64,000 bases of DNA from contig JAAXWQ010000009.1 of assembly GCA_013335115.1 (NCBI GenBank), forward strand, positions 1 through 64,000. Reading direction: 5' to 3'. The translations under genes were made by a program, and so were the position numbers. Source of the DNA: Chlorobiaceae bacterium (GTDB lineage: Bacteria > Bacteroidota > Chlorobiia > Chlorobiales > Chlorobiaceae). A model generated the notes under the pieces. That model ran no database searches and was not told the DNA's origin. It saw only the letters and a program-made list of their open reading frames with translations. Shown piece after piece: positions 1 to 64,000 of this stretch; the stretch's first letter is position 1; each line of letters begins with the position of its first letter.

Positions 1-111
1 GCGCAGATCCTTGACCTGAGGACCGGTGAGCTGCACGTGATCCAGATGGACACAGGCGAACTGACGGAAAGCCTACTTGACAAGATTGGTGGCTCCGAGT
101 TTTCGCACTAA
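1..111 (+). CDS. C-terminal end of an unidentified protein (partial)
   Basis: An open frame runs in from the left edge and stops at TAA 109-111, giving 36 residues that start AQILDLRTGEL and end GGSEFSH. The fragment is too short to assign to a family; I do not recognise it. It converges on lpxB, with 62 bp between the two stop codons and no obvious hairpin terminator in that gap. The frame could be a chance opening, but its codon choice (GAG, CTG, GAC, ATC) matches the neighbouring genes. Confidence 0.4.
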   Translation, partial: AQILDLRTGELHVIQMDTGELTESLLDKIGGSEFSH

Positions 112-173
112 ATGGCGAACTCAGGAGCGGATTGCCGACAAGCGTATCGATAAGCTGTTTCATGGTTCGGAAG

Positions 174-1337
174 TTAGAGGTATTCCTGGAGCACCGAGGA
201 GACGTGACGGGACGGGGAGTCAGCCGACAACCTTGAGCGGGCGTCGCACAGCTCCTGCCGCATCGCGGCGGCGGCCACCGGATCGTCGAGGAGCTTTCCG
301 GCAACCAGGCTGATCTCCCTGGCATTCGCCCGGCCCTGCAGCAGTTCGGGCACGACCTGCCGCCCGGCATGCAGGCCACCGGCCACGATGTTGGCCAGGG
401 CGATGTTCTTCAGCTTGACCAACCGCTTGCCGATCAGGTAGTTGAGCCGCCCGGTCCGGTAGAGCACCACCATCGGCACCCCGAAGCAGAGAGACTCGAG
501 GGTCGCCGTCCCGGAGGTCACCAGCACCAGGTCGCTGAAGTGCATCACCTCATAAGCGGGACGCACCAACGGTTCGAGGCCCGCCTGCCGGATGTGGCGT
601 TCGTAGAGCGACCAGTCGATGTGCGGAGCCTTGCCAAGCAGGAAGGCGACCTTGCGACCCTCCCCAAGGCGCTTTGCCGCACCGAGCATCTCGGGGAATA
701 TCTTTTCGATCTCCTGCTTCCTGCTGCCGGGCAGGAGGCCGACCACCTTCACCCCGGGTTCGATGCCCGCATCCGCGAGGAAAGCTTCCCGAGTCGGGAA
801 GCGGAGGTCTGCGAGTTCCTCGACTACCGGGTTACCGACGAACTCGGCATCGATGCCATGTCCCCGGAAGAACCCCACTTCGAAATCGAAGATCACGAGC
901 AGGCGGTCCACAAAGCGGCGGATCTTCTCCACACGCCCCTCCTTCCATGCCCAGACCTGGGGGGAGATGTAGTAAACCACGGGGATGCCGTGACTGCGAA
1001 AAAAGGCCGCAAGATGCAGGTTCATGCCGGGATAGTCGATCAGGAGGGCCACATCGGGCTTTTCCCTCAACACCGACTGCTTGAGGTCGGCAATCGCCTT
1101 CCTGAGGAACGCGGCATGGCGAAGGACCTCGACGAAGCCCATGATGCTCATCTGGTCGGTCGAATAGAGCAGGTCGGCGCCGAGCTCCCGGAGCCGGGGG
1201 CCGCCAACACCGAACACCTTCACGTCGGGACGGGCCTCAAGGAGCGTGCGGACGACTCCGGCGGCATGAAGGTCGCCGGAGACCTCTCCGGCCAGCACGA
1301 AGAGCTTTCCCGAAGGTTTCGGCTGTAATTGCATCAT
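174..1337 (-). CDS. lpxB: lipid-A-disaccharide synthase LpxB
   Basis: LpxB (family GT19) joins UDP-2,3-diacylglucosamine and lipid X into the tetraacyl disaccharide of lipid A, at the inner face of the cytoplasmic membrane. The 387 residues match the usual family length. Visible landmarks are the N-terminal AGEVSGDLHA (residues 16-25), YYISPQVWAWKEGR (122-135), LLPGSRKQEI (201-210) and the sugar-nucleotide-binding TSGTATLES (274-282). The start follows from MMQLQPKPSGK just before the first beta strand. The gene is divergent from the phosphohexomutase gene and stands alone on its strand. It shows that the organism makes lipid A. Confidence 0.95.
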   Translation of the reverse strand: MMQLQPKPSGKLFVLAGEVSGDLHAAGVVRTLLEARPDVKVFGVGGPRLRELGADLLYSTDQMSIMGFVEVLRHAAFLRKAIADLKQSVLREKPDVALLIDYPGMNLHLAAFFRSHGIPVVYYISPQVWAWKEGRVEKIRRFVDRLLVIFDFEVGFFRGHGIDAEFVGNPVVEELADLRFPTREAFLADAGIEPGVKVVGLLPGSRKQEIEKIFPEMLGAAKRLGEGRKVAFLLGKAPHIDWSLYERHIRQAGLEPLVRPAYEVMHFSDLVLVTSGTATLESLCFGVPMVVLYRTGRLNYLIGKRLVKLKNIALANIVAGGLHAGRQVVPELLQGRANAREISLVAGKLLDDPVAAAAMRQELCDARSRLSADSPSRHVSSVLQEYL

Positions 1338-1440
1338 CAGGAAGGAAACTGTATTTTAGGGACTGTTTCGGCAGGTCGTCGCCGACGAAAAGACGGACAC
1401 TCCCCTTTTTTCAACACCATTATATTAAATGTACGCAAGA

Positions 1441-2823
1441 ATGCAAGTCAAATTCGGCACGGATGGCTGGAGGGCAATCATAGCCAAAGAATATACTTAC
1501 GACAACCTCAAACTGGCCTCGCTCGCGTCGGGGAAATATTTCCTTGAGCATCCCGACCGGCAGAACGGAGTCTGCGTCGGCTACGACACCCGGTTCATGT
1601 CGAAGGAGTTCGCCCGGTTCACCGCAGAAGTACTTTCATCCATGGGGCTCAAAGTCTTCCTCTCCGACAGCTTCGTCTCGACCCCTGCCGTCTCGCTTTT
1701 CACGCGCGACCACAAACTCGCCGGCGGCGTGATGATTACGGCATCGCACAACCCTCCGGCATACAACGGCTTCAAGGTGAAGGCCTCCTACGGCGGGCCT
1801 GCCCATCCGGAGGTCATCGAAGAGATTGAACAGAACCTGCTCGCGGTCGATCCTGATGCGGCCGGGCAGCCGAACCCCGCCCTCGTCGAGATGACCGATG
1901 TCAAGTCCTACTACGTCGACTACCTCAAATCGAAGCTCGACCTGGCCCTGATCCGGGATTCGAGCCTGAAGATCGCCCACAACGCCATGTTCGGCGCCGG
2001 CCAGGACCTCATTACCCGCCTGCTCGACGAATCGATGGTCAGCTGCTACCACTGCTCTGTCAACCCCGGCTTCGACGGGATCAACCCGGAACCGATCCCG
2101 CAGTACATCGGCGACTTCGTCGACTTCTTCAACGAAGTCAGGCCCGACGTGGGCATCATCAACGACGGCGATGCCGACCGCATCGGCATGCTCGACGAGA
2201 AGGGCGAATTTGTCGACTCCCACAAGCTCTTCGCCATACTCCTGAAATACCTCGTCGAGGAGAAGGGGCTGCGGGGCGAAGTCGCCAAGACCTTCGCGCT
2301 GACCGATGTCATCGACAGGATCTGCAGCAAGCACAGCCTGAAGATGCACCTGCTGCCGGTCGGATTCAAGTACGTCAGCCGCCTGATGACCACCAACGAC
2401 ATCCTTATCGGAGGCGAAGAGTCGGGCGGCATCGGCATCACCTCGTTCCTGCCTGAACGCGACGGCGTCTACATCGGCCTACTCGTCCTCGAAATCATGG
2501 CACGCAAGAAGAAGATGCTCTCGGAACTGGTCGGGGACCTGTTCGAAGAGTATGGTTTCTTCTGCTACAACCGCATCGACCTGCACGTATCGGACGAGCG
2601 GAAGCAGGCGATCATCGCTGCGGCTTCCGGCGCCAGGCTCGCTTCGATCGCGGGATTCGCCGTGAAAAGCTTCAGCGACCTCGACGGGTTCAAGTACCAC
2701 TTCGACGGCGGATGGCTGCTCATCAGGCCCTCGGGCACCGAACCGGTCCTGAGGATCTACTGCGAAGCCGACAGCCGCGAAAAGGTAGACAAGGTGCTCG
2801 ATTTCGCCTCGAAACTGACCTGA
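1441..2823 (+). CDS. phosphoglucomutase/phosphomannomutase family protein
   Basis: An alpha-D-phosphohexomutase that moves phosphate between C1 and C6 of a hexose phosphate. All four signature loops are present: N-terminal KFGTDGWRA, phosphoserine loop VMITASHNPP (Ser about residue 102), metal loop NDGDADRIG, sugar loop GEESGGIG and the C-terminal phosphate loop RPSGTEPVLRIY. Substrate (glucose, mannose or glucosamine phosphate) cannot be fixed from sequence. I chose ATG 1441, directly before the conserved QVKFGTDGW; an in-frame ATG at 1429 would add four residues. A second, divergent member of the family lies at 20.5 kb. Confidence 0.9.
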   Translation: MQVKFGTDGWRAIIAKEYTYDNLKLASLASGKYFLEHPDRQNGVCVGYDTRFMSKEFARFTAEVLSSMGLKVFLSDSFVSTPAVSLFTRDHKLAGGVMITASHNPPAYNGFKVKASYGGPAHPEVIEEIEQNLLAVDPDAAGQPNPALVEMTDVKSYYVDYLKSKLDLALIRDSSLKIAHNAMFGAGQDLITRLLDESMVSCYHCSVNPGFDGINPEPIPQYIGDFVDFFNEVRPDVGIINDGDADRIGMLDEKGEFVDSHKLFAILLKYLVEEKGLRGEVAKTFALTDVIDRICSKHSLKMHLLPVGFKYVSRLMTTNDILIGGEESGGIGITSFLPERDGVYIGLLVLEIMARKKKMLSELVGDLFEEYGFFCYNRIDLHVSDERKQAIIAAASGARLASIAGFAVKSFSDLDGFKYHFDGGWLLIRPSGTEPVLRIYCEADSREKVDKVLDFASKLT

Positions 2824-2838
2824 TAGGGTATTTTTTTC

Positions 2839-2863
2839 CCGTCGCCGCATGATTCGGCGACGG
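2839..2863. other. 9-bp perfect hairpin between the mutase and sigma genes
   Basis: CCGTCGCCG at 2839-2847 pairs perfectly with CGGCGACGG at 2855-2863 around a 7-nt loop. The run of T residues lies before the stem (2831-2837), not after it, so it is not a standard intrinsic terminator on either strand. It may be an RNA structure in the leader of the sigma operon or an operator. Confidence 0.45.
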
Positions 2864-2936
2864 CCATCGTCATAGGGGGCATCACGTGTAAAGACGCGGG
2901 CCCGGGCGCAGGCCTTTCCATGTTAAATGACCGTCA

Positions 2937-3500
2937 TTGGAGCAGCAGGACATTACATCACGCGACTTTTTCTTCAGCGGGCTCGTCGCCGAGCACCAGG
3001 ATATGGTCGTCAACACCTGCTACCGGTTCGTCTTCAACCGTGAGGATGCCGAGGATCTCGCCCAGGAGGTATTCATCGAGGTGCACCGCTCCCTCGACCG
3101 CTTCCGGGAAGAGTCGAAGCTCTCGACATGGATCTACCGTATCGCGGTCACCAAATCGCTCGACCACCTTCGGCGCCTGAAACGAAAAAAACGATTCAGC
3201 TCGCTCAAGCGCCTCATCGGGGCGGATGACGACCCGGCAGCCTCGATTGCCGCGCCAGAGCGCGACAACCCGGCCGACGCGCTTGCGGACAAGGAGCGGG
3301 TGGCCGTGCTACGCGAAGCGCTCGAATCCCTGCCGGATAGCCAGAAAGCCGCATTCTTGCTGAGCAAGCAGGATGGCTACGGCAATCAGGAGATTGCCGA
3401 CATCCTCCAGACGTCGGTCCCTGCCGTCGAATCACTGATCCACCGGGCGAAGAAAAACCTTCAGTCACGGCTGCAGCGGTATTACGAAAGCGAAGGATGA
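2937..3500 (+). CDS. ECF-type RNA polymerase sigma factor
   Basis: A 187-residue sigma-70 family factor with only regions 2 and 4. Region 2 (about 28-85) carries [16 protein letters not shown] and the promoter-melting [18 protein letters not shown]; region 4 (about 125-182) carries [20 protein letters not shown] and the helix-turn-helix [20 protein letters not shown]. An in-frame stop at 2928-2930 means translation must start at TTG 2937 or further in; TTG 2937 gives a normal N terminus. Its stop overlaps the next gene's ATG (ATGA), a usual arrangement for a sigma factor and its antagonist. It probably directs its own operon plus a small regulon. Confidence 0.92.
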
Positions 3501-3922
3501 AGATGCTCGACTCAAAGGCACCACAAGTTTCACCGGACACCGACGTCAAACTAGAAAAGCAACCGGATACGGAAATGAACAGACGCAAGGAAGAGGTCGA
3601 TGCCCAGGTCATGAAGACCATGCGCATCCTGGACAACATGCAGAGGGTGGAGCCACACCATCTCTTCAGGGCCAGGCTGCTGGAACGCATCGATACGGAA
3701 AAGCGAAGCAGGGTCGTTACGGGTGGGTTCAACCCCAGGCTGGCCTTCTTCGGGCTGTTGCTGACCGTGAACGTCGGCATGGGCGTCCTCATGTTCACCC
3801 GGCAGGACGGCTCGACGACGACGGCGCATAGCGGCGACACGGCCGAAGCGGCCAACGAGGAGTACGGCAGCCCGGCGCTCTCCTATTACGACCAGCAGGA
3901 TGGGGAAACCGCCGACAGGTAA
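3497..3922 (+). CDS. putative membrane-anchored anti-sigma factor
   Basis: A 141-residue protein with no family motif I recognise. The first ~75 residues are charged and helical ([34 protein letters not shown]), followed by one hydrophobic segment at about 80-98 ([19 protein letters not shown]) and a polar tail of about 40 residues. This topology, cytoplasmic sigma-binding region then one membrane helix, and the ATGA coupling to the sigma gene support an anti-sigma role. No zinc-binding HxxxCxxC motif of the ZAS class is present, so the fold would be of the short CnrY-like type. The function is inferred from context. Confidence 0.65.
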
Positions 3923-3950
3923 ACGAACGGAAAACAACCAACCACCTACC

Positions 3951-4226
3951 ATGAAAAAGTTCATATCCCTGGCCATGACCGCGGCCATCCTCATGAGCGG
4001 CAACCTTGTCGCGTCAGCTGCGACCGATTTCCGCGAGATGAAAACCGAAGATCTGGCCACCCTCAGGGGAAAACTACAGAACGAGAGTATCGAGACCCGC
4101 GAGGCATTCACGAAAGAGTGGCAGCAACGGGTCGGAAACATGGGCGCCGAAGAAAAGCAGAAGTACGGCATTCATGACACCGGCACAGGGAACCAGCCTG
4201 CCGGCCAGGACCCCAGCTGCCAGTAA
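3951..4226 (+). CDS. small secreted protein, DUF1104-like
   Basis: A 91-residue protein starting at ATG 3951 (MKKFISLAMT). It has a clear signal peptide with likely cleavage after ASA (residues ~20-22). The mature part, about 70 residues, contains FREMKTEDLATLRGKL and EWQQRVGNMGAEEKQKYG, resembling DUF1104-type periplasmic helical proteins. Extending the frame upstream to 3900 would overlap the anti-sigma gene and hide the signal peptide, so I rejected that start. It sits between the anti-sigma gene (28 bp upstream) and the CpxP-like gene (57 bp downstream), suggesting a periplasmic accessory role. Confidence 0.7.
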   Translation: MKKFISLAMTAAILMSGNLVASAATDFREMKTEDLATLRGKLQNESIETREAFTKEWQQRVGNMGAEEKQKYGIHDTGTGNQPAGQDPSCQ

Positions 4227-4283
4227 ACCGGACGACCGTGTTACGGAAAACGCTTCTCATGATGATCAACCTCTAGGCATACC

Positions 4284-4832
4284 ATGGATTTCCTTACATC
4301 AAAACGTTTCGTGACGACGGCGCTGGTCGTCCTCGCCATCCTTAACGTCATGCTACTGGGCGTGCTCTTCTGGCAGAACATCTTCTCGCGGAACTTCCGT
4401 TCCGTCGAGGTCAGGGAGTACTACTCCAGGAGCGTCTCGCCGAACCCTGACGAACCCTTCAGCCCGGCACAGCGTGCCCGGTTCAGGGAGCTGCGTCGTG
4501 ATCATTTCCGGAAAAGCATGCCCGAGATCAGGAAAATCGTCGCCATGAAGCAGGAGCTGATCGACGAAGCGGTCAAAACCAACCCCGACTCGGCAAGAAT
4601 CGCCGATATAGCGGACAGGATAGGCAAACAGCAGACATTGCTGGACCGGAACCTCGCGATGCATTTCCACGAGCTCTCGACCCTCTGCACCCCGGCACAG
4701 CGGGACTCGCTGAAGGCATTCCTCGGCAAGATCTACACCCGGAGGTACGAACACGGTTCACGATGGATACGCGAGGTGCGTCCTGCCGACGGGCCCGGCC
4801 CGGGAAGGCCGCACGGACCTCCAATGCCCTGA
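4284..4832 (+). CDS. membrane-anchored CpxP/Spy/CnrX-like periplasmic protein
   Basis: A 182-residue protein with an N-terminal membrane helix at about 10-31 (TTALVVLAILNVMLLGVLFW) and a helical periplasmic domain. The domain has two LTxxQ-like motifs, FSPAQRARFRELR (about 58-70) and CTPAQRDSLKAFL (about 137-149), which mark the Spy/CpxP/ZraP/CnrX group of stress chaperones and metal sensors. The tail is rich in Pro and Gly and ends HGPPMP. As the last gene of a sigma / anti-sigma cluster it is a good candidate for the signal-sensing component. The conserved metal-binding residues cannot be confirmed by eye. Confidence 0.75.
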   Translation: MDFLTSKRFVTTALVVLAILNVMLLGVLFWQNIFSRNFRSVEVREYYSRSVSPNPDEPFSPAQRARFRELRRDHFRKSMPEIRKIVAMKQELIDEAVKTNPDSARIADIADRIGKQQTLLDRNLAMHFHELSTLCTPAQRDSLKAFLGKIYTRRYEHGSRWIREVRPADGPGPGRPHGPPMP

Positions 4833-4911
4833 GGGATCCCTCCGGCGGCTGGCAGGACCCGGCTATCGACCGGTCAGCCGGCCGTACAGATCCGGGCGAC
4901 GGCGATACGGA

Positions 4912-6450
4912 TCATGGTGTGCCGGAGCCCCCACGGAGCTTGACGGAAACCAGGCGCATCACCGCAGCGGCCTCGCTCCGGAAGATAGCCGTCCCGAAAC
5001 CGAGGTAGAGCAGCACGACCAGCAGTTTCACGAGCAGCACCAAGCCCCCCGTGACCCCGTATCCTTCGAGGAAACGCAACAGGCTCCCGTGCCAGGCCGC
5101 AAACGCCAGCCCGGCGCCAAGCAGCAGCGAAAGCCGTCCCCAGTCGTAGCGGATCGGAAAGACCCGCAGAGCGAAATACCCCATGCTCAGGCACATGACG
5201 GCCGTGCCGGCAAGGATGGAGACGGCCGCCCCGTCCATGCCGCCGATAGGAATGAGGATCCAGCAGCAGAGCGTTGTCACGACGGCCCCGGCAAAGGTCA
5301 CGACCGGCAGGTAGCGGGTGTTGCCCGTGATCAGCAGGCCGGCCGACAGGTTGGTCGAAATCATGTCGAACACGTAGCTGAAGAAGATCCACGGCAGGAT
5401 GGACATGCCGATCCAGTACTTGGGGGGCAGCAGGTAGAGGCGACCTCCCCAGTGGTACCGGACGAGGTCAGGCACGAAAAAGGTGCACGCCACAGCCAGG
5501 ACGATGACCGCAATGCCCGAGAGGTTCATCACCTGCCTGAAAAGCGGCTTGGACTCTGGATCGTCGGCATGCTGCAGGAAGAAGGGCTGCCAGGCGAACC
5601 TGAAGATCTGGATGAACATCTGTAGGGCGATGCCGAACGCGGCGACGCGGCCGTAGATGCCGGTAATGTCCGATGCCTGGAACCCTGCCCCGTAGAGGCG
5701 TTCCACATCCTGCTGGGGTATGCGGATAAGCAGGTTCCGGTCGATCAGGTGGATCAGGAGGCCGGCGATCCCGGTCGGAACGTAGGGAATACCGATACGC
5801 AGGAGATCCTTGTACATGCCGGCCGAGAAGAAGGGCTTCAGGTTCTTCAGCACCGGCAGGATGAAGAGCACGCTGACCAGTGAACCGAACGCCTCGCCGA
5901 TAAACACGCCGGACAGGCCGGCATTGAAGACCAGGATCAGCAGGAAGGTGCTGACCACCCCGCCGACCACCCCCATGACCTTGGCCACCGCGAAGGGGAC
6001 GGCCTTGCGCTTCAACCGGAGTTCGGCGAACGGCACGACCAGCATCGTATCGAGCCAGAGGATCATGGCAGCAAACCGGATGAAGGTGCCGGATTCGGGC
6101 TCAAGGCCGATGGCGACGGCCAGCGCAGGAGCCGACAGCACCATCAGGAGGGCGAAGATGGTCGAGGTCGCCAGGAGGCTGATGAAGGCCGTCGAGAAAT
6201 AGGGACGTTCGTCCCCGTTCCGCTTGATGGCATCGGAAGCGACCTTCAGGTACGAAGTCTCCAGTCCATAGGAGAAGATGACGTTCGCCAGCGCAATGTT
6301 GGCGTAGACAACCGCCTGGATACCGTTATCGAACGTCGAGAGCTTGTTGGCGTAAAGGGGGACGAGGACGTAGTTGATGCTTCGGGCGAGCATCGTGCTT
6401 GCCCCGTAGATAACGGTATCCTTGGCAAGAAGCTTGAGCTTTGACAACAT
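4912..6450 (-). CDS. polysaccharide flippase (Wzx/MATE-like, MOP superfamily)
   Basis: A 512-residue integral membrane protein with about 12-14 hydrophobic segments. It opens with the typical [24 protein letters not shown] and continues with the repeated helical pairs of oligosaccharide flippases of the MOP superfamily. It probably turns a lipid-linked sugar across the inner membrane for O-antigen, capsule or another surface glycan. No glycan-synthesis genes lie next to it, so the substrate is unknown. It follows a small coiled-coil membrane protein gene by 25 bp on the same strand and converges on the CpxP-like gene. Confidence 0.85.
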
Positions 6451-6475
6451 CCGGCGCCGTGTCCCGTCGATAGGG

Positions 6476-6826
6476 TTAGCTGTTGCCCTTCGGAGAGGGC
6501 AAGCCGTTCGGCAGTTGGGTGGCGTCCGCCTCCTTCTGCTTCCTGACGGCCTCGTAATCGATCTGGAACTTGCCGTCCTTCTGGACGACCGGGATCTTCG
6601 AAATGACTTCGCGCAGATGCTGCTGCGCCTCCGCCTGCTGCTGCTTCAGCTTCTGCAGCTCTTCGCCGGCCAGTCCGACCGGGTTGTCCTTGTCGATCAG
6701 GGTCTCCTTCAGCGACTCGATCTGCAGGTTGCCCTCGACTTTCATGTGGTTGACGAACCTGGACAAGAAAAACATGAGGAGGAAAAAGACCGACAATCCG
6801 AATGCGAGAATATAAATCCAGCTCAT
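6476..6826 (-). CDS. small membrane-anchored coiled-coil protein
   Basis: A 116-residue protein of unrecognised family. Residues ~4-25 form one membrane helix ([19 protein letters not shown]). A charged helical stretch follows, with a likely coiled coil at about 55-80 ([20 protein letters not shown]), and a polar C terminus. It lies 25 bp upstream of the flippase gene on the same strand, so the two may be co-transcribed. It is divergent from kdsD across 150 bp. No function is assigned. Confidence 0.65.
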
Positions 6827-6976
6827 AGTGCCCTTGTTGGTATTGGCAGGAACCGTTGATGAATTCCGAGTTGCAGCATCGCCACGTCAAGGAAAATAAC
6901 GGGATTTTTTATGATTTTACCGGATATTGGATGAAAAAACCTATTCTTTCTTTTTTCACAACGCAGTAAGGGATTC

Positions 6977-7951
6977 ATGAAGGAAGAACAAACCTCGACC
7001 GTATCGGAGGGCCGGGACATCCTGACGCAGGAAGCCGATGCGATCCGCAGAATGGCTGAGCGGCTCGACGTCAGCTTCGCCGAAGCCGTTGAACTCCTGC
7101 TCGCCTGCAAGGGCAAGCTCATCATCGCCGGCATGGGCAAGTCGGGCATCGTCGGCCAGAAGATCGCAGCGACCCTCTCCTCCACCGGCACCACCGCCAT
7201 CTCCCTCCACCCGGCCGACGCCGCGCACGGGGACCTCGGCGTCGTCGCCAGGAACGACGTAGTCATCTGCCTGTCGAAAAGCGGCATGACCGAGGAGCTC
7301 AACTTCATCATACCCGCGCTCCGGCAGCTCGAGGTTCCGATCATCGCCTTCACCGGTAACCTGCGTTCCTACCTTGCCCGCAACGCTGACGTCGTGCTTG
7401 ATGTCGGGGTCGAGCAGGAGGCTTGCCCCTACGACCTCGCCCCGACGACTTCGACCACGGCCATGCTCGCCATGGGTGACGCCCTGGCCATGTGCCTGAT
7501 GAAACGCAAGAACTTTACCGACCTCGAGTTCGCGCTTACCCACCCCAAAGGCTCCCTCGGCCGGCAGCTGACCATGAGGGTTGCGGATCTCATGGCCCGC
7601 GAGGAGGCACTCCCTCTGGTTGGCGAGGAGGCATCGATCGCCGACCTGATCCTCGAAATGACTTCGAAGCGTTTTGGCGTAAGCGGTGTAGTCGACCGTA
7701 ACGGCCGCCTCACCGGCATCTTCACCGACGGTGACCTGAGGCGACTGGTGCAGCAAGGCGGCGATTTCCTGGGCAGGATGGCCCGTGAGGTGATGACGCC
7801 CGATCCGAAGACCGTCCTCCCGGACCTGCTTGCCAAGCACTGCCTCGAAATCCTCGAAACCTACCGGATCACCCAGCTCATGGTGTGCGACGAAGATCGC
7901 CGGCCCGTCGGCCTGGTGCATATCCACGACCTGGTGAGCCTGGGAATGTAA
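6977..7951 (+). CDS. kdsD: arabinose-5-phosphate isomerase KdsD/KpsF
   Basis: Converts ribulose 5-phosphate to arabinose 5-phosphate, the first committed step of KDO synthesis for LPS. The 324 residues hold an N-terminal SIS sugar-isomerase domain (about 35-180) with KLIIAGMGKSGIVGQKIA and HGDLGVV, then two CBS domains (about 205-320; VADLMAREEALPLVG and MTPDPKTVLPDLLA). Length and order match KdsD. ATG 6977 is preceded by AAGGGA at good spacing. The gene is followed by the first nonamer inverted-arm element and a strong bidirectional terminator, across which it converges on sucD. Confidence 0.93.
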   Translation: MKEEQTSTVSEGRDILTQEADAIRRMAERLDVSFAEAVELLLACKGKLIIAGMGKSGIVGQKIAATLSSTGTTAISLHPADAAHGDLGVVARNDVVICLSKSGMTEELNFIIPALRQLEVPIIAFTGNLRSYLARNADVVLDVGVEQEACPYDLAPTTSTTAMLAMGDALAMCLMKRKNFTDLEFALTHPKGSLGRQLTMRVADLMAREEALPLVGEEASIADLILEMTSKRFGVSGVVDRNGRLTGIFTDGDLRRLVQQGGDFLGRMAREVMTPDPKTVLPDLLAKHCLEILETYRITQLMVCDEDRRPVGLVHIHDLVSLGM

Positions 7952-8065
7952 GAAAAGGACATAAGGGACTGAAGGGACCGCAAGGACATTAGGGTAAGGA
8001 GTCCTGCTTCCAACGTCTTCACCCTGCTGTCCCTTAAGTCCCAGCCGTCTTTTAAGTCCTTTTCC
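7952..8065. repeat. nonamer inverted-arm element, copy 1
   Basis: The left arm has GGAC cores at 7957, 7966, 7975 and 7984, then AGGGT at 7991. The right arm has ACCCT at 8021, then GTCC at 8029 and 8038, GTC at 8047 and GTCC at 8056. Core spacing is exactly 9 nt in both arms, and the arms are reverse complements at the cores but differ in the 4-5 nt linkers. The loop holds CAACGTCTTCA (8011-8021). It starts immediately after the kdsD stop. Two more copies occur at 23.8 and 31.1 kb, also between convergent genes. Confidence 0.85.
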
Positions 8066-8070
8066 TGAAA

Positions 8071-8102
8071 GCAAAAAGAGCGCCCGATGGCGCTCTTTTT
8101 GC
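8071..8102. terminator. bidirectional intrinsic terminator between kdsD and sucD
   Basis: GCAAAAAGAGCGCC pairs perfectly with GGCGCTCTTTTTGC around CGAT. The A/T tracts in the stem give a U-run in either direction, so it can end both the kdsD and the sucD transcripts. Confidence 0.9.
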
Positions 8103-8122
8103 ATTTTATCAGTCGTTCAAGG

Positions 8123-9025
<903 letters not shown>

Positions 9026-9061
9026 AATCCGTTATCCTGTTTGATGAATGGAAAAAAAACG

Positions 9062-10504
9062 TCAATTCGACGGAGACTTACCGTAAGACTGGAGCTGGCG
9101 CGCGATGCCGAGCATCTTGCCCTCCTCGAAGAAATTGCAGATCAGGTGGATGCCGACGGGAAGCCCGAGGCTGTCGAAGCCGACCGGCACGCTGACGGCC
9201 GGCATTCCGACGATGCTTGCCGGAACGGTGAACACATCGGCAAGGTACATCTCAAGCGGGTTGTCCATCTTGTCGCCGATGCCGAAGGGCGGGAACGGCG
9301 AGGTGGGGCCGGCGATCACGTCGACCTTTTCAAGGGCCTCGCGATAGCGGTCCTGAAACACGCGGCGGACCTGCTGGGCCTTCTTGTAGTAGGTATCGTA
9401 ATAACCTGCCGAAAGCACGTAGGTGCCAAGCATGATGCGTCGCTTGACCTCCGCGCCGAATCCTTCGGTCCTGGAGTTCACGTACATGCTCGAAAGATCC
9501 TCCGAAGAGGGCGAGCGGTAACCGTAGCGGGCGCCGTCGAAGCGAGCGAGGTTCGAAGATGCCTCGGCTGTGACAAGGATGTAATAGGCGGCAATGGCGT
9601 AATCGCTCTCGGGAAGCTCAATCTCGACCAGTTCGGCGCCGGCATCCTCCAGCTTCTTGAGGCCGGCACGGACCAGGGAAGACACATCCGGGTTCAGGTC
9701 CTTCGGGAAAAAGGCCGAGGGAACGCCGATACGCAGCCCCTTCAGTGAAAGCTGCCCCATCACCTCCTGGTAGTCGTCGACCTCATGGCGTGAGGAGGTG
9801 GCATCGCGATCATCCTTGCCGGCCATCACCTGCAGCACGAGTGCCGCGTCGTCACAGTTGGCCGAAAGGATCCCGATCTGGTCGAACGACGAGGCGAACG
9901 CCACGAGCCCGTAACGGGAAATGCGGCCGTAGGTCGGCTTCAGGCCGACGATATTGCAGAATCCTGCCGGCTGCCGGACCGATCCACCGGTATCGGAACC
10001 GAGGGCGACCATGGCAAGGTCGTTGGCGACCGCAGCGGCCGAACCGCCGGAACTGCCTCCGGGCACCCGGGTCCTGTCGAAGGGGTTGGGAACGGGGCCG
10101 TACGCCGAATTCTCGTTCGAACTGCCCATGGCGAACTCGTCCATGTTGGTGCGGCCGACAAAGACCGCGTCCTCGGCAGCCAGGCGGGTGATGGCCGTGG
10201 CGTCATAGAGGCATTCGTACCCATCGAGGATTTTCGAGGCGCAGGACAGCGGCGTGCCGGCTATGGAGATATTGTCCTTGACAGCGACGGGCATGCCGAA
10301 AAGCTTCCCGGGGCTTCCGCCGTGCTCCAGCTTCGCGTCGAGTTCCCGGGCCCGCTGAAGTGCAGCGTCGCGGAACACTGCGGTGAAGATATTATCGTCG
10401 CGATGGGACTCGATGCGCTGCAGATAGGCCCCGATCACCTGTTCGCAGGTAAACTCACGCGAGACAAGCCTGGACCGAAGGTCCTGATAACCACGGAAAT
10501 GCAC
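9062..10504 (-). CDS. gatA: Asp-tRNA(Asn)/Glu-tRNA(Gln) amidotransferase subunit A
   Basis: The amidase subunit of GatCAB, which releases ammonia from glutamine to convert misacylated Glu-tRNA(Gln) or Asp-tRNA(Asn). The 480 residues carry the amidase-signature triad: Lys in [11 protein letters not shown], the cis-Ser and nucleophilic Ser region in [12 protein letters not shown] and [14 protein letters not shown]. Length is typical of GatA. gatB and gatC are not adjacent. The upstream gap (10505-10654) is divergent with uppS. Confidence 0.95.
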
Positions 10505-10577
10505 GTCTTTAATCGATGGATGTTATGAGTTGATTCGCCTGCAGGCACAAGGCTCCTGCAACCGTCCGTCATGAGGC

Positions 10578-10606
10578 TTGTATAATACTAAAATACTCTC
10601 TATAAT
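10578..10606 (+). promoter_or_regulatory. candidate sigma-70-like promoter for uppS-bamA
   Basis: TTGTAT (10578-10583) is followed after exactly 17 bp by TATAAT (10601-10606), in an AT-rich island inside otherwise GC-rich DNA. A second TATAAT at 10581-10586 overlaps the -35 box. The site points toward uppS, about 50 bp before its first ATG. It is based on consensus match only. Confidence 0.5.
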
Positions 10607-10654
10607 TCAATTTACGCGAAAACAGGATCACCTGCCTGCCGCGCCTGCCGCCGG

Positions 10655-11527
10655 ATGATGATAACGAACGGGAACGATTGCAGCGACAAAGCACAACCCA
10701 TGGACCACTCCTTTTCTTTCATGCCCTACTGGTTCAAATCCAGGCAGACTCCGGACGATATACAGGTCCAGGAAGAGCTGAAATCCTCCTGTGAACTCCC
10801 CCGGCATATCGGCATCATCATGGACGGAAACGGCCGATGGGCGCGGCTCAAGGGCAAATCACGCGTCGAAGGGCACGTCGCCGGCGTCGAATCGGTCCGC
10901 GATATCGTGGAAGCGAGCCGGCAGCTGGGCATCTCCTGCCTGACCCTCTTCACCTTCTCGATCGAGAACTGGAAACGGCCGGAGAACGAAATTTCCGCCT
11001 TGATGCGCCTGCTCATCAGGGTATTGAAACGGGAAACCCGGCAACTGCACGACAACAACATCCGCCTGCATGTCATCGGGGAGATGAAAATGCTCACCGA
11101 CGAGGTGCGAAAGATTCTCATGGACACCATGGAGCTGACCAAGAACAACAGCGCCATGACCCTGAACATCGCCCTGAGCTACAGCGGGAAATGGGACCTG
11201 GTCCAGGCTTGCCGGCGTATTGCCGAACATGCCGCATCAGGAGCTATCGACCCCGAATCGATCGACGAAAACATGATCGACGCCCACCTTTCCACCTCAA
11301 TATTCCCCGACCCCGAACTCCTCATCAGGACCAGCGGCGAGTTCCGCATCAGCAACTTCATGCTCTGGCAGAGCGCCTACTCGGAGATCTATTTTACCAA
11401 CACCTACTGGCCCGACTTCCGCCGTACGCAGCTGTACGAGGCGCTCAGGGAGTTCCAGAACCGGGAGCGGCGCTTCGGTCAGACGAGCGAACAGGTCGAC
11501 CCCAAATCATTCAAAAGACAGGCTTAA
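10655..11527 (+). CDS. uppS: isoprenyl transferase (undecaprenyl diphosphate synthase family)
   Basis: A cis-prenyltransferase making the long-chain prenyl diphosphate used as a lipid carrier for peptidoglycan and LPS. It carries the catalytic HIGIIMDGNGRWA motif (Asp about residue 55), FSIENWKRP, and the C-terminal LLIRTSGEFRISNFMLWQSA and SEIYF. The 290 residues are longer than the usual ~250 because of about 45 residues before the core; ATG codons at 10700 and 10721 are plausible alternative starts. It is 25 bp upstream of bamA, a common pairing in envelope gene clusters. Confidence 0.93.
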   Translation: MMITNGNDCSDKAQPMDHSFSFMPYWFKSRQTPDDIQVQEELKSSCELPRHIGIIMDGNGRWARLKGKSRVEGHVAGVESVRDIVEASRQLGISCLTLFTFSIENWKRPENEISALMRLLIRVLKRETRQLHDNNIRLHVIGEMKMLTDEVRKILMDTMELTKNNSAMTLNIALSYSGKWDLVQACRRIAEHAASGAIDPESIDENMIDAHLSTSIFPDPELLIRTSGEFRISNFMLWQSAYSEIYFTNTYWPDFRRTQLYEALREFQNRERRFGQTSEQVDPKSFKRQA

Positions 11528-11552
11528 ATCCCAAGATTCACGCAGACGCTTC

Positions 11553-14093
11553 ATGACGAATACACCGCATACCCCTCTAAGAAAAACAACCGGGCTTCTT
11601 GCAATCCTTGTCCTGCTCAACGTCTTGCCGGCAGGAGCTGCGACGAAGCATGGTGCGAAACGGGGCACTATCCCCAAGGCCTCGATCGCCGGCAGCAGCA
11701 GCACCAGCACCCCCGTCGCCAAGGCGCCCGTAAAGGATGGCCAGACGTTGACCGTACGCGAAATCTCCTTTTCGGGCCTGAAGACCCTCAATGCCGCGGA
11801 TCTGCTCAAAAGCCTCCCGGTCAAGGCGGGAGACAGCCTCGCCATACCGGGACCGGAACTGCCATCAACCCTGCAGTATCTCTGGAACCTTCAATATTTC
11901 AGCGACATCAAGGTTGAAAAAACCGAGATTGGCGGAGGCGCCGTCACGCTGAAATTCATCGTCACCGAGCTTCCGGTGCTCGATGAGGTAGACTTTGAGG
12001 AAAACCGGAAATTCGATGCCAAGGAGCTGCGGAAAACCGCCGCCCTGAAAACAGGCCGCCGGGTATCGGGACAGGACCTGCTGAGCGCCATGACCAGGAT
12101 CGAAAAGCAGTATGCCGAAAAAGGGTTCATCTCCGCCGGCGCGGAGTACAAGCTGCTCGAGCTGGCCGACAACAAGGTCAAGGCCCTGATCACCATCCAT
12201 GAAGGCCCCAGGGTCGTCATCGAGAAGATCCGGTTCCACGGCAACACGGCATTCTCGGAGAACAGGCTGCGAAGCCAGTTCAAGGAGACATCCCAGAACT
12301 CCTGGTGGCGCAAGATCTTCGGACAGCCGAAGCTCAACGCCGAAAAGTATGCCGAAGACAAGAGCCTCCTGGTCGAATTCTACCGCGACAACGGCTATCG
12401 TGACGCCAGGGTCCTGCGCGACGAAATCTCCTACACGCCCGACAAGAAGGGACTGTACCTTGACGTCTACGTGGACGAAGGCCCGAAATACACCATCAGG
12501 AACGTCATCTGGCTCGGCAACACCAAGGAGTTCGCCACGACTGAAGCACTCAACACCACCTTCGCGATCAGCAAGGGCGACCTTTACAGTGCCAAAAAGA
12601 TCAACGAGCGCCTGAACTTCTCGTCGGAGCACACCGATGTCAGCTCGATCTACCTCGACCGGGGCTACCTCTCCTTCAGGGCCAAGCTCGAAGAGCAGGT
12701 CGTGCAGCCGAACCAGGTGGACCTCATCATCTCCCTGACCGAAGGCGAACCCTACACGCTCAACACCATCAGCATCAAGGGCAACACCAAGACGAAGGAC
12801 CACGTCATCAGGCGCGAGCTCTACACCCTGCCCGGAGAGACCTTCAGCCGGAAAAACGTCGTTCGCAGCATCAGGGAGCTGTCGATGCTGAACTACTTCG
12901 ACCCGGAGACCATCTCGCCCGACATCCAGCCCGATCCGCAGACCAACACGGTCGACCTGGCCTACAACGTCACCGAAAAACAGACCGACACCTTCAACGC
13001 CTCGGTCGGCTACAGCGGCTCGACCGGCATGACCGGCGCCCTCGGCCTGACCTTCAACAACTTTTCGCTCGGCGACATCTTCAAGGGCGACGCCTACAAG
13101 CCCCTGCCGCATGGCGACGGGCAGAAGCTCGGATTTCAGTGGCAGTTCGGAAGCTACAACTACCGGACCCTGTCGGTCTCGTTCAGCGATCCATGGGCGT
13201 TCGGCACCCCGACCTCGGTCGGCGTCACGGCGTTCAAGACCCACAGCAGCTACGATTACACGAATAACAATCAAGATGACCCCCGTCAGATCGACCAGTA
13301 CGGCGCAACCTTGAGCGTCGGGCGCCGGCTCACCTGGCCCGACGACTACTTCTCGATCGGCTGGAAAGTCCAGTACCTGCACAGCAAAGGCGGCTTCGTG
13401 AGCTTCATCACGGAATCCGGAGCTCCCGATGAGGCCGACGAGTACTCGATTACCCAGACGATCGCGAGGAACAGCATCGACAACCCGATCTATCCGCGCA
13501 ACGGCAGCAAGAACGTCCTGACGGCCCAACTCGCCGGCGGCCCGCTTCCCGGATCGATCAACTTCTACAAGTTCACCGGAAGTTCGAGCTGGTTCTTCCC
13601 GCTGAAGAAGAACCTGGTCCTCAACCTGTCGACCCAGCACGGCGTCCTCTCGTCTTTCAACGATAGCGATTACATTCCTTACACGGATTACTTCTACATG
13701 GGTGGAAGCGGCATGTCGACACTTCCAACCATACCGCTTCGAGGTTACCCCGATCGGAGCATCGGTCCGCTGTTCCCCAAGGAATCAGACCTGTACGGCG
13801 GCAAGGTCTACTCGAAATTCACGACCGAAATCCGCTACCCGCTGACGCTGAGCTCTTCGGCCAGCATCTACGCGCTGACTTTCGCCGAAGCCGGCGGGCT
13901 CTGGGGCAGCACTTCGTCGATAAAATATTCGGACCTGAAAAAAGCTGCCGGCATTGGCCTCAGGCTCTACCTCCCCATCATCGGCCAGATCGGCATCGAT
14001 TACGGCTACGGCTTCGACTCGGTCCCTTCGGACAAGACCGGCAACAAGCAGGGATGGAACTTCCTCTTCTCGTTCGGCCAGTCACTCGACTGA
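11553..14093 (+). CDS. bamA: outer membrane protein assembly factor BamA
   Basis: The central pore of the outer-membrane beta-barrel assembly machine. The 846 residues begin with a signal peptide (TTGLLAILVLLNVLPAGAA), then about five POTRA domains over residues ~60-470 (repeats such as VREISFSGLKTLNAADLL, EKIRFHGNTAFSENRLRS, ISIKGNTKTKDHVIRREL), and a C-terminal Omp85 barrel. The barrel holds the conserved RGYPD motif (about 730) and ends in the hydrophobic FSFGQSLD. Length fits BamA rather than TamA or a two-partner FhaC. uppS lies upstream, and a hairpin terminator follows the stop. Confidence 0.95.
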   Translation: MTNTPHTPLRKTTGLLAILVLLNVLPAGAATKHGAKRGTIPKASIAGSSSTSTPVAKAPVKDGQTLTVREISFSGLKTLNAADLLKSLPVKAGDSLAIPGPELPSTLQYLWNLQYFSDIKVEKTEIGGGAVTLKFIVTELPVLDEVDFEENRKFDAKELRKTAALKTGRRVSGQDLLSAMTRIEKQYAEKGFISAGAEYKLLELADNKVKALITIHEGPRVVIEKIRFHGNTAFSENRLRSQFKETSQNSWWRKIFGQPKLNAEKYAEDKSLLVEFYRDNGYRDARVLRDEISYTPDKKGLYLDVYVDEGPKYTIRNVIWLGNTKEFATTEALNTTFAISKGDLYSAKKINERLNFSSEHTDVSSIYLDRGYLSFRAKLEEQVVQPNQVDLIISLTEGEPYTLNTISIKGNTKTKDHVIRRELYTLPGETFSRKNVVRSIRELSMLNYFDPETISPDIQPDPQTNTVDLAYNVTEKQTDTFNASVGYSGSTGMTGALGLTFNNFSLGDIFKGDAYKPLPHGDGQKLGFQWQFGSYNYRTLSVSFSDPWAFGTPTSVGVTAFKTHSSYDYTNNNQDDPRQIDQYGATLSVGRRLTWPDDYFSIGWKVQYLHSKGGFVSFITESGAPDEADEYSITQTIARNSIDNPIYPRNGSKNVLTAQLAGGPLPGSINFYKFTGSSSWFFPLKKNLVLNLSTQHGVLSSFNDSDYIPYTDYFYMGGSGMSTLPTIPLRGYPDRSIGPLFPKESDLYGGKVYSKFTTEIRYPLTLSSSASIYALTFAEAGGLWGSTSSIKYSDLKKAAGIGLRLYLPIIGQIGIDYGYGFDSVPSDKTGNKQGWNFLFSFGQSLD

Positions 14094-14113
14094 TCACGTC
14101 GGCCATGAACGCG

Positions 14114-14144
14114 AAAAGCCCGGGAAGCTGATTCCCGGGCTTTT
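14114..14144 (+). terminator. intrinsic terminator after bamA
   Basis: AAAAGCCCGGGA (14114-14125) pairs perfectly with TCCCGGGCTTTT (14133-14144) around a 7-nt loop and continues into T residues. It lies 20 bp past the bamA stop. Confidence 0.9.
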
Positions 14145-14270
14145 TGCGTTTCCTGGAAAATATTGAAACCCCCTTGCATTATCCCTTTTGCAGGGCTATT
14201 TTTATAGTTGATTTATATGTATTGCTAATATCATTACAGATAGGATACGAACAACAATCCGGAGAACACC

Positions 14271-14870
14271 ATGAAGAAACGACACTCCCTGCTGGCGGCA
14301 CTCCTTGCAGCAGGCACACTTTCAGCACCGGCATTCGCCGCCGGGCATTACGTGAGCGGAAATGTAGGCATAAACTGGATGAACGACGTGACCGGAAGCG
14401 GTTCGAAGGCCGAGATGAAGACCGGAACCACCTTCAACGGAGCCGTAGGGTGCAACTATGAGAATTACCGAATGGAAGCCGAAGCGGGCTACCAGGACAA
14501 CTACATCAAGAGCTACGCCGGAAGAAACTACGATGGCAACATTACGGTCTACTCGCTGATGGCTAACGGTTACTATGATTTTGACGCAGGATCGGTCAAG
14601 CCCTTCCTCATGGGCGGTGTCGGCCTGGCCCAGGTCGGATTCAACAATGTGAAGGAATCAGGCAACGTCGACGTCAGCTCCGAACACGATACGACCCTGG
14701 CCTACCAGCTTGGCGCCGGGCTGGCCATCCCGGTCGGCAGGCACCTGAACGTCGACGCCAGGTACCGCTATTTCTCCACAACGAATTTCACTGCGGCAGC
14801 ACTGGGATCTCCGGCCAGCACGCACGTCAGCAGCAACGGACTGCTCGTCGGCCTGAGGATGAATTTCTGA
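14271..14870 (+). CDS. outer-membrane beta-barrel protein (OmpA/OmpW-like porin family)
   Basis: A 199-residue protein with a strong signal peptide (HSLLAALLAAGTLSAPAFAA, cut at about residue 24). The mature ~175 residues alternate polar and apolar residues as in an eight-stranded barrel and end in LLVGLRMNF, a C-terminal aromatic insertion signal. Internal segments such as MANGYYDFDAGSVKPFLMGG and VDARYRYFST resemble the OmpA N-terminal and porin_OmpW/opacity barrels. There is no OmpA peptidoglycan-binding domain. It stands alone between two terminators and should be expressed from its own promoter. Confidence 0.85.
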   Translation: MKKRHSLLAALLAAGTLSAPAFAAGHYVSGNVGINWMNDVTGSGSKAEMKTGTTFNGAVGCNYENYRMEAEAGYQDNYIKSYAGRNYDGNITVYSLMANGYYDFDAGSVKPFLMGGVGLAQVGFNNVKESGNVDVSSEHDTTLAYQLGAGLAIPVGRHLNVDARYRYFSTTNFTAAALGSPASTHVSSNGLLVGLRMNF

Positions 14871-14886
14871 TTCGGCATGAAAAAGC

Positions 14887-14926
14887 AAAACCGGAAAAGG
14901 GGGCAGTTGCCTCCTTTTCCGGTTTT
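14887..14926. terminator. bidirectional terminator between barrel protein and nuclease-domain gene
   Basis: AAAACCGGAAAAGG (14887-14900) pairs perfectly with CCTTTTCCGGTTTT (14913-14926). It can serve both converging genes. Confidence 0.88.
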
Positions 14927-14950
14927 TTGTTCGACCAGCGGACCAAGAAG

Positions 14951-15562
14951 CTATCCCTCGCCTCCTGTGCGCCCCTTGATCCGTGAGATTTCGTCCCTCA
15001 GGCGCGCCGCCTCTTCGTAATCCTCACTGTTGATCGCCTCTTCGAGCTTCCGGTGCAACTCATCGATACGGGTCTCGTCGCCCGTGGGTTCCGGCTCCGG
15101 TTTTTCAGGCAGCTCGTCCTCCTCCTCCACCGGCGCTTCTTCCTCCTTTGGCTGTTCCTCGACGATTCCCGCCTCGTCCATGATCTCCTCGGAAACGAAA
15201 ATCGGTGCACTGAACCTCACGGCGATGGCGATGGCATCGCTCGGGCGGGCATCGATCTCATGCACTGTCCCGTTCATTTCACAGATGACCTTGGCGTAAA
15301 AGGTTTCGTTATGCAGCTCGTCGATATAGACCTCGTTCACCTGGAGGGAGAAGGCATCGGCGATCTGCTTGAAAAGGTCGTGGGTAAATGGGCGCGGAGG
15401 CTTGATGTTCTCAAGCTTCAGAGCGATGGCCTGAGCCTCGAACCCACCGATGATGATCGGCAGTTTGCGTTTACCTTCGACCTCATAGAGGATGAGGGCG
15501 TAGGCCCCGTTGGTATGGGGGCTGGTCGAAAGGCCAAGAATGTCTACCTGGAGTTTATTCAT
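14951..15562 (-). CDS. bifunctional nuclease-domain (DUF151) protein with UvrB/UvrC motif
   Basis: A 203-residue protein. Residues ~1-135 form a bifunctional nuclease (BFN/DUF151) domain: KLPIIIGGFEAQAIALKLE, RPFTHDLFKQIADAF and the conserved IDARPSDAIAIAVRF. An acidic linker (EEQPKEEEAPVEEEDELPE) then leads to a C-terminal UVR motif (LEEAINSEDYEEAARLRDEI, about 170-190), the helical hairpin used for protein contacts in UvrB, UvrC and McsA. Family members have been linked to DNA/RNA cleavage; its role here is unproven. It is a single gene converging on the barrel protein. Confidence 0.85.
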   Translation of the reverse strand: MNKLQVDILGLSTSPHTNGAYALILYEVEGKRKLPIIIGGFEAQAIALKLENIKPPRPFTHDLFKQIADAFSLQVNEVYIDELHNETFYAKVICEMNGTVHEIDARPSDAIAIAVRFSAPIFVSEEIMDEAGIVEEQPKEEEAPVEEEDELPEKPEPEPTGDETRIDELHRKLEEAINSEDYEEAARLRDEISRIKGRTGGEG

Positions 15563-15693
15563 GGTTAGGAAACATTAGTCGTTGCAGCGGGCCCACAGGG
15601 ATCCCGTGACTATCAACCTCAAAGTATCGCTAAACATTTCGAGTTCAAAAAAAGGCTGCTCCAACCGGGTCGGCGGTGCAGGATCCAATAAGC

Positions 15694-15719
15694 AAAAAAG
15701 CCGCAGATGCGGCTTTTTT
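15694..15719. terminator. intrinsic terminator after the tRNA genes
   Basis: AAAAAAGCCGC pairs perfectly with GCGGCTTTTTT around AGAT. On the minus strand it lies 9 nt past the 3' end of tRNA-Leu and ends in a U-run, so it probably closes the mS38-like / tRNA-Lys / tRNA-Leu transcript. Confidence 0.88.
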
Positions 15720-15728
15720 GTTTCGATG

Positions 15729-15810
15729 TGCCCGAGAGGAGATTCGAACTCCTACACCTAACGGCGCCACCCCCTCAAGATGGTGTGTCTACCAATTCCA
15801 CCACTCGGGC
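15729..15810 (-). tRNA. tRNA-Leu (anticodon GAG)
   Basis: Read on the minus strand, the acceptor stem GCCCGAG pairs with CTCGGGC, with discriminator A. The anticodon stem CCATC/GGTGG encloses loop TTGAGGG, giving anticodon GAG. The T arm is AGGAG-TTCGAAT-CTCCT, and the long variable arm is typical of a class II leucine tRNA. The 3' CCA is not encoded (CAT follows), so it must be added by nucleotidyltransferase. Confidence 0.95.
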
Positions 15811-15849
15811 ATCGATATGTACAAGTCGGAGAACAAAAGTCCAGTCTCG

Positions 15850-15923
15850 TGAGAATAGAAGGACTCGAACCTTCGACCCTCTGCTTAAAAGGCAGATGCT
15901 CTAACCAACTGAGCTATATTCTC
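15850..15923 (-). tRNA. tRNA-Lys (anticodon UUU)
   Basis: On the minus strand the acceptor stem GAGAATA pairs with TATTCTC, with discriminator A. The D arm is GCTC-AGTTGGTTA-GAGC. The anticodon arm TCTGC-CTTTTAA-GCAGA gives anticodon TTT, and the T arm is GAAGG-TTCGAGT-CCTTC. CCA is not encoded. It lies 39 bp upstream of tRNA-Leu on the same strand. Confidence 0.96.
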
Positions 15924-15950
15924 AACCAAGCTTACAGCCTCAGTAAAGGC

Positions 15951-16058
15951 TTACTTGTTCTGGTACCTCAAACGCTTCTTGTGCCTGTTCTTACGGCGCA
16001 TCTTCTTGCGTTTGTGCACGGCCATTTTATGGCGTTTTCTCTTTTTTCCGCAGGGCAT
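15951..16058 (-). CDS. 35-residue basic protein with AURKAIP1/COX24 (mS38-like) domain
   Basis: A very short gene that is easily missed. On the minus strand ATG 16058 to TAA 15951 encodes 35 residues, starting MPCGKKRKRHKMAVHKRKK and ending RLRYQNK, over half of them Lys, Arg or His. The pattern GKKRKRHKMxxHKRKKxxRKNRHK is that of AURKAIP1/COX24-domain proteins, whose mitochondrial member mS38 sits in the small ribosomal subunit. A good ribosome-binding site (AGGAAAG, about 7 nt away) precedes the ATG. tRNA-Lys begins 27 bp downstream, so the three genes may form one transcript. Ribosomal association is inferred from the family. Confidence 0.88.
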   Translation of the reverse strand: MPCGKKRKRHKMAVHKRKKMRRKNRHKKRLRYQNK

Positions 16059-16368
16059 GAATTTTCTTTCCTGTGTTTTTTAAAGGCAGGTAATATAGAG
16101 CCTTTACCCCATACTACCAAGCAAAAAATTGCCGGCAGCTCTTTTTCCTCATCAACCGCCGCCGGGTTTGTGAATTATAGGTCGAATGGGTCCGATGCAT
16201 GATCCCGGTACACTTATCCCGGGCACCCAAGGTCGTCCGGTAACCGTCGTGAGCGGCTCGAGGACAAGGCGGACGGAGCGCAGCAACCGGAATGTACAAC
16301 TGGTACATGAGGATTGCGAGCACCGACCAACGCAGTCATCGAATCGCGCAACAGATTACCGGGCGACC
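16059..16368. other. 310-bp gap with no gene, upstream of the mS38-like gene and downstream of rho
   Basis: No credible coding frame is present. The gap holds the promoter side of the mS38-like/tRNA unit and, at 16237-16362, the long imperfect palindrome described separately. A second small inverted repeat, CCCGGTACACTTATCCCGGG, lies at 16204-16223. Confidence 0.6.
16237..16362. repeat. 126-bp imperfect palindrome downstream of rho
   Basis: The outer arms CCGGTAA (16237-16243) and TTACCGG (16356-16362) and the inner arms ATGTAC (16292-16297) and GTACAT (16303-16308) are exact inverted repeats. They are centred on the same point, about 16300, with a 5-nt loop. The ~45 nt between them on each side still pair in patches, for example TCGAGGAC with GTCATCGA and GCGCAGCAACC with GGATTGCGAGC. 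The element ends 6 nt before the rho stop codon. It could form a long RNA hairpin, a cruciform or be a mobile miniature repeat. Confidence 0.7.
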
Positions 16369-17658
<1,290 letters not shown>

Positions 17659-17947
17659 TATGGATTCTTTCGACTAATGGTTAGGTATGCAGGAAAAACT
17701 CTGCCGGGAGATACGTGAAACAGGGGGGAAACGGCAAGTTCATTGCAGAAGAACGACGGATATGAAGGGTAAAACCTGCATGGTTCGAAAAACGATGCGC
17801 AAGCCTGATAAGTATGCTGAATGAGGAAGTCGGTGTATTGACCGGGATCGACAGAACAGTAACCTTGATCGGCTCTGACAATGAATTATGGAGAATTTCA
17901 GAGAAGTGGAGTAAGATATAAAATTTTCAGACAAAAAGTACGAATCA

Positions 17948-19282
17948 TCACGTTCCGGGTCCCGAAACTTCGCCGCCCCCCTGCCCTGACGCTATCACCG
18001 CCCCGACGAGGAAGAACGAACCGGTCACCAGGATCATGTCGTCGGGCCCCGCCTTCGAACGGAGCAGCTCGAACCCTTCGACAGCCGTTCCGCACACCTG
18101 CACCTCGGCGACCCCGGCATCCAGGCAAAGCCTCGCCAGGGTCTCAGGCGAAAGGCTGCGCTCGGTCGGCAGTTCGACGGCCGCGACCATTCGGGCCATC
18201 TCCCCGACCGGCCTGGCGATTCCGGCAGCATCCTTGTCGGCAGCCACACCGATGAGGACGTACAGGTCGCGGAACGCGCCGCGTATCTCGCGAAGTGCCT
18301 GGAAACTCCGCTCCATCCCGTCGGGATTGTGGGAGACATCGAGCATCACGATCGGCCGGCATGAAACCTGCTCGAGCCTGGCCTGGTATCCCGAATCCGC
18401 CAGCCGGGACAGCCCGGTTTCGATATCGCTCCATTCGACCCCTTCTCCCCTTGCAGCCATGACCGCAAGGGTCACGTTCGAGGCATGGAACGAACCGGTG
18501 AGCGGCACCGTCAGGTTGCGGCTCCCGCCAGAAGGAAGCGAGACCGCGAGGCCGAGGCGGCCGGGCTGCACGCTGGAGACGCTGAACGATGCGTCGCGGC
18601 CGACAACATGGACCTGAGCCTCGCACCGGGCAGCCGCACTTCCGATCTCGTCGAACGCCTCCGGGTCGTCGACGGCCGTATAGACCTTTGCCCCGGGCTT
18701 GATGATGGCAGCCTTCTCGGCGGCGATCAGCCTGACGGTATCGCCGAGCCAGGTCGTATGGTCGAGCCCGATGGAGGGGATGACGACGATATCACCGGCG
18801 ACGGCATTGGTCGCATCGAGCCGTCCGCCCATCCCGGTCTCGATCACCGAAACCTCGACACCCTCTTCAGCGAACCATGCCAGCGCCATTGCGGTGGTCA
18901 CCTCGAAAAAGGTCGCCCCGTTCGCCGCAGCCAACTCCTTCAGGCGAGAGCAGTATCCGGCGATTTTCTCCCTGGGTATCTGACGTCCGTCGATGCGGAT
19001 CCTTTCGGTGAAATCCACCAGGTGCGGTGAGGTGAAGAGGCCGACTTTCCTGCCCGAAGCCGTGAAAATCGAGGCCATGCATGCCGCGACGGTCCCCTTT
19101 CCGTTGGTCCCGGCGATATGCACCACCCTGCCCAGGCGTTGTTCGGGACTGCCGAGCTCCCGTAGCAGCTCGGCTACCCGGTCGAGCCCCGGCCGGATAC
19201 CAAAGCGATGGAGCGGATAAAGAAAATCGATGGAGTCCTGGTAATCCACTGGCAGCTCAAGGGTTGTTGCGGATTGCGGCAA
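17948..19282 (-). CDS. folC: bifunctional folylpolyglutamate / dihydrofolate synthase
   Basis: A Mur-ligase family enzyme that adds glutamate to dihydropteroate and to folates. The 444 residues include the ATP loop VVHIAGTNGKGTVAA (about 52-66), the TSPHLVDFTERIRIDG omega-loop region, TGMGGRLDATNAV and the C-terminal Mur-ligase domain with MLDVSHNPDGMERS. Length matches FolC. Its start overlaps the last 26 bp of ruvA, so the two are probably translated from one mRNA. Confidence 0.94.
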   Translation of the reverse strand: MPQSATTLELPVDYQDSIDFLYPLHRFGIRPGLDRVAELLRELGSPEQRLGRVVHIAGTNGKGTVAACMASIFTASGRKVGLFTSPHLVDFTERIRIDGRQIPREKIAGYCSRLKELAAANGATFFEVTTAMALAWFAEEGVEVSVIETGMGGRLDATNAVAGDIVVIPSIGLDHTTWLGDTVRLIAAEKAAIIKPGAKVYTAVDDPEAFDEIGSAAARCEAQVHVVGRDASFSVSSVQPGRLGLAVSLPSGGSRNLTVPLTGSFHASNVTLAVMAARGEGVEWSDIETGLSRLADSGYQARLEQVSCRPIVMLDVSHNPDGMERSFQALREIRGAFRDLYVLIGVAADKDAAGIARPVGEMARMVAAVELPTERSLSPETLARLCLDAGVAEVQVCGTAVEGFELLRSKAGPDDMILVTGSFFLVGAVIASGQGGGEVSGPGT

Positions 19283-19862
19283 GGGAGGATTTCACCACCT
19301 CCTCGACCGGGAGGCCCGGAGAGGATTCAAGCACGCCGGAAACCGCCTTCTGCGCGAGGGGCTTCGGGAACCCGAGGGTCATGAGCGCCGCCACAGCGTC
19401 GTCGGTCGACTGCCGGTCGCGGCCGGCGGGCCGGACATCATCGGGGATTGCAGGCTGGATCCTGAGGATCTTGTCCCTCAGTTCGAGGATGATGCGGGCG
19501 GCCGTCTTCTTGCCGACGCCGCTGACCCCGTAGAGAAGCTCCGGCCTGTTGGAGACGATCGCCTCCTGGATCTCCCCGACACTCAAACCCGAAAGCACCG
19601 CGATGGCAAGCTTGGGCCCCACTCCCGAAATGGAGAGCAGCAGCCTGAAGAGCTGGAGCTCCTCGTGGTCGAGGAAGCCAAACAGCTGGTGGGCGTCCTC
19701 GCGGACCTGGTAATGGGTGTGGAGGCAGACCTGCCCGCCCGGAGCCGGCAGTCGCCTGCTGGTGCCGGCAGAGATGTGGAGCCGGTAGCCGATACCGGAC
19801 ACCTCGACAACCGCCTCGTCCAGCGAAGCCGTTATCAACTCACCCCTGATGAATGCGAACAT
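19257..19862 (-). CDS. ruvA: Holliday junction branch migration protein RuvA
   Basis: RuvA tetramers bind four-way junctions and load RuvB. The 201 residues show domain I with MFAFIRGELITASLDEAVVE, two helix-hairpin-helix motifs (LLLSISGVGPKLAIAVLSGL and LYGVSGVGKKTAARIILEL, about 75-130) and a C-terminal RuvB-contacting domain ending SLAAIRNNP. ruvB and ruvC are elsewhere. It overlaps folC downstream and follows rpsT by 123 bp. Confidence 0.95.
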   Translation of the reverse strand: MFAFIRGELITASLDEAVVEVSGIGYRLHISAGTSRRLPAPGGQVCLHTHYQVREDAHQLFGFLDHEELQLFRLLLSISGVGPKLAIAVLSGLSVGEIQEAIVSNRPELLYGVSGVGKKTAARIILELRDKILRIQPAIPDDVRPAGRDRQSTDDAVAALMTLGFPKPLAQKAVSGVLESSPGLPVEEVVKSSLAAIRNNP

Positions 19863-19881
19863 GGGACTGGATGGAATGTAC

Positions 19882-19967
19882 CCGGCCTTCGATCGCGATC
19901 CCGCCCTGGACGGGTAACGCGTGAAGGCCGGCGATACGGTATAAGAAGATGTTCCCGCTAGTTGCGG
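19882..19967 (-). promoter_or_regulatory. paired stem-loops between rpsT and ruvA
   Basis: CCGGCCTTC (19882-19890) pairs perfectly with GAAGGCCGG (19923-19931), enclosing an inner CCCG...CGGG stem. A separate hairpin CCCGC-TAGTT-GCGGG lies at about 19953-19967. There is no clear U-run, so this may be a partial terminator or attenuator after rpsT rather than a full stop. Confidence 0.4.
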
Positions 19968-19985
19968 GACTACGGCCTGGAGGGA

Positions 19986-20264
19986 TCAGTTGGCCTTCGG
20001 CTCGTAGCTGTTCAGGATTTTGGTCAACTGCGCCTTCTTGCGGGAAGCCTTGTTGGCGTGGATGTAGCGCTTGACGCCAAGGCGGTCCAGCTTCTGCACG
20101 GCCGTCCGGTATGCAGCCTCAACCTCGCTCTTCACGGCGTTGGCGGCGATGAGCTTCTGCATATCCTTCAGGAGGGCCTTGAGCTCCTTTTTCCTCGCCC
20201 TGTTTCTTTCATTCCTGCGCGAAGCCTGTCTGAGTCTTTTTTCGGCTGATTTGTGTAAAGGCAT
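19986..20264 (-). CDS. rpsT: 30S ribosomal protein S20
   Basis: S20 binds 16S rRNA early in small-subunit assembly. The 92 residues show the usual basic helical N terminus ([20 protein letters not shown]) and the [20 protein letters not shown]-terminal signature. Length is typical. It is the upstream gene of rpsT-ruvA-folC on the minus strand, and the 290-bp region before it, shared with the phosphohexomutase gene, should hold its promoter. Confidence 0.97.
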
Positions 20265-20441
20265 AACCTAGTGCTGTTAATGTCTTGCGAAGTCTGGTAA
20301 ACTGGTGCTTGTGCGGTTTCCGCAACAAAAGGCATGTAATATACGACAAAGCTTCGAAAAGAAAAAAGGAGAATCGGAAATCTTGAGCAGCACACGCAGG
20401 AAATCATGCATGCAGATAACCACCCCCGCAGCCCCCGCCCA

Positions 20442-20483
20442 ATTATCCATTATCCATTATCCATTATCCATTATCCATTATCC
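20442..20483. repeat. six tandem copies of the heptamer ATTATCC
   Basis: ATTATCC repeats exactly six times from 20442 to 20483 and then degenerates to ATTGTC. The array sits in the intergenic region 70 bp before the phosphohexomutase start and is AT-rich against GC-rich surroundings. On the other strand the unit reads GGATAAT. Copy number may vary between strains by replication slippage. Confidence 0.95.
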
Positions 20484-20553
20484 ATTGTCAACTTATTATA
20501 TTACCCCCCATCATGAATAATTCCCCTACCATCAACAGCAAACCCTCGCAAGC

Positions 20554-22002
20554 ATGAGTCTGATGATCAGCGTTTCCGGCATCCGGGGAGTCGTCGGCAA
20601 AAGCCTGACCCCGGAAAACCTGACGGCATTCACCATGGCGTTCGCCGCCTGGACATCCCGCCGGAAGCGGGCCCGCGGCGGGGAGGATGCCCTCGATAAA
20701 CCCAGGATCGTCATCGGTAGGGACACCCGCCCCACCGGCGCGCTCATCACCGAGCTGGTCTCGAGCACCCTCGCGCTCTGCGGATGCGATGTCGTCGACC
20801 TCGGCATGGCGACCACCCCGACCGTGGAACTCGCCACGGTGGGAGAACAGGCCGACGGAGGTCTGATCGTCACGGCATCCCACAACCCGGTCGAATGGAA
20901 CGCGCTGAAGATGCTCGATGAAAAGGGCGAATTCCTGCTCGCCGCCGATGTCGAACTGCTGCTCGAGATCGCCCGTGACCGCGCCTTCGAGCCTGCCGGG
21001 TGGGAAAGGATCGGCAGCATAGCCTCGAACATATCCTACGACCCGAGGCACATCGAAAGCATACTCAAGCTCCCCTGCATCGACCGTAACCTCATCGCAG
21101 GTATGGGTTTCCGCGTCCTGGTCGACGGAGTCGAAGGGGCCGGTTCGTTCGTGCTCCCCGAGCTCTGCCGCCGACTCGGCATCGCCGAGGTCAAGACCAT
21201 CGCCTGCCAGGGCACCGGCATTTTCCCGCGCAACCCGGAACCCGTCGAGGAGAACCTGAGGGAGACCATGGAGATCCTTCGCCGCGAGAGTTGCGACTTC
21301 GGGATCATCGTCGACCCCGACGTCGACCGACTGGCCCTTGTCTGCCAGGACGGCACCCTTTTCGGGGAGGAGTATACCCTGGTCGCCTGCGCCGACTTCT
21401 ACCTCCGCCATCGCCCGGGACCGGTCGTCAACAACCTCTCAAGCAGCCGCGCGCTGTCGGATATCGCCAGGAAGCATGGCGTCGAATGCTTCAGCGCAAA
21501 AGTCGGGGAGGCCAACGTGTGCGAAGTCATGAAGGAAAAAGGGGCCACCATAGGCGGTGAAGGCAACGGCGGCGTCATCCTCCCCGAGCTGCACTACGGC
21601 CGCAACGCCCTTGTGGGCACCGCACTTTTCGTGCAGGCGTTCGCCGAATGGAAAACCACGAACGGCGGAGGAACGCTTTCGGAGTTCCGCCGAACCTTCC
21701 CGAACTATTTCATGTCGAAGAGGAAGGTCGTGCTCGACCGTATGTCGAAAGAGCGCATCGAAGCCATTTTCTCGTCCGTCGCCGCGAACCATCCCGAGGC
21801 CTCGCCGACCAGGATCGACGGACTGAAGCTGGATTTCCCGGAAGGGTGGGTGCACATGCGCGCCTCGAACACCGAGCCGATCATCCGCATCTACACCGAA
21901 GCCGGCTCGAAAGAGCTTGCCGAGTCGCTGGCCGACCGCTTCATCGCCGGGATCGTGAGCGCCTCCGAAGCGCTCGACGCATCCGGGAAAGGGCAGGCCT
22001 GA
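20554..22002 (+). CDS. phosphohexomutase, probable phosphoglucosamine mutase
   Basis: A 482-residue alpha-D-phosphohexomutase. The landmarks are [15 protein letters not shown] at the N terminus, phosphoserine loop [17 protein letters not shown] (Ser about 110), metal loop [11 protein letters not shown], sugar loop GEGNGGVI and phosphate loop [12 protein letters not shown]. The GEGNGG and SGIRG forms fit the GlmM-like branch better than the 1.4-kb paralogue does, so conversion of glucosamine 6-phosphate to 1-phosphate is likely but not proven. It lies 4 bp before an ABC exporter gene. Confidence 0.85.
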
Positions 22003-22006
22003 GGGC

Positions 22007-23836
22007 ATGGGAACAACCGCAAAGCCGTCGGCCGGATTCCGTACGCAGCAGGACGAGACGCTCAGCGGAAAGCAGAAGGGCTCGCTCGACTTCTACATCG
22101 TCAAGCGGTTGCTCGGGTACATCACGCCATTCAAGGGGCTTGTCACGGGAGCGGTGCTCCTGACTGCCGGCGGTGCGATCCTGGGCCCCCTCAGGCCATG
22201 GCTCACGAGGATCGCGATCGACGACTACATCAGGCGGGGAGACCGCAACGGCCTGGCGATCATCAGCCTCGCCATGCTCGCCGTGGTCATCCTCGATGGC
22301 CTCAAGCAGTACCAGGCTACCTGGCTGACCGGGCTGATCGGCCAGAAAGCGGTGTTCAACCTGCGCATGGACATCTTCAGGCACCTGCAGCGCCTCCCCA
22401 TACGCTACTTCGACCGCAACCCGGCAGGCAGGCTCATCACCCGAACGACCAACGACGTCGAAGCGCTCGACGAGATGCTCTCCAGCGGCCTGATCACCAT
22501 TGTCGGCGACATCCTGCAGCTACTCTTCATCGTCGTCATGATGTTCGCGAGCGACTGGCGCCTCACCCTCGTCGTCCTGAGCGTCCTGCCGCTGATGATC
22601 TGGTCAACCATCGCCTTCAAGAACCGCGTCCGGCAAGCATTCCTCGACGTCAGGACGCAACTGGCGCGGCTCAACTCCTTTTTCCAGGAGCACATCACCG
22701 GCATGAAGGTCGTCCAGCTCTTCGGCAGGGAGGAGCACGAGTTCCGGCTCCACGCGGAAATCAACGCCGAACACCGGGACGCCAATATCCGGACCGTCTT
22801 CTACTTCTCCATCTACTACCCCCTGATCGAGTTCCTGAGCTCGGTCACCGCCGGGCTCGTCGTCTGGTACAGCGCGACAAGGATCCTGAAGGCCGACCTC
22901 ACCCTCGGGGTGGTGGTCTCGTTCGTGCAATACATCTGGCTCTTCTTCAGGCCGCTACAGCACCTGTCGGACCGCTTCAACATCCTCCAGACCGCCGTGA
23001 CCAGCTCCGACCGCATCTTCCGTCTGCTCGAGGAACCGGTGGAACCCGAACCCACCGGGAGCGCATCCAAAAGCATCGCGAAATTCACCGACCGAATCCT
23101 CTTCGACGACGTCTCCTTCGCCTACGACGGCGACAACCTCGTGCTCCGCGACATCTCCTTCGAAATCCTGGCCGGCCAGACCGTGGCCATCGTCGGCGCT
23201 ACCGGCAGCGGCAAGACGACCCTCATCAACATCCTCTCGAGGTTCTACCCGATACGCAACGGGCGGGTCACCATCGACGGTATCGACCTCGAGGATATCC
23301 CGGGCCCTGCGCTCCGCCGCCTCATCGGTGTGGTCATGCAGGAGGTCGTGCTCTTCTCGGGGACCGTGCGTGAAAACCTCCGCTTCGGCGACCCGTCGAT
23401 CCCGGATGATCGCATCAGGGAGGCCTCGCGTATCGTCGGCGCGGACCGCTTCATCGAAAAGCTGCCCGGAGGCTACGACTACCGGATCAGGGAAAACGGT
23501 TCGGGGCTTTCGGTCGGCCAGAAGCAGCTCATCGCCTTCGTCAGGGCCCTGCTCTACAACCCCGACATCCTCGTGCTCGACGAGGCGACCAGTTCGGTCG
23601 ACACGGAGACCGAATCGCTCATCGAACAAGCCACCGACCGGCTCATGAAGCACCGCACCTCGATCATCATCGCCCATCGCCTCTCGACCGTGCAGCATGC
23701 CGACCTGATCATCGTACTGCACAAAGGCACCATCCGTGAAACCGGCACCCACCAGGAACTCCTCGCCCGCCGCGGACTCTACCATAAACTCTACCTCCTC
23801 CAGCACCCGGAGAGGAGCAGGACCGAGGGGGCTTAA
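22007..23836 (+). CDS. ABC exporter, fused permease and ATPase (MsbA-like)
   Basis: A 609-residue half-transporter that should work as a homodimer. Residues ~30-330 form six membrane helices (ITPFKGLVTGAVLLTAGGAI onward) with the type IV exporter coupling region RYFDRNPAGRLITRTTNDVEAL. The ATPase carries Walker A VGATGSGKTTL (about 398-408), signature LSVGQKQ, Walker B ILVLDEATSSVDTE and switch His IIAHRLST. The family moves lipids, lipid A core or drugs; the substrate is not fixed by sequence. The second nonamer element starts right after its stop. Confidence 0.92.
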   Translation: MGTTAKPSAGFRTQQDETLSGKQKGSLDFYIVKRLLGYITPFKGLVTGAVLLTAGGAILGPLRPWLTRIAIDDYIRRGDRNGLAIISLAMLAVVILDGLKQYQATWLTGLIGQKAVFNLRMDIFRHLQRLPIRYFDRNPAGRLITRTTNDVEALDEMLSSGLITIVGDILQLLFIVVMMFASDWRLTLVVLSVLPLMIWSTIAFKNRVRQAFLDVRTQLARLNSFFQEHITGMKVVQLFGREEHEFRLHAEINAEHRDANIRTVFYFSIYYPLIEFLSSVTAGLVVWYSATRILKADLTLGVVVSFVQYIWLFFRPLQHLSDRFNILQTAVTSSDRIFRLLEEPVEPEPTGSASKSIAKFTDRILFDDVSFAYDGDNLVLRDISFEILAGQTVAIVGATGSGKTTLINILSRFYPIRNGRVTIDGIDLEDIPGPALRRLIGVVMQEVVLFSGTVRENLRFGDPSIPDDRIREASRIVGADRFIEKLPGGYDYRIRENGSGLSVGQKQLIAFVRALLYNPDILVLDEATSSVDTETESLIEQATDRLMKHRTSIIIAHRLSTVQHADLIIVLHKGTIRETGTHQELLARRGLYHKLYLLQHPERSRTEGA

Positions 23837-24022
23837 GAAAGAAAAAAGGACTGAAAGGACGAAAAGGACAGCAAGGACTACAGGGTTAAGAAAACCTTCC
23901 CCTCTTCCCTGATGTCCCTACTGTCCCTACTGTCCCTACTGTCCCTGCTGTCCCTGCTGTCCCTGCTGTCCCTGCTGTCCCTGCTGTCCCTGCTGTCCCT
24001 GCTGTCCTTTCAATTCTTTTCT
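23837..24022. repeat. nonamer inverted-arm element, copy 2, with expanded right arm
   Basis: The left arm has GGAC cores at 23848, 23857, 23866 and 23875, then CAGGG at 23881. The right arm is an uninterrupted array from 23914 to 24003 of ten 9-bp units, three GTCCCTACT followed by seven GTCCCTGCT, ending with one more GTCC. Left-arm spacing is also 9 nt. The array has grown well beyond the four cores of the left arm. It fills the gap between the converging ABC exporter and FtsX-like genes. Confidence 0.92.
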
Positions 24023-25291
24023 TCAAACATTCGCCTCCCGCAGCACCTTGACCGGCTCCAGCCTGGCGGCCCTGGCCGAGGGTAATGCGGCAGCAATGGT
24101 GCTGATGGCTACGGTGACGGCGATCACCAGGAAGAAGTACCACGGGTTCCACGACATGGCAAAGCCGGTCTTGGTGAGCGGCCCCTGGGAGCTTTCGATG
24201 GGCAGGTTGGCAAGGAGGCTGATCGAGCCTATCGACAACAGCCCGCCCAGCAGCGCCCCTCCGAGCCCGACCAGGAACCCTTCGAAGACGAACAGCCCGA
24301 CCATTTGCACCGACGAGAAGCCGAAAGACTTCATAATGGCAATGTCGCGGCTCTTCTCGAACACCGTGGTCACAAGGATGTTGGCCACACCGAACCCCGA
24401 CACGACGCCGACGAAGGCCACGAGGGAAAAGACGATGTAGCCGATCCTGGCGAACAGCATCAGCACGCTCTCGTTCTCCTTCTGCCAGGTCACGCAGTTA
24501 TAGCCGGTCATCCTCTGGAGGCTCGCGGCAAGGGGGGCGTTGGCGAGCGGATCGCGCACCTTCAGGGCGATGCCTGTCACCTTGTTGGCCGGGAAGCCCT
24601 CGAGGATCTGGGCGAACTTGAGCGACGAGACCACGCTGTTGTCAGCCGCGTTCACCCCGGTGAAGAACACCCCGGCTACCTTGCACTGGTGGCTCTTGCC
24701 ATCCGTCGAAATCACCGTCACCGCGTCGTTCAGCCCGATTTCGAGGTCCCTCGAAACGGTCCTCCCCACCAGGATCGCATCGGGGCTCTTCCTGAACAGG
24801 GTAAGGTCACCCGAAAGCAGGCTCCGGCCGATATGGGTGATCGCCTCCTCCCTTTCGACCAGCACCCCCTTGACCAGCAGCGGCTGGTTCCGGCTGCCCT
24901 TCACCGCCATGACCTGCGACTCGACATACGGCGAGGCGGCAAGCACCTGGCCGCGGAACTCCGGCGTGGCGAGGATGTCGAGGATCTGCCCGAAATTGCG
25001 CACCTGCTCCCGGTCGTCCTTCCCGATATGGTCCTCGACGAAGGAACGCTGCCCTGGCCTTGAGCCGGCAATCAGGTCGACCGGTATGGGGTCGAGCTTC
25101 TCCCCCTTCACGGTGATGTGCGGGGCGACGTCGACGATGGTCTCGGAGAAGGAGTCGAGCAGCCCCCTGGTCAGCGAAATGGTGGTGATGAGCACCATCG
25201 TGCTGACCGCGACGCCCGTCATGGTCGTCAGGGTCTGCCGCTTGCGGCCGAGAATATGCCTGATGGCGATATCGATGAGGGTTCTGAACAT
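24023..25291 (-). CDS. FtsX-like ABC transporter permease (MacB/LolE type)
   Basis: A 422-residue membrane protein with the MacB/LolCE layout. One N-terminal membrane helix (about 18-40; [20 protein letters not shown]) is followed by a periplasmic domain of ~230 residues and three C-terminal helices (about 285-410) containing [21 protein letters not shown], the FtsX-family coupling segment. The tail [18 protein letters not shown] is characteristic. Such permeases extract lipoproteins or transmit force with an ATPase partner; no ATPase gene is adjacent, so partner and substrate are unknown. It is divergent from fni. Confidence 0.88.
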
Positions 25292-25393
25292 TCCCGGGTG
25301 GCCGCAAGCCTGAAAAAATTATGGTATCTTTCGTATAAGTTATACTTTTACCTAACAGTCCGGCAAATCTTCACCGCCTCTTTTCCCGTCGCC

Positions 25394-26467
25394 ATGCAAC
25401 AAAGCAGCGCCTCCATAACGGCTGAACGCAAACACAGCCATGTCGAGATATGCCTCCACCGGGAGGTGCGCTTCGATGGAGCAGCTACCGGCCTCGAGGC
25501 GTATGCGTTCGAGCACAACGCCGCGCCGGAGATCAACCTCGAGGAGATCGACCTCTCGACGACCTTCCTCGGCAGGAGGATCGGTCTGCCGCTCATGATC
25601 TCGTCGATGACCGGCGGTTACGGCCAGGCCCTCGAACTGAACCGCATCCTTGCCGGGGCCGCCGAGAAATACTCGATCCCGCTCGGCGTCGGCAGCATGC
25701 GCCAGGCCCTCGAAGGAACCTCGCACCGCGACAGCTTCGCCATCGTCCGGCAGGCTGCCCCGACGGCTCCCGTCTACGCCAACATCGGGGCTCCTGAAGT
25801 GGCTTCGGGCCTCACCCGGGACCAGATTGCGACCATGATCGGCATGATCGGCGCCGACGCGCTGATCGTGCACCTTAACCCTGCCCAGGAGCTCTTCCAG
25901 CCCGAAGGCAACACGGCCTTCCGGGGATTCCTCGACCGGCTGCAGGCGATCACGGCGAGCATCCAGGTTCCGGTCATCGCCAAAGAAGTCGGCTCCGGCA
26001 TCTCGGCACGGGTGGCCCGCAGGCTGGCCGACGCAGGCGTCAGCGCCATCGACGTCGCGGGATCCGGCGGCATCAGCTGGCAGAAGGTCGAAGAGTGCCG
26101 ATACCTCTCGCAGTTCGCCCATGAAGACCGCTTCAGCCCGTCGGCGCTCGACGAACTGCTCAACTGGGGCATCCCGACCGCCGATTGCCTGGCAGCCATT
26201 CGCCAGCTGAAATATGAACATCCGGCCTACGCACCGCTCGGCGTCGTAGCTTCGGGCGGCATCAGCAACGGCATCGACATCGCCAAATCGATCGCCCTCG
26301 GGGCTGACCTTGCCGCATCCGCCCAGCAGCTGCTGAAGGCCCTGCACGCGGGCACGCTCGAAAAGACCATCGAAACCTGGATGAACGACCTCAGGGCGGC
26401 AATGTTCCTGACCGGTTCGGCCACCATCGAAGAGTTGAAACAAGCACCTATCCACAAAAAACATTGA
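25394..26467 (+). CDS. fni: isopentenyl-diphosphate delta-isomerase type 2
   Basis: The FMN-dependent isomerase interconverting isopentenyl and dimethylallyl diphosphate. The 357-residue TIM barrel starts at ATG 25394 ([20 protein letters not shown]). Visible sites are the substrate loop near [18 protein letters not shown], the FMN-binding [24 protein letters not shown] (with the catalytic Gln), AKEVGSGIS and the phosphate-binding [21 protein letters not shown] longer frame opens upstream but would overlap the divergent permease gene. The next gene consumes its product, and the two are 11 bp apart. Confidence 0.95.
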
Positions 26468-26478
26468 GCTTCGGCGAC

Positions 26479-27474
26479 ATGACGCTACAGATTACCCAAG
26501 AACAGGTCGAATCGAGGTACCGCCAGTACCACGCACGCATCAACGAGGCCCTCGCCGCCTGCTTTCCCAAGGAGAGCCCTGTGACGCTCTACGCCCCTGC
26601 CCGCTACATCCTTGAAGGCAAGGGCAAGAGGATCCGCCCGTTCCTGGCGCTCCTGGCCTCCGAAGCCGTCGGAAGTACTGCCGACAAAGCCCTCAGCGTG
26701 GCCCTCGGCATCGAGGTGCTGCACAACTTCACCCTGATGCACGACGACATCATGGACCAGGCCGACCTGCGTCACGGTCGCCCCACGGTGCACAAGCAGT
26801 GGGACGTCAACTCGGCCATCCTCTCCGGCGACATGATGATCGCCTACGCCTATGAACTCGCCATGCAGGCAGCCTGCGGACGGCACAAGGAGCTGATCCA
26901 CATCTTCAACGACGCCAACATCACCATCTGCGAAGGCCAGGCCCTCGACATGGAGCTCGAAAAGCGCAAGGAGGTTTCGATCGCCGACTACCTCGACATG
27001 ATCTCCAAGAAGACCGGGCGGCTCATCTCGGCAGCCCTCGAAGCGGGCGGCGTCGCCGGCGACGGCACCGCAGGGCAGATCTCGGCCCTGGTTACCTTCG
27101 GCGAAAAGATCGGCCGCGCATTCCAGATCCAGGACGACTACCTCGACATCATGGCCGACGACGGCAAGTCGGGCAAGGTGGCCGGCGGCGACGTCATCAA
27201 CGGCAAGAAGACCTTCCTGCTGCTCCGATCCCTCGAGCTCGCCACGAGTGAAGACCGCAGGCTCCTGCAGTCGATCATCGACAACAAAGGCACGAGCGCC
27301 GACCAGGTCCCGGTCGTGAGGTCGATCTTCGAGCGCTGCGGCGTACTGGAAGAGACCCGGCAGCGCATCAACAGCGATACCGAAGCGGCGCTGTCGGCAC
27401 TTGAGCCCCTTCCGGGTGAGGGCAGGGAGTACCTGAAAGGGTTCGCCTGCATCCTCATGAAACGCGATTTCTGA
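26479..27474 (+). CDS. trans-polyprenyl diphosphate synthase (probably FPP/GGPP synthase)
   Basis: Condenses IPP with allylic diphosphates. The 331 residues carry the first aspartate-rich motif in LMHDDIMDQADLRHGRP (about 88-104), GKGKRIRPFLALLA, the KTGRLISAA region and the second aspartate-rich motif in FQIQDDYLDIMADDG. Product length (C15, C20 or longer) cannot be settled by eye; in a green sulfur bacterium a C20 product would feed chlorophyll tails and carotenoids. ATG 26479 is preferred over the in-frame TTG at 26464, which overlaps fni. Confidence 0.88.
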   Translation: MTLQITQEQVESRYRQYHARINEALAACFPKESPVTLYAPARYILEGKGKRIRPFLALLASEAVGSTADKALSVALGIEVLHNFTLMHDDIMDQADLRHGRPTVHKQWDVNSAILSGDMMIAYAYELAMQAACGRHKELIHIFNDANITICEGQALDMELEKRKEVSIADYLDMISKKTGRLISAALEAGGVAGDGTAGQISALVTFGEKIGRAFQIQDDYLDIMADDGKSGKVAGGDVINGKKTFLLLRSLELATSEDRRLLQSIIDNKGTSADQVPVVRSIFERCGVLEETRQRINSDTEAALSALEPLPGEGREYLKGFACILMKRDF

Positions 27475-27521
27475 GATTTATCCTTCCGGACCATCAAACC
27501 TCATCCCCCAACGAGGTGCCC

Positions 27522-28682
27522 ATGAGCGTTCTTCCCCCGGAACGCGGCAGGGAACTCCTGCTGCTCATCCTTTCGCAGATTCCGGGCATCGGCCCGGCAA
27601 GGACCAATGCCATCATCGCCCGTTTCGGGCCTGACCCGGCCATGCTCGATGCCGACGCCCCGATCTTCGCTGAAACACCCGGCATCGGTGCCCGCCTCGC
27701 TGCCGACATCGTGGCGTCGTTCGCGAGCAAGTCGTGGATGGCACGCGCCCTCGACGCCGCCAACCGGCAACTCGAGCTGGCGGCCGGTCTCGGCGCCACC
27801 ATCCTCTCCATCCTTGATCCACGGTATCCTGAGCTGCTCAAGGAGATCTACGACCCGCCGCCGCTGCTCTTCGTCAGGGGCAACCCCTCTGCCCTCGCCC
27901 TCCCATCCGTCGCCATCGTGGGCACCAGGAAGGCCTCGGCCTACGGAAGGCAGGTCGCCGAGCAGTTCAGCCGCGACCTGGTGCTCGACGGTTACGCGGT
28001 AGTCAGCGGACTCGCCTACGGCATCGACATGACGGCACACCGGGCGGCCATCGACAGCGGCGGCACGACCTGCGCCGTCCTCGGCTGCGGCATCGACACC
28101 ATCTACACCGATCCGGCGGGAAGGCTCTGGCCAAAAATGCTTGAACGCGGCGCGATCATCTCGGAAGAGTGGATCGGCACCGGCCCGGCACCGGGCAACT
28201 TCCCGAGGCGGAACCGCCTGATCAGCGGCATCTCGGCAGGAACGCTGGTCGTCGAATCAGACATCACCGGCGGATCGATGATCACGGCATCCTGCGCCAT
28301 TGAGCAGAACCGCGAGGTTTTCGCCGTTCCCGGCAGCATCTTCTCGAGTAACTCGCGCGGCACCAACATCCTGATCCAGCGCTGCCATGCCAAGCCGGTG
28401 CTCGACGCCCGTGACATCGTCGCAGAGCTCGGTCCGACAGCAGCCACCCCACTCCTGCGCAGCACACGGCACAGCGAAGATGCGCGCCCGATCGAGCTTT
28501 CCAGGGAGGAGTCCGTGATCCTCGACCTCCTTGGGGAGGAGGCGGTGCACATCGACACTATCGCCGAAGCAACCGGCATGCCGGTCGCCGCCCTGCTCGT
28601 GCACCTCTTCGAACTCGAGATGAAGCGAGCCATCGTGCAGGAATCCGGCCAACTCTTCAGGACACGACGTCCCTCTCCATGA
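27522..28682 (+). CDS. dprA: DNA-processing protein DprA
   Basis: DprA binds incoming single-stranded DNA during transformation and loads RecA. The 386 residues contain an N-terminal helix-hairpin-helix/SAM-like part (LSQIPGIGPARTNAIIARFG), the Rossmann core with VAIVGTRKASAYGR, SGLAYGIDMTAHRAAI, LGCGIDTIYT and FPRRNRLISGIS, and a C-terminal winged helix (EAVHIDTIAEATGMPVAAL). ATG 27522 has ACGAGG 6-7 nt upstream; an in-frame GTG at 27516 is less likely. Its presence is compatible with natural competence but does not prove it. Confidence 0.95.
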   Translation: MSVLPPERGRELLLLILSQIPGIGPARTNAIIARFGPDPAMLDADAPIFAETPGIGARLAADIVASFASKSWMARALDAANRQLELAAGLGATILSILDPRYPELLKEIYDPPPLLFVRGNPSALALPSVAIVGTRKASAYGRQVAEQFSRDLVLDGYAVVSGLAYGIDMTAHRAAIDSGGTTCAVLGCGIDTIYTDPAGRLWPKMLERGAIISEEWIGTGPAPGNFPRRNRLISGISAGTLVVESDITGGSMITASCAIEQNREVFAVPGSIFSSNSRGTNILIQRCHAKPVLDARDIVAELGPTAATPLLRSTRHSEDARPIELSREESVILDLLGEEAVHIDTIAEATGMPVAALLVHLFELEMKRAIVQESGQLFRTRRPSP

Positions 28683-28829
28683 CGAGTGTTGCAGGGGACC
28701 AGGGGGACGAAGGCAATTTTACGGCGCCATAGTTATTTTATCGTGGAATTATTACCTTTGTGGGTATTACGTTCGATCGCATGGTGATACCGTCATCATG
28801 CTTGCCATCAACACCATAACAGAGACACC

Positions 28830-29354
28830 ATGACCTACCTGAAAAAATTAGAGACCCTTTCCCGCCGCTTCGTTCCTGCCATTGCCTTCTGCATGCTGGT
28901 TGCCGCTCCCGGCGCTTTCGCCGCTTCCGGATCCCAGAAGATCGGCGTGATCGATTACGGCAAGATCTTCCAGCAGATGCCCGAAACCAAGACTGCCGAC
29001 CAGAGCCTCCTGGCTGCCCGCACCCAGACCAACAACGAACTCTCCAAGCTCCAGGCCGCACTGCAGAACGCTGTCCAGGCTTACCAGAAAGGCGGCAAGC
29101 AGAACGCCAAGAAGGAGCAGGAGCTGAGGGCCCAGGACGAGAACTTCAGGAAAGCCGTCGCCGACAAGCAGGGCGCCCTTGCCAGGAAGGAGCAGGAACT
29201 GGTCGCACCGATCAGGCAGAAGATCGATGCCGCCGTCGAGTCGATCGCCAAGAAAGAGGGTTACAACATGATCTTCGACAAAGGCGTAAGGGTTTACGGC
29301 GATGCCGAATACGACATCACCTTCAAGGTCATGGACCAGCTCAACATCAAGTAA
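28830..29354 (+). CDS. periplasmic chaperone, OmpH/Skp family
   Basis: Skp-like chaperones hold unfolded outer-membrane proteins in the periplasm for delivery to BamA. The 174 residues have a signal peptide (FVPAIAFCMLVAAPGAFA, cut at about residue 32), a short beta segment (KIGVIDYGKIFQQMPETK) and two long coiled-coil helices (about 55-145) before a return strand NMIFDKGVRVYG. This is the OmpH fold at typical length. It opens a plus-strand run with lptC, panD and a glmU-like gene. Confidence 0.9.
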   Translation: MTYLKKLETLSRRFVPAIAFCMLVAAPGAFAASGSQKIGVIDYGKIFQQMPETKTADQSLLAARTQTNNELSKLQAALQNAVQAYQKGGKQNAKKEQELRAQDENFRKAVADKQGALARKEQELVAPIRQKIDAAVESIAKKEGYNMIFDKGVRVYGDAEYDITFKVMDQLNIK

Positions 29355-29373
29355 TGCCCCTTCGGAACCGGCC

Positions 29374-29919
29374 TTGCCTCACCTGAAGAACTGCCTCCTC
29401 CTGGCCATACTTTCATGTACTGCCGGCTGCGGCGCTCCTGACAAGGGGCGTCCTTCGCCGGCAGCCGGCATTTCCGCACTACGGCTACCGGCCCAGGAGA
29501 GCAGGGGGGTTACCGTCGCGGTTTCTGACTCGGGAAGGCAGACGGCCCTGATCAGGGCAGGGCATGTCGCGGAATACCATGAAGGCGAAAAAAAGGAGCT
29601 CGTCATCGACGGCGGCATAACCGTCACCATCCATGGCCGGAACGGCGGAGCCCCCACCCTCATGACCGCAGGACGCGGCCTGGTGCACGACAATCAGGAT
29701 ATCGAAGCATTCGACCAGGTCGTCATCCACTCGGGCGACGGCACCACCATCCGCACCGGGCATATCGTGCGGACCAGCAGCGACCAGATGCTGCGGTCGG
29801 AGAAGTTCGTCACCATCACCAAACCGTCCCAAACCATCCGTGGCTACGGGTTCGAAAGCGACGATGCCATGAAACGCTATAAAATATTCAAGGCCAGCGG
29901 CCAGGCCGTTTCGAAATAA
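29374..29919 (+). CDS. lptC: LptC-like LPS export lipoprotein
   Basis: LptC links the inner-membrane LptBFG transporter to the periplasmic LptA bridge. The frame has no ATG before the signal sequence; TTG 29374 gives a short signal peptide with a lipobox-like LSCTAGC, so the protein is probably lipid-anchored rather than held by the usual helix. The ~160-residue body shows LptC-type beta-jellyroll repeats: [40 protein letters not shown] and the closing [16 protein letters not shown]. It lies 19 bp after ompH/skp. lptA, lptB and lptFG are not in the window. Confidence 0.8.
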
Positions 29920-29941
29920 CAACGCTATCATCTGTATCAGT

Positions 29942-30328
29942 ATGCAACTGCACATGCTCAAATCGAAGATCCACAACGCCATTGTAACAAGCGGTGACCT
30001 CGAATACGAGGGCAGCATCACCATCGACAAGGAACTGCTCGACATGGCGGACATGATCGCCAATGAAAAAGTGCTGGTCGTCAACAACAACAACGGGGAG
30101 CGCTTCGAGACCTACATCATCGAAGGTACCCACGGGCTGCGGGAGATCCAGCTCAACGGCGCAGCAGCCCGCTGCGCGCTGCCGGGCGACGAAATCATCA
30201 TCATGACCTTCGCCGAGATGGAGCGTGAAGAGGCGAAGGAGTGGAAGCCGATGGTGCTGATCGTCGACCGGATGAACAACCCGAAACGCCGCTACCGCTT
30301 CGGCGACGAAAATGAATACCTCAGCTGA
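29942..30328 (+). CDS. panD: aspartate 1-decarboxylase
   Basis: Makes beta-alanine for pantothenate and CoA. The 128-residue proenzyme has the self-cleavage site Gly24-Ser25 in EYEGSITID, where Ser25 becomes the pyruvoyl group. Lys9 (LKSKIHNA), Tyr58-region residues ([10 protein letters not shown]) and [17 protein letters not shown] complete the active-site and fold signatures. Length is normal. It starts 22 bp after lptC, an arrangement that suggests one transcript rather than a shared pathway. Confidence 0.96.
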
Positions 30329-30357
30329 GGAGCCAAAACAACGCTAAACCGCCAACC

Positions 30358-31104
30358 ATGAGCCTCGCCGTCGTCATCATGGCCGCCGGGAAAGGGACCC
30401 GGATGAAATCGGACCTTCCCAAGGTCCTCCATCCGGCCAACGGCCATCCGGTAGTCGAGTATGTCATCCGGAAATCGCTGTCGCTTGAACCCGAATCGAT
30501 CGTGCTGGTCGTCGGGCACCAGGCCGAGCTGGTGCGCCAGGCCACATCGCACCTCCCCGTCTCCTATGCGCTCCAGCAACCGCAGCTCGGCACCGGGCAT
30601 GCCGTCATGCAGACCGAACCGGCACTGAATCAGTTCGATGGCGAGGTGATCATCCTCTCCGGCGACGCCCCCCTCTTCACCACCACGACCCTCCGCGCAC
30701 TCGTCGATTTCCACCGTTCCAGGAACGCGGTGGCCACCGTACTGACCGCCAACATGGACGACCCGACCGGCTACGGCAGGGTCATCAGGAACCAGGGAGG
30801 AGAGGAGGTACTCAGGATCGTCGAGCAGAAGGACGCCTCCGACGAAGAGAAGGCCGTCACCGAGATAAATTCAGGAGTCTACGTCTTCAATGCACGCGAG
30901 CTCTTCGCCGCCCTCAAGTCCATCACCAACACCAACGCCCAGCAGGAGTACTACCTTACCGACGTTTTCGGCATCTGCTTCGGCAAAGGCCTTAAAGTGT
31001 GCGCCTTCAAAGTCGGCGACCCCAACGAGATCCGGGGCATCAACACCCCTGAACAGCTCCGTGAAGCCGAACTGCTCCTGCAGACCGAGCAGTACGCTTC
31101 TTAA
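30358..31104 (+). CDS. GlmU-like nucleotidyltransferase lacking the acetyltransferase domain
   Basis: A 248-residue sugar-1-phosphate nucleotidyltransferase. The N-terminal VVIMAAGKGTRMKSDLPKVLH, QPQLGTGHAVMQ, SGDAPLF and YGRVIRNQGGEEVLRIVEQKDA match the uridyltransferase half of GlmU, which makes UDP-GlcNAc from GlcNAc-1-phosphate. The left-handed beta-helix acetyltransferase (about 200 further residues in full GlmU) is absent, and the DNA after the stop is the third nonamer element, so it is not a simple frameshift. The acetylation step must be done by another protein. Confidence 0.88.
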   Translation: MSLAVVIMAAGKGTRMKSDLPKVLHPANGHPVVEYVIRKSLSLEPESIVLVVGHQAELVRQATSHLPVSYALQQPQLGTGHAVMQTEPALNQFDGEVIILSGDAPLFTTTTLRALVDFHRSRNAVATVLTANMDDPTGYGRVIRNQGGEEVLRIVEQKDASDEEKAVTEINSGVYVFNARELFAALKSITNTNAQQEYYLTDVFGICFGKGLKVCAFKVGDPNEIRGINTPEQLREAELLLQTEQYAS

Positions 31105-31256
31105 GAAAAGGACATAAGGGACTCAAAGGACATCAGGGACGAAGAAGAAGAGCGAGTCTCGAAGCAACGTCTTCAGCAGGGACAACAATGTGAAGAGTCT
31201 TTACCCTGATGTCCTTGCTGTCCTTGCTGTCCTTGCTGTCCCAAATCTCCCTTTCT
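31105..31256. repeat. nonamer inverted-arm element, copy 3
   Basis: The left arm has GGAC cores at 31110, 31119, 31128 and 31137. The right arm begins with CCCTGAT and has GTCC at 31211, 31220, 31229 and 31238, all spaced 9 nt. The roughly 70-nt loop contains CAACGTCTTCA (31165-31175), also found in the loop of copy 1. It fills the gap between the converging glmU-like and phosphofructokinase genes. Confidence 0.85.
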
Positions 31257-32429
31257 TCAGTACAAAAACATCGGCTTGCCCAGCACGCTCCTCATCTTCG
31301 ACCGGTAGTGCCGGATATCATAGAGCTCGTTGATGTCGACCTGCTTGCTGTTGGCTGAGACATCCTTGAGCGGCAGGTAGGAGTAGACGCCATCCTGGAG
31401 GGCAACCATCACCCCGAACACCCCCTTCTTTATCAGTTCGACCGAGAGCTGGGCAAAATTGAAGCCAACCATCAGGTCCAGGGCGTCAGGGATGCCTGAC
31501 CGCATCAGGTAGCCGAGCGGCTGGCAGATCACATCCTGGCCGGTCAGCATGGCTATGGTCTCCCGGGTGAGCTGGCCGATGCCTGCCGGCTGGGACCCAT
31601 TTTCGTCGTAACGGTGGCCGCAGTATTCGATCATCTTGCTGCCGATCATCCTGGCGCCTTCGCTGATGGCGACCATGGCGTAACTGCTCGCGTTCGACTT
31701 CTTGTCCTTGGTGAGGTACTCGGCAAGCGTTTCAGGGTCGAACGGCACTTCCGGGATGAGCGCCCGGTCGACGCCGGCAAGGTAGGAGCTGATCAGGCAG
31801 GTCTCACCGGTGCTCCGTCCGAAAAGCTCGACAATGGTGATTCTTTCGTGGGATCCCGAGCTGGTGCGGAGCTGGTGGATGTACTGGACGCTCCTGGTGA
31901 CCGCCGTGCCGAATCCGATGCAGTAGTCGGAGCCGAAGACATCGTTGTCCATTGTTTTCGGGATGGCGATCACCTTGACGCCGCACTCCGAGAGGTGGTG
32001 GGCATAGCTGATGGTATCGTCGCCGCCGATCACGATGATCACGTCGATGCCAAGGCTCTCGATGCTCCGGATAACCTGGGCCGTAAGATCGTAATTCCCG
32101 GACTGGTGGAGCCCTGCCCGCTTCACGACCGAAGAGTTGCGAAGGAATGGCGGGATTTCGTTCTTCCTGAGGTTTCCGGGGTGGATGCGGCTGGTATGCA
32201 GCAGGGTGCCGCCGGTACGGTCGATCCTCCGCACAAGTTCGACGCCAAGGTCGAGGACATGCTCTTCCCTGCTTCCAGGATCATCGGGATTGAATGCCAA
32301 CAGGCCGTTCCAGCCTCGGCGGATGCCCGTGACCGTGCAGGACTCTTCCGCCCCAATCGTCACGATGGCCTTGATGCATGCGTTGATGCCGGGCGCATCG
32401 CCCCCGCCTGTCAGCACGCCGATATTCAT
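31257..32429 (-). CDS. 6-phosphofructokinase, pyrophosphate-type by active-site residues
   Basis: A 390-residue PFK family enzyme with the N-terminal phosphate loop [16 protein letters not shown]. The phosphoryl-donor site reads VIGGDDTIS, with Asp where ATP enzymes have Gly, and the catalytic loop reads IPKTMDNDV, with Lys instead of the Gly of ATP-PFK PGTIDND. This Asp/Lys pair is the known mark of pyrophosphate-dependent PFK, which is reversible. Further sites are [10 protein letters not shown] and ISEGARM. The gene is monocistronic and converges on the glmU-like gene. Confidence 0.88.
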
Positions 32430-32461
32430 GGACTGGTTCCTTCGAACGTTGGAAAATGCGG

Positions 32462-32956
32462 TTACTTGCGGGAACGTCTCGTCTTTTTTGGCTCCTCGGC
32501 ATCCGCGTCCTCTTTGCGGGAGTCGGACGTAATCTGGCTGGTGGTCCGGTTATCGAGGCTTTCCGGGGGAGCCTGCAGCCCCTCGGCGCGCATCGAATAA
32601 AACTCGATGAGGTTGCCGTCGGGATCCATGACGAAGAAGGCGCGGCCTTCGCGCCGGTGCGCCGGGCGCGTCACGAGGTGCACACCACGATCGCCGAGGT
32701 AGGCAGCAGCTTCATCGACTTCGGCATCCGAAGCGAGCCTGAAGCCGAAGTGGTCGACCCTGATGTCTCGCGCATCGGCCGAACCGGGGGTTTCGGCTTT
32801 CACCAGCACGAGAAGGTCGGAATTGAGGCGCAGGTACGATATGTTGGCCCCGGCCCGGTGGTCGATCCGGAACCCCAGGAGGCCTGCGTAGAACTCTTCG
32901 GCAAGACGAACGTCGTTGACCCGAAGGGTTATCTGGTTAATCCCCGTCAGTTTCAT
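32462..32956 (-). CDS. VOC (glyoxalase/dioxygenase superfamily) protein
   Basis: A 164-residue protein with one vicinal-oxygen-chelate fold: [20 protein letters not shown], then [20 protein letters not shown] and [15 protein letters not shown]. The His and Glu positions typical of metal binding are present (DHFGF, NLIEF). A charged tail of about 45 residues ends KKTRRSRK. The substrate is unknown. Its start (ATG 32956 or 32959) lies inside the end of rpoZ, so it is the last gene of the long minus-strand run. Confidence 0.8.
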
Positions 32957-33290
32957 CATCTTCTTCAGATTCCGCTGCCTTGGTTTCGGTCCCCTTTTCC
33001 AGAATATAATCGTATTTCTCGTCGAAATACTGTGCGACGGCCTGTAATGCAGGTTTTGGGCGGCACTCGAACTCGACGCTGATGGCAATCTGCTCGGGGA
33101 ACACCTTTTCAGACTCGGACTCCGAGGTAGGGTTCCGGATCATCTCCTTGTAGGGCAGGAGCCGATCCTCAAGTTCGGAACGCTCCTCGTCGTGGATCTC
33201 ACGAGCTTTCTTGGAGATCGCCACGACCGTCTCGTAAAGGTTGGCATGCGTGCTTCTCAGCTTGTTCAGATCGACAGGTTTCACCGACAT
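32937..33290 (-). CDS. rpoZ: RNA polymerase omega subunit (Chlorobi/Bacteroidetes type)
   Basis: Omega assists folding of the beta' subunit. The 117 residues begin MSVKPVDLNKLRSTHANLYE and continue VAISKKAREIHDEERSELED, the form of omega seen after gmk in Chlorobi and Bacteroidetes; the C terminus is acidic ([10 protein letters not shown]). Similarity to E. coli omega is weak, so the call rests on this lineage-specific pattern and the gmk-rpoZ order. ATG 33290 is preferred to 33296 because of the conserved MSVKP start. It follows gmk by 12 bp and overlaps the VOC gene. Confidence 0.87.
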   Translation of the reverse strand: MSVKPVDLNKLRSTHANLYETVVAISKKAREIHDEERSELEDRLLPYKEMIRNPTSESESEKVFPEQIAISVEFECRPKPALQAVAQYFDEKYDYILEKGTETKAAESEEDDETDGD

Positions 33291-33302
33291 GTTCAACTTT
33301 GC

Positions 33303-33890
33303 TTATGATTGTGAGATAAATTGACTGATCCTTTTCGTCACGACGTCGACCGTACCTTCAAGGTCGTCGTTAACCACGACGAAGTCGAACCGGTCGGCCT
33401 GGGAGAGTTCCATGGAAGCCCGCTCCAGGCGGATCTTGAGAGCCTCGGGTCCCTCGCTGCAACGACCTTCCAGCCGCTCGGCGAGAACCTCCATGCTCGG
33501 GGGTTTGAGAAATACCAGCAACGCCCGGTCACCGAAGATCTTCTTGAGGTTGAGCGCCCCCTTCACGTCCAGGTCGAAGAGCAGGTGCTTTCCCGCATCG
33601 ACCGCATCAATCGTCTTGTCGAGCAGCGTCCCGTAGGAGTTGCCGAAGAAGAACTCGTGCTCGATAAACCCGCCCTGGCTGACCTTCGCATCGAAGGCCT
33701 CAGGACTCAGGAAATGGTAATCGACTCCGTCCTGTTCACCGGGCCTCATGGAGCGAGTCGTCGCCGACACCGAAAAGCCGAGTTCACCAATGCGCTCCCT
33801 GACCATCCTCGCCACCGTCGACTTGCCGGTGCCGGAGGGAGCGGAAAAAACGACCAGCTTCCCTTGTTTCGTCGCCATGCCTGCCGCCAT
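33303..33890 (-). CDS. gmk: guanylate kinase
   Basis: Phosphorylates GMP to GDP. The 195 residues carry the P-loop VVFSAPSGTGKSTVARMV (about 14-31), the GMP-binding SATTRSMRPGEQDGVDYHFLS and the lid region RLEGRCSEGPEALKIRL. Two starts, 33890 and 33878, are possible. yicC ends 4 bp upstream and rpoZ starts 12 bp downstream; yicC-gmk-rpoZ is a frequently conserved order. Confidence 0.96.
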   Translation of the reverse strand: MAAGMATKQGKLVVFSAPSGTGKSTVARMVRERIGELGFSVSATTRSMRPGEQDGVDYHFLSPEAFDAKVSQGGFIEHEFFFGNSYGTLLDKTIDAVDAGKHLLFDLDVKGALNLKKIFGDRALLVFLKPPSMEVLAERLEGRCSEGPEALKIRLERASMELSQADRFDFVVVNDDLEGTVDVVTKRISQFISQS

Positions 33891-33894
33891 AGGG

Positions 33895-34782
33895 CTACTC
33901 GATATTTTGCAGCTGTTCCCTGACCTTCTCGAGTTCCTCCTTGATATGGACCACCTTCTGGGAGATGTCGGCGTTCTGGGACTTGGAGGCGATGGTATTG
34001 GCCTCGCGCAACTGCTCCTGCAAAAGGAAGTTGAGCTTCCGGCCGGAACCGCTCGCGCTGTTGTTCAGCTCCTCGATGAAAAACTTGTTGTGGCTGTTGA
34101 ACCTGATGCACTCTTCAGTGATGTCAAGGCGCTCGGCCGCCATGACAAGTTCCATCTCGAGCCGGTCCTTGCTGTATTCGATATCGCGCCCCGCAATGGC
34201 CGCGATCTTGGAGGAGAGGCGCTTGCGGATGGTATCGAGGTTGTCCGATGCGATCTCCCTGATGACCTTGAGGGTCTGCTCGATTTCGGCGATCCTCGCC
34301 GTGAAATCACCGGCCAACTCCTCTCCCTCCTTGCGGCGCATATCCTTGAGGCTTTCGATAGCCTCGAGCATGGTCTGGCGCGCGATGGGCCAGATTTCGT
34401 CGGGCCGTTCGAGGATGGAGTGGTCAGTTTCGAAAATCTCCGAGAAACGAAGCAGGTGGTCAAGCGCTACGGGTGCCTCGATACCGGCCGCCTTCCGGAC
34501 CGCTTCGAGAAGGTCCTTATAACCACCAACCTTCGAGGTATTGACCGTCAGCGGGAGCTGTTCGGCCTCTTCAAGCTGAAGTTGGACGAATGCGGAGATC
34601 TTTCCCCGCTGGAAGCTGGTGCGGATGAGTTCGCGCACCTCCAGTTCGAAGGTAAGCAGCTGCCTGGGCAGTTTGACGCTGATCTCGGCAAAGCGGTTGT
34701 TGACGGATCGTAATTCGACAAGCACCCTGATGCCACTATCGATACATTCCGCGCTACCATAGCCGGTCATGCTTTCCAACAT
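33895..34782 (-). CDS. YicC family endoribonuclease
   Basis: A 295-residue protein with both halves of the YicC family. The N-terminal part starts MLESMTGYGSAE and contains VELRSVNNRFAEISVKLPRQL. The C-terminal DUF1732 part contains KDRLEMELVMAAERLDITEE, NSHNKFFIEELNNSASGSGR and LNFLLQEQLREANTIASKSQ. E. coli YicC is reported to be an endoribonuclease involved in small-RNA turnover. It sits directly before gmk, as in many genomes. Confidence 0.93.
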   Translation of the reverse strand: MLESMTGYGSAECIDSGIRVLVELRSVNNRFAEISVKLPRQLLTFELEVRELIRTSFQRGKISAFVQLQLEEAEQLPLTVNTSKVGGYKDLLEAVRKAAGIEAPVALDHLLRFSEIFETDHSILERPDEIWPIARQTMLEAIESLKDMRRKEGEELAGDFTARIAEIEQTLKVIREIASDNLDTIRKRLSSKIAAIAGRDIEYSKDRLEMELVMAAERLDITEECIRFNSHNKFFIEELNNSASGSGRKLNFLLQEQLREANTIASKSQNADISQKVVHIKEELEKVREQLQNIE

Positions 34783-34870
34783 ACTCTCTCGTCCCGGTTA
34801 CATTCATTCAAAAAGTCGGCCGCGGGGCATGACCCCCGCCGGCCCAAAAGCACCAATGCCGCCTTACCGC

Positions 34871-35140
34871 TTACTTGCGAAGGTCGAGGTCGGCAAGCAC
34901 CTTGCGGTAGCGCTCGATATCGACGTTCTTGAGGTAGTTCAGGACGCGTTTACGCTTGCCGACCAGCATGAGCAGCCCGCGGCGGGAGTGCTTGTCCTTC
35001 GGATGCTGCTGAAGATGACCGGTAAGATCTGTGATCCTGCGGCTGAACAGGGCAACCTGGACTTCCGCTTTTCCGGTATCCGCCGCAGAATCACCAAACT
35101 TCGCAATAATCTCGGTTTTGTGTTCTTTTGCCAGACCCAT
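34871..35140 (-). CDS. rpsO: 30S ribosomal protein S15
   Basis: S15 binds the central domain of 16S rRNA. The 89 residues show the family signatures KHKTEIIAKFGDSAADTGKAE, RITDLTGHLQQHPKDKHSRR and GLLMLVGKRKRVLNYLK. Length is canonical. It follows ribF by 58 bp and precedes yicC by 88 bp on the minus strand, matching the truB-ribF-rpsO order common in bacteria. Confidence 0.97.
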   Translation of the reverse strand: MGLAKEHKTEIIAKFGDSAADTGKAEVQVALFSRRITDLTGHLQQHPKDKHSRRGLLMLVGKRKRVLNYLKNVDIERYRKVLADLDLRK

Positions 35141-35198
35141 GGTTGTAATTAGATGACGTTAAAAATACGTAAGAAACAATCTGACCTGTAATATAATA

Positions 35199-36164
35199 TT
35201 ATTCCGGATATAACTCCACCCTTTTTTTGTCCACCGCAAGCTGCGACTGCAGGTCGGCGAGGGAGTCGAACCGTCGCTCCTCCCGGAGGAACGCGAGAAG
35301 ACTGAAGTGAAGCTCCCTGCCGTAGAGGTCGCCCGACCAGCCGAGGATATGCGCCTCCACCGTCACCAGCTCATCGTCCGAAACCGTGGGACGGGTGCCG
35401 ATGTTCATCATGGCCCGCCACTCTCGGCCGTCAATCGAGGTCCTGGCCAGGTACACGCCCTTGGCCGGCAGGAGCTTGCATGGATTGGACGGCATCAGGT
35501 TGACCGTCGGGAAGCCGATCCGGTGGCCGAGCTTCCGGCCTTCCACGACCGTACCGCTGACCGGGTAGGGGGCGCCGAGGCAGGCATTCGCCTCCCCGAC
35601 CTTCGCCTCAAGGAGCAGATTCCTGATGCGGGTGCTCGAAACCGGCTCGCCACCGACCAATACCTTGCCGACCACGTCGACCCCAAAGCCGCACTCGGCT
35701 CCGAGCGACTGCAGGGTAGCCCCGCTGCCGCTCCGGTCGTGGCCGAAACCGTGGTCGTAGCCGACGACGACCCGCCGTGCGCCGAGCAGCCCCACCAGCA
35801 CCTCGCGGATGAAGGATTCGGAGCTGCGACGGGCGAACTCCTGGTCGAAGCGGACGACCAGCAGTAGGTCTATACCCGTCGATTCGAGATGGGCAATCTT
35901 CTCCTCAAGGGTAGTCAACAGCCGGACAGGGCAGGGTGAGCTCGTGTCGAGCACCAGCCTCGGATGTGGCCTGAAGGTAACCACGACGCTCCGCAGCCCC
36001 TGCTCGCGGGCCCGTCCGACCATGGCACCGATGATCTTCCGGTGGCCGACATGCAGGCCGTCGTACGATCCGACCGTAACGGCCGAGGGGACGACAGGCA
36101 ACGCCTCCTCCCTGCCGGATCGGTAATCGCGGACCGTCTGGCCGTGCAATGCAAGAATACGCAT
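35199..36164 (-). CDS. ribF: bifunctional riboflavin kinase / FAD synthetase
   Basis: Makes FMN and FAD from riboflavin. The 321 residues hold an N-terminal nucleotidyltransferase domain with VTVGSYDGLHVGHRKIIG (about 29-46), VVTFRPHPRLVL and SSTRIRNLLLEAKVGEAN (about 175-192). A C-terminal riboflavin kinase domain follows with GHRIGFPTVNL, GVYLARTSIDGREW, MNIGTRPTV and VEAHIL. No FMN riboswitch is visible, as expected for an internal operon gene. truB starts 12 bp before it. Confidence 0.95.
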   Translation of the reverse strand: MRILALHGQTVRDYRSGREEALPVVPSAVTVGSYDGLHVGHRKIIGAMVGRAREQGLRSVVVTFRPHPRLVLDTSSPCPVRLLTTLEEKIAHLESTGIDLLLVVRFDQEFARRSSESFIREVLVGLLGARRVVVGYDHGFGHDRSGSGATLQSLGAECGFGVDVVGKVLVGGEPVSSTRIRNLLLEAKVGEANACLGAPYPVSGTVVEGRKLGHRIGFPTVNLMPSNPCKLLPAKGVYLARTSIDGREWRAMMNIGTRPTVSDDELVTVEAHILGWSGDLYGRELHFSLLAFLREERRFDSLADLQSQLAVDKKRVELYPE

Positions 36165-36176
36165 ACCTGTGCTGTT

Positions 36177-36902
36177 TTACCCTTCTGTTGCGGCCGCGCG
36201 GCCGATCTCGGCGACGATCCCCCCGACGCTCATCGCCCGGTCAAGGCTGTATTGGCCGATGGCGGTCCTGCGCAGCGACGCGAGGTATCCCCCGACACCC
36301 AGCACCTCCCCGAGCTCATGCGCAATCACCCGGACGTAAGCCCCCTTGGAAACCCGCAGGGTAAAGTGCACATCCGGCAGGGACACGGCAGTGACCTCGA
36401 ACGAGAAAACCTCGATCTGCCGGGCCTTGCGCTCTTTGACCTCCTGGCCCTGGCGCGCCAGTTCGTAGAGGCGCTTGCCATTGTGCCAGACGGCAGAGTG
36501 CATGGGTGGCTGCTGCATGCGCAATCCCGGGAAGGAGGCCGCAGCCGCGTGGATATCCCCCTCCGTCAGGCGGGAAACGTCGCAGTGGCCGTATTCGGGT
36601 GATTCGGTGTCGTGGCTTGCCGTACAGGCTCCGAGGCGGATCACGCCGTCGTACTGCTTGTCCAGCACCTCGAGCGAGGCGATGGATTTGGTCTTGCGGC
36701 CGGTGGCAAGGATCAGCAAACCGGTGGCCTTCGGGTCGAGCGTACCGCAATGGCCGACCTTCCTCGGCGCTCCGTTGCGCTTGTACGCACCGCGTATCCT
36801 GGCGACCACGTCGAACGAGGTCCAGTCGAGCGGCTTGTCGACGAGGAGGAAATCCCCCTCTTCGCTGAGCACGTGCCTGTGCATGTCGCCTGAAAATTCC
36901 AT
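36177..36902 (-). CDS. truB: tRNA pseudouridine(55) synthase
   Basis: Converts U55 of tRNA to pseudouridine. It carries LLVDKPLDWTSFDVVARI, the catalytic-Asp motif KVGHCGTLDPKATGLLIL, KQYDGVIRLG and the C-terminal SKGAYVRVIAHELGEVLGVG. I prefer ATG 36902 (241 residues), which has GGAG 8 nt upstream; a TTG at 36926 would add eight residues. The protein is short and lacks a PUA domain of full length, as in many TruB proteins. It lies between rbfA and ribF. Confidence 0.95.
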   Translation of the reverse strand: MEFSGDMHRHVLSEEGDFLLVDKPLDWTSFDVVARIRGAYKRNGAPRKVGHCGTLDPKATGLLILATGRKTKSIASLEVLDKQYDGVIRLGACTASHDTESPEYGHCDVSRLTEGDIHAAAASFPGLRMQQPPMHSAVWHNGKRLYELARQGQEVKERKARQIEVFSFEVTAVSLPDVHFTLRVSKGAYVRVIAHELGEVLGVGGYLASLRRTAIGQYSLDRAMSVGGIVAEIGRAAATEG

Positions 36903-36929
36903 GGTACCGACTCCGGGAGGGAACAAGGG

Positions 36930-37301
36930 TTATTCCCCTTCGGGCTTCCCCCCGGTCGGAGAGGGCCTGACGGAGCGGAGCAGCTCCTCGATCCTGCTGG
37001 CCTGCTCGAAGAGGCGGTCTTCGTAGAACTCCAGCTCCGGGATGCGCCGGAACTGGTGTCGAATCCTCGCCGAGAGCAGCTTGCGGAAGGTCTTGGTCTC
37101 CTCCCTGAGGTGCTCCATGAGGGCCTCGCGCTCCTTGTCCGGGCCTATGACCGAGATGTAGGCGCGCGCGATACCGAGGTCAGGGGTAATCCTCACCTCG
37201 ACGACCGTGGCCAACGGGCCGCTGCGCGGCAACTCCTTCTGCAGGATGTCGCCCAGCTCCCGTTGGAGGAGCGAAGCGACTTTATCTGTCCTGATCGACA
37301 T
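36930..37301 (-). CDS. rbfA: 30S ribosome-binding factor RbfA
   Basis: A KH-fold 16S rRNA maturation factor. The 123 residues include SIRTDKVASLLQRELGDIL, VVEVRITPDLGIARAYISV (the RbfA signature) and the helical FRKLLSARIRHQFRRIPELE. Length is typical. It starts 17 bp after infB, in the classical infB-rbfA-truB order. Confidence 0.95.
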   Translation of the reverse strand: MSIRTDKVASLLQRELGDILQKELPRSGPLATVVEVRITPDLGIARAYISVIGPDKEREALMEHLREETKTFRKLLSARIRHQFRRIPELEFYEDRLFEQASRIEELLRSVRPSPTGGKPEGE

Positions 37302-37318
37302 GACTCACCCCTTCCTGC

Positions 37319-40078
37319 TCAAAGTTTACGTTTTTTCTCGACGATCTTGTAGGCCTCGACGATATCGCCGACCTTGATGTCGTCATATCCCCTGATGCTC
37401 AAGCCGCACTCGTAGCCGGCATCAACCTCCTTGACGTCGTCCCTGAAACGTTTGAGCGAATCGAGCTGGCCGTCAAAGATCTGCACGCCGTCTCGCAGCA
37501 GGCGGATCTTCGAGTCACGGAAGACCTTGCCGTCGAGCACGTAGCAGCCACCGACGTTACCGACCTTCGGCACCCTGAAGACCTGGCGGATCTCGATCGA
37601 ACCGAGGCTCTCCTCGTGCAGCTCGGGCGAGAGCATGCCCTCGAGGGCCTTCTCGACATCCTCGAGCACATGGTAGATGACGCTGTAGAAGCGGACATCG
37701 AGGTCCTCCTTCTCGGCCAGCTTCTTGGCGTTGACGTTCGGCCTGACCCTGAAGCCGATGATGATGGCGTCCGAAGCCGCGGCGAGCAGCACGTCGGTCT
37801 CGGTGATCTGGCCCACGCCCTGGTGGATGATCTGCACCTTCACCTCTTCGTTCTGGATCTTCATGAGGCCGTCGGCAAGCGCCTGGATGGAACCGTCGGT
37901 ATCAGCCTTAATGATGACGTCGAGCTCCTTCTTGAGCCCCTCCTTGATCTGGCGGGCAATGCTGTCGAGCTTGACGCGGGTGCTGCGGCGGAACTCGTGC
38001 TCACGCCTGATCACCTGACGCTTCTGCGCGACGTCGCGGGCCTCGCGATCAGTGGCCATCACCGTCAGCGCGTCACCGGACTGCGGCAGGTCCTCGAAAC
38101 CGAGCACCCTGACCGGGCGCGACGGACCGGCCTCGGGAATCCTCTTGCCGCGCTCGTCCATGAGTGCCCTGACCTTGCCCATCGTGTTGCCGGCCACGAA
38201 CGGGTCGCCAACCTTCAGGAAGCCACGCTGCACCAGCACGGTCGACACGACACCCTTGCCCTTGTCGAGCTCGGATTCCACGATGATGCCGCTTGCCGGG
38301 ACATCCCTGGAGAAGTTGCCCTTGAGCTCGCGGATTTCAGCCTCGGTCAGCACCTTGTCCATCAACTCCTTGATGTTCAGCCCCTTCTTGGCCGAGATCT
38401 CCTGGCACTGGTACTCGCCACCCCAATCCTCGACCAGTACGCCTGCTTCGGAAAGCTGCGTCTTGATCTTCTCGGGGTTGGCCTCGGGCTTGTCGATCTT
38501 GTTCAGCGCCACGACGATCGGCACACCGGCCGCCTTGGCATGGTTGATCGCCTCGATGGTCTGGGGCATGACGCTGTCGTCGGCTGCAACCACAAGGATG
38601 ACGATATCGGTCACCTGGGCGCCGCGGGCACGCATGGCCGTAAAGGCCTCGTGGCCTGGAGTATCGAGGAAGGTGATGTGGCGGTCGCCGTCAACGTTCA
38701 CCTCGTAGGCACCGATATGCTGGGTGATACCGCCCGATTCGCCAGCGACGACGTTGCTTCGCCTGATATAGTCGAGCAGCGAGGTCTTGCCATGGTCGAC
38801 GTGGCCCATGATGGTCACGACCGGGGGACGGATCTGCAGGTCCTCGGGGTTGTCGACCAGCTCCACGACCGAAGTGGCCTCGATTTCCGAGATGAACTCG
38901 GCCTCGAAACCGAACTCGAGCGTGATCAGCTCGATGGTCTCCTTGTCAAGCCTCTGGTTGATCGTGACGAACTTGCCGAGGGAGAAGCACTTCTGGATGA
39001 TCTCCTTGGCCGTGACGCTCATCAGTTCGGCTAGCTCGTGGGGCGACGCGTATTCGGTCACGCGGACGATCGAACGATCGGCCTCGCGGATCGCCTCGGC
39101 CTCCTCGTACTCGCGCTCACGCTCCATGCGGCGCATCTTGCGGAACTTCTGGCGCGAAGTCGAGCTGCCGCTGTCGTCCATGCCGCTGATGGTATTCTTG
39201 ATGTTCTGCGAGATCACCTTGTCGTCGACCTCTGGCTTTTTCTTCTTCTTGCCCTTCTTCTTCTTGCCCGACAGGTCTTCGGTAGTCGTCGTCGTCTCGC
39301 CGGTGCCTGCCGGCTTCGGCGCGCGCTTCTTTGCCTCTTCACCCTCTTCGGTAGTCGGGGCGGCGCCTTTGCCTTCGAACTCGTCCTTGAGTTCGTCGGC
39401 CTTCTCCCTGAAGTTCTTCTTGCGGGCCTTCTTCTTGCGGTCGGCCTCGCTGAGGACGTCGATGGTGCCGAGCACCGTCAGGCCGCCGATCTTCTGCGGA
39501 GCAGCGTAGGTATTCATCGAATCGGGCAGGGTCTGCACCAGGGGGCCAGAAGTCTCGGGCTCGATGCTGGGCACGGCCTCAGCCTCGACCTTGACAGGTA
39601 CGGGTTCGGCGGCAACCACTTCAGGCTCAGGCTGTACAACCTCGAGCAGGACGGGAGCCGGTTCCGGGAACACGGGAGCAGGCTCCGCTTCCACGAAGAC
39701 CGGCTCAGGAACAACAGGCCTGAACACCTCGACGGGAGCCTCCCGCTTGGCTTCGGCAGCATGGGGTACCACGACGCTGCTGCTCAGTGTCTCCTGGAGA
39801 TGCTGCTCCTTCTCATACGCCTTCCTCGACTGCTCTTCGAGCCTGGTCAGGCGCTTCTGTTTTTCCGCCCTGATCTTCCGGGTCTCGTCGACCTGTTTCT
39901 TCTCCTGGCTGAAATGACCAAAAATCTGGTCGCGTACATCTTCTTCCACCATGGAGGAGGTGGAAGCTACCTTACCCCCTTCCTGCTTGACGAAATGCAG
40001 GACTTCCTGAGGGCTGACCTGCAGCTCCCTGGCTATATCACTGATCCGGAACCTAATCTGCTTTTCCTCTATGGCCAT
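37319..40078 (-). CDS. infB: translation initiation factor IF-2
   Basis: The GTPase that brings initiator tRNA to the ribosome. The 919 residues have a long, repetitive N-terminal region rich in Pro, Glu, Val and Lys (about 1-330), including an IF2N-like SDIARELQVSPQEVLHFVK at the start. The GTPase core has G1 GHVDHGKTSLLD (about 428-439), G3 FLDTPGHEAFTAMRARG and G4 ALNKIDKPEA. C-terminal domains include GFRVRPNVNAKKLAEKED and the C2 domain near GSIEIRQVFRVPKVG. It lies between nusA and rbfA. Confidence 0.97.
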   Translation of the reverse strand: MAIEEKQIRFRISDIARELQVSPQEVLHFVKQEGGKVASTSSMVEEDVRDQIFGHFSQEKKQVDETRKIRAEKQKRLTRLEEQSRKAYEKEQHLQETLSSSVVVPHAAEAKREAPVEVFRPVVPEPVFVEAEPAPVFPEPAPVLLEVVQPEPEVVAAEPVPVKVEAEAVPSIEPETSGPLVQTLPDSMNTYAAPQKIGGLTVLGTIDVLSEADRKKKARKKNFREKADELKDEFEGKGAAPTTEEGEEAKKRAPKPAGTGETTTTTEDLSGKKKKGKKKKKPEVDDKVISQNIKNTISGMDDSGSSTSRQKFRKMRRMEREREYEEAEAIREADRSIVRVTEYASPHELAELMSVTAKEIIQKCFSLGKFVTINQRLDKETIELITLEFGFEAEFISEIEATSVVELVDNPEDLQIRPPVVTIMGHVDHGKTSLLDYIRRSNVVAGESGGITQHIGAYEVNVDGDRHITFLDTPGHEAFTAMRARGAQVTDIVILVVAADDSVMPQTIEAINHAKAAGVPIVVALNKIDKPEANPEKIKTQLSEAGVLVEDWGGEYQCQEISAKKGLNIKELMDKVLTEAEIRELKGNFSRDVPASGIIVESELDKGKGVVSTVLVQRGFLKVGDPFVAGNTMGKVRALMDERGKRIPEAGPSRPVRVLGFEDLPQSGDALTVMATDREARDVAQKRQVIRREHEFRRSTRVKLDSIARQIKEGLKKELDVIIKADTDGSIQALADGLMKIQNEEVKVQIIHQGVGQITETDVLLAAASDAIIIGFRVRPNVNAKKLAEKEDLDVRFYSVIYHVLEDVEKALEGMLSPELHEESLGSIEIRQVFRVPKVGNVGGCYVLDGKVFRDSKIRLLRDGVQIFDGQLDSLKRFRDDVKEVDAGYECGLSIRGYDDIKVGDIVEAYKIVEKKRKL

Positions 40079-40110
40079 TACCTTCTCCCTGGATGGTTGT
40101 ATCCTGTAAT

Positions 40111-41658
40111 TCAGTTTGATTCTTCGTCCCTGACGTCCGTCGAGAACAGCCCCTCACCCGAAAGCAGGGCTGCGAGGTCCTCGTCGTTGAACTGCTCGCG
40201 GACGGTCCTGTAGATCGTCTCGGCGATCTTCTTCCAGTAGCGCTTCTCCTCGTCGGAAACCCTGCGCTCTTTCGGCTTCATCGGCTTGCGGCCCGGTCCC
40301 GAGTTGAACACGAAGAGCTCTTCGGTCTTCTGCGTTCCCACCAGCGCCTCCTCGATTTCCTCGATGCCTGCCGTCAGGATCTTCTTGGCCGTATCGAGTC
40401 CGCCGTCGAGCAACTGGTAGATCATGTCGTCGCCGAACTCCTCACGGAACTCGATGATGTCGATGTCGTTCGGGTCCTCGAGCGACTTGTCGATCACGTC
40501 GCGGTACACGTCGATCTCGTAACCGGTCAGCTTTTCGGCGAGATGGATGTTGTTGCCGTTCTTGCCGATCGCGTACTTGATCTGGTCGGGCTTCAGCATG
40601 ACCCGAGCCTTGCGGGTCTTCATGTCCGCATGGACCGTCAGCGGGTCGATCTTGGCCGGCTGCAGCGCGCGGGCAATGAAGATCGCCGGCTCGTCGGTGT
40701 AGGAGATGACGTCGATATTCTCGTTGTTCAGCTCCTTGACGATGCTCTGGATGCGCTTGCCGCGGTAACCGACGGTGGCGCCGACCGGGTCGATCCTCGA
40801 ACTGGTCGACTCCACGGCCACCTTGGCGCGCTCGCCCGGGACGCGGGCGATACCCTTGATAACGATCAGGCCGTCCAGGATTTCGGGGACTTCGCTTTCG
40901 AACAGCTTGTAGAGGAAGCGGTCGTCGACACGGGAGACGATGACCTTCATGCCGCCGTCCGGCTTCTCACGCTCGAGTACGGAGCCGTCGTCGTTGCGGA
41001 CCTTGACCTTCTCCCGCTCGATGCGCTTGACATAGAGCTTCATCCTCGGCGTGCGGCGCGGGTTGTCCTTCTTCATCATCTCGGCCTTCGGCAGCACCAG
41101 CTCGACGCGATGGTCCTTCGAGGTGTTGTAGGTGAAGATCACCTCGTTCGGGCGGACCTGGTAGACCTCACCGGCGACCACTTCGCCAACCTTCTCAAGG
41201 CAGTCTTCGTACACCACGAGCCGCTCGAGGTCGCGCACCTTCTTCTGCACCGACTGCTTGATGATCTGGATCGATTTCCTGGTCAGGAAGTCGTCCAGCT
41301 TGATCGGCCCCTCTTCGTAATAGTCGCCAATTTCAAGTGAATCGTCGATCTTGCGGACTTCGTCGATGCTTATCTCGATGGTCGGAAGGTCGACCTCCGC
41401 CACGATCTTCTTCAGGAGGTAGACCTCGAAGTCCCCGCGCTCGGGGTTGATGAAGATGTTCGCCTCCACCTCGGGATCGTAATCCTTCCGAAGCTGTTTC
41501 TGGATGATCTCCTTGAGCAGGTCAGCGATATCCATCTTCACCGCCGCGCTCTCGGAACGCTTGTCCAGAAAAATCTTCGACTGCTCGATCTCTCCGAAAG
41601 CACTGGCAATCGCCGCTTTCTGATCATGAGTTTCGCCTTTCACTTGCTTTCTTGGCAT
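40111..41658 (-). CDS. nusA: transcription elongation/termination factor NusA
   Basis: Controls RNA polymerase pausing, termination and antitermination. The 515 residues contain the N-terminal polymerase-binding domain (about 1-170), the S1 domain near VGEVVAGEVYQVRPNEVIF, and two KH domains with ARVPGERAKVAVESTSSRID, GATVGYRGKRIQSIVKELN and KYAIGKNGNNIHLAEKLTGY. No full acidic repeat region follows, as usual outside Proteobacteria. The acidic insertion DDSLEIGDYYEEGPIKLDD in the N domain is notable. It lies between rimP and infB. Confidence 0.96.
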   Translation of the reverse strand: MPRKQVKGETHDQKAAIASAFGEIEQSKIFLDKRSESAAVKMDIADLLKEIIQKQLRKDYDPEVEANIFINPERGDFEVYLLKKIVAEVDLPTIEISIDEVRKIDDSLEIGDYYEEGPIKLDDFLTRKSIQIIKQSVQKKVRDLERLVVYEDCLEKVGEVVAGEVYQVRPNEVIFTYNTSKDHRVELVLPKAEMMKKDNPRRTPRMKLYVKRIEREKVKVRNDDGSVLEREKPDGGMKVIVSRVDDRFLYKLFESEVPEILDGLIVIKGIARVPGERAKVAVESTSSRIDPVGATVGYRGKRIQSIVKELNNENIDVISYTDEPAIFIARALQPAKIDPLTVHADMKTRKARVMLKPDQIKYAIGKNGNNIHLAEKLTGYEIDVYRDVIDKSLEDPNDIDIIEFREEFGDDMIYQLLDGGLDTAKKILTAGIEEIEEALVGTQKTEELFVFNSGPGRKPMKPKERRVSDEEKRYWKKIAETIYRTVREQFNDEDLAALLSGEGLFSTDVRDEESN

Positions 41659-41724
41659 CGCTGTGTGATCCTGGTTTTATAAAAATAGTCTTGAGCCGGT
41701 ATGGCTGAATCCACGAAACCGTAG

Positions 41725-42237
41725 TTAAAATTCTATCTCCACCATCGCCTTGACGACATCAGCAAGGCGCAGGGTAACCGGCGGAACCGCCGCCACCTTC
41801 TTTTTCTTTGCCGACACCAGCGGTTCGATCACGATGGACGGATCATCCGCATCGATCGAGGCACCGACCAGCCTGCCGGTCAGCTCCTGCTTCTCCTCCT
41901 CGGCGTCAAGGTACACGACCCTGAGCAGCCTGCCGACATGCCGCAGGTACTGCCTGTCGACCCTGACCGGCTCGCCGAGTCCAGGCGAAGAGACCGTCAG
42001 GTCGAATTCCCCGTCGGCCAGCGGCGCGAACTCCTCTTCGTTCTCGAGACGCTCGCGGATGTTCCGGCTCAGCTTCGCGCAGATATCGATACTGACTCCA
42101 CGGTCGGTATCGACCGTCAGCTCGATCTTCCTGCCGCCGCCCCGTATCGCAGCCTCGACCAGGTAGATGTCCTGGCCTTTCAAGACCGACACCTCGGCAA
42201 TCACCTCATCGATCACCATTCTTATCTTCTCGTCCAT
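41725..42237 (-). CDS. rimP: ribosome maturation factor RimP
   Basis: Assists 30S assembly. The 170 residues show IYLVEAAIRGGGRKIELTVD, DRGVSIDICAKLSRNIRERL and the family signature FDLTVSSPGLGEPVRVDRQY, then the SH3-like C-terminal domain (LLRVVYLDAEEEKQELTGRL). It is slightly longer than the usual ~150 because of an insertion near SAKKKKVAAVPP. It is the first gene of the rimP-nusA-infB cluster; a terminator separates it from the genes upstream. Confidence 0.93.
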   Translation of the reverse strand: MDEKIRMVIDEVIAEVSVLKGQDIYLVEAAIRGGGRKIELTVDTDRGVSIDICAKLSRNIRERLENEEEFAPLADGEFDLTVSSPGLGEPVRVDRQYLRHVGRLLRVVYLDAEEEKQELTGRLVGASIDADDPSIVIEPLVSAKKKKVAAVPPVTLRLADVVKAMVEIEF

Positions 42238-42268
42238 TCCTGCACGTCGCTGTCATGTTGCCAAAAAC

Positions 42269-42291
42269 AAAAAAAAGCGGGGAGTCCCCAC
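42269..42291 (-). terminator. intrinsic terminator upstream of rimP
   Basis: On the minus strand GTGGGGA/TCCCCGC forms a compact stem (42277-42291) with a tight loop, followed directly by eight T residues. It should end the transcript carrying hisS, the glutaredoxin gene and the small membrane protein gene before rimP begins. Confidence 0.8.
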
Positions 42292-42372
42292 TTTCAGAAA
42301 ACCGTCAAAAACAAGTTCAGAGCTCCGGTCTGCGGTTAATGTACAAAAAAACCGCACACAAGCCAAAAGGAT

Positions 42373-42588
42373 TCATGACCCGCGGGCGTCGTCCCTGATA
42401 TGGCTTTCGATTACCTCGTACTCGGCGTCCACGGCTCCCGGGGAGTCCTGCCTCACCGGCGGCGAAGGACGCCGGCCGGCCGGGGAGATGAACCACCGGA
42501 TTCCGGACACCCTGAGGATCAGCCTCGCGGCCGTCCTCACGACGAGGTACACGATCAGGATGAGAAGAAAAAACCGGATGAAGATCAT
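42373..42588 (-). CDS. small membrane protein (DUF4834-like)
   Basis: A 71-residue protein starting at ATG 42588. Residues ~3-20 are one membrane helix (IRFFLLILIVYLVVRTAA), followed by a basic segment (RLILRVSGIRWFISPAGRRP) and a short acidic tail ending IRDDARGS. The hydrophobic start and proline-containing tail are reminiscent of DUF4834 proteins of the Bacteroidetes/Chlorobi group. The start could lie up to 15 codons earlier (42633). Function is unknown. It is the last gene before the terminator. Confidence 0.6.
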   Translation of the reverse strand: MIFIRFFLLILIVYLVVRTAARLILRVSGIRWFISPAGRRPSPPVRQDSPGAVDAEYEVIESHIRDDARGS

Positions 42589-42673
42589 GTTCAAGAAGTG
42601 GAATTCCAGGCCGGTTGGTCGGCCTGCGTGCATGAAACAACGAAACCCTGGAGGCTATCGTTCCCGGGGAGCT

Positions 42674-42913
42674 TCAGCTTTTCGAGAGGAGCTGCAGGAG
42701 CTTCTTTTCGTGGATTTTGTACCTGAAAGCCTTGACCCCGTCAATGCAGAGCACCGGAATCTCGGTGCCGTAGCGCTCGACCAGTACGGGATCCCCGGAG
42801 ATGTCGACCATTTCGAGTTCGAAGTCGACGGTCTTGCGGACCCTGTCGAGAACCTCCTTGGCATCACCGCACAGGCAGCATTGCGGCGCGCCGTAAAGCG
42901 TCAGTCTGCGCAT
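42674..42913 (-). CDS. glutaredoxin family protein
   Basis: A 79-residue thioredoxin-fold protein. The active site is near the N terminus, LYGAPQCCLCGDAKEVLD, with a CCLC motif (Cys12, Cys13, Cys15) instead of the usual CPYC. The cis-Pro loop is GTEIPVLCIDG and the fold ends with a short helix. The length and DUF836-like form suggest a small dithiol redox protein; partner unknown. It starts 12 bp after hisS. Confidence 0.85.
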   Translation of the reverse strand: MRRLTLYGAPQCCLCGDAKEVLDRVRKTVDFELEMVDISGDPVLVERYGTEIPVLCIDGVKAFRYKIHEKKLLQLLSKS

Positions 42914-42925
42914 AGCCCGCTCCCG

Positions 42926-44203
42926 TCAGATTTTCGAGGATTCGAGCAGCACCCCAGGGATCGCGTCGAGCGCCAACGTGACCTGTTCGGAGGTCCGGAG
43001 GTTCTTGAGCGTGAAGTTCCCCGAAGCGACCTCTTCCTGGCCGACGAACAGGGCGAACCCGGCGAGCAGCCGGTTGGCCTCGCGCATCTGGGCCTTCATG
43101 CTGCGCCCGGCCAGGTCGACCTCGGTCGTGACGCCTGCCCGGCGGAATCGGTCGGCGATGCGCAGGGCATGCTCCTCGAGGGCTGCATCCTGCAGCACGA
43201 CGAACACCTGCGGGCCACGGGGCGAGAGCGCCGCAAAAAGCCCCTGCTTCTCCATGGCGATGATCAGGCGCTCCATGCCGACGGCGAAGCCGACCGCGGG
43301 AACCTCCATGCCGCCACCAAGCTCCCTGGAAAGGGCGTCGTAGCGGCCACCTCCTCCGAGAGCGTCCTGGGCGCCAAGTTCGGAACTGACCACCTCGAAC
43401 GCCGTGTGGCCGTAATAGTCGAGCCCCCTGACGAGCAGGTGGTCGACCTCGTAGGCAATATCGCGGTCGGCCAGGTAGCCGAGTATCCGGTCGAACTCCG
43501 CACGCCCTTCGGGCTTGATGCAGTCCAACAGCTTCGGCGCGCCGGCGACGATCTCCCGGACTGCGGGGTTCTTCGAATCGAGGATGCGCAGGGGGTTCTT
43601 TTCGAACCTCTCCCGTGAAGCCTCGTCGAGCTCGCCGCGATACGGTTCGAGGTAACGTCGCAGCTCCTCACGGTACCAGTCCCGATCCTCGAGGTCGCCG
43701 AGCGAGTTGATGCGCAGCTTCAGGCCTCGCAACCCGAGCGTATCGAACACCTGCATCATGAGCGAAATCGCCTCCACGACCGCCGCCGGTGACGAGACCC
43801 CGAGCAGCTCGGCGCCGAACTGGGTAAACTGACGCTGGCGGCCCGCCTGTGGTCGCTCCTTGCGGAACAGGTCGGCTATATAGTAAAGCTTGTGCACCGG
43901 CACCCCGCCGCCCGGATACTTCTGCAGGAACGCACGCATCACGCCGGCCGTCATCTCGGGCCTGAGGGTGATGGAACGCCCCGATGGATCAGGCAGGAAG
44001 GAGAACATCTCCTTGCCCACGATATCGGTCGTCGAACCGATGCCCCTCTGGAAAAGTTCGGTGTACTCGAACACGGGTGTGCGGACCTCGCTGAAACCGT
44101 ACAGTTCCGTCACCGAGCGGACGGCAGCCTCGATGTAATGCCACCTGACGATCTCTTCGGGAAAAATGTCCTTCGCGCCCTTGACTGCCTGGAATTGCGC
44201 CAT
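42926..44203 (-). CDS. hisS: histidyl-tRNA synthetase
   Basis: Charges tRNA-His. The 425 residues show the class II motifs: motif 1 near [20 protein letters not shown], motif 2 as [20 protein letters not shown], and histidine-specific [17 protein letters not shown] and [15 protein letters not shown] with motif 3 [10 protein letters not shown] (about 300-310). The C-terminal anticodon-binding domain follows ([20 protein letters not shown]). Length is standard. It is 25 bp after the PTS IIA gene. Confidence 0.97.
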
Positions 44204-44228
44204 AGTTCTGCCTCGACCTTACTGGTAT

Positions 44229-44699
44229 TTATATTTGGGGCAAATCCTTCTCCTCATCCCGCATCAGCTCAAGGACCTCGAGCGTCGTCGAGGCCTGCAG
44301 GATCTTCTGCCGAACCTCATCCCTGCCGGCAATCCGCGTGATGCGGCCCAGCAGCTTCAGGTGTTCGGCCAGCATGGAGTCCGGGGTTGCGAGCAGGAAC
44401 ACGAGCCGCACCGGCTGGCCGTCGATCGAATCGAACTCGATCTCATCCCGCAAGGTAGCCATCGCGACCACAGGGCTGGTGACCGCCGCGGTCTTGGCAT
44501 GAGGAAGGCCGATGTTCTTGCCGATGCCGGTCGACATCTCCCGCTCCCGCTTCCAGACATCCTCGCTGAGCCTCGCCGGGTCGGTCACCAGCGCACTGCC
44601 CGCAACCAGGGCGAGCATCCGCTCGATCACCTGGCTTTTGGTCTCCGCCTCAAGGTCCAGGGCGACATACTTTTCCGAAAGAAGGGCTTCGAGTTTCAT
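44229..44699 (-). CDS. PTS IIA (PtsN/fructose-type) domain protein
   Basis: A 156-residue phosphocarrier domain of the mannitol/fructose-nitrogen IIA type. The phosphorylated histidine lies in GIGKNIGLPHAKTAAV (about His67), followed by RLVFLLATPDSMLAEHLKLL. No PTS sugar permease, EI or HPr gene is in the window, so a regulatory PtsN-like role is more likely than sugar uptake. It sits between cdsA and hisS on the minus strand. Confidence 0.87.
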   Translation of the reverse strand: MKLEALLSEKYVALDLEAETKSQVIERMLALVAGSALVTDPARLSEDVWKREREMSTGIGKNIGLPHAKTAAVTSPVVAMATLRDEIEFDSIDGQPVRLVFLLATPDSMLAEHLKLLGRITRIAGRDEVRQKILQASTTLEVLELMRDEEKDLPQI

Positions 44700-44794
44700 G
44701 GCGGTAATAAACTTGCCGCGAGGCCGCGAATTGAGGAACTTCGAAAAACGTGGTCGTAATATAAGAAAAACCGTAACGCGTCACGAACCCCGTG

Positions 44795-45628
44795 TCACCT
44801 GAAAAAGAAGTACAGCAGCGGAGCGATGAACATGACCGTATCGAAGCGGTCGAGCACGCCGCCATGCCCGGGAATCACGCCCGAAGAGTCCTTGACGCCG
44901 GCGTCCCGCTTGAACATCGACTCCATCAGGTCCCCGGCCGGGCTGACCACGCCCACCAGGAGGCCGATCAGCGGCGCCTGGCCGTCCGGGAACCCCGGGA
45001 CGTAGCGCGAACAGAGCCATGCGACCGCAAAACTGCCGATAATGCCGAAGAAATAGCCCTCCCAGCTCTTCTTGGGGCTCAGCCTCGGGAAAAGCTTCCT
45101 GCCGATGAACTTCCCGCCGAACCGGCTCCCTCCGAAATAGGCAAAGATGTCCGCCCCCCAGACGCAAACGAAAAGCAGCAGGACCAAAGAGGCGCCAACG
45201 GCAAACCCGGGGCTGCCGGGAACGGCCCCCGTAAGGCGTAGCCTGAGCAGGGCGCCGAACGAGAGGTTGACGTAAACCAGCCCCACGAGCGTCGAGCCGA
45301 TGTTCAGGAACTGGGACCCCTGCTGCCGCCACAATTCGACCACATAGAGCAGCATCACCACGGCGAGCATGGCTTCCCAGTAATCAATGAAGCGGAAATA
45401 GAAATTCACCTGGAGGAAGGCAGTCATCGGCAGGAGCAGCAGCAGCGTCGGGGGATGCGCGCGATGGGCTGCCAGGCTCCGGAACTCGTAGGTCGCCATG
45501 AGGCTGAGCACGAGCACCAACCCGAGGAAGAAGAGCCCCCCCTTCATATTGATCCAGAGCAGAAGCGGGATGCCCACCAGGGCCACGGCCACCCGCTGGA
45601 ACAGGTTGTTGTGCACTAATGATGACAT
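44795..45628 (-). CDS. cdsA: phosphatidate cytidylyltransferase
   Basis: Makes CDP-diacylglycerol, the precursor of anionic and zwitterionic phospholipids. The 277 residues form about seven or eight membrane helices. The C-terminal signature is clear: GADIFAYFGGSRFGGKFIGR, SPKKSWEG and SPAGDLMESMFKRDAGVKDS...GHGGVLDRFDT. It follows the CPBP gene by 13 bp. Confidence 0.95.
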   Translation of the reverse strand: MSSLVHNNLFQRVAVALVGIPLLLWINMKGGLFFLGLVLVLSLMATYEFRSLAAHRAHPPTLLLLLPMTAFLQVNFYFRFIDYWEAMLAVVMLLYVVELWRQQGSQFLNIGSTLVGLVYVNLSFGALLRLRLTGAVPGSPGFAVGASLVLLLFVCVWGADIFAYFGGSRFGGKFIGRKLFPRLSPKKSWEGYFFGIIGSFAVAWLCSRYVPGFPDGQAPLIGLLVGVVSPAGDLMESMFKRDAGVKDSSGVIPGHGGVLDRFDTVMFIAPLLYFFFR

Positions 45629-45641
45629 GGAGGTATGCCGG

Positions 45642-46589
45642 TCAGACGTTGATATCGGATGTTACGGATGCCGCTGGTTCATGAAAACGACGGATCAGCA
45701 CGAAAAAGAGTGCAAGGCAAACCAGCACGAGCGCCCACCACTGCCACGTCGAGATGATGCCCTGGCGCTCTCCGGCAAAAGAGATGCCGTAAGCCCACGC
45801 CTCCCCCTTGAGGAAGAGCAGTGCCGCGAGATTGTTCGTCCCGTGGGCGATGGCAGGAACGGCAAGGTTGCCCGATTTCTGGTAAATATAGCCAATATAC
45901 CAGCCAAGCAAAGTAAGCGGGACGATATTCGACGGCGCCATATGGAACAGGGCGAACACCAACCCCGTCACCAGCACCCCCCTGGCCGGCGAAAGGCTCA
46001 CCGAAAAGCTTTTCTGGACGTAACCGCGGAAGAACAGCTCCTCGCAGATGGCGGGCGTCACGACCAGCACGACGGCCACGCCGAGCAACCCGGCGAAGGA
46101 GTCGCCCGCCGCGATCTTCCTGATGAACAGCTCCAGCCGCACCTGGTCGCGAAGCATTGCCCGGCCGGCCTCACCGAGGTACGGCAGCCCGAGGTTCTGC
46201 ACCTCGGTGACCGAATACATCAGCGGCTGGAGGAGCAGCATCCCGACCGATGCTGCCACGATGGAGCGGAACCCGGGCCTGGGCCCGATGCCCAGCCATG
46301 AGAGGTTCCCCTTATCGAAAGGCGACCGGGTGGCAGAGTGGCGCCAGGCCAGGAGGAGCGCCGGAACCCCCAGTGCAAGCACCTGCCCGGCAACCTGGGC
46401 GATTTTCAGCCGCGACATCACCTCCGGATCGAGCGACCTGAGCTCCGGGTCGATCCCGCGCCACCCGGTCGCCAGCAGCGTCAGTAGCGCACCGGCAAGC
46501 GGATAGAGCACCAGCACGCCAAGCAGGACCAATGCGGTAAACAGGATACCCGGGCGACGGGCATCCGGTGGTTCAGCAGGGGAAATCAT
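45642..46589 (-). CDS. CPBP family intramembrane metalloprotease
   Basis: A 315-residue membrane protein of the CAAX-protease/Abi (CPBP, Rce1-like) family. The catalytic motifs are in order: EELFFRGYVQ (Glu-Glu with Arg, about 188-197), FALFHMAPSN (His about 224) and AHGTNNLAALL (His and Asn, about 260). About eight hydrophobic helices surround them. Substrate is unknown; members process membrane peptides or prenylated proteins. It lies between zwf and cdsA with short gaps. Confidence 0.88.
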   Translation of the reverse strand: MISPAEPPDARRPGILFTALVLLGVLVLYPLAGALLTLLATGWRGIDPELRSLDPEVMSRLKIAQVAGQVLALGVPALLLAWRHSATRSPFDKGNLSWLGIGPRPGFRSIVAASVGMLLLQPLMYSVTEVQNLGLPYLGEAGRAMLRDQVRLELFIRKIAAGDSFAGLLGVAVVLVVTPAICEELFFRGYVQKSFSVSLSPARGVLVTGLVFALFHMAPSNIVPLTLLGWYIGYIYQKSGNLAVPAIAHGTNNLAALLFLKGEAWAYGISFAGERQGIISTWQWWALVLVCLALFFVLIRRFHEPAASVTSDINV

Positions 46590-46613
46590 AAGCCTCCATT
46601 GATATGAACCTTG

Positions 46614-48065
46614 CTATTGCCCCGGGGAGGGTTCGTAGATCCTGCCGGCCGACTCCGGTCCCCAGGAGTGGACCGGATAGGGATCCGGGACAATCCCTGC
46701 CAGCGCGGCCCTGAGGCTGTCGACGATTTTCCAGGAGCGTTCCACGCTGTCTCGCCGGATGAAGTTCATCTGGTTGCCTTCGATCGCGTCGAGCAGCAAC
46801 CGGTGGTAGGGTGTCAGCCCTTTCTCCGCGAACAAATCCCGGTAATCGAACTTCATGAAGACCGGGTCGGTGACCATCTCCTCACCGGGCCGTTTCGTAC
46901 CGAACCTTATGGCCACGGTCTCTTCTGGCTGGATACCGAGGATGACCTGGTTCGGCGTGCAGGCAGCCGCACCGAACTCCCCGTAGAAGTTCTGCGGCGG
47001 GCACCTGAAGGTGATCACGATTTCGGTGACCGTGCGGCCGAGCGCTTTACCAGCCTTCATGAAGAAGGGGACGCCCGACCAGCGCCAGTTGTCGACCATG
47101 AACTTCAGCGAGGCGAAGGTCTCGACGGTCGAGTCCGGCCCCACCCCCTTCTCTTCCCGGTACCCGTCATACTGCCCGAGCACCACCGAAGGGTGTACGG
47201 TTTCCTGTTCGAAGAGCCTGATCGAGCGGAGCACCTTGGCCTTCTCGTCCCGTATGGCATCCGCGCAAAGCTCGACGGGCGGCTCCATGGCAACGGCAGC
47301 CAGCAGCTGCAGGCCATGATTCTGCACGATGTCGCGCAGCAGGCCGGCCTCCTCGTAGTAGGCGCCACGTCCGCGGATGCCAAACTCCTCGGCGATGGTG
47401 ATCTGCACCTGCGCGATGTACTGCCGGTTCCAGAGCGGTTCGAACATGCCGTTCGAAAAGCGGAAGACCATGATGTTCTGCACCGGCTCCTTGCCGAGGT
47501 AGTGGTCAATCCGGTAGATCTGGTGTTCGTCGAACGCATCCTCGAGCATGACGTTCAACGCACGGGCACTCTGCAGGTCATGGCCGAACGGCTTTTCGAC
47601 AACGATCTTGCGCCACCCGGGGCAGGTGGCCCCGCGTCCTCCAAGGCCCACCCGGACAAGGTTCCCCACGATCGCCGGGGCGAGGCTGGGCGGCGTCGAG
47701 AGGTAGAAGAGCAGGTTATTGCAGGCCCCATCCCCGACGTGGGTGCTGATGATTTCGTCGTACAGGGCGACATAGCCCTCAGGCTGGTCAAGCTCGGCAT
47801 TGACGTAGAACAACCGCTCACAGAACAGCTCGAAGTGCGGACGGTCGTCAACGGAATCAGGCGACAGCTCCATGACCCGGTCGAACACGAAGCGGCGGAA
47901 CCCCTCATGGCTGTAGCCCGCCCTGCCGACACCGATCAGCCGCCACGACTCGGGCAGGTGGCCCCACCGGAAAAGCTGGTAGATCGACGGAAAGAGCTTC
48001 CTCGACGCCAGGTCGCTGCCGGCGCCGAAGATGACGACCGTAAAGTTGTCCAGGCGCCTGCTCAT
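46614..48065 (-). CDS. zwf: glucose-6-phosphate dehydrogenase
   Basis: Oxidises glucose 6-phosphate to 6-phosphogluconolactone with reduction of NAD(P). The 483 residues contain the substrate/catalytic motif [13 protein letters not shown] (about 186-198) and the C-terminal domain with [13 protein letters not shown]. The coenzyme loop reads [15 protein letters not shown], whereas most family members have GA(S/T)GDLA; the swapped Gly and Ser are a real feature of the sequence. Its start overlaps the gnd stop (ATGA), so both oxidative pentose-phosphate enzymes are co-translated. Confidence 0.93.
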
Positions 48066-48979
48066 GACGATGCCTCCCCCCCCTCCGCCGGCGAATAGCC
48101 GTGTCCGCCGAACTCATGGCGAAGCGCCGCGACCACCCGATCGGAAAAATTGTCCTTCGAACGGGAACTGAAGCGCCGGAACACCGATCCGGCAATCACC
48201 GGGATGGATACCCCGCGCTCAAGCGCGGCCTGGACCGTCCAGCGCCCTTCGCCCGAATCGGCAATCGCCCCTCCGAGGTAGGAGAGGCGGGCGTCCTTCG
48301 CAAAGGCCTTCCCGGCAAGCTCCATCAGCCAACCCCTGATGACCGAGCCGTTCGACCAGACCCTCGCCACCGTTTCGTGGTCGATGCCGTAGCCGCTCGA
48401 TTCGAGGAGGTCGAACCCTTCGCCGATCGCCTGCATCATGCCGTACTCGATGCCGTTGTGCACCATCTTGACGAAATGCCCCGATCCCGACGCGCCCATG
48501 TAGCCGTAGCCCTCCCCGACGCAGAGGTCCCTGAGCAGGGGCTCGACCGCATCGTAAGCCTCCCGCGGACCGCCGACCATGATGCAGGCTCCATTCCGTG
48601 CCCCTTCGAGCCCGCCGCTGGTGCCGGCGTCGAGCAGATGGACCCCGTCCCCGGCAAGCTTCGCAGCGCGGGAGACCGTATCGGTGTAATGGGAATTCCC
48701 GCCGTCGATGACAATGTCGCCGCTCCGCAGGGAGGGTGCCAGCCCGTCGAGGACCGTATCGACCGCCCGGCCGGCAGGGACCATCATCCAGACGACCCTC
48801 GGACTCCGAAGTTCATCGACGAGGTGATGCAACGAGCCGGCAGGGACCGCTCCTCGTCCGGCAAGCGTCCCGACCGCATCCGCGGACAGGTCGTACACCA
48901 CGACCCGGTGGCCGCACTCGAGGAGGTGCTCAACCATGGCGAACCCCATTTTCCCGAGCCCAATGAATCCGATCTCCAT
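48062..48979 (-). CDS. gnd: 6-phosphogluconate dehydrogenase, decarboxylating (short GndA type)
   Basis: Converts 6-phosphogluconate to ribulose 5-phosphate. At 305 residues it is the short form. It has the Rossmann loop [18 protein letters not shown], an Asp after the second strand ([10 protein letters not shown]) that favours NAD over NADP, the signature [14 protein letters not shown] and active-site [17 protein letters not shown] (Lys about 166). It ends with a small helical domain. The ATGA overlap with zwf supports a joint pathway role. Confidence 0.93.
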
Positions 48980-48992
48980 GACCCCTCTTCCT

Positions 48993-51788
48993 TTATGATT
49001 TTGGTTGTTTGCCGAGCCATCCCCTCCTGGCCAGTTCGATCCTGAGGAGCTCGACCTGCTGTTCGAGCAAAGGCAGTAGCGCTTTGGCAGCGACGGGCCC
49101 GCCTGACTTGACGGCCTTTTCCACCTCGTGCGCCAGCTGGCTCAACCTGATGGCGCCGATTGTTGCCGCCGATCCCTTCATAGAGTGCGCCAGCAGCCGT
49201 ATCCGTTCCGCATCACCGCCACCCAGGGCTGCACCGAATCCGGCGATCTGCAATGGAGCATCCTCGATGAACCGGGCGATGACCTCCCTGATGATGAACT
49301 CATCATGGTCCAGCCGCCGGAGGACGTCCTCCTCGTCAAAGATTGCCCCGGCCACCGCTTCGAGCTCATCCTGTGGCAGGTTATGCGGATTCGGGAGCCT
49401 CAGGTACTTTTCGATCATCCGCAGGAAATCCGTCTTGTGGACAGGCTTGGCGATGTAATCGTCCATGCCCGCGTCGATACAGCGCTTCCGGTCACCCACC
49501 ATGGCATTGGCCGTCATGGCAACGATAGGCAGCGACACGTTGGCCTCTCCAGCCCGGCCGGCCCTGATGAGACGTGTCGTCGCGAAACCGTCGAGATCAG
49601 GCATCTGGCAATCCATGAACAACAGGTCGAAACCCTCCTTGCCGAGTATCGTGAGCGCCTCGATGCCGGTTTCGGCCACCACCGGATCATACCCTGCCTT
49701 CCGGAGCATCGAGACGGCGACCTGCTGGTTGACGACGCTATCTTCGACGACCAGTATCCTGGCGGCAGAAATCCGTGGCTCATCCGGCAAGCCATCGGCA
49801 GGACGCTCCGTAGCTGCGGCCGACGAGCGCGTCGGCGGTTCGGCAAGTGCATCGAAAAGTTCTTTCTGGCGCAACGGCTTGCTGATGCAACGGTCCGAAA
49901 TGCGCTCGAACGAAGCTGGCACCATGCTTCGCCTCCCGAACGCGCGCATCACGATAATCTTCATGTCCTGAACGCCTGCGCCGGACCGGAGCCTTGGACA
50001 CAGCTCGAAGAGCGGCATGCCTTCAATCGTGTCGTCGATCAGGGCGAAATCCGGCGCAAACCCCGAGTTTACGGAAGCATCGACCAACGCGAGCGCCTCG
50101 TCGCCGTCGGACGCGGCATGGCAGCAACAACCGTAGTAACCGAGGAGTTCAGCGAGCATCTGCCGCCTGAGCGGGTTGCCGTCGACCAGGAGCACGTCAC
50201 GCCCCTTCAGGTCCGGGGATTCTCCGACAGCACCGTCGACGGCCTGCTGCCGCCTCGAGAGCCGGAACCGGAAAACGAAGGTGGAACCCTCACCAGGCAC
50301 GCTGCTTACCGTTACATCCCCTCCCAACTTTTTGGCGAGCTGGGCCGAGATGGACAATCCGAGCCCTGTGCCCCCATACTTCCTGATCGTCGATCCGTCA
50401 CCCTGGGTAAAGGGGGCAAAGATCGATTCAATGCGGTCTGCGGGAATGCCGATCCCCGTATCGATGATCGAAACCCGCAGGCCAAGGGAGTCGGAGCCAT
50501 CCTCCTCGACCTCCGCACGAACGACGATTCCTCCCGACGAGGTGAACTTGAGCGCATTGCCGATCAGGTTGATCAGCACCTGCCTGATCCGGGAGGGATC
50601 CCCGGTAACCAGGCAGGGAAGCCCGGGATCCGGGTAGAGGGTAAGGTCGAGCCCCTTCTCGTCCGCCTCGAGGCCGAACATCCCGGAGACATCCTCGAGC
50701 AGGGAAAGCAGGTTGAAATCAATCGTATCCAGCTCGAGCCGATTGGCCTCGATCTTCGAGAAGTCGAGGAGGTCGTTGATGATCCGGATCAGGCTCCTTC
50801 CACTGGAGACGATCGTTTCGACGTATTTCTGCTGCTCGGGGTTGAGTGGCGTTTCGAGCAGCAGGTCCGACATGCCGATAACCCCGTTCATCGGAGTCCG
50901 GATCTCGTGGCTGACGTTGGCCAGGAATTCGCTCTTTGCCGCGCTGGCGGCCTCGGCCTTCTTGGCCATGCGCCTGGCGACGGAAATGGACTGCTCCAGC
51001 TGCAGGTTCATTTCGGCAAGCGCGTTACGTGCATAGCTTGCATCCTCGACAAGGTTCAAGAGTGCTTCACGCTGGGCTTTGCCGCCATAAGCCCCGGAAC
51101 CGGTCTCCACAGGCGGTTCCGGCGCCTCCGTTCCAGCCGGTCCGGCTGCCTGGATGTTGAGCAGGCGCTCCCACTCACGGGCATCGTCCTCGGGTATCCG
51201 GTAGGCCGGAGTCCTGTCGAGCTCCGCGCAAAGGCGGTTGACCTCGGCCTTCAATTCGATGATCCTCTTTTCGCGGCCCACCATAAGGCTGTTGAAACGC
51301 TCAAGCTCATGGATGGAAAAGCGGGCAGAAGCCTCCATCAGCTTCCGGTCGGTAATATCGGTCACCATCATCACCAACAGCTCCATCCCGTCCACGACGC
51401 CAAGGCTCAGCCGTGACTCGATCCAGGATTCGGCGCCGTCCTCCGAAAAAAAGCGCTCTTCATACTGCACCGGACAACCCGTTTCGAAGACGGACCTGAC
51501 CGACGAGCGCAGCTTTGCGTGGCTCTCACCGGAAAACAACTCGAAAAGGCTTTTACCGACAGGTTCGACAACCGCCTGGCCATGCAGGGTGCGGTTCATG
51601 TAGACGATCCGCTCCCGGCGGTCTATCGCCACGATCGTGTCGGGGGTGTTCGCCATGATGGAGGCCAACAGCGCCCCCGCGTCCGGACTCCCCGAAAACA
51701 TCGGAATGCCGTGATTCGACAATCGGGCCGGTTGGGCCCCGGCTGACCCGGACGGGAACTCTTCGTGCAAAAGGTATTCGGTAGACAT
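48993..51788 (-). CDS. hybrid sensor histidine kinase with PAS, two receiver domains and Hpt
   Basis: A 931-residue phosphorelay protein without membrane helices. Domains in order: PAS (about 42-150; [20 protein letters not shown]), linker with coiled coil, HisKA with [15 protein letters not shown] (His294), ATPase (N box [10 protein letters not shown] boxes DTGIGIP and GGTGLGLSI), receiver 1 (about 530-650; acceptor Asp585 but only one acid in the pocket, VDGN), receiver 2 (about 677-795; VVEDS, Asp726 in [10 protein letters not shown], Lys781) and Hpt (about 830-925; [13 protein letters not shown], His868). No output regulator gene is adjacent. gnd follows by 13 bp. Confidence 0.93.
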
Positions 51789-51848
51789 TGCCGTAAGGAG
51801 TGGGTGGATGTACGGTAGCGCCGCTATCAGAAGGCGGTGGTTTGGATA

Positions 51849-53009
51849 TTACAAACCAGGTCGTGCGGACTGGATTCCGTTCCGGGAGGACGAGGCAGAC
51901 GCCATCCGGCAATATCGTTCGATCAGTGCCCCGTTGACCGTGGACCATGACATGCCGTCTGCGAACTCGAGCCCGAGGGCGCGCATCGAATCGTAGACTG
52001 CACGATCCTGCATGAGCTGCAGGCAGGCATCATGGTACCCGTCGATATCGCCGGCATTGGCGACGAACCCCGCTCCCGACCTGCGGACCAGGTCCATGCA
52101 TCCCCCGACATCCGAGACCACCGACGGCAGTCCGGAGGCAAGCGCCTCGAGAACGACGTTACAGAAAGCTTCGGTCGTCGACGGAAACAGGAAAACGTCA
52201 CCGCTCGCATACGCCTCGGGCAGGGCCGGGCCGGTGAGGTAGCCGGTAAACACCGCTTCGGGCATCCGGCTCCGCATCTGCGCCTCAGCAGGTCCCGAAC
52301 CGATCATGACGAATTTCACGCGGTCGCCCAGCCCTTCGTCCATGAAACGCCGGTAAATCCCGATCACCGTCTCGACATCCTTGTAGAGTACGAACCTGCC
52401 GGCGTAGACGAAAACCGTCTTCTCCTCCGCCCCCCACGTTCGCCGCAGGGCATCCGATCGTCGCGACGGGTCGAAAAGAGCCTTATCGACACCCCGGGAC
52501 CAAAGTTCGACCTTGCCGATCCCCTTCGCGATGAGCTTGGCCCGGATGACATCGTTCGGAGCCAGCACGACGTCGCACGAGTTGTAGAACTTCACCAGGT
52601 AGTCCCAGGCATATTTTTCGGCAAATCCGAGGTGGTAATAGCTGAAATAGGAGGGGAAATCGGTATGGAACGCGGAGGCGACAGGAAGCCCCCGCTTCCT
52701 CGCATAGCGGAGGAACCTGTGGCCGACGATGTCGGGCGTCGATATATGGATGATGTCCGGGGAAAAACCGTCGAGCTCCCTTTCGGTGCGGCCGCTGCAA
52801 AAACCCAACCGGTAGTCGGGATAGACCGGTACCGGAATCGACGGCACCCGATGGACATCCTGCGAACCACCATCAGGCAAGGGGGTATCTGGCGACCAGA
52901 CGGCCACCTCGTGCCCGGCCTTCTTCATCGATGAAACCAGCTGGTAGATCGAGCGTACGGCGCCATCCTTGTCCTTGACATACGATCCCGAATAGATAGC
53001 TATCTTCAT
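51849..53009 (-). CDS. glycosyltransferase family 4 protein
   Basis: A 386-residue GT-B retaining glycosyltransferase. The N-terminal domain begins MKIAIYSGSYVKDKDGAVRS and includes IHISTPDIVGHRFLRYARKR and AFHTDFPSYFSYY. The C-terminal domain carries FVYAGRFVLYKDVETVI and the donor-site FLFPSTTEAFCNVVLEALAS (with the EAFCNVVLE form of the E-x7-E motif). The pattern is near diacylglycerol or mannosyl transferases of the GT4 type, so a glycolipid product is possible but unproven. It is followed by the hybrid kinase gene. Confidence 0.88.
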   Translation of the reverse strand: MKIAIYSGSYVKDKDGAVRSIYQLVSSMKKAGHEVAVWSPDTPLPDGGSQDVHRVPSIPVPVYPDYRLGFCSGRTERELDGFSPDIIHISTPDIVGHRFLRYARKRGLPVASAFHTDFPSYFSYYHLGFAEKYAWDYLVKFYNSCDVVLAPNDVIRAKLIAKGIGKVELWSRGVDKALFDPSRRSDALRRTWGAEEKTVFVYAGRFVLYKDVETVIGIYRRFMDEGLGDRVKFVMIGSGPAEAQMRSRMPEAVFTGYLTGPALPEAYASGDVFLFPSTTEAFCNVVLEALASGLPSVVSDVGGCMDLVRRSGAGFVANAGDIDGYHDACLQLMQDRAVYDSMRALGLEFADGMSWSTVNGALIERYCRMASASSSRNGIQSARPGL

Positions 53010-53083
53010 ATCGCTCTGACAAAACCTGACAACGTAACCATCATTTCCTCACCCATTGCAAATCCGCCGTTCTGTTCTTTTCC

Positions 53084-53101
53084 AACAGTGACCAGACACT
53101 G
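53084..53101. promoter_or_regulatory. inverted repeat upstream of the glycosyltransferase gene
   Basis: ACAGTG (53084-53089) and CACTGT (53096-53101) are perfect inverted half-sites separated by 6 bp. They lie 75 bp upstream of the glycosyltransferase start in the 141-bp gap, with no T-run that would mark a terminator. A dimeric regulator could bind here. Confidence 0.35.
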
Positions 53102-53150
53102 TCAAAGGTAACATTTCCCGATAAAAAAAGCCACAAACACCGGCCCCCGT

Positions 53151-53618
53151 TCACAACTTCAGGGAGAGCCTCGCCAACAGCGGATTGACCAGGCGGCGAT
53201 AATCGGGCCACGACATCCTGAGCAGCTCCGTGTGGGCCCCGGCGTTGAACGTGATCTCTTCGGACTCATCAAGCTCGTCGTCCGCATACACCTCCATCCC
53301 GTAGAGGTTCCCGAAGGGAGGCATGGCGCCGATCTCGCATTCAGGGAACAACCCGCCGAACTCCTGTTCGCCGGCCAGCGCAACGTCCCGTGTGCCGCAA
53401 AGTGCCCGTAGCAGTTCGAAATCGAGCTGCCTCGATGCCGGCAGGACCGCCATGGCCATCCTGCCGTCGACCGAGACCATGACCGTCTTGGCGAACGACT
53501 TACCGGAAACATGGGCCGAAGCCGCGATCTCCTGTGCCGTGTAGGCAGGCGAATGACTGATGACAAAATATCTGACCTGGTGGCTGTCCAGGTAATCCCG
53601 TAACCTTCGTATCGGCAT
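53151..53618 (-). CDS. YbaK/ProX-type aminoacyl-tRNA deacylase domain protein
   Basis: A 155-residue YbaK/EbsC-fold protein. The family landmarks are YFVISHSPAYTAQEIAASAH, GKSFAKTVMVSVDGRMAMAV (with the conserved Lys), ALAGEQEFGGLFPECEIGAM and PPFGNLYGMEVYAD. Such domains hydrolyse mischarged tRNA, for example Cys- or Ala-tRNA(Pro). Which tRNA this one edits is not evident. It is a single gene with 350 bp of non-coding DNA upstream. Confidence 0.85.
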   Translation of the reverse strand: MPIRRLRDYLDSHQVRYFVISHSPAYTAQEIAASAHVSGKSFAKTVMVSVDGRMAMAVLPASRQLDFELLRALCGTRDVALAGEQEFGGLFPECEIGAMPPFGNLYGMEVYADDELDESEEITFNAGAHTELLRMSWPDYRRLVNPLLARLSLKL

Positions 53619-53969
53619 GATCGCCTCCTTTTTTCAGTTATGCAGGCCGTCCGGTGCCGCGGACGGTTGAAACGGACGCTGTAAAAGCCGGCGGCAAGGG
53701 GGCGGCACGTCAGGTACCGGAAAAGGCAAAAAGTCGATTGGGGAAAAAGTACCGGTAATGGGGGCGGCTTCAGGCGGACACAAACAGGGTCGGCGAGCTT
53801 GCCTGATGACGGGGGGAATAACTACATGTTACGAAAACCGGTGATCAGGAGCAAATATCCCTGCCATCCACCGGTTCACGCCCGGCAACGCTCCCCTGCC
53901 GAGGGCGAGGCCGGCCTTTTTTCCGGAAGCCCCACTGGCTGCAGGGCACGGCTCATGATTGGTTCCATA
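53619..53969. other. 350-bp gene-free interval
   Basis: I see no credible gene here. The interval lies upstream of the YbaK-like gene and downstream of the aldehyde dehydrogenase gene, both on the minus strand. It holds a 7-bp hairpin CCGTCCG/CGGACGG (53647-53666), with a further CGGACG just beyond it, and two GTACCGG words about 40 bp apart. GGCCGGCC followed by six T residues at about 53910-53925 is a weak terminator-like element. Confidence 0.5.
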
Positions 53970-55358
53970 TCAGGAAAACCGGTCGACGATCCACCTGAGA
54001 AGGCGCAGTTTGTGCTCCCCATAGGGCGGATATCGAAGGTCCGGGTCCGGGAAGGGCGACCTGGCCAGCACGCTCCGCGGAGCAGTGAAGGTTTCGAAAC
54101 CAGTCCTGCCGTGGTAGGCGCCCATGCCGCTCATGCCCCGACCGCCGAACGGCAGCCCATGGATAGATGCGTGGAACAGCAGGTCGTTGCAGCAGATACC
54201 CCCGCTCAGGGTGCGTCCTTCGACCTCCCGGAGGTCATCGGAACGGCCTGAAAAAAGGTAGATGGCCAGCGGTTCGCTGCCAGAGCGGACGATATCGGTG
54301 GCCTCGGCGAGCGCTGATACCCTGAGCACCGGCAGCACCGGGCCGAAAACCTCCTCCTGCATGAGCTGCGAATCCGGTCGCACGCCACGCATGAGCGTCG
54401 GCTCGATGTACCTGTCCGCAGCGTCCACGCGGCCGCCGACGACAACCTCCCCCTCAGCGAGGCAGGCGGCAAGCCTGTTGAAGCTCCGCCTGTCGGGCAT
54501 GCGGGCGTAATCGGGACTCGTCTGCGGGTCTTCGCCGTAGAAGTGCTTCAGCGCCTCACGGATCAATCCGAGCAGCGGGGCCTCGACCGACTCGTGGACC
54601 AGCAGGTAGTCCGGCGAGATGCAGGTCTGGCCGGCATTCAGGAACTTTGCCCAGGCGATCCGGCGTGCTGCGATGCGGAGGTCGGCTGTCTCGGTCACGA
54701 TGCAGGGGCACTTCCCCCCCAGTTCGAGCGTGACCGGCGAAAGGTGCTTCGCCGCGGCTGTCATCACCTCGCGCCCCTTATTGCGGCTGCCGGTGAAGAA
54801 AAAGTGGTCGAACCGGTGGCGAAGCAGCTCACGGGTCAGATCGGGCCCGCCCTCGACGATGCGTATCGCGTCGCCGTCGACGAAGCGGGGAAGTTCCGTC
54901 GAAAGCAACCGGGAGGTTTCGGGAGCCAGCTCCGAAGGCTTGACGAGCAAGCAGTTACCGCCGGCGAGTGCGCCGACGAGCGGGGCGAGGCTGAGCTGGA
55001 GCGGGTAGTTCCAGGCCCCGATAACGAGGACGACACCGAGCGGCTCCCTGGTGAACCAGGCCCGGCCGGGCTGGTAATGCAGCGGCACCGGCACCCGCCG
55101 TGGCTTCATCCACCCCCTGAGGCGCCTCCGGACATACCTGGTCTCCGAGAGCAGCCAGCCGGTCTCGGTCAGCCAGGTTTCGGCTTCGGACTTGCGGAAG
55201 TCGGCTTGCAGGGCCCTGGCGATCGGGGCCTCGCACTCCCGAAGAAACGATTCGAGCCCTCGGAGCTGGGCGAGCCTCCAGGCAAGGGGCCGGGTCCTGC
55301 CGCTGTCGAAACAGCCTTTCAACCCTGCATGCGCCCGGTCGTCATACTGAAAGCTCAT
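53970..55358 (-). CDS. aldehyde dehydrogenase, class 3-like
   Basis: Oxidises an aldehyde to the acid with NAD(P). The body has LGVVLVIGAWNYPLQLSLAP (about 100-120), FTGSRNKGREVM, the general-base TLELGGKCPCIV and the nucleophile in KFLNAGQTCISPDYLLVHE. The WNYP motif and short C terminus fit the ALDH3/fatty or coniferyl aldehyde group. ATG 55358 (MSFQYDD) is preferred; an upstream ATG at 55385 adds nine residues. It is transcribed alone. An inverted repeat lies just upstream. Confidence 0.9.
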   Translation of the reverse strand: MSFQYDDRAHAGLKGCFDSGRTRPLAWRLAQLRGLESFLRECEAPIARALQADFRKSEAETWLTETGWLLSETRYVRRRLRGWMKPRRVPVPLHYQPGRAWFTREPLGVVLVIGAWNYPLQLSLAPLVGALAGGNCLLVKPSELAPETSRLLSTELPRFVDGDAIRIVEGGPDLTRELLRHRFDHFFFTGSRNKGREVMTAAAKHLSPVTLELGGKCPCIVTETADLRIAARRIAWAKFLNAGQTCISPDYLLVHESVEAPLLGLIREALKHFYGEDPQTSPDYARMPDRRSFNRLAACLAEGEVVVGGRVDAADRYIEPTLMRGVRPDSQLMQEEVFGPVLPVLRVSALAEATDIVRSGSEPLAIYLFSGRSDDLREVEGRTLSGGICCNDLLFHASIHGLPFGGRGMSGMGAYHGRTGFETFTAPRSVLARSPFPDPDLRYPPYGEHKLRLLRWIVDRFS

Positions 55359-55388
55359 GGCTCCACCGAAAGATACGGTTGACAAGCA

Positions 55389-55406
55389 CTACATAACCTA
55401 ATGTAG
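55389..55406. promoter_or_regulatory. inverted repeat upstream of the aldehyde dehydrogenase gene
   Basis: CTACAT (55389-55394) and ATGTAG (55401-55406) are perfect half-sites with a 6-bp spacer. The site is about 30 bp before the preferred start of the dehydrogenase gene and could be an operator. Confidence 0.35.
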
Positions 55407-55516
55407 GGCATTCACCTCCAACTTTCCGAATGTTGTCCATATCGACTTTCTGCCGTACATTCACTCCTTAGGGCATGTACACGTGCGAACCATCAACCCC
55501 CTGACCCTTACCACGT

Positions 55517-56269
55517 ATGGAATGGATCTCCAGTCCCGAAGCATGGATTGCGCTATTGACGCTGACGGCCCTCGAAATCGTCCTGGGCATCGACAACATC
55601 ATCTTCATTTCGATCATCGTGGGGCGCCTGCCGGAATCGCAGCGGGGAAAGGGGCGCATCCTCGGGCTCGGGCTGGCCATGCTCACCCGGATCATGCTCC
55701 TGCTCTCCATCACCTGGGTCATGGGGCTGACGGCCGACCTCTTCACGGTGCTCCGGCACCCCGTCTCGGGCCGCGACCTCATCCTGCTCGGCGGAGGGCT
55801 CTTCCTGCTCGCCAAAAGCACCGGCGAGATCCATGAAAGCCTCGAAGGCGGTGAGCTCGACGAGAAGAACGGCGCCGCATCGGGCTTCGTCTCGACCCTC
55901 ATCCAGATCGCCATCATCGACATCGTCTTCTCGCTCGACTCGGTCATCACGGCCGTAGGCCTGGCCAACGACATCCCGGTGATGATCCTCTCGATCATGA
56001 TCGCCGTGGGAATCATGATGGTCTCCTCGAAATCGATCGGCGACTTCGTCGACCGTCACCCGACCGTCAAGATGCTGGCACTGAGCTTCCTGATCCTCGT
56101 CGGCGTCACCCTCATCGCCGAGGGGGCCGGGTTCGAATTCCCGAAAGGCTACATCTATTTCGCCATGGCCTTCTCGGTATGCGTCGAGATGCTCAACCTG
56201 CGGCTGCGCAGGAAAGATGCGGAACCGGTCCATCTGCACAAGGCCATCGAGGAGGGCGAGGCCCCGTAA
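55517..56269 (+). CDS. TerC family integral membrane protein
   Basis: A 250-residue membrane protein with about seven helices. The paired acidic motifs of TerC are present: LEIVLGIDNIIFISIIVGRL (about 15-34) and IIDIVFSLDSVITAVGLAN (about 133-151). TerC proteins are linked to metal (manganese, calcium) export or to metalation of secreted proteins and to tellurite resistance. No other ter genes are near. It is the first gene of a plus-strand run with the Lon-like protease and stress protein. Confidence 0.9.
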   Translation: MEWISSPEAWIALLTLTALEIVLGIDNIIFISIIVGRLPESQRGKGRILGLGLAMLTRIMLLLSITWVMGLTADLFTVLRHPVSGRDLILLGGGLFLLAKSTGEIHESLEGGELDEKNGAASGFVSTLIQIAIIDIVFSLDSVITAVGLANDIPVMILSIMIAVGIMMVSSKSIGDFVDRHPTVKMLALSFLILVGVTLIAEGAGFEFPKGYIYFAMAFSVCVEMLNLRLRRKDAEPVHLHKAIEEGEAP

Positions 56270-56395
56270 GCCGCCAACGGAACCATTTCGGCACCCCTGC
56301 GCGTTGATATTGCTGTATCCGGCCGGTGGCGCTGATCCCGGGAACGCCATGTCCCCCTGCCGCATCCTTTCTGCCCGGAAAAAGGAGCATCACAC

Positions 56396-58828
56396 ATGCC
56401 GAGGCCTGAGAAACTTGCACCGGGGCAGCTTTACAACCACTGCGACCACGGCCAGTTCGTGTTCGAAACGACAGCCGAACTCGACGGCACGACCGAAATC
56501 GCAGGACAGAAACGGGCGCTCGATGCCATAAGGTTCGGCATGGGCATCCGGCATGACGGCTTCAACCTCTTCGCCCTCGGCCCCTCGGGTACGGGCAAGC
56601 AATCCGCCGTGCTCCACAGCCTCAGCGGGCTGGCACCCGGAGCGCCCTGCCCCGACGACTGGTGTTACGTCTACAACTTCGAGAAGCCCCGGCACCCTCG
56701 TGCGCTCAGGCTTCCGCCGGGCCGCGCCTGCGAACTGGTCAGCGACATGGAGCACCTGGTCGAGGCGCTCTTCAGCGTCATGCCTGCCGCATTCAGCAGC
56801 GAGGAGTACCAGTCGAGGGAGAAGGAGATCAACGAATCCTTCCAGGAGCGGCAGGATACGGTCATCGAAGAGCTCGAAGAGGATGCACGGAAGCGTGATA
56901 TCGCCCTGATCAGGACACCCGGTGGTTTCGCTTTCGCCCCGGTCAAGAAAGGAGAGGTGATCAAGCCTGACGACTTCATGCACCTCAAGCAGGAGGAGCG
57001 CGACCGGATAGAGGCGGAGATGGTGCGGTTGAAGGACGCCCTCCAGTCGATCATGGCGCAGATCCCGAAATTGCAGCGGGAGCGCATCGAAAAGCTCAAG
57101 GAGCTGAACCGCGACGTTGCCGGCTTCGCACTCAAACCACTCGTCACCGAGCTCAGGTCGAAGTACGAAACCCTGCCCGGGGTGCTCAGCCATCTCGATG
57201 CGATCGAAAACGACACCATCGGAAACTTCGACCAGTTCCTCGAGAAGGAGTCTTCCCCGCAGGAGCTCTTCATGGGCGGGGCCACATCGACGCCGGGTGC
57301 CAGGGGACGGTTCTTCGTCAGGTACCGGGTCAACGTCATGATCGACAACGGTCATTCGAAAGGCGCCCCCGTCGTCCTGGAGGACAAGCCCTCCTGCCAG
57401 AACCTCGTGGGAGACATCGAGCACACATCGCAGATGGGCACGCTGGTCACCGATTTCACCCTCATCAAGCCGGGAGCCCTGCACCGGGCCAACGGTGGCT
57501 ACCTGGTGCTCGATGCCCGGCGGCTGCTGTTCGAGCCATTCGCCTGGGAAGCGCTCAAGAAGGCCATCCGCACCCGCCAGATCCGGATCGAATCGCTCGG
57601 CCAGCTCTTCAGCATGGTCAGCACCGTCTCGCTCGAACCGGAGCCGATCCCGCTGCAGGTCAAGGTCATCCTGCTCGGCGAACGGATGCTCTACTACCTG
57701 CTCAGCACCTACGACCCTGATTTCGCCGAGCTGTTCAAGGTGGCGGCCGATTTCGAGGACGAGATGGAGCGTAACCACGACAACCATCTCGCCTATGCGC
57801 GCATGATCGGCTCGATCGCCGTTCGCGAGAAGCTGCACCACTTCGACCGAAGCGCCGTGGCACGGGTCGTCGAGCACGGCTCCCGGCTGGCCGGCGACGC
57901 CACGAAACTCACCACCCACCTGCAGGGCATCTGCGACCTGGTACACGAAGCGGACTACCACGCATCCGAGGCGGGACGGAACCGGGTGACGGCCGTCGAC
58001 GTCCAGGCGGCCGTCGAGGCCCAGGTGCATCGGGCAACCCGCATCCAGGAGCGCGTCAGGGAGGCCATGATGCGCGGTACCATCCTGATCGACACGGCTT
58101 CCGAACGGACCGGCCAGGTCAACGGCCTGGCCGTCTACTCACTCGGCGACCGGAACTTCGGACGTCCGAGCCGGATCACCGCCAGGGTACGGATGGGAAA
58201 GGGCGAGGTGATCGACATCGAGCGCGAGGTGGAGATGGGCGGCCCCATCCACTCGAAAGGGGTGCTGATCCTGTCGGGGTTCCTCGGCGCGCGGTATGCC
58301 CCGGAAATCCCCCTCTCGCTCTCGGCCACGCTGGTCTTCGAACAGTCTTACGGCGGCGTGGAGGGAGACAGCGCCTCATCGGCCGAACTCTACGCCCTGC
58401 TCTCGGCCATCTCCGGCGTACCGATCCGGCAGTGGCTGGCCGTAACCGGATCGGTCAACCAGTTCGGTGAAGTGCAGGCGATCGGCGGGGTGAATGAAAA
58501 AATCGAAGGTTTTTTCGATCTTTGCAGGGAGCGGGGCCTCGACGGGAGGCATGGCGTGCTGATCCCCGCCACCAACGTGCAGAACCTGATGCTCCGGGAT
58601 GACATCGTCAGGGCTGTCGAAGAGGGGATGTTCTCGGTCTGGCCCGTCGCACACATCGACCAGGGCCTCGAGCTCCTGACCGGGGTCCCGGCAGGGGAAC
58701 AGGCCCCTGACGGCTCCTGGCCTCCGGGAAGCATCAACGCCATGATCGTCGATCGGCTCGGCGCGATGGCAAAAAAACAGCAGGAGTTCGCATCGGACCA
58801 TGAAGATGAAAAGGAATCCAAGCGATAA
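56396..58828 (+). CDS. Lon-like (peptidase S16) ATP-dependent protease, YcbZ/LonB-like
   Basis: An 810-residue protease. The N-terminal AAA-like region has the P-loop [14 protein letters not shown] (Lys68), with Gln following the Lys where Ser or Thr is usual. A long helical middle follows, then AAA features ([20 protein letters not shown]) and a C-terminal S16 protease domain. The catalytic dyad is Ser659 in [15 protein letters not shown] and Lys702 in [13 protein letters not shown]. There is no Lon substrate-recognition N domain. AGGAG precedes ATG 56396. A stress-protein gene begins 18 bp downstream. Confidence 0.92.
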
Positions 58829-58846
58829 ACGGAAGGAGTACCGGCT

Positions 58847-59692
58847 ATGGATCGATCCATGAGCACCGGGCTGGTCCGCACGATTGCCGTGGCCATCGAC
58901 TGCTCCCCCCACAGCAAAGCCTCGCTCGAGGCCGCTGCCGAGATGGCCGAAAGGCTGCAGGCGGATCTGGTCGGCATCTTCGTCGAGGACATCAACCTGC
59001 TCAGGATTGCGGGGCTGCCCTTCGCCGAGGAGATCCGGCGCTACAGCTCATCGACCGGCAAACTCGACGAAGCGCAACTTGAACGATTGCTCAGGCACCA
59101 GGCCCGCGAAGCCCGTGAGCTGCTGCAGCAAGCCGCCGATGCCAAAACCCTCCGCCACACCTTCAGGGTGCTCCGGGGCATGGTGCCCGAAAAGGTCATG
59201 TCCGCTGCGCCCGAAGCCGACATCCTGGTTCTCGGCAGGAGCGGTCGATCGCCATCATGCAGAAAGGGGCTGGGCTCGACAGCCCGCACCGCCCTGTACG
59301 AAGGCAAGGGTACCGTCCTGTTGATGCGTCCGGGCTTCACCGGGGCATCAGGGCCGCTGCTGGTGCTCTACGACGGGTCCGGGGGTTCGAGGACTGCGCT
59401 GGTTACCGCCTTGGCCCTCGCCGGTCCGGAAAGCACGATCCACCTCATCATCGTCGACCTCGATCCTGAAGCCGAAGCGCGTTGCCGGCAGGAGGCCGAC
59501 GCGCTGACAGGAGGCACGGGGCTCGCTGTCGAATACCACCACCTGCCGCTTGCCGACGGCAAACAGCTCTCGCGCTACATAAGAATGATAGATGCAGGCC
59601 TGCTCGTGTTGAGCGACCGGATGGAGCTGCCCGAAAAAACCCTCCACGACCTGGTCGACGACATCGACTATCCCGTGCTGGTGGTGCGGTAA
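58847..59692 (+). CDS. universal stress protein family protein
   Basis: A 281-residue protein with a clear N-terminal UspA domain: TIAVAIDCSPHSKASLEAAA, then DLVGIFVEDINLLRIAGLP and ADILVLGRSGRSPS. A shorter degenerate second half follows (LLVLYDGSGGSRTALVTALA, YPVLVVR). The usual ATP-binding GSxGR loop is partly kept as GRSGRS. AAGGAG precedes ATG 58847. Pairing with the Lon-like protease, 18 bp upstream, suggests a joint stress role. Confidence 0.85.
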   Translation: MDRSMSTGLVRTIAVAIDCSPHSKASLEAAAEMAERLQADLVGIFVEDINLLRIAGLPFAEEIRRYSSSTGKLDEAQLERLLRHQAREARELLQQAADAKTLRHTFRVLRGMVPEKVMSAAPEADILVLGRSGRSPSCRKGLGSTARTALYEGKGTVLLMRPGFTGASGPLLVLYDGSGGSRTALVTALALAGPESTIHLIIVDLDPEAEARCRQEADALTGGTGLAVEYHHLPLADGKQLSRYIRMIDAGLLVLSDRMELPEKTLHDLVDDIDYPVLVVR

Positions 59693-59699
59693 GGGCAGC

Positions 59700-60491
59700 T
59701 CACACGAACGACAGGCCGGCCATCAGGATGGCCGCCGAAACGGAGGCATTGAGCGACTCGACATTGGGCTTACCGCTGCCCGCGTGGGGAATCCTGACCC
59801 TGCGGTCGGCAAGGGCGAGCACCGCGGCGCTGATGCCGTTAGCCTCGTTGCCGATGACCAGCACCCTCCGGTCGGGCCACTCGCCGAAGCCCCGATAATC
59901 GAGGCCGTCGAGCGACGCCGCGGCCACCGTGAAGCCTTCGCGCTGCCGTAAAGCAAGTTCCCCGGCGAGATCCTTCACCGCGTAGTGGCGCACCGCGTAG
60001 ATGCTGCCGGCGCTGGATCGGACCGCCTTGGCGTTGTAGGGGTCGGCCGTACCTTCTCCGCAGATGACCGCCTCCGCGCCGAACCAGGCGGCCGTGCGGA
60101 TGATGGTGCCGACATTGCCGGGATCCTGGAGGTCGTCGAGCGCCACGACCAGCGAGTGTGCCCCCGGCATGAAACCGTCGGCCGGCTGCTTCCTGAACAC
60201 GCCGAACACCCCCTGCGGGGTGGTCGTCTGGGCAAGGCGCGCACAGGCATCGCGATCCGCGAGCCACAGCTTCCTCCTGAACGGGCCGAGCCAGTCCAGA
60301 TCGTCGACGAGCCGCTCATCGACAACCAGCGCTTCGAGCATGCCCGGTTCCGGTAGCCCCTCCAGCAGTTCGCGGACCGTGCGAAGCCCTTCGGCCAGGA
60401 ACAGCCCCTCCTGGTCGCGGTACTTCTTCTGGGCGAGCCTGGCGAGGCGTGAAAGCATGGCTTTGCTCAGCGGTTGGACGGCGTGACTCAT
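59700..60491 (-). CDS. TrmH/SpoU family RNA 2'-O-methyltransferase
   Basis: A 263-residue SPOUT methyltransferase. The N-terminal substrate-binding part has MLSRLARLAQKKYRDQEGLF (about 9-28) and the C-terminal knot has LVVALDDLQDPGNVGTIIRT, VLVIGNEANGIS and RIPHAGSGKPNVESLNASVS, the three SpoU motifs with AdoMet-binding residues. It probably methylates a ribose in rRNA or tRNA; the target is unknown. Its start overlaps the stop of the upstream membrane-protein gene (ATGA). It converges on the stress-protein gene with 7 bp between them. Confidence 0.92.
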   Translation of the reverse strand: MSHAVQPLSKAMLSRLARLAQKKYRDQEGLFLAEGLRTVRELLEGLPEPGMLEALVVDERLVDDLDWLGPFRRKLWLADRDACARLAQTTTPQGVFGVFRKQPADGFMPGAHSLVVALDDLQDPGNVGTIIRTAAWFGAEAVICGEGTADPYNAKAVRSSAGSIYAVRHYAVKDLAGELALRQREGFTVAAASLDGLDYRGFGEWPDRRVLVIGNEANGISAAVLALADRRVRIPHAGSGKPNVESLNASVSAAILMAGLSFV

Positions 60492-61255
60492 GGCCTCTTG
60501 CCTCCCGGACGTTTCGCCTTCACCGCTTCCGGCGAGTGGGAGAATGAGGTCGGCGGCTCTCCCGGAAGGCGGGAGAGGCCATCCGCATCGAGCCCGATCG
60601 AGTACCCGTCGCCCGCACCTTCACTATCGTCGATACTGGTGTCCCGGTCGGTCATGCAGCGGCGGATGTAGTCGTCGAAGGTTTCGCGGTCGAGCGAGAT
60701 CCGCAGCGACGGAAGCTCTTCGCCCCCACCAGCCCCCGACTCCGCAGCAACCATTTCCGCAACGACGGCCAACGCACGATCCTTCGACACGCCGGCTACC
60801 CCGATCTTTCGGACCATGGCGCCGAACGCCGCTTCGTCCATCGATTCGAGGGCCTCGCGGAGCCGGGCGAGCCCGCCGGCCATGGCAGCATACGAGGTGA
60901 TGGCGGCTTTGAGATCCCCATCGTCGACCGTCGGGCCTGCCGACGCAGCCGGCTTGCTCGTCCGCCGCCCGCTACCGAGGAACTCCTCGTCGACATCGTA
61001 ACCCTTGAGGATGCCCGCTGCCCCCTCGCTGCCCTTCGCCCTTGCCCGACGCTCCGAAACGCTCTCGATCCTGCCGCTCCCCCCGTCGGAAAGCGTCTTC
61101 AGGGAAAAAAGCAGGCCTGCGGCCCCGGCATAAAGGGCCAGCCAGAAAAGGAGAGGGCCCGGTTCGAAGCCGCGAAGGACCGCCGTAGCGGTTTCAGCGA
61201 CGATCAGGGCAGCGGAGAGGCCGGCAAGCAGCCCGGCGGCCAGGCGTTCGTTCAT
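60488..61255 (-). CDS. hypothetical two-helix membrane protein
   Basis: A 255-residue protein starting at ATG 61255 (MNERLAAGLLAG). Two hydrophobic helices lie near the N terminus (about 4-26 and 35-56; LLFWLALYAGAAGLLFSL). The rest is soluble: RRARAKGSEGAAGILKGYDV, a helical centre, and LPSLRISLDRETFDDYIRRC near the end. No family is recognised. It is coupled to the methyltransferase gene by an ATGA overlap and is divergent from the U32 peptidase gene. Expression is likely since the coupling is tight. Confidence 0.65.
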   Translation of the reverse strand: MNERLAAGLLAGLSAALIVAETATAVLRGFEPGPLLFWLALYAGAAGLLFSLKTLSDGGSGRIESVSERRARAKGSEGAAGILKGYDVDEEFLGSGRRTSKPAASAGPTVDDGDLKAAITSYAAMAGGLARLREALESMDEAAFGAMVRKIGVAGVSKDRALAVVAEMVAAESGAGGGEELPSLRISLDRETFDDYIRRCMTDRDTSIDDSEGAGDGYSIGLDADGLSRLPGEPPTSFSHSPEAVKAKRPGGKRP

Positions 61256-61337
61256 GGTATTCTCGAATGGCTGATTATTTTTGTCGTAGTATAACGAATA
61301 ATCGGCATTTCGCCTTTCAGCCCTGCACCGACGAACC

Positions 61338-62576
61338 ATGAAGCCTGAACTCATCGCCCCCGCCGGGGAGTGGACCTCCCTGCGCGCCGCGCTCGACGCC
61401 GGGGCTGATGCCGTCTATTTCGGCGCCGAAGGCTTCAACATGCGGGCAGCCAGCAAGGGATTCGGGCCGGGCGACTTCGGCGGGATCGCAAGGCTCTGCC
61501 GGAGCCACGGGGCGAAAGCCTACCTCGCCCTGAACTCCGTGGTGTACGACACCGAACTGGAGGCAGTCGACGACGTGGTCGCCGCCGCCCGGAAGGCCGG
61601 GCTCGACGCGGTCATCTGCTGGGACATGGCAGTCATCGAATCGTGCAGGCGCCACGGCATCCCGTTGCACCTCTCCACCCAGGCCTCGGTGAGCAACTTC
61701 GAAGCCGTCAGGTTCTATGCCTCGCTCGGCGCCCGCATGATCGTACTGGCAAGGGAGCTCGACCTCGACCAGGCCGCCGCCATCGCCTCGCGTATCGCAG
61801 AAGAGCAGCTGCCGGTCACCGTCGAGTGCTTCGTGCACGGCGCCATGTGCGTCGCCGTCTCGGGGCGCTGCTTCATCTCTCAGGAGCTCTTCGGCCGGTC
61901 TGCCAATCGCGGCGAATGCGTGCAACCGTGCCGGCGATCCTACAGCGTCACCGACACCGAGGAGGGTTTTGGGCTTGAACTCGGCGCCGACTACGTGATG
62001 AGCCCGAAGGACCTCTGCACCATCACCTTCCTCGACCGTCTCTTCGACGCGGGCATCGGCGCCTTCAAGATCGAGGGACGGAACCGCAGCCCGGAGTATG
62101 TGTCGACCTCGACCGCATCCTACCGCCGGGCAATCGACTTCATCGCCGCCCACCACGACGAAGAAGGGTTCCACGAAGCCTGGCGGGCGCTCTCGACGGA
62201 GCTCGAAGCTGATCTGGCAAGAGTCTACAACCGGGGCTTCTCGAACGGCTTCTACTTCGGCCGGCCAGCCTCGGACTGGGCGCGCCACCACGGTTCGGTC
62301 GCCACGGAGACGAAGGCGTACGTCGGTATCGTGAAAAAGTATTTCCCGAAAGCAGGGGTCGCCGAAATCCTCGTCCACTCCCGGGGTATCGCAGCCGGCG
62401 CCACACTCTCCATCCAGGGCCCGGCCACCGGGCTGGTCACCGTCACCGGCGCCGAACTCCATCTCGACGACACACCAGCAGCCCATGTTGCCCAGGGTGA
62501 GAGTTTCACGGTCCGATGCGACCGGGTCAGGAAGAACGACAAGGTTTACGTGCTGGAGAAAAAAACAGAGGGGTAA
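61338..62576 (+). CDS. peptidase U32 family protein (RlhA/YegQ-like)
   Basis: A 412-residue protein beginning [20 protein letters not shown], with [16 protein letters not shown] (about 23-38), [16 protein letters not shown] and the cysteine-bearing [13 protein letters not shown]. It also has MSPKDLCTI and [16 protein letters not shown]. The four conserved cysteines of the family may hold an iron-sulfur cluster. Relatives RlhA and TrhP take part in RNA hydroxylation, so the peptidase name may be historical. The C-terminal ~100 residues form a small beta domain. Confidence 0.9.
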
Positions 62577-62630
62577 CAACCCGGCCGCCCCTGTATTTCC
62601 CTCTTTATTCACCGGGCTTTTCCCTACATT

Positions 62631-62640
62631 CCATATATGG
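62631..62640. promoter_or_regulatory. 10-bp palindrome upstream of the sulfhydrogenase genes
   Basis: CCATATATGG is a perfect 10-bp palindrome in AT-rich sequence about 50 bp before hydB. It may lie in the promoter of the sulfhydrogenase operon. It is short enough to be chance. Confidence 0.25.
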
Positions 62641-62688
62641 GCAAAAGTCCTCCCCTCTCGACATATCCGTGAAACCGGAGGTATTCAG

Positions 62689-63768
62689 ATGATTTACAAG
62701 GTCATTTCGAAACCCGAGTTCAAGTCTTTCATCGATGCGATCGTCAAGGCCAACACGGCTTACGGTCCAAAGCAGGTCGACACCGGCTGCAAAGGCGAGC
62801 CGGTCTACCAGTTCATGCCGGTGCATGCGGCCGACGAGATCGCCTTTGACTACACGGCCACCCACTCCTCGGCCAAGCACCTCTTCCTGCCATTCCGGGA
62901 CGAACTCTCGAAATTCAGCTTCACCGACGGCAACTGGGAGCAGGAGGTGCGCTACGACGCGCCGCCCATCGTGCTCATCGGGCTCAGGCCCTGCGACATC
63001 AATGCCGTCAACATCCTCGACGACGTGATGCTCCACGGCCCCTATCCGTCGCCCTACTACCTCGCGCGCCGAAAGAACACCTTCATCATCGGCATGGACC
63101 ACCTGCCCCTGCCGGACTGCTTCTGCAAGTCGATGAACCGGCACACCGTCAACCACGGCTTCAACCTCTTCTGTTCCGATATCGGCGACCGGTACTACCT
63201 GTCGATCAACTCCGCGAACGCCTTCAGCTTCCTCAAGGAGTTCAAGCTCGAGGAGCCGTCCTACGAAGACAACTGCAACCTGATCGAACGCCGCAAGAAG
63301 ATCAAGCACAGCTTCACGACCAATATCGAGGTGACCGGCCTTCCGGTCTTCCTCGACATCGAATTCAACTCCCCGATATGGGAGAAGTGGGGCGACAAGT
63401 GCCTCAGCTGCGGCACCTGCGCCATGGTCTGCCCCACCTGCTACTGCTACAGCGTGGAAGAGCGGTTCGACATCGACCTCAAGGGTTCGACCCGGCAGAA
63501 CCACCTCTACTCGTGCAACCTGGTCGATTTCGCCCAGGTGGCCGGCGGGCACAACTTCAGGCCGAAGAACGGCGACCGCCTCAAGTATCGCTACTACCAT
63601 CACTACCGCGGGTTCGCGGCCAACGACAACCAGCAGATCTGCGTCGGCTGCAACCGATGCGGACGCGCCTGCCTGGCCGACATCAACCCGAAAGACGTCA
63701 TCAACGACCTCAGACTGGAGCGGGAATCATGCATGACCTGCGTTTCAACATCCCCGGACAAGACCTGA
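62689..63768 (+). CDS. sulfhydrogenase beta subunit (4Fe-4S, HydB-like)
   Basis: An iron-sulfur electron-transfer subunit of the cytoplasmic [NiFe] hydrogenase/sulfur reductase complex (group 3b type). The 359 residues include [20 protein letters not shown] and two 4Fe-4S binding sites: [16 protein letters not shown] (about 238-253) and [15 protein letters not shown] (about 318-332). ATG 62689 has GGAGG 7 nt upstream, a near-ideal site; a longer frame to 62485 lies inside the U32 gene. The next gene overlaps its end by 40 bp, so the subunits are probably co-translated. Confidence 0.88.
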
Positions 63769-64000
63769 ACCTCGAACCCTTCGCGCTCAGGGCCCCTGAC
63801 TTCCAGAAAAAGTGCGAGGTCATGATCACCGACCGTGGCTACAAGTGCCGGATCACCAACATCGTGCCGCTCTCCGGGCAGGAGCGTCTGTTCCTGCTCC
63901 GCATCGTCGATCCCCTGGAACGGGAGCTGTTCAACTTCAGGCCCGGGCAGTTCCTCATGCTCGAAGTGCCGGGCTACGGCGAGGCGCCGATCTCGATTTC
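63729..64000 (+). CDS. sulfhydrogenase gamma subunit (FAD/NAD(P)-binding, partial)
   Basis: The first 90 residues of a flavoprotein cut by the window edge. The frame starts at ATG 63729 and overlaps the beta subunit gene by 40 bp. It reads [20 protein letters not shown] and then [20 protein letters not shown], the start of a ferredoxin-NADP reductase-type FAD domain as in HydG of sulfhydrogenases. It should pass electrons between NAD(P) and the hydrogenase. The alpha (NiFe) and delta subunits should lie downstream, outside the window. Confidence 0.82.

Follow-up and report, generated by a model that had tools for sequence, protein, structure and literature searches.

Nine-nucleotide-phased GGAC arrays as candidate terminator-like hairpin elements at gene 3' ends in Chlorobiaceae

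Bidirectional Rho-independent terminators place between convergent genes a hairpin that reads the same on both strands; ordinary terminator hairpins are under little sequence constraint and have no internal periodicity. REP/BIME/REPIN sequences are dispersed inverted repeats at gene 3' ends with lineage-specific sequence types, and short tandem repeats (VNTRs) form periodic arrays of variable unit number. In Neisseria and the Pasteurellaceae, pairs of uptake signals (DUS/USS) with species dialects lie within terminators, and terminators whose stems are formed by inverted short motifs are known from such signals (PMC1852404). The elements described here, which lie at gene 3' ends in a genome of the Chlorobiaceae and in its relatives, resemble each of these systems in part. 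Like bidirectional terminators, they can form a hairpin between convergent genes with the same reading on both strands, and in the genome that holds our window (G000) an A-tract often precedes the stem and a T-tract often follows it; unlike such terminators, their arms are phased at 9 nt, a GGAC core is nearly invariant, three of every nine positions are unpaired or randomly paired, and the U-tract is missing from many members in relatives. They share with REP/BIME/REPIN sequences their dispersal as inverted repeats at 3' ends and their lineage-specific types, but no association with RAYT was found for them, each arm is a tandem 9-nt array, and there is no palindrome of fixed length. Inverted short motifs form the stem and vary by species, as in USS/DUS pairs, but the element occupies tens of loci rather than a thousand or more, its motifs stand in tandem arrays, and one third of the unit is free. 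In contrast to short tandem repeats, with which they share a repeated period (here 9) and a variable unit number, three positions differ in almost every unit, six are conserved, and the arms are inverted. A search of the full-text literature, which covered few subscription journals and is thus a weak negative, returned no description of 9-nt-phased hexamer arrays with free triplets.

The window, that is, the whole stretch of DNA analysed, comprises 64,000 nt (C11:1-64000) of the 2.1-Mb G000 genome, which was compared with relatives G001-G060. Genes were called with a purpose-built dicodon model and were not taken from annotation. The three copies that the original prediction had located in the window are all present (Table 1), with GGAC cores in the left arms and GTCC cores in the right arms, and the 9-nt spacing is exact throughout, although some cores have decayed (GTCT at 8047 in copy 1 and the outermost right unit of copy 3). 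In the left arm of copy 1 a free triplet follows each GGAC core, and the base of the stem is formed by GAAAAGGAC...GTCCTTTTC. The separate canonical hairpin in this gap lies between copy 1 and the sucD-like gene and is kept in relatives. (The gene to the left of copy 1 has relatives in Chlorobaculum, Chlorobium and other Chlorobiaceae.)

Table 1. Parts of the three copies, their flanking genes, and loci of a second dispersed repeat (positions are those of the window unless a contig is named).
Feature	Position	Strand	Description
Gene left of copy 1	6977..7951	+	SIS and CBS domains, KdsD-like
Copy 1 left arm	7957..7990	+	four GGAC cores (7957, 7966, 7975, 7984), 9-nt phase
Copy 1 loop region	7991..8028	.	
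Copy 1 right arm	8029..8065	+	GTCC at 8029, 8038, 8056; GTCT at 8047; then TTTTCC
Canonical intrinsic terminator hairpin, separate from copy 1	8071..8102	.	AAAAAGAGCGCC..GGCGCTCTTTTT
Gene right of copy 1	8123..9025	-	succinyl-CoA ligase alpha-like
Gene left of copy 2	22007..23836	+	ABC transporter
Copy 2 left arm	23848..23881	+	four GGAC cores
Copy 2 right arm	23905..24007	+	11 intact GTCC cores and one decayed inner unit
Gene right of copy 2	24023..25291	-	MacB/FtsX-type permease
Gene left of copy 3	30358..31104	+	nucleotidyltransferase, KdsB-like
Copy 3 left arm	31110..31143	+	four GGAC cores
Copy 3 right arm	31211..31250	+	four intact GTCC cores and one decayed outer unit
Gene right of copy 3	31257..32429	-	phosphofructokinase
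Repeat of about 110 bp	C25:108100-108228 (L065)		further loci L074, L081, L171, L172, L188, L204

Core pairs in 9-nt phase are far more frequent than expected. GGACN5GGAC occurs 28 times in the window, compared with 3.7 +/- 1.8 times in shuffled sequence, and 0 of 100 shuffles reached 28. When core pairs were counted by spacing in the intergenic DNA of the window and of an independent 400 kb of contig C25, there were 48 pairs at 9 nt, 31 at 18 nt and 21 at 27 nt; every other spacing from 5 to 30 nt gave at most 5 pairs. The convergent gaps of the window show a lag-9 autocorrelation (z 12.7) that disappears once the three element gaps are removed. Across the 2.1 Mb of G000, searches with the triple-core pattern returned 64 matches, versus 13 for a reversed control, and searches with the inverted pattern returned 27, versus 1 for its control.

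Read from the outside inward, an arm has the form (DD-GGAC-NNN)n, with 2 to 12 units per arm in G000 and about 3.8 on average across five genomes. Comparison within the genus shows that GGAC is nearly invariant, that NNN is close to random (about 1.3-2 bits per position for GGAC and about 0.1-0.65 for NNN in the five genomes), and that DD follows a genome-preferred "dialect". This dialect is AA/AG in G000, AT in G006 and mainly GT in G020; both AA/AG and GT are held by each of G009 and G019, and TG and TA also occur. The earlier description of the linkers as unlike one another is right for three of the five linker bases, but the last two are conserved within a genome (A and then A/G in G000). 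(Other 9-phased cores, GATCGGTC- and ATAGGTC-like, were seen by eye at orthologous gaps and lie outside the counts given here.) The order of the arms is one-sided: within the genus GGAC comes first in 515 matches and GTCC in 11 (overlapping matches counted), and the reversed arrangement was rejected. With GGAC first, both strands read purine-rich and then pyrimidine-rich.

Of the seven convergent gaps that had been noted in the window, three indeed carry an element (at least two core pairs), and none of the 48 tandem or seven divergent gaps does; the first cores of copies 1, 2 and 3 start 5, 11 and 5 nt past the stop codons, close by as predicted. The claim that the element occurs only between convergent genes is therefore correct for the window, but it fails genome-wide. 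(Counts for the whole of G000 come from pattern searches, and rates from stretches of sequence.) Of the 31 elements found outside genes in G000, 20 lie between convergent genes and 10 between tandem genes, one is at a contig end, and no divergent gap has any; isolated triple matches within genes (C1:141300, C19:1774, C25:262971) were set aside as coding. Genome-wide, then, the elements are not spread evenly over the types of gap. In a 400-kb sample chosen without regard to the element and restricted to gaps of at least 40 bp, it was present in 7/31 convergent, 1/144 tandem and 0/45 divergent gaps (Fisher p 4e-6). The median distance from the stop codon to the outermost core is 12 nt (81 two-armed elements, five genomes), and in the same five genomes two-armed elements of tandem gaps lie a median of 66 nt before the next start codon. 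The array overlaps or touches 11 of 130 facing gene ends in these genomes, which allows the stop codon to be provided by a linker, as with GGACtaaAAGGAC at C7:154403. Single-arm versions also exist in G000, in tandem gaps and in the sense orientation. The counts and the stop-codon distances indicate that the element belongs to gene 3' ends and not strictly to convergent gaps.

All three copies fold well, with energies of -50.8, -51.4 and -66.0 kcal/mol (z -5.6, -4.2 and -6.5) for copies 1, 2 and 3, respectively. For the 81 elements z averages about -5 on each strand, and in the predicted folds roughly two thirds of the cores pair with the opposite arm. Selection on the whole stem should leave the triplets of an element's two arms matched. 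However, when arms were swapped inside the same genome and dialect, the duplex energies of own and swapped arms did not differ (p 0.85), so that the covariation between arms that had been proposed as a test is absent at the free positions; in register, NNN pairing was 0.480 for own arms and 0.493 for swapped arms (p 0.78), and in G000 taken alone own arms were again no better paired than swapped ones (p 0.62). Nor are the lengths of an element's two arms correlated (Spearman -0.01). The dialect, in contrast to the triplets, is matched. Both arms have the same dialect in 7+7 of 15 elements in G009 (p 0.0012) and in 12+6 of 19 in G019 (p 0.00026), whereas in G020, where one dialect dominates, p is 0.19. 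Matched dialects together with unmatched triplets mean that six of the nine bases are matched and three are free. The suggestion of a folded form thus survives with a restriction: the fold scores, the polarity of 515 to 11 and the shared arm dialect bear it out, and the triplets do not.

Comparison of nine orthologous element pairs shows how the unit changes. DD has 13% substitutions, the loop 18% and the close flanks 15%; GGAC differs at 4.7% of positions and NNN at 32% (p 4e-15), as expected from the proposed selection on cores and spacing over linkers, although the core value is lowered because elements were picked for intact cores. The excess of NNN over loop substitutions (p 0.001) is free of this bias but depends on the alignment. 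At some orthologous gaps the entire element has a different dialect in both arms: L301 in G009 is AR/AR and L334 in G020 is GT/GT, with flanks about 89% identical, and L316 and L326 of G006 have AT where G000 and G019 have AR. The gaps of copies 1, 2 and 3 are occupied in many species of the genus, in varying dialects, and element-free orthologous gaps have a canonical terminator, a repeat of another kind or no recognisable feature; the flanks of occupied and unoccupied gaps are too different to give exact element boundaries. Outside the genus, the inverted pattern was found in 2 of 16 sampled genomes of another genus of the family, and in none beyond the family.

Variability of this kind might be expected of a selfish or neutral satellite: a 9-nt unit would multiply through slippage and inverted duplication and persist in 3' gaps alone, where it does no harm. 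In the right arm of copy 2 the units are near-identical (period 9, 11.3 copies, 96% match), which suggests a recent expansion, and the variable number of units and the frequent gain and loss at orthologous gaps point the same way. Yet a plain satellite seems quite unlikely, because the core is so much better conserved among orthologues than NNN, the loop or the flanks, because the polarity is one-sided, and because the arms keep matching dialects though their NNN are unmatched. Slippage plus inversion, as the original prediction had put it, suits the right arm of copy 2 and does not suit arms whose triplets all differ.

A family of fast-evolving, bidirectional, terminator-like RNA hairpin elements at gene 3' ends is the reading that we favour, though it could as readily prove wrong as right. 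In such a model, each arm would be a row of 9-nt DD-GGAC-NNN units, usually starting within about 25 nt of a stop codon, and its partner the same kind of array in inverted orientation, so that RNA from either gene would fold into a long imperfect hairpin of 6-bp DDGGAC blocks separated by free triplets and in many cases closed by an A-tract opposite a U-tract. This hairpin would most likely end, protect or insulate the facing transcripts, keeping convergent genes from mutual read-through. Arms would lengthen or shorten by 9-nt slippage and NNN would drift freely, with the six-base part retained by selection for pairing and probably also for sequence.

Several observations count for terminator-like hairpins. 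The location at gene 3' ends and the lack of elements in divergent gaps do so, as do the GGAC-first polarity, the fold scores, the shared dialect of the arms and the difference between core and NNN substitution. Further support comes from a T-rich 3' flank (T makes up 0.43 of the 12 nt beyond the outermost GTCC, compared with 0.25 of convergent gaps as a whole), from canonical terminators, which were seen in 0/7 convergent gaps with the element and 10/21 without it in the 400-kb sample (p 0.03; 28 gaps only), and from several relatives that have no array in the copy-1 gap and have a plain canonical terminator there instead (L073, L080, L087, L091). Other observations count against this reading. 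U-runs are present at 23/36 ends in G000 and at 14/38, 9/30, 6/32 (G020) and 3/26 (G006) in relatives (control 7%), and are thus uncommon where the dialect is GT or AT. Roughly one element gap in five, that of copy 1 included, also has a canonical terminator; own arms pair no better than swapped arms; and single arms occur in tandem gaps. Finally, a plain terminator hairpin needs neither an invariant GGAC nor a 9-nt phase, and since the hairpin model leaves both unexplained, there is room for a sequence reader.

One such possibility is that the hexamer arrays are binding sites for a putative sequence-specific RNA- or DNA-binding protein at gene 3' ends, with the hairpin secondary and the dialects reflecting changes of reader. 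The near-invariance of GGAC across dialects and loci, next to a nearly random NNN, exceeds what pairing alone requires, and a phase fixed at 9 nt, single arms in the sense orientation and uncorrelated arm lengths also count for such sites. We nevertheless consider this unlikely, since two dialects coexist in G009 and in G019 with arms matched per element, which is easier to reconcile with local pairing than with a single reader for the whole genome. CsrA, the obvious GGA-binding candidate, is absent from five genomes; its family, PF02599, was found in three control genomes, and a CsrA target array or sponge was rejected. No candidate sequence reader was found. A broader proposal, which we advance tentatively and regard as somewhat improbable, is that the elements form a new 3'-end class read by phase, with hexamers every 9 nt, free triplets, arm-matched dialects, possibly a co-evolving trans-acting factor, and rewriting of the element as a whole at the same junctions in different species. 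Sequence, phase and polarity are constrained, yet a third of the stem can vary freely, and the hexamer differs by species but matches between arms; this raises the question of whether the 9-nt step is read by RNA polymerase, by an RNA-binding protein, or by RNA pairing only, for which the dialects at the same gene junctions provide a natural series of tests. Terminator annotation in green sulfur bacteria also calls for caution, as a simple short-hairpin search in five genomes placed no canonical terminator near 63/81 elements.

Dispersed inverted doublets at gene 3' ends with lineage-specific sequence types would also be expected of REP/REPIN-type extragenic palindromes, which a RAYT (Y1) transposase mobilises in trans, and Y1 transposases are present in 7/9 genomes tested. 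This origin is very improbable, because the inverted 9-nt array was beside 0/20 Y1 transposase loci examined, with a lone core pair at 2/20, one of them inside the called transposase gene. Arrays are indeed few in the two genomes without a Y1 gene (G003, G016), but they are also few in G011, where such a gene is present. Two Y1 (RAYT-type) transposase genes of G000 (L347 at C22:1890 and L357 at C21:104318) are flanked instead by GGGGACGT...ACGTCCCC ends; these have GGAC/GTCC in common with the 9-nt unit but are not phased arrays.

Species dialects and inverted pairs in 3' gaps recall the DNA-uptake signals of Neisseria and Haemophilus, which are concentrated in terminator hairpins, and Chlorobaculum tepidum is transformable. 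Uptake signals, however, are not known to form tandem arrays. A role of this kind is highly doubtful here: G000 has only about 31 elements, against the at least 1,000 uptake signals that genomes generally carry (PMC1852404). Taken together, the REP/RAYT, uptake-sequence, CsrA and plain-satellite readings fit worse than a terminator-like hairpin.

Further candidates were also rejected. A period of 9 equals three codons, but the triplets are often TGA or TAA and the arms hold stop codons, which argues against protein coding. A G-quadruplex, judged from sequence only, would need no phase, and a run of three G is not kept (the AAGGAC and GTGGAC dialects have two). An ordinary short tandem repeat does not account for the low information of NNN beside that of the core, and near-identical units are confined to the right arm of copy 2 and that of copy 3. 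No Rfam family scored above its gathering threshold for the element, and only two tRNAs were found in the window.

Other repeats occur in the same kinds of gap. The second dispersed repeat of Table 1 (GTGAGCGGTTCGAGGGCAAGGCGGACGGAGCGCAGAAACCGGAATGTAC...) lies in convergent gaps of several species and sometimes stands where an arm of the 9-nt element would be. Gaps orthologous to those of copies 2 and 3 are filled in some relatives by a near-perfect palindrome, GGGGTCAGGCCTTGCAAA...TTTGCAAGGCCTGACCCC (L173, L188, L201). At C1:173292-173651 of G020 the loop of an element contains an insertion of roughly 140 bp (TTACTCCGGCGACAATAAATCGC...GTAATAA), which the G009 orthologue L306 lacks. The right end of C23 (L064) and the left end of C14 (L056) share one 9-nt element, whose loop holds a canonical terminator; this is either a duplicated locus or an assembly break at the repeat. 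The window also contains a perfect intergenic heptamer array (ATTATCC x6.4, 20442-20486) upstream of the gene at 20554; similar ATTATCC/GGATAAT arrays are present at L062 and at about 271,600 of C25, and lags 7 and 14 are raised in the convergent gaps of C25. At L047 (C1:154850-155450), about 14 copies of a unit of roughly 40 bp (GATATCGGTAGCTCGGATGTTAAGCCCCGGAGGGGCGT) occupy a convergent gap, where they adjoin a single right arm of the 9-nt element.
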